DNA from: Oscillospiraceae bacterium
Lineage (GTDB): Bacteria; Bacillota; Clostridia; Oscillospirales; Oscillospiraceae
Reading direction: 5' to 3'
Assembly (NCBI GenBank): GCA_017549125.1
Contig: JAFYVL010000068.1
Span: forward strand, 1 to 35,394
DNA length: 35,394 nucleotides
The notes under the pieces are model-generated. The model saw only the letters and a list, made by a program, of their open reading frames with translations, was not told the origin of the DNA and did no database searches. Made by a program: the position numbers and the translations under genes. This document shows, one piece after another, positions 1 through 35,394 of the stretch. The first letter of the stretch is position 1; each line of letters begins with the position of its first letter.

Positions 1-20
1 CAAGCTTTTTAGGAGAACGG

Positions 21-57
21 ATTGCCACGCCAGTGTGCGCACTGGCTCGCAATGACG
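21..57. repeat. MITE-like repeat, family A (partial copy)
   Basis: This stretch holds the right half of a dispersed element also seen at 4007-4110, 25986-26037 (inverted) and 31888-31995. The shared core reads GATTGCCACGCCAGTG, then a small CCAGTG/CACTGG-type hairpin, then TCGCAATGAC. Only the TCGCAATGAC end is in this copy. It lies between genes, as do the other copies. Confidence 0.7.
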
Positions 58-85
58 CATCGAAATACTTGCGGTGCAAAACGAA

Positions 86-130
86 CCGCCAATCATCAAA
101 ACCTGTGTTTTGACGATTGACGGCTTTTTT
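86..130 (+). terminator. Rho-independent terminator of an upstream gene
   Basis: An imperfect hairpin (arms near 86-102 and 106-123, both containing CAATC..TCAAAAC-type sequence) is followed by CTTTTTT at 124-130. It would end a plus-strand transcript that enters from outside the window. Confidence 0.6.
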
Positions 131-140
131 GACACTCTGA

Positions 141-172
141 AAATCGCTGTCTCAAAACCGAGACAGCGATTT
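141..172 (-). terminator. Terminator hairpin after the YeiH-family gene
   Basis: A perfect 12-base stem (AAATCGCTGTCT paired with AGACAGCGATTT, 8-base loop) starts two bases after the stop codon of the minus-strand gene. The T-run is short on the minus strand. Confidence 0.7.
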
Positions 173-174
173 CT

Positions 175-1200
175 TTACATTTTACCCATAAAGATGATTA
201 CCACAAGGGCGGTTAGGGTCACCAACGTATCAATGGTCACACCGTAGAACATGGGGGCAAGACCTGCCTTCTTAAAGTCGGCAATGCTGGTGTTCAGACC
301 AATGGCCGCCAAGGCGGTGACCATCAAGAACTTACTGGTCTGCTTCAGCACACCGGACACAGATGTGGGAATCCAGCCCACACTATTGATAATTGCCAAC
401 ACCAGGAAACCGCCGATAAACCAGGGAATGATCTTCATCATGTTCACCTTTTTGCCCTGGCCGGTGGCCTGCATTTGTCTTTTCTTCATGCGAATGCCCA
501 CCCAGGCAAAAACCAGCACCGTGGGGATGATGGCAATGGTACGGGTCAGCTTCACCATGGTGGCAAAGTCACCGGCTGCTTCAGAAAATGCATAGCCGGA
601 GGCCACCACGCTGGCGGTATCGTTGACAGATGTACCGGCCCAGATGCCATAGCCAATATCAGACATGCCCATAGCCTTACCCATCAACGGGTACAGGGCG
701 ATCATCACCATATCGAACAGGAATGTGGAGGACATGGCAAAGGCAATATCCTTATCGTCCGCATCGATCACCGGCGCAATAGCCGCCACAGCAGAACCGC
801 CGCAAATGCCTGTACCGGCGGAGATCAGATTACTCAGTTTCCAGTTCAAGCCAAAGAGTTTGCGGATAAAATAACCGGCACCGAAACACATGGCAAAGGT
901 GAAGATCATCACAAAGAAGGTCATCTTACCCACAGACAGGATAGTTCTGACGCTCAAGGATGCGCCCAGCAGAATGATGGCGGCCTTCAAGATTTTCTTG
1001 GAAGTAAATTTCAAGGCAGGCTTGATCCAATTGGGGCAGAAAAAGCTATTGATTAGTGTGCCTGCAAACAGCGCAATGATGGATGCGCCCAGCAGTTCCC
1101 CGGGAATCTGATGTTCCAGGAAAACCGATACGCCTGCCACCGCAAAACAGATGAGAATACCCAGGACAAACAACGCCCGGTCTTTGGTGAAGATGTTCAT
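175..1200 (-). CDS. YeiH/PSE-family membrane transporter (UPF0324)
   Basis: This 341-residue polytopic membrane protein belongs to the YeiH / putative sulfate exporter family (Cons_hypoth698). Roughly nine to ten hydrophobic segments span the whole length. Family-type glycine-rich motifs are visible: GTGICGGSAVAAIAPVI near residues 128-144 and GIWAGTSVNDTASVVA near 184-199. Length is normal for the family. TAGGAG precedes the ATG by a usual distance. A LysR-type gene is divergently transcribed 104 bases away, the same arrangement as yeiH and its regulator yeiE in Enterobacteria. By analogy the protein may export a small sulfur oxyanion such as sulfite, but the substrate is inference; the family assignment is firm. 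Confidence 0.88.
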   Translation of the reverse strand: MNIFTKDRALFVLGILICFAVAGVSVFLEHQIPGELLGASIIALFAGTLINSFFCPNWIKPALKFTSKKILKAAIILLGASLSVRTILSVGKMTFFVMIFTFAMCFGAGYFIRKLFGLNWKLSNLISAGTGICGGSAVAAIAPVIDADDKDIAFAMSSTFLFDMVMIALYPLMGKAMGMSDIGYGIWAGTSVNDTASVVASGYAFSEAAGDFATMVKLTRTIAIIPTVLVFAWVGIRMKKRQMQATGQGKKVNMMKIIPWFIGGFLVLAIINSVGWIPTSVSGVLKQTSKFLMVTALAAIGLNTSIADFKKAGLAPMFYGVTIDTLVTLTALVVIIFMGKM

Positions 1201-1222
1201 TTGATCGCTCCTATAATTTTTT

Positions 1223-1256
1223 CTTTATTTTACCAGCTTTATGTGATAAAATAAAG
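1223..1256. promoter_or_regulatory. Divergent promoter/operator palindrome between yeiH-like and lysR-like genes
   Basis: A perfect inverted repeat with 10-base arms (CTTTATTTTA at 1223-1232, TAAAATAAAG at 1247-1256) and a 14-base spacer fills the intergenic gap. On both strands it offers TTTATT and TAAAAT exactly 17 bases apart, so overlapping divergent promoters could sit within the palindrome. Size and symmetry fit a LysR binding site. Binding is inferred. Confidence 0.5.
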
Positions 1257-1304
1257 TTATTATACGGAATATGCCAATTCCTTTTTGTTATGGAGTGTGT
1301 AATT

Positions 1305-2180
1305 ATGGATACCAAACTGCATACATTTCTGACCCTCTGCCAAACCATGAGTTATCGGCTGGCAGCAGAGCGGCTGCACTTGTCACAGCCCGCGGTCACC
1401 AAACAGATACAGGCTTTGGAGCAATCTCTTCAGACAAAGCTGTTTTATTACGACGGACACACCCTGCATAAGACGGAAAAATGTCTGCTGCTGGAGCGCT
1501 ATGCCATTACCCGTCAGTATCAGTTTGAAGAACTGCAGCTGGCCATTGCCGAAAAAGAACGGAAGCTGCTGCGGATCGGCGCTACCAAGACCATTGGAGA
1601 TTATGTGCTCATCGATGGGATTCGAAATTATCTCAACGATCCCAGCCATGAATTGTCCCTGGTGGTGGATAACACCAAGCATTTACTGCAAATGCTGGAT
1701 GAAAATCAGCTGGATTTTGCGGTCATTGAAGGTACTTTCAGCAAAACCAAATACGATTCCTATCTATTGCGCATGGAGCCTTTTGTGGGTATTTGCGCCA
1801 AGGATAGTCCCCTGTGCGGCCGGGCAGTCCCCATTGATACGTTGCTGAAGGAGACCATCATTATCCGGGAGGAAGGCTCCGGAACGCGCCGCATTTTTGA
1901 AGAACGGCTGGCTGCCTCCGGCTATGAGCTGAACGACTTTTCCCGAAAGGTATCCATCAGTAGTTTCGTTTCCATCAAGGCATTGGTGGCTGCAGGGATC
2001 GGCATCAGCTTTTTGTACCAGTCTGTGGTCGACAGCGAGGAGAACATCGGCACATTTACCGTCGATGGGTTGACCGCGCCCCATGCCTTCCATGTGGTAT
2101 ATACCCGAAACACCAACGCAGAGAAATATTCCCGGCAATTCCTCTCAGGCGACAAAAACCTCCTGCCGGAGGAAGGATAA
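1305..2180 (+). CDS. LysR-family transcriptional regulator (YeiE-like context)
   Basis: This 291-residue protein has the LysR layout: an N-terminal winged helix-turn-helix (residues 1-60, with RLAAERLHLSQPAVTKQIQ as the recognition region) and a C-terminal periplasmic-binding-like effector domain (about residues 90-280). An ATG at 1290 in the same frame is possible, but GGAG at 1292-1295 lies 9 bases before the ATG at 1305, which also matches the usual LysR start. The gene faces away from the YeiH-family exporter, the classic position for a regulator of that exporter. In Enterobacteria YeiE is linked to sulfite and yeiH; the same ligand here is only a guess. Confidence 0.9.
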   Translation: MDTKLHTFLTLCQTMSYRLAAERLHLSQPAVTKQIQALEQSLQTKLFYYDGHTLHKTEKCLLLERYAITRQYQFEELQLAIAEKERKLLRIGATKTIGDYVLIDGIRNYLNDPSHELSLVVDNTKHLLQMLDENQLDFAVIEGTFSKTKYDSYLLRMEPFVGICAKDSPLCGRAVPIDTLLKETIIIREEGSGTRRIFEERLAASGYELNDFSRKVSISSFVSIKALVAAGIGISFLYQSVVDSEENIGTFTVDGLTAPHAFHVVYTRNTNAEKYSRQFLSGDKNLLPEEG

Positions 2181-2186
2181 TTCACC

Positions 2187-2241
2187 TCGAATCCAACCAG
2201 CATAGCAAAAAAGCAGATACCCATTCGGGTATCTGCTTTTT
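2187..2241 (+). repeat. Direct repeat copy 1: tRNA-end-like sequence plus terminator
   Basis: Bases 2196-2241 are identical to 3731-3776, and the nine bases before them match apart from two changes. The unit is a T-arm-like TCGARTCC, then ACCAGCATAGC, then a hairpin (AAAAAAGCAGATACCC/GGGTATCTGCTTTTT). Here it directly follows the lysR-like gene and serves as its terminator. The two copies have the same orientation and bracket the AT-rich lipoprotein gene. Confidence 0.85.
2207..2241 (+). terminator. Rho-independent terminator after the lysR-like gene
   Basis: A stem of AAAAAGCAGATACCC with GGGTATCTGCTTTTT and a four-base ATTC loop ends in five T on the plus strand. It starts 26 bases after the LysR stop codon. 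The sequence is self-complementary enough to act in both directions. Confidence 0.85.
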
Positions 2242-2266
2242 GGGTATACACTACACATTTTGATAC

Positions 2267-2297
2267 AATGCAACGCTAAGTACTGGAGCGTTGCATT
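2267..2297 (-). terminator. Inverted repeat downstream of the lipoprotein gene
   Basis: Perfect 11-base arms (AATGCAACGCT and AGCGTTGCATT) with a 9-base loop lie 34 bases past the stop codon of the minus-strand lipoprotein. There is no strong T-run, so termination is probable but not certain. Confidence 0.5.
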
Positions 2298-2330
2298 CGT
2301 GAAACGGCTGGCTCAGGATTCCCCGTAAAT

Positions 2331-3452
2331 TTATTGCGCTCTCGCATTGTAGTCAGGGGATGAATCCACAGAAGCTCTGAAAATCAGCTTACCACTATGG
2401 TCATAAGCCGAATAAACGCTCTCTGTATAGTACCAAATGCTGCTAATCATAGGGGGTGTTTTTTCATATACTCCGGTAATATTGCTGGAAACAATCAGGT
2501 AAAAATCTCCGTAGTCAACAAAGATTTCCGGGATGCCTGCGTCAAAATCATTAAGCAGGGCATCACTTTTATAGATTGCTTTTCCATCTTTTTCACCAAG
2601 CCGCTTATCAAAATAATCTCTGCCTGATGTTATCTCCTTGCCGGTTATCTCCAACGCATCGTTGACTGTAAACACCCAATCTTCCGGGTATCCGTTGGAT
2701 TGCGAGCCAACAAAATCCCCGTCATCTGATTGTGCGCTGATTGATAAAATAAAACGATCCCCGGACATTTCCACTGTGTCCAAGCTATCAAAATCAGAGC
2801 CTGCGATGCATTGGCTGTTCACTACAGCACCTGTTTTATCAAGAACAACCATATAAATATCAGAAGGAGAACCGACTCCTCTTGTTTTTGTTTCCGCGGT
2901 TTCGATCGTTCCAAAGAAATAATAGTTTTCATCCTTTTCAAAACAGTGTTGGAGTGCCCGTCCTTCTACATTGTCAAGCGAAGTATCAAACTGAAGAGCA
3001 CCGTCTTTGTCGCATTTGATAATCCGGGAAGCAAAGCCGTTGTCGCTAGCCCAAGCGTTTTGGTCATACGCATAGTCAGAAAAACCAAGTACAAACAAGA
3101 ATCCACCATCATGGGTTGCTGTAAGTGTATTCACATGGTATGCATCATTGGAATTGCACGCATATGTTGCAATACTGTTTCCGTATAAATCCATCATCTT
3201 AATTTGATAGGAAACAGTTCTGTCCTCGCCTTTTGTTTCAACAATCTCTGATTTTAGCAATCTATTCTCAAAGGCGGTTACACCGTTAAATGCATTATTC
3301 GCTACAATGTGCTTAAACTCATCCGGAATTCGACCGACTTGCGCAATACTTTGGAAGGCATTTGGGTCCGATATATGCTTTTCTTCTGCACAGCCAAACA
3401 AAACAGCAACACATATAAAACAGACGAGCATATACATTAAACGCTTTTTCAT
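2331..3452 (-). CDS. Putative lipoprotein of unknown function
   Basis: This 373-residue protein has a lipoprotein signal peptide: a Lys/Arg start, a hydrophobic stretch, and the lipobox LFGC with Cys near residue 21. The start at 3452 is preferred because AAAGGTG lies 6 bases upstream; a GTG at 3461 is possible but poorly spaced. The mature part has repeated short motifs of the type 'HDGGFLFVLG' and 'YYFFGTIE' with many aromatic and Gly residues, suggesting a beta-rich, perhaps propeller-like, extracellular fold; I do not recognise a named family. The gene looks richer in A+T than its neighbours and sits between two 55-base direct repeats, which may mean it was acquired. Confidence 0.75.
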   Translation of the reverse strand: MKKRLMYMLVCFICVAVLFGCAEEKHISDPNAFQSIAQVGRIPDEFKHIVANNAFNGVTAFENRLLKSEIVETKGEDRTVSYQIKMMDLYGNSIATYACNSNDAYHVNTLTATHDGGFLFVLGFSDYAYDQNAWASDNGFASRIIKCDKDGALQFDTSLDNVEGRALQHCFEKDENYYFFGTIETAETKTRGVGSPSDIYMVVLDKTGAVVNSQCIAGSDFDSLDTVEMSGDRFILSISAQSDDGDFVGSQSNGYPEDWVFTVNDALEITGKEITSGRDYFDKRLGEKDGKAIYKSDALLNDFDAGIPEIFVDYGDFYLIVSSNITGVYEKTPPMISSIWYYTESVYSAYDHSGKLIFRASVDSSPDYNARAQ

Positions 3453-3536
3453 TTGCTTCACCTTTCCCTTTCATATGCTACGCAAGAACGGGTCATCACT
3501 ATTTTAAGTATACAATATTGCGATAAAAAAAGCAAT

Positions 3537-3565
3537 CCTCGGTGATACGAATTGTATCATCGAGG
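3537..3565 (-). terminator. Hairpin with T-run on the minus strand
   Basis: CCTCGGTGATAC pairs with GTATCATCGAGG around a 5-base loop, and on the minus strand ATTGC and seven T follow. It could end an RNA transcribed leftward from the structured region at 3566-3736, or read-through from tRNA-Leu. Confidence 0.55.
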
Positions 3566-3727
3566 GTCAGCTATTTGGTGCCGGTGTCCGGTTTGCGGTG
3601 CCCGGTGTGCGCCTTGCCGACCAAGCGGCTGCGTTGCACACCGACCGCTGCACTCCAATCGACTCTGCTGTATCCGCCACCGGCGGCGCAGAGCCGATTG
3701 GGCCAAACTCGAACCTCCGGTTCGAGT
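3566..3727. other. GC-rich structured intergenic region, possible noncoding RNA
   Basis: No gene is visible here, but the DNA is strongly self-complementary. Three hairpins follow one another: CGGTGTGC/GCACACCG (3603-3610, 3636-3643), CCAATCGACTCTGC/GCAGAGCCGATTGG (3655-3668, 3688-3701, one mismatch), and ACTCGAACC/GGTTCGAGT (3707-3715, 3719-3727). A further pair GCCGGTG (3580-3586)/CACCGGC (3678-3684) could enclose the first. Terminator-like hairpins lie on both sides. Short open frames here look like noise. It may encode a structured RNA or be a decayed repeat array. Confidence 0.4.
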
Positions 3728-3776
3728 CCGACCAGCATAGCAAAAAAGCAGATACCCATTCGGGTATCTGCTTTTT
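3722..3776 (+). repeat. Direct repeat copy 2: tRNA-end-like sequence plus terminator
   Basis: This is the second copy of the unit at 2187-2241, with 46 identical bases at 3731-3776. Its left end, GGTTCGAGTCCGACCAGCA, resembles a tRNA T-arm and 3' end and partly mirrors the end of tRNA-Leu just to the right, so the whole region is an imperfect palindrome around the terminator loop. Confidence 0.85.
3738..3776 (-). terminator. Terminator of tRNA-Leu (bidirectional)
   Basis: The stem AAAAAAGCAGATACCC/GGGTATCTGCTTTTTT begins right after the CCA end of the minus-strand tRNA-Leu and provides a T-run in either direction. Confidence 0.85.
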
Positions 3777-3863
3777 TGGTGCTGGTGACCGGACTCGAAC
3801 CGGTACGAGTGTTACCTCAAGGGATTTTAAGTCCCTGGTGTCTACCTATTCCACCACACCAGC
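3777..3863 (-). tRNA. tRNA-Leu(TAA)
   Basis: Read on the minus strand the 87-base gene starts GCTGGTG, which pairs with CACCAGC before discriminator A and an encoded CCA. The anticodon loop CTTAAAA within AGGGA/TCCCT gives anticodon TAA (leucine). A long variable arm, typical of tRNA-Leu, and the T-loop GGTTCGAGTCC are present. It is a single tRNA gene with its own promoter and terminator. Confidence 0.95.
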
Positions 3864-3875
3864 TTAACGGTGGCT

Positions 3876-3904
3876 AGTATAACATATTTCTGCGGTGTCG
3901 TCAA
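3876..3904 (-). promoter_or_regulatory. Promoter of tRNA-Leu
   Basis: On the minus strand TTGACG (3899-3904) and TATACT (3876-3881) are separated by exactly 17 bases, 12 bases before the tRNA 5' end. Confidence 0.85.
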
Positions 3905-4190
3905 GTCGAAGAAAGGGAAATACATGCAATTTTCTAAAGGCTACCCCTCGTAAGGAATTGCAAATTGAAAATTGAAAACTGCAAACTGAAAACGGCAAAG
4001 ATTTGTCATTATGAGGAGCGTAGCGACGTGGCAATCTACCAGGGTAGGTTTTGCAGAATTATAGGCAGGAGATTGCCACACCAGTCTGCGGACTGGTTCG
4101 CAATGACACGACGGAACGCTGGGGACAGCGTTCCCTACGAACCTCATCCACCGCAAGCGGTCCCCCTTCCCCAAAGGGGAAGGTTTGGGG
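3905..4190. repeat. Intergenic repeat cluster (families A, B and C)
   Basis: No gene is seen in this gap. It contains a GAAAACTG-type A-rich run (3960-3995), a full-length family A MITE-like element (4007-4110, ends TGTCATTATGAGGAGCG and TTCGCAATGAC), a REP of family B (4113-4139, AACGCTGGGGACAGCGTT core with GTAG on the minus strand), and a hairpin TTCCCCAAAGGGGAA near 4157-4173. The last one may help end the GH3 transcript. Confidence 0.75.
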
Positions 4191-6401
4191 TTATAGGATT
4201 TGGAAAGTGGCTTGTTGGTCGGCGATGCGAACAATAAATTCGCCGGGTTCTACCTCTTGTTCCATTTTCTCGTTAATAAATGCCAGGTCTTCAAAGCCCA
4301 GGGTAAATTCCACGATCTGCTTCTGACCGGGTTCTAACCAGATCTTTTCCACACCCTTCAGCTGGCGCACAAAGGGAGTGATCCTGCAGAAGCAATCGGT
4401 GAGATACAACTGCACCACCTCGTAGCCTGCCCGGTCACCGGTGTTTTCCACGGTCACCTGTACCTTAATCGGTTCACTGGCAGAACCGGTCTGGGGTACG
4501 GTCAGATCAGAATAGGCAAAGGTGGTATAGCTCAAGCCCTCACCGAAACCGAACAAGGGATCGGGTGTCTCGAACACATAGTCACGACCGGGATTTTCCT
4601 TACTGCCACGGACTTTATAAAAGCCACGGGCAGAGGTTTTATGGTTATAGAAGGACGGAATATGACCGGCGGATCTGGGGAAGGAAATGGGCAGACGACC
4701 GCTGGGGTTATTGTCACCGAACAGGGTCTCTGCCAGAGCATAACCGCCCTGTTCACCGGGATACCAGGCCTGCATAATGGCAGGAATGTTTTCCTTTTCC
4801 CAGGAAATCGCATAGGGACGACCGGTTTCCATCACCAGTACCACGGGTGTTCCCGTAGCATGGATGGCACGGATCAATTCCTGCTGTCTGCCGGGCAGTT
4901 CCAAGGTGTGGGAGTCAAAGCCCTCACCGCAGGTCACCGCCACCTTGCCGTCCAGCTCTGCATCGCCCCAGCCGATACCGCCATAGTAATTGGAGTTATC
5001 ACCCATGACCAAAATGGCCACATCTGCCTGCTTAGCCGCCTCCACAGCTTCCTGGATCTGGGCATCCGAGCCGCTGGCTGTGCCGCAGCCACGGGCAAAG
5101 AGCACACGCTCCGCACCCAGCCGCTCCTGCAGAGCGGTACGCAAGGTCACTGTATGTTCAATAGCTTCCCGGACAGTATAGCCGCCCAGCTGGGGATTAT
5201 CTGCGTTAGGACCGATCAAGGCAACCTTGCCCACAGAATCAGACAAGGGCAGAAGATTATTCTCATTTTTCAGCAAAACCAGGGATTCCCGTGCCGCCTG
5301 ACGAGCCAGTTCCAGAGCCGCCTCGTTGCGGTTTTCCTCCATGGCCTGGGCATCGGCATAGGGATTTTCAAACAGACCCATGGCGAATTTATGGCGCAGT
5401 ACACGGCTTACCGCCAGATCTACCCACTCCATGGGCACTTCGCCGGCAGCCACCTTATCCTGCAATTCCTGATTAAAGCCGATCACGCTGGGTGCTTCCA
5501 CGTCCACACCGGCATACAGCGCCATTTCACCGGCTTTGGTATAGGTCTCCGCCAGCTTATGGAAGGTATTGAGCATCTTGATTGCGCCATAGTCAGAGAC
5601 CACAACACCGGTAAAGCCAAACTCCCCACGAAGCAGGTCTGTGAGCAGATACCGGGAGGCGTGGACAGGCGAACCGTCCCACTCAGAATAGGCCGGCATG
5701 ATGCCCATGGCCTTGCCCTCCATGATGACCTTCTGGAAAGGCACCATCATCACCTCACGGAACTCACGAGGACCGCAATGTACAGGGGCAAGATTGATAC
5801 CACCCTCGGGAGAACCGTGGGCAATATAATGCTTGGGGCAAGCCGCCACACCCTGGGATTGCAGACCCTTTACGTAGGCCACACCCAGACGGGAGGTCAG
5901 ATAGGGGTCTTCACCATAGTTTTCTTCCACTCTGCCCCATCGGGGGTCACGGCTCAGATCCACATTGGGCGCATAGGTCATAGACAGACCGTTGGCCTTG
6001 GCTTCCTTGCCGATCTGGGTAGCGATTTTCTCCATGAGCGCAGGATGGAACGTTGCGCCCAGACCCACACCTTGGGGGAAACAGGTGGCATTTTTATGCA
6101 TCACACCGTGAAGGCTCTCGCCGTGGAATGCCACAGGGATCTTCAATCGGGTATTTTCCAGCACCCAGTCCTGGATCTCACGAACCACCTGGGCAGACAT
6201 GGAACTGGCATTATAAATTGCGCCCAGACGATGGCTGTTAGTCTCCAGAATGGTCACATCAAAATGCTCCGCCTGGCATTCTGCAGGCTTGGGTCGAAGC
6301 AGACGCATCTGGGTAAACTTCTCCTCCAGGGTCATACGGGACAGCAGATCTGCCACACGCTCTTCTACGGGTAAATTGGGATTTTGATAGGGGTATTGCA
6401 T
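4191..6401 (-). CDS. Glycoside hydrolase family 3 beta-glycosidase (BglX-type, cytoplasmic)
   Basis: This 736-residue enzyme has the three-part GH3 layout: a TIM-barrel domain (about residues 10-350), the GH3 C-terminal alpha/beta domain (about 385-610) and a fibronectin III-like domain (about 655-725). Motifs include RDPRWGRVEENYGEDP (151-166), KHYIAHG with K190 and H191, and the nucleophile motif GVVVSDYGA with Asp270. There is no signal peptide, so it acts on imported oligosaccharides. The family removes terminal beta-linked glucose or xylose; which sugar cannot be read from sequence. GGAGG lies 7 bases before the ATG. It is transcribed alone from its own promoter. Confidence 0.93.
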   Translation of the reverse strand: MQYPYQNPNLPVEERVADLLSRMTLEEKFTQMRLLRPKPAECQAEHFDVTILETNSHRLGAIYNASSMSAQVVREIQDWVLENTRLKIPVAFHGESLHGVMHKNATCFPQGVGLGATFHPALMEKIATQIGKEAKANGLSMTYAPNVDLSRDPRWGRVEENYGEDPYLTSRLGVAYVKGLQSQGVAACPKHYIAHGSPEGGINLAPVHCGPREFREVMMVPFQKVIMEGKAMGIMPAYSEWDGSPVHASRYLLTDLLRGEFGFTGVVVSDYGAIKMLNTFHKLAETYTKAGEMALYAGVDVEAPSVIGFNQELQDKVAAGEVPMEWVDLAVSRVLRHKFAMGLFENPYADAQAMEENRNEAALELARQAARESLVLLKNENNLLPLSDSVGKVALIGPNADNPQLGGYTVREAIEHTVTLRTALQERLGAERVLFARGCGTASGSDAQIQEAVEAAKQADVAILVMGDNSNYYGGIGWGDAELDGKVAVTCGEGFDSHTLELPGRQQELIRAIHATGTPVVLVMETGRPYAISWEKENIPAIMQAWYPGEQGGYALAETLFGDNNPSGRLPISFPRSAGHIPSFYNHKTSARGFYKVRGSKENPGRDYVFETPDPLFGFGEGLSYTTFAYSDLTVPQTGSASEPIKVQVTVENTGDRAGYEVVQLYLTDCFCRITPFVRQLKGVEKIWLEPGQKQIVEFTLGFEDLAFINEKMEQEVEPGEFIVRIADQQATFQIL

Positions 6402-6430
6402 GGTTTATCCCTCCAAATTATATTTTTGTC

Positions 6431-6459
6431 AGTATAGCACATAACGGCCTTAATTGCAA
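6431..6459 (-). promoter_or_regulatory. Promoter of the GH3 gene
   Basis: On the minus strand TTGCAA (6454-6459) and TATACT (6431-6436) are 17 bases apart, about 30 bases before the start codon. Confidence 0.75.
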
Positions 6460-6524
6460 TTCTTCCGCACAAAACAGAGAATTTTCCTTACAAAAGTGCA
6501 AGGTCTGTAAACCGGTCGATTTTG

Positions 6525-6553
6525 TTGACATTTTGCGGTTTATACATTATAAT
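6525..6553 (+). promoter_or_regulatory. Promoter of the exopolysaccharide operon
   Basis: A perfect consensus TTGACA (6525-6530) and TATAAT (6548-6553) with a 17-base spacer lies 64 bases before rmlD. I see no comparable promoter inside the following 11 kb, so it probably drives all eleven genes. Confidence 0.9.
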
Positions 6554-6617
6554 AAGGATTAACTATAACTATGGGGGTAGTATACCCTTTTGGCCTTAAA
6601 GGAGCATAGTGAAACTT

Positions 6618-7502
6618 ATGAAAGTGTTTGTTACCGGTGTGGGTGGACAGTTGGGTCACGATGTGATGCTGGAACTGGTCAGCCGTGGTTACGAAGCCAT
6701 CGGCAGTGACCTTGCGCCTACCAACGACACCTATGACCATTATATTCCCATGGACATTACCGACCCCGATTCTGTACAGGCGGTGATCCGCCAGGCAGAC
6801 CCGGATGTGGTGATCCATTGCGCCGCCTGGACTGCTGTAGATCTGGCGGAGGAAAAAGAGAATTTGGTTCGATCCATCAATGCCACCGGCACACAGCATA
6901 TTGCGGATGTTTGCAAGGCTTTGGATTGCAAGATGATCTACATCTCCACGGACTATGTGTTCGATGGCCAGGGTCAGACGCCCTGGGTGCCGGATCAGAA
7001 GGATTACGCACCCCTGAACATTTACGGTCAGACCAAGCTGGAGGGCGAGTTGGCAGTTGCCAATACTTTGGATAAGTATTTCATCGTCCGCATCGCCTGG
7101 GTGTTCGGCCGCAATGGCAATAACTTCATTAAGACTATGCTGAATCTGTCTAACAAGTATGACAGCCTCCGGGTGGTCTGTGACCAGATCGGCACTCCCA
7201 CCTACACTCTGGACCTTTCCCGTCTGCTGGTGGATATGGCTGAGACGGAAAAGTACGGCTACTATCACGCCACCAACGAAGGCGGCTACATCAGCTGGTA
7301 TGAATTTGCCTGTGAGATCTTCAAGCAGGCAAACAAGTCCATGACCGTGACACCGGTGACCACCGCTGAATACGGTCTGAGCAAGGCCGCCCGTCCGTTC
7401 AACAGCCGTCTGGATAAATCCAAGCTGGTAGAAAATGGCTTTACGCCCCTGCCCCACTGGCAGGATGCCTTAAGCCGCTATCTGCAAGAAATTGAGGTGT
7501 AA
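6618..7502 (+). CDS. rmlD: dTDP-4-dehydrorhamnose reductase
   Basis: RmlD makes dTDP-L-rhamnose by NAD(P)H reduction of dTDP-4-dehydro-rhamnose. The 294-residue protein has the Rossmann motif TGVGGQLG (residues 6-13) and the short-chain dehydrogenase Tyr136-x3-Lys140 in YGQTK. STDYVFDG near 112 is typical of the family. The ATG at 6618 gives the usual RmlD start; a GTG at 6609 in the same frame lies only 4 bases from AAAGGAG, so either could be used. It is the first gene of the operon. rmlA and rmlB, needed for the substrate, are not in the window. Confidence 0.93.
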   Translation: MKVFVTGVGGQLGHDVMLELVSRGYEAIGSDLAPTNDTYDHYIPMDITDPDSVQAVIRQADPDVVIHCAAWTAVDLAEEKENLVRSINATGTQHIADVCKALDCKMIYISTDYVFDGQGQTPWVPDQKDYAPLNIYGQTKLEGELAVANTLDKYFIVRIAWVFGRNGNNFIKTMLNLSNKYDSLRVVCDQIGTPTYTLDLSRLLVDMAETEKYGYYHATNEGGYISWYEFACEIFKQANKSMTVTPVTTAEYGLSKAARPFNSRLDKSKLVENGFTPLPHWQDALSRYLQEIEV

Positions 7503-7503
7503 T

Positions 7504-8106
7504 ATGGGTCAGATCAAAGTAACTCCCTGCCCCATTGAGGGACTATACATCATTGAGCCCACTGTCCACGGTGACAATCGTGGCTATTTCATGGAGACCT
7601 ACTCCCAGAGAGATATGGAAGAAGCCGGTTTGGATCTGAAGTTCGTTCAGGACAACCAATCCATGTCCGTCAAGGGTGTATTGCGTGGTCTGCATTTCCA
7701 GAAGCAATATCCCCAGGGCAAGCTGGTTCGTGTGATCCGTGGTCGGGTATTCGACGTGGCGGTGGATCTGCGGGCAGGCTCAAAAACCTACGGCAAGTGG
7801 TACGGTGTGGAGCTGACCGAGGAGAACAAGAAGCAGTTTTATATTTCTGAGGGCTTCGCCCACGGCTTCCTGGTTCTATCCGACACCGCTGAATTCTGCT
7901 ACAAATGCACCGACTTCTATCATCCCGGTGACGAGGGCGGTTTGGCATGGAATGATCCTGCCATCGGCATCCAGTGGCCGGAGGTCACAGGTATTTATCC
8001 CGGCAATGCATCTGCAGACGGCTACACCCTGGCTGATGGTACAGCCTTGAACCTCAGCGATAAAGACCAGAAATGGGACGTATTGGCCCATACCTTTCAG
8101 TTCTGA
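7504..8106 (+). CDS. rmlC: dTDP-4-dehydrorhamnose 3,5-epimerase
   Basis: RmlC epimerises dTDP-4-dehydro-6-deoxyglucose at C3 and C5, the step before RmlD. The 200-residue cupin has the signature VLRGLHFQ with catalytic His64, DLRAGSKTYGKW, and the FAHGFLVLSD strand. The start at 7504 is one base after the rmlD stop and has GAGG 6 bases upstream, so translation of the two is coupled. Length is normal. Confidence 0.95.
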   Translation: MGQIKVTPCPIEGLYIIEPTVHGDNRGYFMETYSQRDMEEAGLDLKFVQDNQSMSVKGVLRGLHFQKQYPQGKLVRVIRGRVFDVAVDLRAGSKTYGKWYGVELTEENKKQFYISEGFAHGFLVLSDTAEFCYKCTDFYHPGDEGGLAWNDPAIGIQWPEVTGIYPGNASADGYTLADGTALNLSDKDQKWDVLAHTFQF

Positions 8107-8133
8107 AAATAACAAGATACAGGAGAACATAGT

Positions 8134-9294
8134 ATGCAACATATCTATATCATAGGCTCTAAGGGCATTCCCGGTGCCTATGGCGGTTATGAAACATTTG
8201 TGGATAAACTGACCGAGTATCATCAGGATCATCCGGATCTTACCTATCATGTGGCCTGCAAAAGCGACCACAACAGCGAATTTACATACCACAACGCTCG
8301 CTGCTTCAATGTGAAAGTGCCCAACATCGGCCCGGCACAAGCCATTTGGTACGATGTGGCTGCTCTGAAGCAGTGCTACAAGCACATCAAGGCCAACAAG
8401 ATCCCCAACCCCATCGTATATATTCTGGCTTGCCGCATCGGTCCTTTTGTAAAGAAGTACGTTCGCAAGCTGCACAAGCTGGGCGGTCAGGTCTTTGTGA
8501 ATCCCGACGGCCATGAGTGGCTGCGAGCCAAGTGGCCTGCCCCTGTGCGCAAATACTGGAAGGTTTCCGAAAAGCTCATGACCAAGCATGCGGATCTGAT
8601 GGTTTGCGACAGCAAGAATATTGAAAAGTATATTTTGGAATCCTATGCCAAGTACCAGCCCGATACCACCTTCATCGCCTACGGCGCAGAGCCTCGCTGC
8701 AGCGCATTGGCTGATGACGACCAGAAGCTGCTGGATTGGTATGCAGAAAAGAAATTAGCCCCTAAGGATTATTATCTGGTGGTTGGCCGCTTTGTACCGG
8801 AGAACAACTACGAGACCATGATCCGGGAGTTTATGGCTTCTAAGACAGAGAAAAGCTTTGCGCTGATTACCAACGTTTCCGACAGCTTCCTGAAGGAACT
8901 GAAGCAGAAAACCGGTTTCCACAAGGACAGCCGCATTAAGTTCGTGGGCACGGTCTATGACCAGGAACTGCTCATGAAGATCCGTGAAAATGCTTACGGC
9001 TATTTCCACGGTCACGAGGTTGGCGGTACAAACCCCAGCTTGCTGGAGGCTCTGAGCAGCACCGATCTGAATCTGCTGCTGGATGTGGGCTTCAACCGTG
9101 AGGTAGCAGAGGACGCTGCCCTGTATTGGAGTAAGCAGCCCGGAGATCTGGCAAAGCTGATCGAAACTGCGGACACCATGACCCAAGAAGAAATTGCACA
9201 ACTGGCCGTCAAGGCCAAAAACCGCATTGCCACCGCTTACAGCTGGGAGTATATCTGCGGTCAATACGAAAAGCTGTTCTTACAGGAAAGATAA
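8134..9294 (+). CDS. DUF1972-type glycosyltransferase (probable rhamnosyltransferase)
   Basis: The 386-residue protein starts with the DUF1972 signature GSKGIPGAYGGYETF (8-22) and has a GT4-like second half with GHEVGGTNPSLLEA as the nucleotide-sugar binding region. Relatives such as pneumococcal Cps2T transfer L-rhamnose, usually as the second sugar of a repeat unit. Direct placement after rmlDC supports rhamnose as donor. AGGAG precedes the ATG. It should act at the inner face of the membrane on an undecaprenyl-linked intermediate. Confidence 0.88.
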   Translation: MQHIYIIGSKGIPGAYGGYETFVDKLTEYHQDHPDLTYHVACKSDHNSEFTYHNARCFNVKVPNIGPAQAIWYDVAALKQCYKHIKANKIPNPIVYILACRIGPFVKKYVRKLHKLGGQVFVNPDGHEWLRAKWPAPVRKYWKVSEKLMTKHADLMVCDSKNIEKYILESYAKYQPDTTFIAYGAEPRCSALADDDQKLLDWYAEKKLAPKDYYLVVGRFVPENNYETMIREFMASKTEKSFALITNVSDSFLKELKQKTGFHKDSRIKFVGTVYDQELLMKIRENAYGYFHGHEVGGTNPSLLEALSSTDLNLLLDVGFNREVAEDAALYWSKQPGDLAKLIETADTMTQEEIAQLAVKAKNRIATAYSWEYICGQYEKLFLQER

Positions 9295-9306
9295 AGAGGG
9301 ATTATT

Positions 9307-9696
9307 ATGAAACGCATCATCACCTACGGCACATTTGACTTGCTCCATTACGGACATATCAATCTGCTTCGCAGAGCCAAGGAACTGGGCGATTATTTGG
9401 TGGTAGCCATTTCCACCGACGAATTTAACTGGAATGAAAAGCAAAAGAAGTGCTATTTCAGCTACGAGCAGCGCAAGGCCATGGTAGAAGCCATCCGTTA
9501 TGTGGATCTGGTGATCCCCGAGACCTGCTGGGAGCAGAAACGGACGGATATTCATGACTATCACATTGACACCTTCGTGATCGGCGACGATTGGAAGGGC
9601 AAGTTTGATTTTCTGGAGGAAGAGGGCGCTGAGGTGGTTTACCTGGGCCGCACTCCCGAGATCAGCACCACCCAGATCAAGAACGATCTGAAATAA
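9307..9696 (+). CDS. tagD: Glycerol-3-phosphate cytidylyltransferase
   Basis: TagD makes CDP-glycerol from CTP and glycerol-3-phosphate. The 129-residue protein carries the nucleotidyltransferase motif HYGH (14-17) within GTFDLLHYGH, and RTPEISTT (115-122), matching the RTxGISTT signature. Length is exactly that of the family. It sits between a rhamnosyltransferase and a LicD-family gene, so CDP-glycerol is probably used to decorate the polymer; no tagF-type polymerase is present. GAGGG precedes the start. Confidence 0.93.
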   Translation: MKRIITYGTFDLLHYGHINLLRRAKELGDYLVVAISTDEFNWNEKQKKCYFSYEQRKAMVEAIRYVDLVIPETCWEQKRTDIHDYHIDTFVIGDDWKGKFDFLEEEGAEVVYLGRTPEISTTQIKNDLK

Positions 9697-9717
9697 ATCA
9701 ACAAGGCGGATTGTATT

Positions 9718-10560
9718 ATGGACAACGCTAATATTGACCTGCTCCATCAGGTGGATATGGAGATTGCCAAAGAGGTTCTCCGGATTTGCGAAAAGTACGG
9801 ATTGACCTATTATATGCTGGGCGGTACTATGCTGGGCGCTATTCGTCACAAGGGTTTTATCCCCTGGGATGACGATATTGACCTGGGTATGCCCCGGGAC
9901 GATTACGAGCGTTTCCTGGAGGTTGCTCCCCAGGAACTGGCCGAGCATCTGAAGGTGGTCAATTATCGCAACGACCCCAACTATATGTACTATATCACCC
10001 GTATTCTGGACACGGAGACCACCGTCATTGAAGAGCGCATCGGCAACGACAACAAGTACACCCATGCCTCCATTGACATCTTCCCCATTGACGGCACGCC
10101 CAACAACAAGCTGCTGCGGAAGATCTATTATTTCCGGGTCATGTACCACAGAGCCCTCATGAGCCTGTGCTATAAGGACTCCATTGACCGCAAGCGCAAG
10201 CGCAGCAAGAAGGAAAAAATCCTGCTGTGGGTCATGGAGCATCTGCCCGTGGAGAAATTCACCTCCGCCTACAAGCAGAAGTGCAAGATCGATAAGCTTC
10301 TGCGGAAGCAGAAGATCCAGGGCGCAAAGTACATCGGCAATATTATGGGCGCATACCGCACCCGTGAGATCGTACCGGCAGAATACTATGGAGAAGGCGC
10401 AATGTATCCCTTTGAGGACATGCAGATGCGTGGTCTTTCCATGTATGAGGAATATTTGACTTACACCTACGGTGATTATATGCAACTCCCCCCGGAGGAT
10501 GGCCGCAAAACCCATTTCAAGATTTTGAACATCCACGGCAAAATCGTAGCAGAGGAATAA
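9718..10560 (+). CDS. LicD-family phosphotransferase
   Basis: LicD proteins add phosphodiester-linked groups (phosphocholine in pneumococcus) to surface sugars. The 280-residue protein has the family core GGTMLGAIRHKGFIPW and the DDDID metal motif (51-55). The basic stretch RKRKRSKKE near residues 161-169 is unusual in the middle. No choline uptake or activation genes are nearby, whereas tagD is directly upstream, so transfer of glycerol phosphate from CDP-glycerol is the more likely reaction (inference). The Shine-Dalgarno is weak (AAGGCGG). Confidence 0.88.
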   Translation: MDNANIDLLHQVDMEIAKEVLRICEKYGLTYYMLGGTMLGAIRHKGFIPWDDDIDLGMPRDDYERFLEVAPQELAEHLKVVNYRNDPNYMYYITRILDTETTVIEERIGNDNKYTHASIDIFPIDGTPNNKLLRKIYYFRVMYHRALMSLCYKDSIDRKRKRSKKEKILLWVMEHLPVEKFTSAYKQKCKIDKLLRKQKIQGAKYIGNIMGAYRTREIVPAEYYGEGAMYPFEDMQMRGLSMYEEYLTYTYGDYMQLPPEDGRKTHFKILNIHGKIVAEE

Positions 10561-10561
10561 C

Positions 10562-11506
10562 ATGAATAAATTTCTGACTCTTTTCAATAAAGTAGGCGGC
10601 AAGGAGATCCTGCGGCAATATAAGCAAGCCCATGTGCTTTGCTTTGCCATGCGGCAAGCCTTGGAGCAAGGTTTTTCCAAGAAAGGCCTGGAAATTCTTC
10701 GTCTGTCTGTGAATAACAAGGTACTGGGCAAGCTACGGAAGAAATACCGCAAGACCATTGCCAAATTCGTGGCAGAAAATCCCGTGTCCATGGGCAAGCA
10801 ATCCAACAAGGTTTGGGTCTGCTGGCTCCAGGGCATGGAAACCGCTCCCCTGTTGGTGCAGAAATGCTATGCCTCCCTCCGGGAGCATCTGGGAGATCGG
10901 GAGATCATTCTGCTCACAGAGGATAATTACAGAAGTTATGTAAGCTTCCCCAAGCATATCCAAGAGAAGATCGACAACGGCATGATCTCCAAGACCCATT
11001 TTTCCGATCTTCTGCGGTTGGAGCTGCTCATTGCCCACGGCGGCACTTGGGTAGATGCTACCGTATTCTGCTCCGGCGGCGAGATCCCCCAGTATATGCT
11101 GGATTCCGATCTGTTTGTTTATCAGACCTTGAAGCCCGGTCTGGACGGTCATGCCACCAGCATTTCCAGCTGGTTCATGAGTGCCTGCAGCAATCACCCC
11201 ATTTTGCTGCTGACCCGGCATCTGCTGTACACCTACTGGAAAAAGAACAAGAAGCTGGTGGATTATTTCCTGTTACACGATTTCTTCCAGTTGGCCATTG
11301 AAGCCTATCCGGAGCAGTGGAAGCAGGTCATTCCCTTCTGTAACTCCATCCCCCATATTTTGCTGTTGCGGCTGTTTGAAACTAACGATCCCAAAATCTG
11401 GCAAGCCGCTCAGAATATGACCCCATTCCACAAGCTTAGCTACAAATTCAACCCGGAAGATGCCCAAAAAGACGGCACCTACTATCAGTGCCTGTTTGGA
11501 CAGTAA
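10562..11506 (+). CDS. Capsular polysaccharide synthesis glycosyltransferase (Caps_synth, GT32-like)
   Basis: This 314-residue protein has the capsular polysaccharide synthesis glycosyltransferase pattern: VWVCWLQGMETAP at 84-96, the KTHFSDLLRLELL helix, and HGGTWVDATV with the acidic metal-binding Asp165 following GGTW. The fold is the GT32/GT-A type. It begins one base after the licD-like stop with GAGG 6 bases upstream. It adds one sugar of the repeat unit; the donor cannot be told. Confidence 0.85.
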   Translation: MNKFLTLFNKVGGKEILRQYKQAHVLCFAMRQALEQGFSKKGLEILRLSVNNKVLGKLRKKYRKTIAKFVAENPVSMGKQSNKVWVCWLQGMETAPLLVQKCYASLREHLGDREIILLTEDNYRSYVSFPKHIQEKIDNGMISKTHFSDLLRLELLIAHGGTWVDATVFCSGGEIPQYMLDSDLFVYQTLKPGLDGHATSISSWFMSACSNHPILLLTRHLLYTYWKKNKKLVDYFLLHDFFQLAIEAYPEQWKQVIPFCNSIPHILLLRLFETNDPKIWQAAQNMTPFHKLSYKFNPEDAQKDGTYYQCLFGQ

Positions 11507-11522
11507 TACGAAGGAGACTATT

Positions 11523-12821
11523 ATGGAACAAGAAAACAAGGGTCAAACCATTTATTTTAAGGATCTGTTCTTTGCGATCCTGTATCAATGGAAATGGCTG
11601 GTGATCGTGGCCTTGGTGGGCGCAATTTTGCTGGGCGGCATTCAAATGCTTGGCAGCAATCAGCAGGCATCTCTGGATTCCGTGTCCATTACCCCAGAAA
11701 CCCAGATGAAGGTGGATCTGCTGGAAGCCACCGAGCAGCGACTCACCGTCAATATCGAAGCGCAGACCCAGTATCTGGAAAACTCTGTGCTCATGTCCAT
11801 TGATCCCTATACGGCCATCAGTTCCGGTATCTATCTGCGTGTATCTCCCGAAGGCATCACCGATCCGGAGATCTACAACCACCAGATGGCCGCTATTTTG
11901 CGTGGCTATTACACCCAACTGCTGATGCCTGAGACCTTGACCCAGTTGGGGCAGACCATGGAGATAGAAGCCATCTATCTGCGTGAACTGATCTCTCTGG
12001 ACTTTAGCAACGAAAGCTATTTGGGCATTACCGCCCGTGGTCGTGACCAGCAGGAAGCAGAAAAGCTGCGTGACAGCATCTGCCAGGTGATCGAAGCTTC
12101 CCAGAATGCCATGGGCCAGGATCTGGGTGTTCACACCGTGACCATGATCCCCTTCACCGTTGGCCCCAGAGTGGACAACAGCCTTTATGATACCCAGAAT
12201 TCTGCCCATCAGAAGCTGACCACCATGACCAATACCCTCTTCTCCACCACCTCAGAACTGAAGCGTTTGATGCCCCAGGGCTTGAGCACCGGCGGCATGA
12301 GTCCTGTGCTGTTTGCTGCCATTGGCGGTGTGCTGGGCTGCATTGTGGTGGCTGCCATTGCCTTTGTGATGCACCTGGCCAGCGGCAAGGTGTACTCTGC
12401 CCGGGTACTGCAGGATCGCACCGATCTGAAGGTTCTGGGCTGTCTGCCCGGCAAAAAGCGCAATGCCATTGACCGCTGGCTGCGAAAGCTGGAAGGTCGC
12501 ACCCAGGCAGATGCCGCCGAGGCTGTTGCCACCAACATTGCCAACCGCTCCAAGGATATCCAGCAGCTGCTGCTCCTTGGCACGTACGAAGATACCTTCC
12601 TGCAGCCTTTGGTGAAGGCTCTGGAAAGCCGTGGCAAGGTATGCACCGTTTGTACCGACCCTGCCCAATCCGCCCAGGCCATGGATGCCATTGACCAGTG
12701 CCAGCTGGCTATTCTGGTGGAAAGCTGCGGTATCTCCGGCTATGAGAATGTGATTTGGGAAAAGAACACCATCGAAGAGTACGGCAAGCAGCTGTTAGGC
12801 TGTGTTGTAATCGACGGATAA
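11523..12821 (+). CDS. Wzz-like chain length / co-polymerase protein with degenerate kinase-like tail
   Basis: The 432-residue protein has a Wzz-type arrangement: a membrane segment at about 24-44, an extracytoplasmic region with coiled and helical character, and a second membrane segment at about 259-285. A cytoplasmic tail of about 145 residues follows. Its end (GKVCTVCTD, then AILVES, then LLGCVVIDG) resembles the core strands of bacterial tyrosine kinases, but there is no Walker A (GxGKST), and the domain is shortened. So it is probably a co-polymerase with a non-catalytic tail. The start at 11523 has AAGGAG upstream; an earlier in-frame ATG overlaps the previous gene. Confidence 0.78.
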   Translation: MEQENKGQTIYFKDLFFAILYQWKWLVIVALVGAILLGGIQMLGSNQQASLDSVSITPETQMKVDLLEATEQRLTVNIEAQTQYLENSVLMSIDPYTAISSGIYLRVSPEGITDPEIYNHQMAAILRGYYTQLLMPETLTQLGQTMEIEAIYLRELISLDFSNESYLGITARGRDQQEAEKLRDSICQVIEASQNAMGQDLGVHTVTMIPFTVGPRVDNSLYDTQNSAHQKLTTMTNTLFSTTSELKRLMPQGLSTGGMSPVLFAAIGGVLGCIVVAAIAFVMHLASGKVYSARVLQDRTDLKVLGCLPGKKRNAIDRWLRKLEGRTQADAAEAVATNIANRSKDIQQLLLLGTYEDTFLQPLVKALESRGKVCTVCTDPAQSAQAMDAIDQCQLAILVESCGISGYENVIWEKNTIEEYGKQLLGCVVIDG

Positions 12822-12833
12822 AGGAGTGTCACG

Positions 12834-13817
12834 ATGACGGAACTGAGTATTATTATCCCCATATATAATACCCCCCTTGCAGATCTGCAACGGTGCTTTG
12901 ATTCCGTCACTGCGGATCATTGGGAAGTGATTCTGATCGACGACGGTTCGGAAGAACAAGTGGGTCAGTTTTGTCAGGAATATATCCAGACCCACAGCCA
13001 ATTCCAATACTATTATCAAGAAAACAGCGGTGTCAGCGCCGCCAGAAATCTGGGTATTCAGAAGGCAACCGGAAACTATGTGACCTTTTTGGATGCAGAC
13101 GATCGGCTGCTGTGTAAACCCCTGGAAGAAGCTTTGGTACAAGCGCAGGATCTGATCTTCTTCGATATTCTGCTGACCCAAAAAAGCGGAGACAGCACCT
13201 GGTCTGCCTTCCAGGCAGAAGCCGGACAGTTAACGGCAGAGCAGGTCATCTACCAGCTTTGCACCAGCGCCAGCATCAGCGGCCCGGTGGCAAAGCTTTA
13301 CCGCAGACAGCTGATTCTGGATCATAACATCCGCTTTGATCCCCGGTTCATCACCGGTGAGGATTGGATGTTTGTATGTGATTGCGCCATCCATAGCCGG
13401 AGCTTTTTGTATGTGCAACAAGAAGCCTATCAGTATTACCGCACCGCCGCCACCAGCCAGGGCAGACTACTCCGCTTCCCGGACACCATGCTCCGCAATC
13501 TGGTGGATCGGCATAACCGAAAGCTGGAAATCATGGAGTCCCAAATATGGGAACAATATGATCCCCAGGTTGCTCAGACCCTGGCTGCCAGGGAGCTGAT
13601 CGAGAATCTGTTCAATGCTGCCGCCTCTCTGCGGCTGGACAAACAGCTGACCAATCAGCGGCGAACCATGATCCGCAGAAACGCTGCCAAGGCTGCCAAA
13701 CTTGCAGACAATCTCCCCAGAAAGACCCGCACCAAGCTGTGGGTGCTGGGAAAATTCCCCGCCATGCTATATCCCATGGCATTATTACGAAGCCTGTACT
13801 TAAAATGTAAGTTTTAA
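12834..13817 (+). CDS. Family 2 glycosyltransferase
   Basis: This 327-residue GT-A enzyme has the GT2 start TELSIIIPIYNTP, the first acidic motif LIDDGS (34-39), SGVSAARNLGIQKATG, and the metal motif DADD (87-90). An EDW motif (GEDWMFVCD) supplies the likely catalytic base. It is cytosolic and adds a sugar to the lipid-linked repeat unit. AAGGAG precedes the ATG by 9 bases; the gap to the gene before is 12 bases. Confidence 0.92.
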   Translation: MTELSIIIPIYNTPLADLQRCFDSVTADHWEVILIDDGSEEQVGQFCQEYIQTHSQFQYYYQENSGVSAARNLGIQKATGNYVTFLDADDRLLCKPLEEALVQAQDLIFFDILLTQKSGDSTWSAFQAEAGQLTAEQVIYQLCTSASISGPVAKLYRRQLILDHNIRFDPRFITGEDWMFVCDCAIHSRSFLYVQQEAYQYYRTAATSQGRLLRFPDTMLRNLVDRHNRKLEIMESQIWEQYDPQVAQTLAARELIENLFNAAASLRLDKQLTNQRRTMIRRNAAKAAKLADNLPRKTRTKLWVLGKFPAMLYPMALLRSLYLKCKF

Positions 13818-13835
13818 CCGGAAAGGAGGGTGAAT

Positions 13836-14981
13836 ATGGCTGTGTATCTTTTGGGCTTTGCCCTGTCTCTGGCTTTGATCGCCATTGCCCAGAAAAAACG
13901 TACTGCCGTATTTTGGATCTTATCTGCCATCGCCCTCCTGATCCCCTGTCTCATCGCCGGTCTGCGTGCCCGACATATCGGCACAGATGTGATGGTCTAT
14001 GTGAAGCAGCTGACCCACTCTGCCATTATCTCCGATGACTTAGGCGAGTATTTCCGCACCTACTGGTACTACTCCTGGAAGAATGTATATGTGCAGGAAT
14101 ATGACCTGGGCTTCTCCTTCCTGGTGTATGTGGTAGGACGGCTGACCAACAATCTGGGCTGTGTGCTGTTTGCCATCCAGGCCATTATGGTGATCCCCAT
14201 TTATTTGGCACTGTCCCGCAACCGCAAGCAATTCCCCATCTGGATCGGTATGCTGGTGTATTACCTGTTCTTCTACAACACCACCTTGAACATGATGCGG
14301 CAATGGGTGGCCATGGCCTTCCTGTTACTGGCCTTCCAGCTGCTCTCCGAGAAAAAAGTATGGCTCACCGCCCTGTTTACGGTGGTTGCCTTCCTGTTCC
14401 ACACCACCTCGGTGATCGCCATTCCCCTATACGGTGTGTACTGGCTATTGCGCCGTGTGGAGGGTGTCCAATTCGTCCAGAACCGTCTGCGGATCAGCGC
14501 ACCCATGATGGTAGTTATGGGTCTGGGTATTTTATCCGTGGTGGCTCTGTTCTGTATGCCCTTGATTATCAAAATTCTGGGACTGATTGGACTTTCCAAA
14601 TTCAACAACTATCTGGAAGGCGACAAAATGCGGATCGTCTTTACCCAGATCGTTCTGCGGTTGCCTCTGTTCTGCCTGCTGATTCTCAACTGGCGGGATC
14701 TGTCCCGAAAAACCAAGCTTGCCCCCTTCTTTGCGGCCATGCTGGTATTCGATACGGTGGCATCCCAGCTGGTGAGTATTGATGCCATGGCATTTCGTAT
14801 TGCCAATTATTTTGCGCTGTTTCAAATTCTGTGGCTGCCACCGGTATGTTCCTGTCACCGCAATCGTGGTGTCCGGGTGATCTCCACCATACTGTTGGTG
14901 GGATACTGTCTGGTATACTGGTACTTCATCTATGTGATGGAACTGCGCCACGAAACCTACCCCTATGTGTCGATCTTATAA
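13836..14981 (+). CDS. EpsG-family polysaccharide polymerase (Wzy-like)
   Basis: The 381-residue protein is highly hydrophobic with about ten membrane segments. The motif GLRARHIGTDVMVYVKQ near residues 42-58 is the EpsG signature (R-x-x-x-G-T-D), and a long extracytoplasmic loop follows. EpsG proteins polymerise repeat units outside the membrane. AGGAGG at 13824-13829 supports the ATG at 13836 over an in-frame GTG at 13830. Together with the flippase and the Wzz-like protein it completes a Wzx/Wzy export set. Confidence 0.85.
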   Translation: MAVYLLGFALSLALIAIAQKKRTAVFWILSAIALLIPCLIAGLRARHIGTDVMVYVKQLTHSAIISDDLGEYFRTYWYYSWKNVYVQEYDLGFSFLVYVVGRLTNNLGCVLFAIQAIMVIPIYLALSRNRKQFPIWIGMLVYYLFFYNTTLNMMRQWVAMAFLLLAFQLLSEKKVWLTALFTVVAFLFHTTSVIAIPLYGVYWLLRRVEGVQFVQNRLRISAPMMVVMGLGILSVVALFCMPLIIKILGLIGLSKFNNYLEGDKMRIVFTQIVLRLPLFCLLILNWRDLSRKTKLAPFFAAMLVFDTVASQLVSIDAMAFRIANYFALFQILWLPPVCSCHRNRGVRVISTILLVGYCLVYWYFIYVMELRHETYPYVSIL

Positions 14982-14998
14982 GCACAGAGGAATGCATC

Positions 14999-16045
14999 AT
15001 GAAAATTCTGCTTAAGGGCTATTTTTATAAAAATCTGGGAGACGATCTGTTCTTTCATCTGATTACGGAGCGTTACCCCCAGCATACCTTTTATGTGCCT
15101 GTGCATGGAGATCATGCCCAGGCCTACATGGGCAAGCCCCATGTGAAGATCCTGCCCCAGACCAAGCTGAAGCGTGGTCTGGATAAGATCCTGCAAAAAA
15201 TTGCACCCCGGTTAGTCAGCGCCAAGGGATTGGAGCGGCGCACGGATTTAGGTGTGCTGATTGGGGGTTCTATGTTCCAGGAAATTGGTGAGAATCCCAT
15301 CGCCCGTCTAAATCAAATGCCCCGACACCCTAAAGGACAGTATGTGCTGGGTGTGAATTTTGGTCCTCACAAGTCCCAGGCCTATGTGGATGCTACCAAG
15401 GCTTATTTGGCGCAATTAAAAGATGTATGTTTCCGGGATTCTGTGTCCTATGGATATTTTTCTCAGCTGGAAAACACCCGGCTGGGCAGCGATATGGTGT
15501 TTGCCATCCAAACCCTGTGTCCTGCACCCACCCGGAAGGAGAACACCTGTGTGATCTCTGTGATGGATTTCGGGGAAAACCCCGCCCTTGCTCCCTATGC
15601 ACAGGATTATCTGGCATTTTTGGGACGGAATATTCAGCAGCAGCTGGATCTGGGTCGAAAGGTCATATTGCTGTCCTTCTGCCAATTTGAAGGTGACGAG
15701 CGCACCATTGGACCGCTGCAGAAGCAGTATCCCCAAGTCTCTACCCTGTCCTACGACGGCACGAATTATACCCAGGTCTGTCAGACCATCGGCTCTGCCG
15801 CCTGTATGATCGCTTCCCGATTCCACAGCATGGTGCTGGGTCTTGCCTACGGTGTGCCTACCATTGCCATCAGCTACAGCAACAAGACCAAACAGCTTTT
15901 GCAGGATCTGGGCTACGGGGAGTATGCCATTACTCCAGAAATGCTGGCGTATGCCCAGCCGAAGGTCATTCCCTCTTTGGATATGACCCATTGGGCGCAG
16001 CTGGGAGAATCCCATTTCCAGGCCTTAGATCAGCTGCTAACATAA
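14999..16045 (+). CDS. Polysaccharide pyruvyl transferase family protein
   Basis: This 348-residue protein belongs to the CsaB-like pyruvyltransferase family (PS_pyruv_trans). It begins with KGYFYKNLGDDLF, a variant of the family's 'G..N.GDe' motif, continues with FRDSVSYGYF, and has the late signature SRFHSMVLGLAYGVPTIAI, the conserved RxH region. The family transfers ketal pyruvate from phosphoenolpyruvate to a sugar, which gives the polymer a negative charge and can act as an S-layer anchor. GAGGA precedes the ATG at 14999. An open frame runs back to 14831 but overlaps the polymerase gene and is not used. Confidence 0.85.
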   Translation: MKILLKGYFYKNLGDDLFFHLITERYPQHTFYVPVHGDHAQAYMGKPHVKILPQTKLKRGLDKILQKIAPRLVSAKGLERRTDLGVLIGGSMFQEIGENPIARLNQMPRHPKGQYVLGVNFGPHKSQAYVDATKAYLAQLKDVCFRDSVSYGYFSQLENTRLGSDMVFAIQTLCPAPTRKENTCVISVMDFGENPALAPYAQDYLAFLGRNIQQQLDLGRKVILLSFCQFEGDERTIGPLQKQYPQVSTLSYDGTNYTQVCQTIGSAACMIASRFHSMVLGLAYGVPTIAISYSNKTKQLLQDLGYGEYAITPEMLAYAQPKVIPSLDMTHWAQLGESHFQALDQLLT

Positions 16046-16061
16046 TCAGAAAGGAATTGCC

Positions 16062-17450
16062 ATGGATAAAAAAAGCCAAAGCCTCGCCAAGGGTATGCTC
16101 ATCTATGCCATTGGCAACTTCGGAACAAAGATCCTGTCTTTTCTCATCGTTCCGCTATATACCTTTTATATTTCCACAGAGGATATGGGTGTTTACGATC
16201 TGCTCATATCCACCGTCAATTTGCTCTGCCCCTTGATCACTATGCAGATCGCCGATGCGGCCTATAGCTGGATCATCCGTGGCACAGCCAAACCCAGAGA
16301 TTGCATCGCCGGATCTATGACCCTGCTGACCTTCAATTCCGTGGTGGCGGTGCTGGTTACCTGTGTGGTACACAGCTTCTACCCTATCCCCCATTTTGGT
16401 CAGTTTGTGCTATTGATGCTCAGCTATAATGCCCTGTCGGTAATTCAGAAATTCCTCCGAGGTCTGAAAAATCAGCGGCTATTCGCCATTTCCGGCATTG
16501 TGTACACCGCTATTTTCCTCAGCCTGAATGTACTGCAGATCTGCGTACTGCGGCAGGGTGTTGCCAGCCTCCTCTCCAGCGCATTCATTGCCAATATGCT
16601 CACCATTGGCATGATCTATCTGTGTGAAAAGCAGGTGCGGGTCAACTTCCTGAAGAAGCCCGATTTCAAGGTCATTAAGGCCATGCTGGTCTTTGCCATT
16701 CCCTTGATCCCCAACCAGCTGAACTGGTGGGTCATCAATTCTTCCGACCGGTTCATTGTCACCGCCTTTTTAGGGCTGAGTGCCACCGGTGTGTTCGCCA
16801 TCGCCCACAAATTCCCCAGTATTTTACAGTTGGTTCTGAGCCTGTTTACCACCAGCTGGCAGGACTTGGCGGTTGCCGACCAGGAGAAGCCAGACGCCTT
16901 CTATGGGGATGTTTTCAAGCGGCTGTATGTGATCGCTTTCTCCCTGTTACTGCCTGTGATCCCCGCCACACGGCTGGTGATCACCTGGTTTATGGACAGT
17001 AGTTATCACGCCGCTGCTGATTATGTGGCATTTTTGTACATGGGCACAGCATTCCAGGCATTTGCCTCTTTTTACGGTGTTGGGTATCTGCGCTCCAAGG
17101 ACACCAAGCAGGCTTCTGCCACCAGCATTTACGGTGCGATCATCAACATTCTCGTCCATTTGAGTTTGGTGAAGGTGATCGGTCTGCAAGCCGCTTCCCT
17201 GTCCACCTTCCTGGGTTTCCTGGTCATGTGGCTGATCCGGGAAAAGCAGAACCGGAAGGAATTGAATATCCACATTCGCTGGGGTCATTTCCTGCTGTGT
17301 GCGCTGCCGGTTCTGGCGCTTAGCATCGCTTCCAGTTATACAAATACCATGATCGATTGTATCCTAACAGGTGTAGGCGGTATCGCCTTCCTGGTGATCA
17401 ATCGGGCGTTCATTCTGGGTATGGTGAAAAAGGTTCTGAAAAAAGCATAA
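16062..17450 (+). CDS. Wzx-type repeat-unit flippase
   Basis: This 462-residue polytopic protein has about 12-14 membrane segments and the polysaccharide-transporter pattern (start AIGNFGTKILSFLIVPLYT; then SSDRFIVTAFLGLSATGVFAIAHKFP). It moves undecaprenyl-linked repeat units across the membrane. AAAGGA lies upstream of the ATG. It is the last gene of the operon and is followed by a terminator. Confidence 0.92.
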   Translation: MDKKSQSLAKGMLIYAIGNFGTKILSFLIVPLYTFYISTEDMGVYDLLISTVNLLCPLITMQIADAAYSWIIRGTAKPRDCIAGSMTLLTFNSVVAVLVTCVVHSFYPIPHFGQFVLLMLSYNALSVIQKFLRGLKNQRLFAISGIVYTAIFLSLNVLQICVLRQGVASLLSSAFIANMLTIGMIYLCEKQVRVNFLKKPDFKVIKAMLVFAIPLIPNQLNWWVINSSDRFIVTAFLGLSATGVFAIAHKFPSILQLVLSLFTTSWQDLAVADQEKPDAFYGDVFKRLYVIAFSLLLPVIPATRLVITWFMDSSYHAAADYVAFLYMGTAFQAFASFYGVGYLRSKDTKQASATSIYGAIINILVHLSLVKVIGLQAASLSTFLGFLVMWLIREKQNRKELNIHIRWGHFLLCALPVLALSIASSYTNTMIDCILTGVGGIAFLVINRAFILGMVKKVLKKA

Positions 17451-17452
17451 CA

Positions 17453-17486
17453 AAAGGGTTGTCCGAATAAGGACAACCCTTTTTGT
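17453..17486 (+). terminator. Terminator of the exopolysaccharide operon
   Basis: AAAGGGTTGTCC pairs with GGACAACCCTTT around a GAATAA loop, ending in TTTTT. It starts a few bases after the flippase stop codon. Confidence 0.93.
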
Positions 17487-17501
17487 GTGGTCTGGCGCGT
17501 T

Positions 17502-17525
17502 AGCGGAACGCTGCCGCTCCCTACG
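17502..17525. repeat. REP-like palindrome with GTAG foot (family B, degenerate)
   Basis: On the minus strand GTAG precedes GGAGCGGCAGCGTTCCGCT, an imperfect palindrome related to the 4113 and 32010 copies. Confidence 0.55.
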
Positions 17526-17556
17526 AAAAAACCGCCAGTCGGGTGACTGGCGGTTT
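17525..17556 (-). terminator. Terminator of the larA-like/malic enzyme operon
   Basis: ACCGCCAGTC pairs with GACTGGCGGT; on the minus strand six T follow. It lies 12 bases after the malic enzyme stop codon. Confidence 0.92.
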
Positions 17557-17567
17557 TGTATGTGTAA

Positions 17568-18740
17568 TTAGATGCGAGCCACGCCATCCTTGCGAGCGGC
17601 CTCGGCAACAGCCTTAGCAACTGCAGGACCTACACGCTCATCAAATGCAGCGGGAATGATGTACTCAGCGGTCAGCTCGTCCTCGGAGATCAGGTTTGCC
17701 AGAGCCTCAGCAGCAGCAACCTTCATGCCCTCGGTGATGTCAGATGCACGAACGTCGAAAGTACCACGGAAGATACCGGGGAATGCCAGAACGTTGTTGA
17801 TCTGGTTGGGGAAGTCGGAACGACCGGTAGCGATCACAGCTGCGCCGCCAGCCTTTGCATCCTCGGGGAAGATCTCGGGAGTGGGGTTAGCGCAAGCAAA
17901 GATGATAGACTTGTCAGCCATGGTCTTGACCATCTCGGTGGTCAGAGTGCCGGGAGCGGAAACACCGATGAATACGTCAGCGCCCTTAATGACCTCAGCC
18001 AGAGTGCCCTGCTTCTTCTCCAGGTTGGTAACCTGAGCCATCTCTTCCTTGATCCAGTTCAGACCATCACGGCCGGCATAGATAGCGCCGGTACGGTCGG
18101 TCATGATCACATTCTTGAAGCCGGCAGACAGCAGCAGCTTCACAATAGCGATAGCGGCAGCACCTGCGCCGGAGGTAACGATCTTAACGTCTTCCTTCTT
18201 CTTGCCAACAACCTTCAGAGCGTTAACCAGACCTGCCAGGGTGATGACAGCAGTACCGTGCTGGTCGTCGTGGAAGATGGGAATGTCACACTTTTCCTTC
18301 AGCTTGCGCTCGATCTCGAAGCAACGGGGAGCGGAGATATCCTCCAGGTTGATGCCGCCGAAAGAACCGGACATCAGATAAACAGCGTTCACGAACTCGT
18401 CAACGTCCTTGCTCTTGACGCACAGAGGAATGGCGTCCACGTCGCCGAAGGACTTGAACAGAGCGCACTTGCCCTCCATAACAGGCATACCGGCCTCGGG
18501 GCCGATGTCACCCAGACCCAGCACAGCGGTGCCGTCGGTGATAACGGCGCACAAGTTGTGACGACGGGTCAGCTCATAAGACTTGTTGATGTCCTTCTGG
18601 ATCTCCAGACAGGGCTGTGCAACACCGGGGGTGTAAGCCAGGGACAGGTCATCCTTGGTCTTGCAGGGAACGGTAGCGATCACTTCGATCTTGCCGCCCC
18701 ACTCGGCGTGCTTCTTCAGGGATTCTTTTGCGTAATCCAT
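17568..18740 (-). CDS. NAD(P)-dependent malic enzyme
   Basis: Malic enzyme oxidatively decarboxylates L-malate to pyruvate and CO2. The 390-residue protein is the short bacterial form without a phosphotransacetylase domain. Visible motifs are LAYTPGVAQPC near the start, TDGTAVLGLGDIG, the catalytic/metal region FHDDQHGTAV, and the nucleotide-binding SGAGAAAIA. AGGAGG lies 8 bases before the ATG. It is 55 bases downstream of the LarA-family gene with no terminator between, so both are probably on one transcript. Confidence 0.95.
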   Translation of the reverse strand: MDYAKESLKKHAEWGGKIEVIATVPCKTKDDLSLAYTPGVAQPCLEIQKDINKSYELTRRHNLCAVITDGTAVLGLGDIGPEAGMPVMEGKCALFKSFGDVDAIPLCVKSKDVDEFVNAVYLMSGSFGGINLEDISAPRCFEIERKLKEKCDIPIFHDDQHGTAVITLAGLVNALKVVGKKKEDVKIVTSGAGAAAIAIVKLLLSAGFKNVIMTDRTGAIYAGRDGLNWIKEEMAQVTNLEKKQGTLAEVIKGADVFIGVSAPGTLTTEMVKTMADKSIIFACANPTPEIFPEDAKAGGAAVIATGRSDFPNQINNVLAFPGIFRGTFDVRASDITEGMKVAAAEALANLISEDELTAEYIIPAAFDERVGPAVAKAVAEAARKDGVARI

Positions 18741-18795
18741 TTTCTTATCCTCCTAAAAAGTTAATTACAATTTATCATCAAGCTTTCGCTTAATA

Positions 18796-20043
18796 TCACT
18801 CACAAATGGGCAGGGTTGCGCCGCCGTAGGGCATGGCGATGACGGTGGCATTGTCACCGTATTTCTCCATGGCCTGTGCAAAGGCTGTTTCCAGATCCGG
18901 CTGGGGATTCAGGAAAATACTGCGAACAAACTCCGGATCCATCTCCGAAATCAGATCAATGGCCGCATTCTCCAGCACCATACCAATGGCCGCTGCCTTA
19001 TGACCGCCCAACTCAAATTCCTTGCCGATGCGCTCCACCATGGAATGGGCAGTAGGCGCATTGACCAGCCAGGATTCAAATTTTTTGCTACCTAAACCTT
19101 CGGGACATGCGCCCATCAAAATGATCGTGCCGCCCTTCTTCACCGCATGCTTAGCATTATCCAGCGCCTTCTGGGTCTGGTACAGGTTGGCATCCTTCGG
19201 TGCGCCACCCTGGCTCACCAGCACAATATCCGCCTTCTGGGGAATGCTGCAGCGGTACATCTGATCTAAGTAGGCACAGCCCACACGGTGGGCTTTGGTC
19301 ACATCACCGGCCACCGCATAAACGATATGCTTATGCTCGTCCAGCACCGCATTGACAATATAATCAATGCCGCAAATGTCACCGGCTTGCTCAATATCCG
19401 CACGGAGCGGGTTACCCTCCAGCTTGCCTGCACAGGCATCCTGGGAGACCATCATCCGGTGGTTGGCCTGGATGGCATCCCGGGTGGAAACACCGGGCAT
19501 AATGGCCTTTGCGCCGCCGGAATAACCGGCAAAGTAATGGAACTCAATATTGCCCAGGCAAATCTTGAAATCTGCCTCCGCCACCACACGGGTGATATCC
19601 ACAGGTGTACCGGCAGGGGTGGTTCCCATGTGGATGCAATCACCGGGATCAGAGTCCACACAGCGCACCTGGCTGAACACATCCTGTCCCACCAGCTGGA
19701 TCATTTCCTCCTGGGTGTGGGGACGGTGAGAGCCCAGGGCAAACACCACGGTAATATCCTCTTTGGCCACACCGGCTGCGAACAACTCTTCCAGAACACC
19801 GGGAAGCACATCGTAGCTGGGCAGCGGACGGGAAATATCACTGGTCACAATGGCGATCTTCTGACCGGCCTTTACCAGCTCCCGGAGACGGGCACTGCCA
19901 ATGGGATTTTCCAGAGCATATCGGACAGCATCCTGTCCCCTACGCGCATGCTCCATGGGATTGGACTGAAGCACCGCCAGCAGATTCTTCTCTGCTACTT
20001 CTACGGTCTGTACACCCTTACCATAGCCAAATTCCAATTTCAC
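18796..20043 (-). CDS. LarA-family nickel-dependent hydroxyacid racemase
   Basis: The 415-residue protein belongs to the LarA (DUF2088) superfamily, whose founder racemises lactate with a nickel-pincer nucleotide cofactor bound to lysine. The key residues are all present: His106 in GSHRPH, His169 and Lys179 in EFHYFAGYSGGAKAIMPG, and His195 in ANHRMM, matching His108, His174, Lys184 and His200 of Lactobacillus LarA. Start codon is GTG with GGGGG upstream; a two-codon ATGCCGTGA overlaps it. Cofactor genes larB, larC and larE are not in the window. Coupling with malic enzyme suggests that the substrate may be malate, not lactate. Confidence 0.88.
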   Translation of the reverse strand: MKLEFGYGKGVQTVEVAEKNLLAVLQSNPMEHARRGQDAVRYALENPIGSARLRELVKAGQKIAIVTSDISRPLPSYDVLPGVLEELFAAGVAKEDITVVFALGSHRPHTQEEMIQLVGQDVFSQVRCVDSDPGDCIHMGTTPAGTPVDITRVVAEADFKICLGNIEFHYFAGYSGGAKAIMPGVSTRDAIQANHRMMVSQDACAGKLEGNPLRADIEQAGDICGIDYIVNAVLDEHKHIVYAVAGDVTKAHRVGCAYLDQMYRCSIPQKADIVLVSQGGAPKDANLYQTQKALDNAKHAVKKGGTIILMGACPEGLGSKKFESWLVNAPTAHSMVERIGKEFELGGHKAAAIGMVLENAAIDLISEMDPEFVRSIFLNPQPDLETAFAQAMEKYGDNATVIAMPYGGATLPICE

Positions 20044-20071
20044 GGCATTGCCCCCTTTCTTTAACCTTTAT

Positions 20072-20099
20072 ATTATAGCACAGATTACAATGTTTGCAA
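20072..20099 (-). promoter_or_regulatory. Promoter of the larA-like/malic enzyme operon
   Basis: On the minus strand TTGCAA (20094-20099) and TATAAT (20072-20077) are 16 bases apart, 28 bases before the GTG start. Confidence 0.75.
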
Positions 20100-20108
20100 T
20101 AGATAAAT

Positions 20109-20900
20109 TTACAAATTCCCCTTTGCCACCACCACAAAACGGGTATTGGAACGTCCCTTCTCACAGGTGGACAGAGTGATCAAGTGATCTCCATACTGGG
20201 GCGTGATCCCGGTGTCATAGAGGGATCGGGTTTTACATTGGTTCACAAATTCTGTAAATTCTTCCTCCGTCATGTCCACGAAGGTGTGGTACGGGAAGCC
20301 ATTTTTGGTACTGGCGGAGATTTTGAACACAGCGAAGATCTCATAGGTGTTCCGCTGGGTCAAGGTATCAAACCGGATATGGCGGTGATCCTCCCAGAAG
20401 CTTTGCTCTTTGTATTCCATCAGTTCACCGAACATAGCACCGGAGTTCATGCGATGGCCGTAGATGGTGATATTATCAGAGGGCGCGAACACATCGCATT
20501 CCTCACGGACATAGATCGAACCGGCAGCACTGGATTTTTGGAAGAAATCACGCTTTAGGTAATAGTCCGTATTTTCCGGTCGATGCATCACCGGGTAGTC
20601 TACTTTCGTGCCGGGGATGGTGATCCAGCCCACCATGTCCGGATTCAACAGGTACACATGGGCATACTCTCGGAGGATCTGGCGTAGTTCTCCGGTTTTA
20701 GGGTCTGTCACCTGCTCGTATTCCGGCAATTGTACGTCGTATTGGGGTTCTTGTCTCACAGAATCCACCATGTTCGACAATTTATCATAGTCCGCTTCCC
20801 GTTCGGCATCCTTCCAATAATAGTTCAGAAGCAGGCCGCCGCTGACCAGAAAGGTCACCGTAAAAAGGAGCAGCAGACAGCGTAAGATCCACTTTTTCAT
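20109..20900 (-). CDS. srtB: Class B sortase
   Basis: This 263-residue membrane-anchored transpeptidase has an N-terminal signal anchor (residues 5-28) and a class B sortase domain from about residue 80. The catalytic triad is visible: His149 in TIYGHRM, Cys246 in LSTCEKG, and Arg254 in NTRF. Class B enzymes attach NPxTG-type proteins or build pili. No sorting-signal protein is in the window, so the substrate must be encoded elsewhere. The gene has its own promoter and lies downstream of a mobile repeat. Confidence 0.93.
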   Translation of the reverse strand: MKKWILRCLLLLFTVTFLVSGGLLLNYYWKDAEREADYDKLSNMVDSVRQEPQYDVQLPEYEQVTDPKTGELRQILREYAHVYLLNPDMVGWITIPGTKVDYPVMHRPENTDYYLKRDFFQKSSAAGSIYVREECDVFAPSDNITIYGHRMNSGAMFGELMEYKEQSFWEDHRHIRFDTLTQRNTYEIFAVFKISASTKNGFPYHTFVDMTEEEFTEFVNQCKTRSLYDTGITPQYGDHLITLSTCEKGRSNTRFVVVAKGNL

Positions 20901-20920
20901 AGCAGCACATCCTTTTCTCT

Positions 20921-20949
20921 ATGATACCCTGTTTGTAGGGAAAAGTAAA
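20921..20949 (-). promoter_or_regulatory. Promoter of the sortase gene
   Basis: On the minus strand TTTACT (20944-20949) and TATCAT (20921-20926) are 17 bases apart, 20 bases before the start codon. Confidence 0.6.
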
Positions 20950-20977
20950 TATAAATTCCAATTTGTCGAACACCCCT

Positions 20978-21118
20978 CGTAGGGGCGGTTATCAACCGCC
21001 CGGTGATTTTGTCATAACAAAATCACATTGCCGAAAGGCAATAATCTAATTTATTTCTGCGAAATCCCAATCATTTGTATACAAATGATTGGGCGGGCGC
21101 TTAATAAGCGCCCCTACG
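20978..21118. repeat. Composite palindromic element, family E copy 1
   Basis: This 141-base element has perfect 10-base terminal inverted repeats (CGTAGGGGCG and CGCCCCTACG). Inside it is a string of hairpins: GGGCGGTTATCAACCGCCC, GTGATTTTGT/ACAAAATCAC, TTGCCGAAAGGCAA, CCCAATCATTTG/CAAATGATTGGG and GGGCGCTTAATAAGCGCCC. A second copy is at 28220-28350. It has no coding capacity and looks like a non-autonomous mobile element or structured RNA gene. Confidence 0.8.
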
Positions 21119-21135
21119 CACATCAAAATAAATAC

Positions 21136-21189
21136 AATACGAATAATCCAAAACCGGGGATTGCTCCCCGGTTTTGGATTATTCGTATT
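21136..21189 (-). terminator. Perfect 25-base-pair hairpin overlapping the M20 gene end
   Basis: Arms 21136-21160 and 21165-21189 are perfectly complementary around a TTGC loop. The right arm includes the last codons and stop codon of the minus-strand M20 gene. The centre is AAAACCGGGGA/TCCCCGGTTTT, which resembles an intrinsic terminator. Confidence 0.8.
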
Positions 21190-22267
21190 TTTCTGCCAGC
21201 TGCTGGAAGAAGTCCACACCCTTGAGCAGAACCTGCTCGTTGAAGGTGAAATCATCTGTATGCAATGCAGGGGTATTGCCAATACCCAGGAAGAAGAACA
21301 TACCCGGCAGATTCTTCTGATACCAGGAGAAGTCCTCGGTGACCATGCTGGGGGCTTCCAGTTCCTCAAACTCCACCAGGCTCTGTACCTTCTTGTACAG
21401 CTTGGAAGGATTCATTACCGGGGGATCGCCCTCGTTCATGTACACAGACACAGCACAACCGGTGCTGTTTTCCACCTCTTTGGCAATGGACACCAGACCT
21501 GCACGGAGAGAATAGAACACATCGTCCTGGAATGCACGGAGCGTACCCTCCATACGGGTTGTGCCGGAGATCACGTTACCGGCTGTGCCGCTTTCCATCT
21601 TGCCGAATTTCAGCAGGCGGTACACGCTCTTAGGCAGCGCACCCTCCATGGCGGTGGCACGGCGGTAGAACATGACCGCTGCCTGCAAAGCATCCAGACC
21701 CTGGGCAGCCTTGACCACATGGGCAGGACGGCCAACAATATCCACACGCACCTCGCAGGCACGGCTCATCATTTCATTGCAACGGCTGGCGATCACATTT
21801 TCCTGCAGTTCCGGCCACAGGGTCAGACCAAAAATGGCCTCTACCTTATATTTCTTGAAAATGCCTGTGCCGCACATATCCCGTGCGCCACCGGTGGTCT
21901 GGGCGGCAGGCTGGAACACCAGCAAGACATTACGCTTCATGCCCTTCTTGTCATTCAGGCGGCGAGCCAGCTCCAGCAAAATGGCCATGTGACCATCGTG
22001 ACCGCAGGCATGCATACGGCCGGGATTCCGGGAGGCATAACTCAGGCCTGTGTATTCAAAAATAGGCAGCGCATCCATGCCGCTGCGGAAGGCAATGGCC
22101 TTCTCTGCCCCAAAGTCAAACCAGGCGCAAATACCGCCCTCCATAGGGGAAAACACCTGGCAATTCAGCCCCGTCAGCTGCTCCTGCAGGTAACGAAGGG
22201 TCTGGGGCAACGCACGATCCAACTCCGGGATCTGGTGCAACGCCTGTCTGTCTTGAAAAATCTGCAT
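21179..22267 (-). CDS. M20D-family amidohydrolase homologue with lost active-site residues
   Basis: This 362-residue protein aligns along its whole length with M20D amidohydrolases (N-acyl amino acid or peptide hydrolases using two metal ions). Conserved parts are GMDALP, HACGHDGH (86-93), GRPAH, EDFSWY and ALH near the end. Two key sites differ: the usual FQPAEE with catalytic base and metal-binding Glu is FQPAAQ (Ala122, Gln123), and the usual GLH metal ligand is Thr149 in GLTLWPEL. I confirmed both changes in the bases. The frame is intact, so it is likely a made protein that has lost or changed its activity. AGGAGG precedes the ATG. Confidence 0.88.
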   Translation of the reverse strand: MQIFQDRQALHQIPELDRALPQTLRYLQEQLTGLNCQVFSPMEGGICAWFDFGAEKAIAFRSGMDALPIFEYTGLSYASRNPGRMHACGHDGHMAILLELARRLNDKKGMKRNVLLVFQPAAQTTGGARDMCGTGIFKKYKVEAIFGLTLWPELQENVIASRCNEMMSRACEVRVDIVGRPAHVVKAAQGLDALQAAVMFYRRATAMEGALPKSVYRLLKFGKMESGTAGNVISGTTRMEGTLRAFQDDVFYSLRAGLVSIAKEVENSTGCAVSVYMNEGDPPVMNPSKLYKKVQSLVEFEELEAPSMVTEDFSWYQKNLPGMFFFLGIGNTPALHTDDFTFNEQVLLKGVDFFQQLAEKYE

Positions 22268-22297
22268 ATACGCCCCTCCTAAGGTTCATTTTTCCTT

Positions 22298-22326
22298 ATT
22301 ATAGAGCATTTCTGTCACGGTGTCAA
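22298..22326 (-). promoter_or_regulatory. Promoter of the M20D homologue
   Basis: On the minus strand TTGACA (22321-22326) and TATAAT (22298-22303) are a perfect consensus with a 17-base spacer. Confidence 0.88.
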
Positions 22327-22420
22327 TTTACCTGGGAATTATTTTCACAAAACTGCGGCTGTGGAATATCTTGGAATGAGCGGCAACCGCTGCTCCATCT
22401 TAAATTCGGAGGTAATCATT

Positions 22421-22561
22421 ATGTATAACAACGGTTTCTGTGGCGGTAACATTTGCTGGATCATCATCCTGATCCTCTTGTTCTGCAACTGTGGCGGCAA
22501 CACCCTGTGTGGCGGTTGCGGCGGTAACGATCGCTGCGATAACAACTGCGGCTGCTGCTAA
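22421..22561 (+). CDS. Cys-rich membrane microprotein of 46 residues
   Basis: The start has a strong GGAGG 8 bases upstream, and a terminator follows 10 bases after the stop. The 46 residues include ten Cys, mostly in Gly/Asn-rich pairs (positions 7, 12, 22, 24, 30, 33, 39, 43, 45, 46), and one hydrophobic segment CWIIILILLFC (12-22). The layout is short head, membrane helix, Cys-rich tail. Similar small proteins occur in Clostridia but I know no function. Metal binding, a disulfide-rich surface peptide or a sporulation component are possible. No modifying enzyme is adjacent. Confidence 0.75.
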   Translation: MYNNGFCGGNICWIIILILLFCNCGGNTLCGGCGGNDRCDNNCGCC

Positions 22562-22568
22562 AAAACGA

Positions 22569-22594
22569 AGGGGGTGCGATTGCACCCCCTTTAA
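22569..22594. terminator. Bidirectional terminator between the microprotein and lexA
   Basis: AAGGGGGTGC pairs with GCACCCCCTT around a GATT loop. It stands 10 bases after the microprotein stop on the plus strand and 10 bases after the lexA stop on the minus strand, flanked by A and T runs. Confidence 0.88.
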
Positions 22595-22603
22595 AATGCT
22601 AAT

Positions 22604-23182
22604 TTAGTATTCTCTTACAACGGCTTTGACGATGCCGATGATTTCTGCATAAGTGCCGTCGATAGGGCCGTAGGCATCATTTTCCGGCATAAGCCAGACC
22701 TGGCCGTTTCTCCGGTGCAGACGCTTTACGGTGGCTTCATCGTCAATACGGGCAACCACGATCTGCCCATCATCCGCATTGGCCTGGGGGCGAACTACCA
22801 CCAAATCTCCGCTTAGGATACCCGCATTCATCATACTGTCACCACGGACACGAAGGCCAAAGCAATTGGGATCGCCCTCCCAATGCATCGTCCCCTCTTG
22901 ATTCTCCACCGCCAGAATGGGCTGACCGGCGGTAACCACACCCACCACAGGGATCTGTCCGGGACGGCGGGTGGTGGCAATGGCACGCTTGCGACCCTTT
23001 CCCTGGGCGGTCTGAAGCAGACCCTTTTGCTGCAGCTGCTGCAGCTGGTAGCTCACCGATGCGGTAGAGCGCAGACCCACAGCCGCACCGATCTCACGGA
23101 CAGAAGGGGCATAGCCATTCTCCTTCACAAATTCATTGACAAAGTCTAAAATCAACTGGGATTTATTACTGGTTCTTGCCAT
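22604..23182 (-). CDS. lexA: LexA repressor
   Basis: LexA represses DNA damage genes and cleaves itself when RecA filaments form. The 192-residue protein has an N-terminal winged helix-turn-helix (residues 1-65), the Ala85-Gly86 cleavage site in VVTAGQP, and the Ser116 (GDSMM) / Lys153 (TVKRL) catalytic pair in the S24 peptidase domain. Size is near the family norm. GGAGG precedes the ATG. Immediately upstream lies a 13-base-arm palindrome that may be its operator. Confidence 0.95.
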   Translation of the reverse strand: MARTSNKSQLILDFVNEFVKENGYAPSVREIGAAVGLRSTASVSYQLQQLQQKGLLQTAQGKGRKRAIATTRRPGQIPVVGVVTAGQPILAVENQEGTMHWEGDPNCFGLRVRGDSMMNAGILSGDLVVVRPQANADDGQIVVARIDDEATVKRLHRRNGQVWLMPENDAYGPIDGTYAEIIGIVKAVVREY

Positions 23183-23200
23183 GACGCACCCTCCATTACA

Positions 23201-23229
23201 TATTTATCGTTCCAATGGAACGATAAATA
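23201..23229. promoter_or_regulatory. Palindrome upstream of lexA, possible autoregulatory operator
   Basis: Perfect 13-base arms (23201-23213 and 23217-23229) around AAT, with centre GTTCCAATGGAAC, lie 18 bases before the lexA start. The order of half sites (GTTCC..GGAAC) is the reverse of the known Firmicutes box GAAC-N4-GTTC. Part of the right arm also occurs near 26177 beside a repeat, so it could instead belong to a repeat end. Confidence 0.45.
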
Positions 23230-23345
23230 AATGCAAAATACAGAATGCAAAATGCAAAATGAAGGTATCGCCAAGGGCGATTATTGTAAATCATTTGCTA
23301 AGCTTATACCTCAATTATGCATTATGCATTATGAATTATGCATTT
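23230..23345. repeat. AT-rich MITE-like intergenic element
   Basis: The left part has ATGCAAAAT repeats and the right part ATTATGCAT repeats, with an inner inverted pair AGGTAT/ATACCT and a GCCAAGGGC hairpin between. No gene is seen. Confidence 0.5.
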
Positions 23346-23417
23346 TGGGCATCAGCCCAATAAATTGTTTTTTCTATTATAGCACATATGAACGAAAAAG
23401 GAAAGGATTTTTTCCTA

Positions 23418-23446
23418 TTGACCACATCCTTTTTGCGTGGTATACT
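23418..23446 (+). promoter_or_regulatory. Promoter of the B12 riboswitch transcript
   Basis: TTGACC (23418-23423) and TATACT (23441-23446) are exactly 17 bases apart, shortly before the riboswitch. Confidence 0.85.
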
Positions 23447-23464
23447 ATCCGTGACAATTGAACA

Positions 23465-23672
23465 ACCATTCCGTGGCAGGTATGGCGCATGGTCATGCTT
23501 GCTGAACAAGATAATCGGGTGTAATTCCCGAACGGTACCGCCGCTGTAAGATCTGAGAGGCACGATTTGGTGAAAACCGGTCACTGGAAGCAATTCTGGG
23601 AAGGCTGTCGTGCTTTGTGGGACGCACCGCCCAGAAGATCCAGTCAGAAGACCTACGGAACTGGCATTTTCA
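23465..23672 (+). ncRNA. Cobalamin (B12) riboswitch
   Basis: The leader has the conserved cobalamin aptamer blocks in order: CGGGTGTAATTCCCG, the B12-box region ACGGTACCGCCGCTGTAA (23541-23558), GGTGAAAACCGG, TCACTGGAAG, CTGGGAAGG, and the closing CAGTCAGAAGACCTACGG (23651-23668). Adenosyl- or other cobalamin binding should switch the downstream terminator. Aptamer ends are approximate. It precedes the DUF4430 and ECF S-component genes. Confidence 0.92.
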
Positions 23673-23717
23673 GCATCCTCTGCGTGATATGGAGGGTGTA
23701 TTGTCGCGGAAAACCGG

Positions 23718-23754
23718 CCGTGGCACTCTATCCAGAGTGCCACGGACTTTTTTA
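23718..23754 (+). terminator. Riboswitch expression-platform terminator
   Basis: CCGTGGCACTCT pairs perfectly with AGAGTGCCACGG around ATCC and is followed by ACTTTTTT. It lies between the aptamer and the ribosome binding site, so control is probably by transcription attenuation. CCGTGGCA also appears at the aptamer start (23471-23478). Confidence 0.88.
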
Positions 23755-23771
23755 TGCAGGAGGAAATTTTT

Positions 23772-24170
23772 ATGAACAAGAAAATCATTTTGGCGGCTGT
23801 GGCTTTTGTGGTGGTAGTCGCTGTGTTCCTGACGGTTTATTTCGTGACCCGTCCCAAGGGGAATGAGGACTTGAAGACCGTCACCGTCACCGTGACCCAC
23901 GGCGATGGAAGCAAAAACCAAATGACCATTGAAACCGAACGGGAGTTTCTGGCAGATGCTCTTATTGACAAGGGACTGTTCACTGCCCAGGATATTGCCA
24001 GCGGTATGACCAATGTGGTGGACGGCGAGACCGCCGATCCTACGTTGGAGCAATGGTGGTGTATTTACGCTGACGGCGAAATGCCCAATTTCGGCATGAA
24101 GGAAGTCCCCTTGACAGACGGCAGCAAGTACGAACTGGTGTTCACTGTCGGTTATGACATGTTCTACTAA
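23772..24170 (+). CDS. DUF4430 (transcobalamin C-terminal-like) membrane-anchored protein
   Basis: The 132-residue protein has an N-terminal membrane anchor (about residues 4-26, no lipobox Cys) and a single outside DUF4430 domain. The domain pattern is visible: a beta start TVTVTVTHGDGS, EREFLADALIDKGL, and the end WWCIYADGEMPNFG and YELVFTVGYD. DUF4430 is related to the C-terminal domain of animal transcobalamin/intrinsic factor. Placement under a B12 riboswitch and overlap with an ECF S component point to a cobalamin-binding helper at the cell surface. AGGAGG precedes the ATG. Confidence 0.88.
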   Translation: MNKKIILAAVAFVVVVAVFLTVYFVTRPKGNEDLKTVTVTVTHGDGSKNQMTIETEREFLADALIDKGLFTAQDIASGMTNVVDGETADPTLEQWWCIYADGEMPNFGMKEVPLTDGSKYELVFTVGYDMFY

Positions 24171-24663
24171 GGGTTTAAATATCGGACAGATCGCTCTGTT
24201 CGGTATGCTGGGTGCGCTCACCTTCGGTGCGAAATTTGTGATGAGTATGCTGCCCAATATTGAGCCTGTGAGCCTGTTGGTCATGGTATTTGCCGTGGTC
24301 ATGGGTGCGAAGGCTTTGTATCCGATCTTCATTTATATTATGCTGGAAATTCTGGTTTACGGCATCGGTGATTGGAATGTGATGTACCTGTATCTGTGGC
24401 CGCTGCTATGGCTGGTGGCATGGCTGCTGCGGGGTACGAAACATCCTTTGGTGTGGGCTGTGGTTTCCGGCAGCTTCGGTTTGATGTTCGGTGCACTCTG
24501 CTCCCCTGTCTATTATTTTATGGGCGGCTGGGAAATGGTGGCCGCCAAATGGGTCTCCGGTCTGGGGTTTGATCTGATGCATTGCGTGGGCAATTTCGTC
24601 ATTGCCCTGCTGCTGTTTGTGCCGTTACGGGATCTGTTGCAAAAACTTTACCGAGTATCGTAA
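24154..24663 (+). CDS. ECF transporter S component, probably for cobalamin
   Basis: The 169-residue protein has five to six membrane segments and the family pattern LPNIEPVSLLVM, GAKALYPIFIYIMLEILVYG, and WNVMYLYLWP. S components bind the vitamin and dock with a shared EcfA-A'-T module, which is absent here. The start overlaps the DUF4430 gene by 17 bases, so translation is coupled. Regulation by a B12 riboswitch makes cobalamin or a precursor the likely substrate, as for CbrT (inference). Confidence 0.88.
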   Translation: MTCSTKGLNIGQIALFGMLGALTFGAKFVMSMLPNIEPVSLLVMVFAVVMGAKALYPIFIYIMLEILVYGIGDWNVMYLYLWPLLWLVAWLLRGTKHPLVWAVVSGSFGLMFGALCSPVYYFMGGWEMVAAKWVSGLGFDLMHCVGNFVIALLLFVPLRDLLQKLYRVS

Positions 24664-24668
24664 AAAAT

Positions 24669-24693
24669 TGGCGGGAGCAAGCCCCCGCCCTAC
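24669..24693. repeat. REP-like palindrome with GTAG foot (GGCGGGGGC core)
   Basis: On the minus strand GTAG precedes a palindrome GGCGGGGGCTTGCTCCCGCC. It shares the GTAG foot with the other REP families of the window. Confidence 0.6.
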
Positions 24694-24696
24694 CAA

Positions 24697-24726
24697 AAAT
24701 GGGACTACCGGTTGGTAGTCCCATTT
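24697..24726. terminator. Bidirectional terminator between S component and gpsA
   Basis: AATGGGACTACC pairs with GGTAGTCCCATT around GGTT, with A and T runs on both sides. It can end both converging transcripts. Confidence 0.85.
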
Positions 24727-24730
24727 GTTA

Positions 24731-24756
24731 TAGGGACGGGAGACCCGTCCCCTACT
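24731..24756. repeat. REP palindrome, family D, isolated copy
   Basis: GGGACGGGAGACCCGTCCC followed by CTAC (GTAG on the minus strand). It is the same core as the cluster around the transposase gene at 34.4-35.2 kb. Confidence 0.85.
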
Positions 24757-24765
24757 CAATGCGTG

Positions 24766-25779
24766 TTAGTAATTAAGATCCAGCTGGATCTCCGGCTTCT
24801 TGCCACGATCCATGAGCATACGGACCGTATCAGCAGGTGCTGCACCCTCATTGACGATGGCATTTACAGCCTCCACAATAGGCATCTCCACACCGTACTT
24901 ATCCTTCAACAGCATAGCCGCAGGCAGAGCATTCAAGCCCTCCACAACCATGCCAACCTGCTTGGTGGCTTCCTCTACGGAAACGCCCTGACCCAGCAGC
25001 ATACCGCAACGGTTGTTACGGCTGTGAACGCTGGTAGCGGTGACGATCAGATCGCCAATGCCGGCCAAGCCGCCAAAGGTACGCTCCTGGCAACCCATGG
25101 CCATACCCAGGCGAGCAATTTCTGCCATGCCACGGGTGATCAAAGCGGCCTTGGTATTATCGCCATAGCCCAGCCCCACAGAAATACCTGCAGCCAGAGC
25201 AATGATGTTCTTCATGGCGCCGCACAGCTCCACACCCAGAACGTCCGTATTGGTGTACACACGCATACAAGTGCCCCAGAATACAGATTGGACAAACTCC
25301 GCAGTTTCCAGATCCTCACAGGCAGAAACAATGGTGGTAGGCAGGTCGTTGGCCACTTCCTCTGCATGGGTCGGACCAGACAGCGCTACCAGCTTCACAG
25401 TGGGGTTCTTCAACTCGTCAGCGATGATCTGGGTCATGGTAAAGTAGGTATTGGCTTCCACACCCTTTGCCACATCCACGATCACCTGACCATCAGGAAT
25501 ATAGGGAGCCGCCTTACGAGCGGTGGAACGGACAAACGGAGAAGGTACTGCAAACAGCAGCACGTCCTTATCCTTACAGACCTGGGCAATATCCTTGGTA
25601 AAGCCCAGCGTATCGGGAATTACCATACCAGGTAAATTGGGATGACGGCGGCTCACGGACATATCGTCGATCTCCTGCTCGATGGCAGACCAGATCTCAA
25701 CCTCGTGACCGTTATTACATAGCATCCGGGCCAGGGCCATGCCCCAAGTACCGGCGCCTAATACACCGATTTTTTTCAT
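24766..25779 (-). CDS. gpsA: Glycerol-3-phosphate dehydrogenase [NAD(P)+]
   Basis: GpsA reduces dihydroxyacetone phosphate to sn-glycerol-3-phosphate for phospholipids. The 337-residue protein has the nucleotide motif GAGTWG (8-13), the VDVAKGVE segment with the catalytic Lys, and the C-terminal NNRCGMLLGQG region. The ATG at 25779 gives the standard start; the frame is open to 25842 but those starts have poor ribosome sites. Its product is also the TagD substrate in the exopolysaccharide operon. Confidence 0.95.
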   Translation of the reverse strand: MKKIGVLGAGTWGMALARMLCNNGHEVEIWSAIEQEIDDMSVSRRHPNLPGMVIPDTLGFTKDIAQVCKDKDVLLFAVPSPFVRSTARKAAPYIPDGQVIVDVAKGVEANTYFTMTQIIADELKNPTVKLVALSGPTHAEEVANDLPTTIVSACEDLETAEFVQSVFWGTCMRVYTNTDVLGVELCGAMKNIIALAAGISVGLGYGDNTKAALITRGMAEIARLGMAMGCQERTFGGLAGIGDLIVTATSVHSRNNRCGMLLGQGVSVEEATKQVGMVVEGLNALPAAMLLKDKYGVEMPIVEAVNAIVNEGAAPADTVRMLMDRGKKPEIQLDLNY

Positions 25780-25813
25780 GGCATACACCATTCCTTCTTC
25801 AAGTAATGCGCAT

Positions 25814-25842
25814 ATTATAGTATAATATACGCATTTTGTCAA
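25814..25842 (-). promoter_or_regulatory. Promoter of gpsA
   Basis: On the minus strand TTGACA (25837-25842) and TATAAT (25814-25819) form a perfect consensus with a 17-base spacer. Confidence 0.9.
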
Positions 25843-25985
25843 ATTTCAATTTGAAACGCGAGGGCGTTTCATCCCAATACGCGTTAACCTTGGGTGGTAA
25901 TCGTTTTTGCCCAAACCCGCCCGGTAACGATTCTGCTGATCAACCTTGCAAATTCCAATTTATCGCTGCGTTTACCACCGCAGGC

Positions 25986-26037
25986 ATTTCGATGCGTCAT
26001 TGCGAACCAGTGACAGATGTCACTGGTGTGGCAATCT
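25986..26037. repeat. MITE-like repeat, family A (inverted copy)
   Basis: GTCATTGCGAACCAGTGACA and a complementary TGTCACTGG arm lead into GTGGCAATCT. This is the right half of the family A element in opposite orientation. The flanks 25860-25985 hold no visible gene. Confidence 0.7.
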
Positions 26038-26157
26038 GCCTCCCCTGTAGGGGAGGTGGCATGGCGAAAAGCCATGACGGAGGGGTTTGCAGATCTCAAA
26101 CTTCCGTAAACCCCTCAGTCAGCCTATTCGGCTGACAGCTCCCCTACAGGGGAGCCA
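26038..26157. repeat. Multi-hairpin repeat element, family F
   Basis: This 120-base block begins CCTCCCCTGTAGGGGAGG and ends CTCCCCTACAGGGGAG. Inside are GGCATGGCGAAAAGCCATG and GTCAGCCTATTCGGCTGAC. No gene is visible. It adjoins the family A copy and fills the gap after the flavin reductase gene. Confidence 0.7.
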
Positions 26158-26193
26158 TGAACGCATCGAAATAACAGAACGATAAATATGAAT

Positions 26194-26715
26194 TTACTCA
26201 ATGATATAGGCGGCGGTGATGAGGCCGTAGTAGGCCGTATGGAAGTCATCGCCGTTGGGTGTGCCGGGGGCATAGTAGCGGTTGCGGCACTCTTCATCAA
26301 TGGCAGACAGCACCTGATCCTGCTGGTAGATCACCTTGCATTCCATGGTCAAGGGCAGTTCCTTAATACCGGGTACAGACACGGTCTGTCCCTCTTCCAG
26401 GGTCAAGCCCAGCTGGGCAATTTTATCCAGATCCCGACCGGATTTTGTGCCGCAGACAGACAGGATATTCTTGTCGATCTGACCCATAGGTACATTGACG
26501 GTAAACTCACCGCTTGCATCCAGCATGGACTTGGTATGGCGGCTCTGGCGCACAAAAACGGTGCAAATGGGCTTACCCCATTCGATACCCAGCGTTCCCC
26601 AGCCGATGGTCATGGTATTGACCTTGCCATCTGCCTTGGTAGTCAGCAAAACACCCTTTCCGGTCTGCTCCAGGATCTGACCGGCATATTCCCAAACATT
26701 GATTTCCTTTTTCAT
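26194..26715 (-). CDS. Flavin reductase-like (FMN-binding split barrel) protein
   Basis: This 173-residue protein matches the flavin reductase-like family: TTKADGKVNTMTIGWGTLG near the start and FTVNVP in the middle, with the FMN phosphate contact region in between. Such proteins bind FMN and often serve as NAD(P)H:flavin reductases or small FMN oxidoreductases. GGAGG lies 7 bases before the ATG at 26715. It is 49 bases downstream of the AbgB-like gene without a terminator, so the two likely share a transcript. Confidence 0.88.
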   Translation of the reverse strand: MKKEINVWEYAGQILEQTGKGVLLTTKADGKVNTMTIGWGTLGIEWGKPICTVFVRQSRHTKSMLDASGEFTVNVPMGQIDKNILSVCGTKSGRDLDKIAQLGLTLEEGQTVSVPGIKELPLTMECKVIYQQDQVLSAIDEECRNRYYAPGTPNGDDFHTAYYGLITAAYIIE

Positions 26716-26764
26716 GGATTGGCCTCCAAAACAAAACTTCTTAATAGTGTATGCCACTGGCAGA

Positions 26765-28114
26765 TCAGCTATGAAAATCCAGAGTCACATTTCCCTTTTC
26801 ATCATAGAAAACGGTCTGCTTGTCCATATTCAAGCCATCCACATAGGCAAAATATTCCTCATTTGTTGCAAACATCGGTACATAATTGGCAACGATGTCC
26901 CTGGCGCGCTGCGCATTTTCGCCCAGCAACAATGCCAGCGCCTGCACCTGCAATTTGGCAGAGTCCATACAGGCAGATTCCCGATCGGCTACCGTATAGT
27001 CCGCACCGTGAACTTTACCGGCGCCACCGGCAATGCTGGGATGCAAAGAGGGCATCACCGCACACATATCGCCCAGGTCAGAGCATCCGGCGATCCACAC
27101 ATGGGGCTGGTACACAAAGTTCACACCGCAAAGAGGTGCGGCATCCTGGAACACCTCCACGAAATTCATAGGGTAATTCCTTGGGAAGTAACCGGGTAGA
27201 TCGTTGATGGTCACCTTTGCGCCCATGGCAGCTGCACAACCGGCACAGGCACGGCTGACCTTCTCGCTGGCAGAAGCCACAGCGGTCATATTAGCGCCAC
27301 GGATATAGCTTTCAACGGTCACCTTATCGGGAATGGCATTGACGGAAGCGCCGCCGGCGGTGATAATGGGATGGACACGGATATGGTCTTCATCCCGGAA
27401 GGTTTCCCGGAGAGCATTGATGGCATTGAGTGCCAGGTTGGCCGCATACAGCGCATTGATACCCTTATCCGGCGCACCGCCTGCATGGGAGGACAGACCC
27501 TCAAAGGTAATGGTCTTGGCAACCAAACCATTAGAGCCGCCGGTACAGTTGGCAAAATGGGGCGCACGATCGCTCAGACCATGTACCATGAAACACAGAT
27601 CCACACCATCCAGCAGACCTCGATACAAAAACTCCGGCTTGCCGCCCAGGTATTTGATAATTCCCTCTTTGCGCAGTTGCAACCGGTACTCGATCTCGAT
27701 CAGTTCCTCTGCCGGCACAGCCGCCAGACGAATCTTACCACACAGACCATCCAATGCACCGGGTTCTTTCAGCGCTGCCGCAATGCCCACCAAAGCGGCG
27801 CATTGGCTGCAATGACCACAGGCATGAACAGCACCGGTCTGGGGATCAGACTCCGGATGTTCCGGGATGATCAGCGCATCCATTTCCGCAAACACTGCCA
27901 CAGTCGGGCCTTCACGACCGGTATCCACATCCGCTACAAAGCCGGGAACATTGCCGGCCGGTGTAATGGCATAACCCAGTTTTTCAAAGATTTGCGCCAA
28001 ATATGTATGGGTTTTCCACTCACGGTAGCCACTTTCCGGATTTTTCCAGATATAATCCAAAGCATCCATGATCAGACCACGGTATTTCTCCACAAATGCA
28101 TTATACTTTTCCAT
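26765..28114 (-). CDS. M20-family amidohydrolase, AbgB-like
   Basis: This 449-residue protein resembles the AbgB group of M20 amidohydrolases, which cleave aminobenzoyl-glutamate or related amides. The active site is intact: MDAL, HACGH (His97, His101), and the Glu136-Glu137 pair in PAEE. A dimerisation domain (about residues 200-310) and a late conserved His (SLHPSIAGG) follow. This contrasts with the M20 homologue at 21179-22267, which has lost the same residues. GGAG lies 6 bases before the start. Substrate is uncertain. Confidence 0.9.
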   Translation of the reverse strand: MEKYNAFVEKYRGLIMDALDYIWKNPESGYREWKTHTYLAQIFEKLGYAITPAGNVPGFVADVDTGREGPTVAVFAEMDALIIPEHPESDPQTGAVHACGHCSQCAALVGIAAALKEPGALDGLCGKIRLAAVPAEELIEIEYRLQLRKEGIIKYLGGKPEFLYRGLLDGVDLCFMVHGLSDRAPHFANCTGGSNGLVAKTITFEGLSSHAGGAPDKGINALYAANLALNAINALRETFRDEDHIRVHPIITAGGASVNAIPDKVTVESYIRGANMTAVASASEKVSRACAGCAAAMGAKVTINDLPGYFPRNYPMNFVEVFQDAAPLCGVNFVYQPHVWIAGCSDLGDMCAVMPSLHPSIAGGAGKVHGADYTVADRESACMDSAKLQVQALALLLGENAQRARDIVANYVPMFATNEEYFAYVDGLNMDKQTVFYDEKGNVTLDFHS

Positions 28115-28144
28115 AACCTACTCCTTCAGCATACAGATACACAC

Positions 28145-28173
28145 ATTATATCGATTTCACCGCCAAATTGCAA
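28145..28173 (-). promoter_or_regulatory. Promoter of the AbgB-like/flavin reductase operon
   Basis: On the minus strand TTGCAA (28168-28173) and TATAAT (28145-28150) are 17 bases apart, 30 bases before the start. Confidence 0.8.
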
Positions 28174-28219
28174 CCGATATTGGAAAAATGAATGTACGGA
28201 ATTGAGAGTTGAGTCGTTT

Positions 28220-28350
28220 CGTAGGAGCGATTATCAATCGCCCGGTGATTTTGTCAAAACAAAATCACATGGCCGTCTGGCGATAATAAATGATTACCCC
28301 AATCATTTGCACGCAAATGTTTGGGCGGGCGGTTAATAACCGCCCCTACG
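28220..28350. repeat. Composite palindromic element, family E copy 2
   Basis: This 131-base copy of the 20978-21118 element begins CGTAGGAGCG and ends CGCCCCTACG. It keeps the GTGATTTTGT/ACAAAATCAC hairpin, the CCCAATCATTTG arm and the GGGCGG/CCGCCC end hairpin, with several base changes in the central part. Confidence 0.8.
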
Positions 28351-28412
28351 CGCATCGAAATAACAATGCGATAAACTTAAATTTATAAACGCTTTCTTTC
28401 GACAAAAAGGGG

Positions 28413-28441
28413 TTGCATTCTACAATGGGCTTTGGTATAAT
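28413..28441 (+). promoter_or_regulatory. Promoter of tRNA-Gly
   Basis: TTGCAT (28413-28418) and TATAAT (28436-28441) are 17 bases apart, 11 bases before the tRNA 5' end. Confidence 0.9.
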
Positions 28442-28452
28442 ACCCACATCAT

Positions 28453-28526
28453 GCGGGATTGGTATATCGGTATTATGCGGCCTTCCCAAGGCTAAGAGGC
28501 GGGTTCGACTCCCGTATCCCGCTCCA
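28453..28526 (+). tRNA. tRNA-Gly(CCC)
   Basis: The 74-base gene begins GCGGGAT, paired with ATCCCGC before T and an encoded CCA. The anticodon loop TTCCCAA gives CCC (glycine). The T-arm is GCGGG-TTCGACT-CCCGT. The anticodon stem has one C-A mismatch at its outer pair. It is a lone gene with its own promoter and terminator. Confidence 0.95.
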
Positions 28527-28527
28527 G

Positions 28528-28567
28528 AAAAGAAGCACCTTTTGTCTACCGACAAAGGTGCTTCTTT
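28528..28567 (+). terminator. Terminator of tRNA-Gly
   Basis: AAAGAAGCACCTTTTGTC pairs with GACAAAGGTGCTTCTTTT (one bulge) right after the CCA end. Confidence 0.9.
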
Positions 28568-28570
28568 TCC

Positions 28571-28656
28571 ATGAAATAACACTCCGCGTTATGAAATAGC
28601 TGACGCTATGAAATATGCTGTGGCGTATGAGGGATTTATTTCACATTTTACCTCAT
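28571..28656. repeat. Mini-array of hairpins separated by ATGAAAT
   Basis: ATGAAAT occurs at 28571, 28591 and 28608. Between copies lie short inverted repeats (AACAC..GTT, AGC..GCT, ATGC..GCGTAT), and the array closes with ATGAGG..CCTCAT at 28627-28656. Unit lengths are 17-20 bases. No gene is seen. Confidence 0.55.
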
Positions 28657-28688
28657 AGCAATATTTTATTTATGTGTTATAGTGCGTA

Positions 28689-28714
28689 AGCGGAACGCTG
28701 GGGACAGCGTTCCC
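28689..28714. repeat. REP palindrome, family B
   Basis: GGAACGCTGGGGACAGCGTTCC, identical in core to 4113-4139 and 32010-32039, but the GTAG foot has decayed here. Confidence 0.75.
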
Positions 28715-28748
28715 TCTGTAATCATAAAATGACTGTCTCTTTTGAAGA

Positions 28749-28779
28749 ATGCGTGCATCCGTTGCCGGATGCACGCATT
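28749..28779 (-). terminator. Terminator after the MocR-like gene
   Basis: AATGCGTGCATCC pairs with GGATGCACGCATT around a GTTGCC-type loop, ending three bases from the stop codon of the minus-strand gene. Confidence 0.75.
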
Positions 28780-28781
28780 TC

Positions 28782-29879
28782 TTATTTAAGGGTTGTCAAT
28801 TCTTTTCTTTTGCTTCTTCTAACGCGGTTAATATGCCGTTCAAAATCTCCGTTATTCAATAACTCTGCCAACACTAATTGCAAATATGTAGGCACTGTAC
28901 AAGAACGAAAACTTAATTTTTCTTGGTACGTTTCGGCGAGGGCTTCCGGCAAAACCATATATCCGATCCGAAATGAGGAGGATACGGTTTTAGAAAAGGT
29001 ATTCATATAAATGACATTATCTTTGAAGGAGTGAGAAAACAGTGTCTCCTCCGTTTTCTGGGACACAGAAAATTCCGATTCAAAATCATCCTCAATAATA
29101 TATCGCATACCCTTTTCCGCCCACCGCAGGTATTCATGTCGCTTAGAGGCAGTTGCCGTTACACCGCTGGGGAAGCTGCGATAGGGAGAAATGTGAAGAA
29201 CATGGGCATTGGAATATTGGAGTGCCCTGCTGTCAATGCCATCGTGGGACAAGGGCAACTTTTCTAATCTGACATCAGATGCCTTATATACCTGCTCAAT
29301 TTTTTTATAAGAGGGGGACTCAATGGCATATATTTTGTCTCTGCCCAGCAATTCCACCAGAAGCGTATATAAATACTCAGAGCCGGATCCGATTATTATT
29401 TGTTCTGTGTCGGCAAGAATCCCCCGGTTTTGCGCCAAATAGACTCTGATGGCTTCCCGCAGTTCCGTAGTGCCAAGATTGGGTGAGCGTTCCAGCATTC
29501 GCTCGCCGTAATCGCTGATCACCTTTCGCATAGTTTTGGCAAGCACAGAAAAAGGAAAATCCGTGGGTATGTCTGTGTGATGCTTCCGGGTTGGCTTAGG
29601 AACATCGCTTCGAGTGGGCGCAATGACAAACCCATCGTCAGCACGAAAAACAACAAAATAACCACTGCGCTCCCGTGATTCAATATATCCCTCATCTATG
29701 AGCAGGGCATACGCATGCTCCACGGTCACGGTACTGATGTTGCTGTCCAGGGCAATTGTTCGCTTGGAAGGCAGCTTACTGCCCATCGGATAGATCCCCT
29801 TGATAATATCATCACGCACCTGCAAATACAATTGCTGGTAGGCTGGCATGTGCGTTTTCCCATCCATAATATATTTCAT
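28782..29879 (-). CDS. MocR/PdxR-like regulator (GntR plus aminotransferase domain), shortened at the C-terminus
   Basis: The 365-residue protein fuses a GntR-type helix-turn-helix (residues 10-78, with GSKLPSKRTIALDSNISTVTV) to a fold-type I aminotransferase domain (from about 105). The PLP-binding Lys lies in NTFSKTVSSSFRIGY. MocR proteins are usually 450-490 residues long; this one stops at RRSKRKELTTLK, where others go on for about 90 residues of C-terminal domain. A terminator follows at once, so the end is genuine in this sequence. It may be a truncated or minimal sensor. It is divergent from the UPF0340 and ECF S-component genes, its probable targets. Confidence 0.85.
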   Translation of the reverse strand: MKYIMDGKTHMPAYQQLYLQVRDDIIKGIYPMGSKLPSKRTIALDSNISTVTVEHAYALLIDEGYIESRERSGYFVVFRADDGFVIAPTRSDVPKPTRKHHTDIPTDFPFSVLAKTMRKVISDYGERMLERSPNLGTTELREAIRVYLAQNRGILADTEQIIIGSGSEYLYTLLVELLGRDKIYAIESPSYKKIEQVYKASDVRLEKLPLSHDGIDSRALQYSNAHVLHISPYRSFPSGVTATASKRHEYLRWAEKGMRYIIEDDFESEFSVSQKTEETLFSHSFKDNVIYMNTFSKTVSSSFRIGYMVLPEALAETYQEKLSFRSCTVPTYLQLVLAELLNNGDFERHINRVRRSKRKELTTLK

Positions 29880-29929
29880 CTGGTTATATAATTTTCTCCT
29901 TTTTTGACCATTTCAATATCACCAGTTTG

Positions 29930-29958
29930 ATTATATACTATTTATGCAAGTTAATCAA
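29930..29958 (-). promoter_or_regulatory. Promoter of the MocR-like gene
   Basis: On the minus strand TTGATT (29953-29958) and TATAAT (29930-29935) are 17 bases apart. It overlaps the region where the divergent UPF0340 transcript must start, so the regulator can control both. Confidence 0.75.
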
Positions 29959-29973
29959 TAGGAGGATTGCAGA

Positions 29974-30516
29974 ATGAATGGATTATACGAACAAGCCATG
30001 GCTGTTATGGATGAGCTTGGCGAAAAAGCAAAATTAAAGGCCGGTGATCTGGTGGTGGTTGGATGCTCCACCAGTGAAATCATCGGTTCGAAAATCGGTA
30101 CAAATTCCAGTCCTGAAGTGGCCGGGATTGTCTTCAAGGGGCTTTATGATTGTGCCCAGAAAATGGGATGGAGGCTTGCTTTCCAATGTTGCGAGCATTT
30201 GAACCGCGCAATTGTTGTGGAACGGAATTGTGTTCCCAATGCAGAAATTGTAAACGTAGTTCCTCAGCCCAAAGCCGGTGGCTCCATGGCAACCCTGGCA
30301 TATGCCCACTTTGCAGACCCGGTGGTTGTCGAAGAAGTGAAGGCAGATGCCGGAATTGACATTGGTTTCACTCTGATTGGAATGCATCTGAAGAAAGTTG
30401 CCGTTCCGGTCAGATTGGAACATAACCGAATTGGCGAAGCAACCGTTCTGGCCGCACGCACCAGACCGAGATTTATCGGTGGAAGCCGTGCCGTGTATCG
30501 TGAAGATTTGCTTTGA
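29974..30516 (+). CDS. UPF0340/TIGR01440 family protein (YwlG-like)
   Basis: This 180-residue protein matches the YwlG family: GDLVVVGCSTSEIIGSKIGT near residues 27-46, QCCEHLNRAIVVER, and the IGMHLKKVAVPVR stretch near the end. Length and motifs are typical. No function is established for the family. AGGAGG lies 8 bases upstream of the ATG. It lies upstream of, and 14 bases from, an ECF S component, and divergent from a MocR regulator. Confidence 0.93.
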   Translation: MNGLYEQAMAVMDELGEKAKLKAGDLVVVGCSTSEIIGSKIGTNSSPEVAGIVFKGLYDCAQKMGWRLAFQCCEHLNRAIVVERNCVPNAEIVNVVPQPKAGGSMATLAYAHFADPVVVEEVKADAGIDIGFTLIGMHLKKVAVPVRLEHNRIGEATVLAARTRPRFIGGSRAVYREDLL

Positions 30517-30530
30517 TAGAGGTGCGAAAA

Positions 30531-31034
30531 ATGAAAGAAAAAAACGCAACCAAAAGCATTGTCATAGCGGCTATGGTTGCCGCACTAACCTGTGTAGTCA
30601 CAATGATCATTAAAATTCCATCCCCCATGAAGGGGTATCTGAATTTAGGCGATTGCATGGTGCTGTTCGCCGGTTGGGTGTTAAGCCCGGTATACGGATT
30701 CCTTGCCGCAGGACTCGGTTCTGCCCTGGCAGATCTGTTTTCCGGTTATCTGGTGTATGCTCCTGCAACCTTTGTCATCAAAGGCTTGATGGCGCTGGTT
30801 GCCTGCTACGGCTTTCAGCTTTTCCATCATCGGATCGGCAATCTACCTGCTCGTATCTTTACCGGTATTGCCGCAGAGATCGTCATGGTCCTAGGATATT
30901 TTGTGTTCGAGGGTTTCCTGTACGGATTTGCGCCTTCTATGGTAAACATTCCCGCAAACGGCGTACAAGGTGTTGCCGGATTGATTCTGGGTTGCCTTCT
31001 GTCCACCAGGAAAACTGACTTTATTCGTTCATAA
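30531..31034 (+). CDS. ECF transporter S component (vitamin-type, possibly B6)
   Basis: The 167-residue protein has about five membrane segments and the family motif IPSPMKGYLNLGDCMVLFAGWV followed by GSALADLFSGYLVYAPATF. This is the ECF_trnsprt/HmpT-PdxU type. The ATG at 30531 has GAGGTG 6 bases upstream; a TTG in frame further up is not needed. Position opposite a MocR (PdxR-like) regulator suggests pyridoxine or a related vitamin as substrate (inference). The energising EcfAA'T module is not in the window. Confidence 0.85.
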   Translation: MKEKNATKSIVIAAMVAALTCVVTMIIKIPSPMKGYLNLGDCMVLFAGWVLSPVYGFLAAGLGSALADLFSGYLVYAPATFVIKGLMALVACYGFQLFHHRIGNLPARIFTGIAAEIVMVLGYFVFEGFLYGFAPSMVNIPANGVQGVAGLILGCLLSTRKTDFIRS

Positions 31035-31071
31035 GATTTCCATTTAGATCAGTACCGCACTTCCCTATCGG

Positions 31072-31100
31072 TTGCTTTTTATAGGCATTTGTCGTATAAT
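31072..31100 (+). promoter_or_regulatory. Promoter of the HprK-like gene
   Basis: TTGCTT (31072-31077) and TATAAT (31095-31100) are 17 bases apart, 28 bases before the GTG start. Confidence 0.8.
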
Positions 31101-31128
31101 GCAGGAAATTATGCAGGAGGTGTGGATC

Positions 31129-31848
31129 GTGGAAGCTTTTGTCATGGAGATTGCGGGGCTTGCCACCTGTGTGGAACCCATGTTTATTACGACCAAGGAA
31201 TATTGCCGTCTGTATCTGACAGATCGGACACCGGAATTTTTTATCCAGGTCACGGTCGAAGATTTGCTGCGCCAGCAGGCGGCATTGGATCGGGAGGCAG
31301 ATGCAGAAGGCTTGCGCCGAAGAAAGTTCTCAGATCCTTTCCTGGAGCGGACAGTGATCCAGGAGAAAATCGCAGAGAAGCTTTTGGAACGAGACACCTT
31401 GCTGTTACACGGCAGTACGGTGGCAGTAGATGGACAGGCCTATTTGTTTACTGCCCCCTGTGGCACAGGCAAGTCCACCCACACCCGGCTTTGGTTGGAG
31501 TTATTTGGCGACCGGGCGGTAATGGTTAACGATGATAAGGCATTTTTGCAGCTGCGACAGGATGGTGTATGGGCATACGGCTCTCCCTGGGCAGGCAAGC
31601 ACGGCATTGGCAACAATATTTCTGTGCCCCTGAAGGGAATTTGCTTTTTACAGCGGGGGGTACAGAATGAAATCAGCAAGGCCTTGCCGGAGAAATGGCT
31701 GCCGGAGCTGATCCATCAATGCTTTCTGCCGGAGGGACAGGATTCTTCCCTGGTTAGGCAATTAGCAGAGAGGATTCCGCTGTGGGAAATGTTCTGCACC
31801 AAAGATCCTCAGGCGGCTGTGGTTGCCTATGAGGCAATGGCAATTTAG
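31129..31848 (+). CDS. HPr kinase-like P-loop protein
   Basis: The 239-residue protein resembles the HPr kinase/phosphorylase and PEP carboxykinase-like fold: LLLHGSTVAV, the P-loop APCGTGKST (109-117), and VMVNDDKA (131-138). The full N-terminal domain of true HprK is missing. AGGAGG at 31115-31120 lies 8 bases before the GTG at 31129, which I chose; the open frame runs up to 31072. Similar stand-alone proteins are common in gut Clostridia and often sit in peptide-modification loci, but none is nearby. The substrate is unknown. Confidence 0.8.
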   Translation: MEAFVMEIAGLATCVEPMFITTKEYCRLYLTDRTPEFFIQVTVEDLLRQQAALDREADAEGLRRRKFSDPFLERTVIQEKIAEKLLERDTLLLHGSTVAVDGQAYLFTAPCGTGKSTHTRLWLELFGDRAVMVNDDKAFLQLRQDGVWAYGSPWAGKHGIGNNISVPLKGICFLQRGVQNEISKALPEKWLPELIHQCFLPEGQDSSLVRQLAERIPLWEMFCTKDPQAAVVAYEAMAI

Positions 31849-31849
31849 T

Positions 31850-32044
31850 GGAAAGTGGAAAACTGAAAACTGAAAACGAAAAAAACTTGTCATTGCGAGG
31901 AGCATAGCGACGTGGCAATCTACCAGGTAGGTTTTGCTGGATTGTAAGTTGGAGATTGCCACGCCAGTGTGCGCTACTTACCGCAATTACGCATTATTTC
32001 AGTGCGGTGACGGAACGCTGGGGACAGCGTTCCCTACGAGGCGC
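31850..32044. repeat. Intergenic repeat cluster (families A and B)
   Basis: After a GAAAACTG-type run (31858-31885), a family A element (31888-31995, starting TGTCATTGCGAGGAGC) and a family B REP (32010-32039 with GTAG on the minus strand) fill the gap. It shows the same order of parts as at 3960-4139. No gene is seen. Confidence 0.75.
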
Positions 32045-32077
32045 AAAAAAGGACGAAGCGGAGGCTTCGTCCTTTTG
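32045..32077 (-). terminator. Terminator of the substrate-binding protein gene
   Basis: AAAAGGACGAAGC pairs with GCTTCGTCCTTTT around a short loop. On the minus strand the T-run follows directly. Confidence 0.88.
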
Positions 32078-32079
32078 CA

Positions 32080-33261
32080 TTATTCAACTTCCGGAGTGGT
32101 GCATTCCTTGATCACATACTGGATGGCGCTCTTGTTTACATAGCCGGATTCATCCCAGGAGATGGACTCGCCGGTGAGGCCATTGGTATAGACATAGCCG
32201 CCGTCAAACTGCTCCTTTAAGATCTTGCACAATTCAGAAGCGGTGATATCCACAGGGATCTTCTTGCCGCCTTCCACAGCGGCCTTCATAGCACCGTAGA
32301 TGGCATAGACGCAATCATAGGCAGATGCGCTGAACTGGTTGACGGTCTGTCTGCCGTATTTCTCCGTATACTTGGCGATGAACTCCGCAGACTTGCCGAT
32401 GGTGGCCTTGGAATTAAAGTGGGAAAGCATGGTCACCTTCTGAGGAATGGTGTTCAAATCAAAATTCTCCAGCCGGTCGATACCGTCAAAGCCGTCACAG
32501 CCGTAGTACACAGCCTCGGGGTCAAGAATATCCTTGGCCTGGGTCATGAATACGGAAGCGGGGGCATAGTAAATGGGCATGAAGATAAATTTACAATCCT
32601 TCATCTGCTCGATCTGGGCGGAGAAATTGGTAGCGGTCACGTCGGTGAAGGAGGTCTCCACCACGGTAACAGTTTCGTCCAGGTTGGCCTTGAACTGCTC
32701 GTAAATACCATTGGAGTAATTCTCGTCGGATTTATACAGCACACCGATGGTCTGGCCGGCCAGGTTCTCATTAACAAAGGCTGCGGCCACTTGACCCTGG
32801 TTGCCGTCGGCAAAGCACATCTGGTAGCCATTGGATTCAGAGACCACCGCATCGCCGGTGGCGGAGGGGGTCAGGAAAAACACGTGATCCTTAGCGGCCA
32901 GATCCTTAAACTTCAGCGCCGGGCCGGTGGTGACACAGCCCAAAGATACCTGCATACCGCCTGCATGAAGCGCCGTATAAATATCCGCCACCAGAGCGGG
33001 ATCACGCTGGTCGTCTTTGACCACCAGTTCGAATTTTACACCGTTCAGACCGCCGTTGGCATTGATCTCATCCACCGCCAGCTGCGCGCCGTTTTGCACA
33101 GCCAGACCGTACACAGAGGCATCGCCGGTCAGCGGACCGGACATACCGATCACATATTTATCATTCTTTGCGGTATAGGTTTCCTCGCTGTCACAAGCAG
33201 CCAGCGCACCAAAGCTCAGAGCGCAAACCAACAGCACCGCAAGAAATCGTTTTGCTTTCAT
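32080..33261 (-). CDS. Branched-chain amino acid-type ABC transporter substrate-binding lipoprotein
   Basis: The 393-residue protein has a lipoprotein signal with lipobox LAAC and the type I periplasmic-binding fold of the LivJ family: IGMSGPLTGDASVYG, GAQLAVDEINANGG, then DQRDPALVADIY. GGAGG precedes the ATG at 33261. The usual permease and ATPase partners (livHMGF) are not in the window, and a mobile-repeat gap follows downstream, so it may work with a distant transporter. The ligand could be leucine-type amino acids or another small molecule. Confidence 0.9.
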   Translation of the reverse strand: MKAKRFLAVLLVCALSFGALAACDSEETYTAKNDKYVIGMSGPLTGDASVYGLAVQNGAQLAVDEINANGGLNGVKFELVVKDDQRDPALVADIYTALHAGGMQVSLGCVTTGPALKFKDLAAKDHVFFLTPSATGDAVVSESNGYQMCFADGNQGQVAAAFVNENLAGQTIGVLYKSDENYSNGIYEQFKANLDETVTVVETSFTDVTATNFSAQIEQMKDCKFIFMPIYYAPASVFMTQAKDILDPEAVYYGCDGFDGIDRLENFDLNTIPQKVTMLSHFNSKATIGKSAEFIAKYTEKYGRQTVNQFSASAYDCVYAIYGAMKAAVEGGKKIPVDITASELCKILKEQFDGGYVYTNGLTGESISWDESGYVNKSAIQYVIKECTTPEVE

Positions 33262-33291
33262 AGAGATTCCCTCCTTTGGCATATATTGTAT

Positions 33292-33319
33292 ACTATACCG
33301 CAGTTTCCGGCAAAGTCAA
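33292..33319 (-). promoter_or_regulatory. Promoter of the substrate-binding protein gene
   Basis: On the minus strand TTGACT (33314-33319) and TATAGT (33292-33297) are 16 bases apart. Confidence 0.7.
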
Positions 33320-33338
33320 TGTTTTTTCCCGGAATTAC

Positions 33339-33367
33339 TTGACGGTACTGGGGAAATATCGTAAAAT
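33339..33367 (+). promoter_or_regulatory. Promoter of azlCD
   Basis: TTGACG (33339-33344) and TAAAAT (33362-33367) are 17 bases apart, 33 bases before the azlC start. Confidence 0.75.
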
Positions 33368-33400
33368 AACCAAAAATTATGCAGAAAGAGTGACGCAAGG

Positions 33401-34108
33401 ATGCGAAAGGATTTCACAGCCGGAATCCGTGCAGGTATTCCGGTCTGTTTGGGATATTTTTCCGTAAGCTTTGGATTTGGTGTGATGGCGGTCTCCAAGG
33501 GGCTGAATCCCTGGGATGCCATTTTGATCTCCCTGTCCAATTTGACCAGCGCAGGACAGTTTGCAGGTCTGACGGTGATCGCCGCCGGTGCGGCCTTGAT
33601 CGAAATGATCCTGACCCAGCTGGTGATCAACAGCCGCTATGCCCTCATGAGCGTGGCTTTGGGGCAGAAGCTTGGCCCGCAGGTGGGTACAGGTCAGCGG
33701 CTGGCTATGGCATTTTTTAACACGGACGAGGTATTTGCCCTGGGTATGACCCGATTGGGGAAGCTCTCCCCTGCCTTCTTTTTGGGCGCAGGCTTGATCG
33801 CCGCCCTGGGATGGACAGCCGGCACAGCCACGGGTGCGGCCGCCGGCGCGGTACTGCCCCTGTCTGTACGGCTGGCTTTGGGTACTATGCTTTACGGCAT
33901 GTTCATCGCCATCGTCATTCCCCAGGCAAGACAAGAAAAACCCATGCTGTTTTGCATGGGCTTGGCGCTGGTATGCAGTTGTCTGTTCGCCTGGATGCCG
34001 GGTCTTAGGGATGTGAGGGACGGCCTCGCCATCGTGATCTGCACCGTGGTCACAGCGGCGGTATGCGCACTGGTATTCCCTGTGCCGGAACAGGAGGGTG
34101 CGCAATGA
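33401..34108 (+). CDS. azlC: AzlC-family branched-chain amino acid exporter, large subunit
   Basis: AzlC and AzlD form a membrane exporter for branched-chain amino acids and analogues. The 235-residue protein has six to seven membrane segments and the family core GIPVCLGYFSVSFGFGV near the start, TSAGQFAG, and NSRYALMSVAL. It overlaps azlD by four bases (ATGA). It is divergent from the LivJ-like binding protein, linking import and export of similar substrates. The ribosome site is weak (AAAGAG, 10 bases). Confidence 0.92.
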   Translation: MRKDFTAGIRAGIPVCLGYFSVSFGFGVMAVSKGLNPWDAILISLSNLTSAGQFAGLTVIAAGAALIEMILTQLVINSRYALMSVALGQKLGPQVGTGQRLAMAFFNTDEVFALGMTRLGKLSPAFFLGAGLIAALGWTAGTATGAAAGAVLPLSVRLALGTMLYGMFIAIVIPQARQEKPMLFCMGLALVCSCLFAWMPGLRDVRDGLAIVICTVVTAAVCALVFPVPEQEGAQ

Positions 34109-34416
34109 GTATTTACATTTATATTCTTGTGATGGCGCTGACCACCTATTTGATCCGTGCCATTCCCCTGGTGCTGTTTAAAAAGCCCATTGACAGCCGG
34201 TTTGTGCGGTCTTTTCTGCATTATGTGCCGGTGGCCTGTTTGACCGCCATGACCTTCCCCGCCATTTTGTATGCTACAGATCATGTGGTCAGCGGTGTCA
34301 TGGGTTTGGGGGTGGCTGTGGTGCTGGCATTGTGCAATCGCAGTTTATTGACCGTTGCCGCCTGCGGATCATTGGCGGTGTTTGTTACGGATTGGTTGAT
34401 GAAAATGATGTTTTAA
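34105..34416 (+). CDS. azlD: AzlD-family small subunit of branched-chain amino acid exporter
   Basis: This 103-residue membrane protein has four hydrophobic segments and the AzlD pattern TTYLIRAIPLVLF, HYVPVACLTAMTFP. AGGAGGG at 34092-34098 lies 6 bases before the ATG, and the start overlaps the azlC stop. Size is normal. No strong terminator is seen before the REP copy at 34432. Confidence 0.9.
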   Translation: MSIYIYILVMALTTYLIRAIPLVLFKKPIDSRFVRSFLHYVPVACLTAMTFPAILYATDHVVSGVMGLGVAVVLALCNRSLLTVAACGSLAVFVTDWLMKMMF

Positions 34417-34431
34417 CAAAAAGGCTCCCCT

Positions 34432-34458
34432 CGTAGGGGACGGGTCTCCCGTCCCACT
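34432..34458. repeat. REP palindrome, family D, with GTAG foot
   Basis: CGTAGGGGACGGGTCTCCCGTCCC, the GTAG being on the plus strand. It lies 52 bases before the transposase start codon. Confidence 0.9.
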
Positions 34459-34509
34459 AAGTTAAAAAATTCTTAGAAAAAACCATCCTGTACGGAGGTA
34501 GGGCATAGA

Positions 34510-35034
34510 ATGGAATTTCAAGAAAGAACACCCAACCGTATACCTGAGTATGATTATAGCTTGAACGGTGCTTACTTTGTTACCATCTGCACCCAAGACA
34601 GAAAGAGAATTTTGAGTAAGATCGTAGGGGACGGGTCTCCCGTCCCACAAACCTGCGGAAAGATTGCAGAAGCAATGATTTTGCAAATTCCCAACAAATA
34701 TCCGTCTGTATCGGTTGATAACTATGTTATCATGCCCGATCATATTCATTTGTTGCTTCGGTTTGATAGGGATTTAGGGACGGGAAACCCGTCCCCTACG
34801 ATAAAGGATTGCGGGACGGGAGACCCGTCCCCCACATTGGGAAATGTGGTTGGTTGGTATAAATACCAGGTTACGAAGCAAATCAATTCATTAACAAATA
34901 CCCAGGGAGTTAAAGTTTTCCAAAGGTCCTATTACGATCATGTCATTCGAAATCAGCAGGATTATAACGAAATATGGGAGTATATCCAATACAACCCCAA
35001 AAAGTGGGTCATCCAAAAACGAGGATTTGAATAA
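34510..35034 (+). CDS. REP-associated tyrosine transposase (RAYT) with in-frame REP insertions
   Basis: The 174-residue protein has the Y1/HUH fold of RAYTs: YFVTICTQDRKRI (22-34), the metal motif HIH (78-80) in IMPDHIHLLL, and the catalytic Tyr in FQRSYYDHVIR (Tyr141/142), followed by EYIQYNPKKW. RAYTs process GTAG-flanked REP hairpins as single strands. Three REP palindromes are translated within the gene: residues 38-46 (34622-34646), 88-97 and 101-109 (34775-34835), each in a variable loop and without breaking the frame. GGAGG lies 11 bases before the ATG. Catalytic residues look intact, so the enzyme may be active. Confidence 0.92.
   Translation: MEFQERTPNRIPEYDYSLNGAYFVTICTQDRKRILSKIVGDGSPVPQTCGKIAEAMILQIPNKYPSVSVDNYVIMPDHIHLLLRFDRDLGTGNPSPTIKDCGTGDPSPTLGNVVGWYKYQVTKQINSLTNTQGVKVFQRSYYDHVIRNQQDYNEIWEYIQYNPKKWVIQKRGFE
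34622..34646. repeat. REP palindrome, family D, inside the RAYT gene
   Basis: GTAGGGGACGGGTCTCCCGTCCC, with GTAG on the plus strand, encodes VGDGSPVP in the linker between the first strand and the first helix. Confidence 0.92.
34775..34835. repeat. Two-REP module (BIME-like), copy 1, inside the RAYT gene
   Basis: Two family D palindromes (34775-34800 and 34813-34835) are joined by GATAAAGGATTGC. The 61-base block matches 35127-35187 with three mismatches. It is read as LGTGNPSPT and CGTGDPSPT. Confidence 0.9.
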
Positions 35035-35045
35035 AGTGCAGCATG

Positions 35046-35070
35046 TGGGACGGGAGACCCGTCCCCTACG
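35046..35070. repeat. REP palindrome, family D
   Basis: GGGACGGGAGACCCGTCCCCTACG, 12 bases after the RAYT stop, with GTAG on the minus strand. Confidence 0.88.
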
Positions 35071-35102
35071 GCGCATTGATTTCGTTTGGTGCGAAAGTCC
35101 AT

Positions 35103-35128
35103 CGTAGGGGAGGCGTTTCGCCTCCCTA
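35103..35128. repeat. REP palindrome with variant core
   Basis: GTAGGGGAGGCGTTTCGCCTCCC keeps the GTAG foot but has the core GGAGGCG/CGCCTCC instead of GACGGG/CCCGTC. Confidence 0.8.
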
Positions 35129-35187
35129 GGGACGGGAAACCCGTCCCCTACGATAGAGGATTGCGGGACGGGAAACCCGTCCCCTAC
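35127..35187. repeat. Two-REP module (BIME-like), copy 2
   Basis: This 61-base block repeats 34775-34835 with three base changes. Both palindromes here keep intact GTAG feet on the minus strand. It lies outside the gene, in the gap before the partial gene at the right edge. Confidence 0.9.
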
Positions 35188-35218
35188 GTTGATTATTCAT
35201 TATTCATCAAATTGCAAA

Positions 35219-35248
35219 AAATGCCGTGGGCGGTTGCCCACGGCATTT
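35219..35248 (-). terminator. Terminator of the partial gene at the right edge
   Basis: ATGCCGTGGGC pairs with GCCCACGGCAT around GGTT; on the minus strand a run of T follows. Confidence 0.9.
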
Positions 35249-35255
35249 GCTTTTA

Positions 35256-35394
35256 TTACTTGCCCTGCTCCAGAGCCAGGGTGACGGTGGTCTGATCGCA
35301 GACTTCTGCGGGGCCCCAGTACTGGATAGCGCCGGGGTAAACGTAGCAGGTCTCGTTAGCCCACTCCTCGCGGACGGATGCGAAGTAGGTGAAG
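35256..35394 (-). CDS. 3' end of an unidentified gene
   Basis: Only the last 45 codons are in the window; the start lies beyond the right edge. The tail has [19 protein letters not shown] and ends VTLALEQGK followed by a stop. High G+C and codon use resemble the housekeeping genes of the window, and a terminator follows. I do not recognise the family with confidence. The tail looks like that of a soluble cytosolic enzyme. Confidence 0.6.

Follow-up and report, generated by a model that had tools for sequence, protein, structure and literature searches.

REP palindromes in the reading frame of a RAYT transposase gene, and a matched outward-facing pair of REPs in its relatives

A RAYT gene with REP palindromes inside and around it

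The window, by which we mean the whole stretch of 35,394 nucleotides analysed here, comes from an Oscillospiraceae bacterium (assembly GCA_017549125.1, contig JAFYVL010000068.1). The gene under study (Table 1) is open throughout, starts with ATG and has a GGAGG sequence about 10 nt 5' of the start. Directly upstream lie the AzlC and AzlD genes for branched-chain amino acid transport (33401-34416), and farther away a cobalamin riboswitch (23465-23674; 58 bits). The protein matches the PF01797 (Y1_Tnp) profile with an E-value of 1.9e-4 and 22 bits, for a cut-off of 23. Its HUH motif is DHIH (codons 77-80) and its conserved tyrosine is codon 158; H78, H80, Y158 and N162 are invariant in two RAYT alignments and P163 is invariant or nearly so, in agreement with the first-pass annotation, which had proposed from the sequence that the HIH and tyrosine motifs are kept. 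A profile built from the protein and 55 relatives matches the TnpAREP structure 4er8 (2.2e-14), and Y158 aligns with the tyrosine of YIYINP in 4er8, which we take to be the catalytic residue. The gene is a RAYT (TnpAREP) gene by its HUH motif and predicted catalytic tyrosine, and by the GTRG-footed REPs found both near it (flanking REPs a and e) and in the genome (26 copies of the core). The genome, which is 71.5% complete, has four other RAYT matches, 37-50% identical to this one, where an IS200/IS605 insertion sequence would be expected to have near-identical copies.

Table 1. Features at the RAYT locus (window coordinates).
Feature	Coordinates	Strand	Description
RAYT / TnpAREP gene	34510..35034	+	174-aa open reading frame; profile search and alignments
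REP a	34433..34455	+	upstream flank, GTAG foot at left
REP b	34624..34646	+	in-gene loop 1, codons 39-46, forward, GTAG foot; common to orthologue L022
REP b-to-c stretch	34647..34776	+	framed by outward-facing REPs; HUH codons 34738-34749 within
REP c	34777..34799	-	in-gene loop 2, unit 1, codons 90-97, inverted, CTAC foot; absent from L022
REP d	34813..34835	-	in-gene loop 2, unit 2, codons 102-109, inverted, CCAC foot; position and GATTGC flank as in L022
Two-REP module, in-gene copy	34775..34839	+	65 nt
REP e	35047..35069	-	downstream flank, inverted
REP f	35104..35126	+	variant stem GGGAGGCG/CGCCTCCC, forward
REP g	35129..35151	-	downstream module, unit 1, inverted
REP h	35165..35187	-	downstream module, unit 2, inverted
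Two-REP module, downstream copy	35127..35191	+	94% identical to in-gene copy; gene-type flank GATTGC

The first-pass annotation had also described eight palindromes within 760 bases around the gene, three of them translated in frame, and a 61-base module repeated with three mismatches. All of this was found again: the eight palindromes extend from 34433 to 35187 and are GTRG-footed, the three inner ones are read through as VGDGSPVP, GTGNPSPT and GTGDPSPT, in the order of the codons in Table 1, and the repeated module extends to 65 nt with four mismatches. Seven of the eight palindromes carry the core GGGACGGGNNNCCCGTCCC, the remaining one being the variant REP f. The core has 26 exact copies in the 2.29 Mb genome, of which seven fall within the 760 bases at the RAYT gene, and its reversed control has none; the cluster is therefore not due to chance. 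One lone copy of the core lies at 24733-24751 of the window, 10 kb from the RAYT gene.

The palindromic loops are old insertions shared with relatives

A related gene was found in 22 of the 60 genomes searched, most of them of the same genus. The nearest relative, L022 (71% identity), carries REPs of this family in both loops, with a single unit in loop 2, and in many other relatives the two loops hold different palindromes. Palindromes in the loops are thus no peculiarity of the window gene. A few relatives (L002, L031) keep loop 1 with a decayed palindrome, and one group (L033, L034, L035, L037, L038, L039 and L049) are without loop 1 and have a short loop 2 without a palindrome. With the loops placed by sequence alignment, they are insertions relative to L033, L034, L038, L039 and L049, as had been supposed, and loop 2 falls at a 7-position gap of E. 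coli TnpAREP (4er8). Because relatives carry other, decayed or no palindromes at these places, the insertions must be of some age and are common to many of these genes. Among the relatives compared, no homologue with the same loops in a REP-free genome was seen, a case that would have spoken for ancestral coding sequence. One RAYT remnant (L056, positions 1310-1550, genome G005) retains the loop 1 REP, an internal deletion having taken the HUH part.

The repeated module had been read as DNA that moved between the gene and its flank, and this stands in part. L022 has counterparts of two of the inner REPs, and REP c alone is new relative to it, so that an origin of the loops in a recent move of the module is not supported. 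DNA did move, as the shared GATTGC indicates: the GATTGC beside REP d belongs to the gene in L022 as well and, among the 26 exact core copies of the genome, whose flanks were all inspected, it adjoins only REPs d and h. At least one transfer therefore probably went from the gene to the downstream flank, the downstream copy of the module taking gene-derived flanking sequence along. The two units of loop 2 are 36 nt apart and have similar flanks (GATAGGGAT and GATAAAGGAT), and the third inner REP may have arisen by a tandem duplication of about 36 nt; as loop 2 exceeds that of L022 by 14 codons (42 nt), such a duplication would leave 6 nt unexplained.

The inner REPs form a matched pair that faces outwards

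The loops were surveyed in 136 distinct RAYT genes, of which 80 were named loci and 56 came from further searches; matches over fewer than 120 of the 163 profile positions and duplicate coding sequences were excluded. Since the 80 named loci are the best 80 of at least 490 relatives, the sample leans towards the kin of the window gene. A hairpin score of at least 18 was reached in loop 1 of 73 genes and in loop 2 of 105; outside the loops, 14 genes reached it. When the codons were shuffled synonymously (10 shuffles a gene), this score was reached by 4.3% for loop 1, as against 53.7% observed, and by 9.0% for loop 2, as against 77.2%. It is vanishingly improbable that the loops are normal coding sequence in which the palindromes are an accident of how the peptides are encoded: peptides starting with VG do recur in many relatives, but the hairpins are lost on synonymous shuffling and the peptides vary widely while the palindrome is kept. 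In two genes (L126 and L249) the loop 2 hairpin is very long (score 43) and is not of the single-foot type.

The GTRG foot is at the 5' side in 68 of the 73 loop 1 hairpins, and CYAC is at the 3' side in 92 of the 105 loop 2 hairpins; the feet of the inner pair thus point away from the HUH codons that it encloses. In 71 of the 136 genes, a forward REP preceding the HUH motif is combined with an inverted REP of matching sequence behind it, both feet pointing outward. When loop 1 is compared to the reversed loop 2 in these 71 genes, the identity is 0.936 for loops of one gene and 0.70 for loops of different genes, and none of 10,000 permutations exceeded 0.744; for 44 of them no other gene supplied a better-fitting loop 2. 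One gene, L121, is an exception that counts against the rule, having inner REPs at both loops with the feet inward. Among the 80 named genes, the inner pair was found in 40 of 53 from Bacillota and in 1 of 27 from other phyla (an Omnitrophota gene); of these 27, 17 have a REP in loop 2 only, several of them of the double-foot type, and 9 have neither by the same criterion. One isolate, Gemmiger formicilis DFI.6.10 (L064), has two RAYTs with inner pairs. A second sample of 60 further genes, partly from genomes already used, was analysed with the same thresholds; 57 could be classed, three being without the motifs, and 26 inner pairs were found, with an identity of 0.924 within genes and 0.673 between them.

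Genes with an inner pair seldom have REPs on both flanks

REPs were then counted within 300 nt of the genes, 3 of the 136 being dropped for short flanks. Of the 22 genes that have no inner REPs, 15 carry REPs on both flanks, as compared to 7 of the 69 with an inner pair (Fisher's test, 2.7e-7), and the contrast holds at distances of 200-500 nt and at two thresholds (p from 9.6e-8 to 3.5e-6). The genes without inner REPs have a forward REP upstream and an inverted one downstream in 14 of 22 cases; against this, the inverse order (inverted upstream, forward downstream) occurs in 5 of 22, some genes having both. When only loop 2 bears a REP, a forward REP lies upstream in 22 of 37 genes and an inverted one in 9 of 37; the forward ones match loop 2 at 0.83-1.0, which is partly so by construction, as a search for near copies was among the ways of detecting them. 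The flanking REPs of inner-pair genes had no orientation bias (9, 11, 10 and 10 of 69). A forward REP before and an inverted REP after the HUH codons were found in 105 of 133 genes, by definition so in the 69 with an inner pair.

In the second sample, where one gene of the class "none" and one of the class "other" were dropped for short flanks, both flanks carry REPs in 5 of 11 genes without inner REPs and in 1 of 26 with an inner pair (p 0.005); counting against the pattern, only 3 of 9 loop-2-only genes have an upstream forward REP. A tree-based test for independent switches between inside and outside gave three well-supported contrasts and was not significant; the test is underpowered, and the genes are related by descent. 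The window gene itself is an exception with REPs both inside and outside, as are 6 other inner-pair genes of the 69, L022 included. As inner-pair genes are short of flanking REPs, the pair that usually flanks a RAYT gene seems to have become internal in them.

The REPs could also be mere passengers, that is, selfish elements that land anywhere and survive in the insert-tolerant loops of RAYT proteins, in the manner of Rickettsia palindromic elements, RAYT genes being hit most because they lie amid REPs. This corresponds to the published view of subclass 2.4 RAYTs, in which the insertions are peripheral and have little effect on activity (PMC6006769, in the part of its text available), and it agrees with the position of loop 2 at a gap of E. 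coli TnpAREP. It would predict neither the fixed orientation at each loop, nor the matched partners, nor the shortage of flanking REPs in inner-pair genes, and we consider it unlikely.

Cognate REPs and free REPINs in the genomes

Inner REPs tend to have near copies (at most 4 mismatches) close by: one was found within 1.5 kb at 49 of 110 own genes as against 25 of 660 swaps. The REPs of six genes (L070, L075, L078, L082, L085 and L112) have 24, 7, 15, 2, 16 and 36 copies, respectively, in their own genomes, and 0-7 copies in 14 other genomes. L004, a gene of the window's own genome, has a REP whose loop variant occurs in that genome only, among the matches listed. In genome G019, which is 100% complete, all four exact copies of its RAYT's REP sit at that RAYT, two of them inside it, and the genome of L082 has two exact copies, which the gene itself contains. 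A strict tie between RAYT and REP is opposed by the distribution of the window's own core: three genomes of the same genus without a RAYT match hold 4 (G011), 12 (G015) and 1 (G018) copies, and G019 holds 16, yet its one RAYT match bears another REP.

REPs less than 250 nt apart, free and inner taken together, were in the order forward then inverted in 17 of 17 pairs in the comparison of the six genes above (six of the pairs inner) and in 16 of 16 close pairs of genome G029 (one inner), in both cases by eye. Free REP pairs thus share the outward geometry of the inner pairs; against this, the inner and flanking copies of G019 also form two neighbours in the order inverted then forward. The spacing is 43-118 nt in the free REPINs fetched and 141-303 nt (median 170) in the inner pairs, and the REPIN inserts look, by eye, unlike the HUH segment. 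The inner pair is therefore not simply the parent of the free REPINs, and an origin of these by copying of the in-gene pair together with its insert was not supported by this inspection. In G029, 8 of 10 REPINs chosen from close pairs (L168-L177) share, by eye, one insert of about 90 nt, in which two small palindromes can be seen.

Constraint and predicted folding of the loops

Between genes with a core identity of at least 60%, fourfold-degenerate sites differ in 61% of cases in the core (1988/3247) and in 28% in the loops (490/1754), the gene pairs counted sharing sequences. Paired stem changes were seen between sister genes in loop 1 (L146/L148) and in loop 2 (L003/L083). Low change in the loops and paired changes in the stems can result from either selection or gene conversion. 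Counts of paired changes in the inner stems were set aside, as the units had been picked for being hairpins.

Gene conversion without selection for function, in which recombination with genomic REPs keeps the inner REPs alike, would account for the low synonymous change, the matching of inner REPs within genes and the copying between gene and flank in the window; it could alone suffice to keep the pair matched, which counts against the best explanation given below. It leaves the fixed outward orientation and the trade-off between inside and outside unexplained, and G019 and the genome of L082 have no exact copies away from the RAYT gene that could serve as donors, exact copies being what was searched. 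As the whole explanation we regard it as decidedly improbable.

As single-stranded DNA, the window gene is predicted to fold better than 100 shuffles (z -5.5), with REP b pairing with REP c over about 25 base pairs. The RNA of 34425-35200 is likewise predicted to fold far better than 20 shuffles (z -8.5), as would be expected if hairpins in the mRNA slowed ribosomes or recruited the RAYT protein and so limited its own synthesis; for IS200 transposases, limitation by hairpins in the mRNA is described (PMC3733652, in the part available). The same hairpins are expected from a role in DNA, however, and the outward order of the feet is irrelevant for RNA. The GTAG foot, which an RNA stem does not need, is kept at both loops, and it is there that E. 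coli TnpAREP cuts or is guided, according to the portion of the literature available. A role in the mRNA is, on this evidence, rather improbable.

Relation to known systems and interpretation

In-frame REPs within tnpAREP genes were described for subclass 2.4, generally between the HuH and Y motifs, by Quentin et al. (2018, PMC6006769), so that, on the part of the paper available, in-gene REPs are known in kind, and the notion that the whole phenomenon was unpublished was dropped; REPs inside other genes were reported by Di Nocera et al., in a source likewise available in part. Subclass 2.4, which corresponds to RAYT group 4, resembles the present genes in its HUH/Tyr enzyme, its GT[AG]G REPs of canonical and double-foot types and its in-frame REPs. 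Its hosts are named as Cyanobacteria, Bacteroidetes and a number of phyla. The window gene likewise has REPs in frame between HuH and Y (REPs c and d, codons 90-109). Its motifs are DHIH, FQ and YIQYNP, compared to the published NH[IFV]H, WQ and YIxNNP, and those of its relatives are NHIH or DHIH, WQ or FQ and mostly YIxxNP. Unlike our findings, the text on subclass 2.4, in the part available, describes no matched outward pair astride the HUH motif and no trade-off with the flanks; it mentions an 8-residue insertion elsewhere, which may or may not be loop 1. A matched outward pair across HUH and an inside/flank trade-off were not found reported in the open-licence literature, as far as its texts were available. 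The feature is thus general and known in outline, while the outward-pair rule and the flank trade-off are new and deserve a proper test.

Two further systems, again judged from the available parts of the papers, share an inverted pair. RAYT genes with two inverted flanking REPs (Nunvar et al. 2010, PMC2817692; the "REPtron" of PMC6006769) have such a pair for each RAYT, and cognate REPs in the genome, but there the pair lies outside the gene, whereas here it lies inside and frames the HUH part. The REPIN, or REP doublet (PMC6006769), is an inverted pair with an insert, as are the free copies found here, and differs from the inner pair, which encloses enzyme coding sequence at a wider spacing. 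Rickettsia palindromic elements (PMC3733652) are comparable in being palindromes translated in frame within proteins; they have a CGTC foot, and CGTC repeats are said in the available text to lack a dedicated transposase, while the REPs of the window have GTAG or GTGG feet and none has CGTC.

Across the relatives, comparison of the sequences shows inner REPs that are matched, that face outward like free REPINs, that form predicted hairpins beyond what the protein needs, and that occur mostly where the flanks are without REPs. The best explanation, which we hold to be probable by a little, is that the window gene is a RAYT of the group 4 or subclass 2.4 type with its cognate REP pair inside the frame: the REPs that flank classical RAYTs as an inverted pair would occupy two tolerant loops within the coding sequence, one on each side of the HUH motif. 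We infer that REPs within the gene would tie the enzyme to its substrate, the loss or transfer of one taking the other along, and that the gene would be a permanent local source of REP copies. Preservation of the hairpins would be due to selection favouring single-stranded hairpins that can be cleaved, to gene conversion involving genomic REPs, or to both. It is quite possible, although we would not call it probable, that these are internalised transposon ends, a large group of Clostridia RAYTs having moved the outward REP pair into the frame, so that a REPIN would carry the catalytic codons as its cargo and recombination could not separate enzyme and substrate.

These findings bear on the persistence of RAYTs and on how each remains matched to its own family of REPs. 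If the REP pair is kept either around or inside the gene, there is probably a need for a linked pair, and this speaks against mere passengers. The survey yields dozens of pairs of an enzyme and its putative substrate, each REP lying within the gene of its own enzyme.
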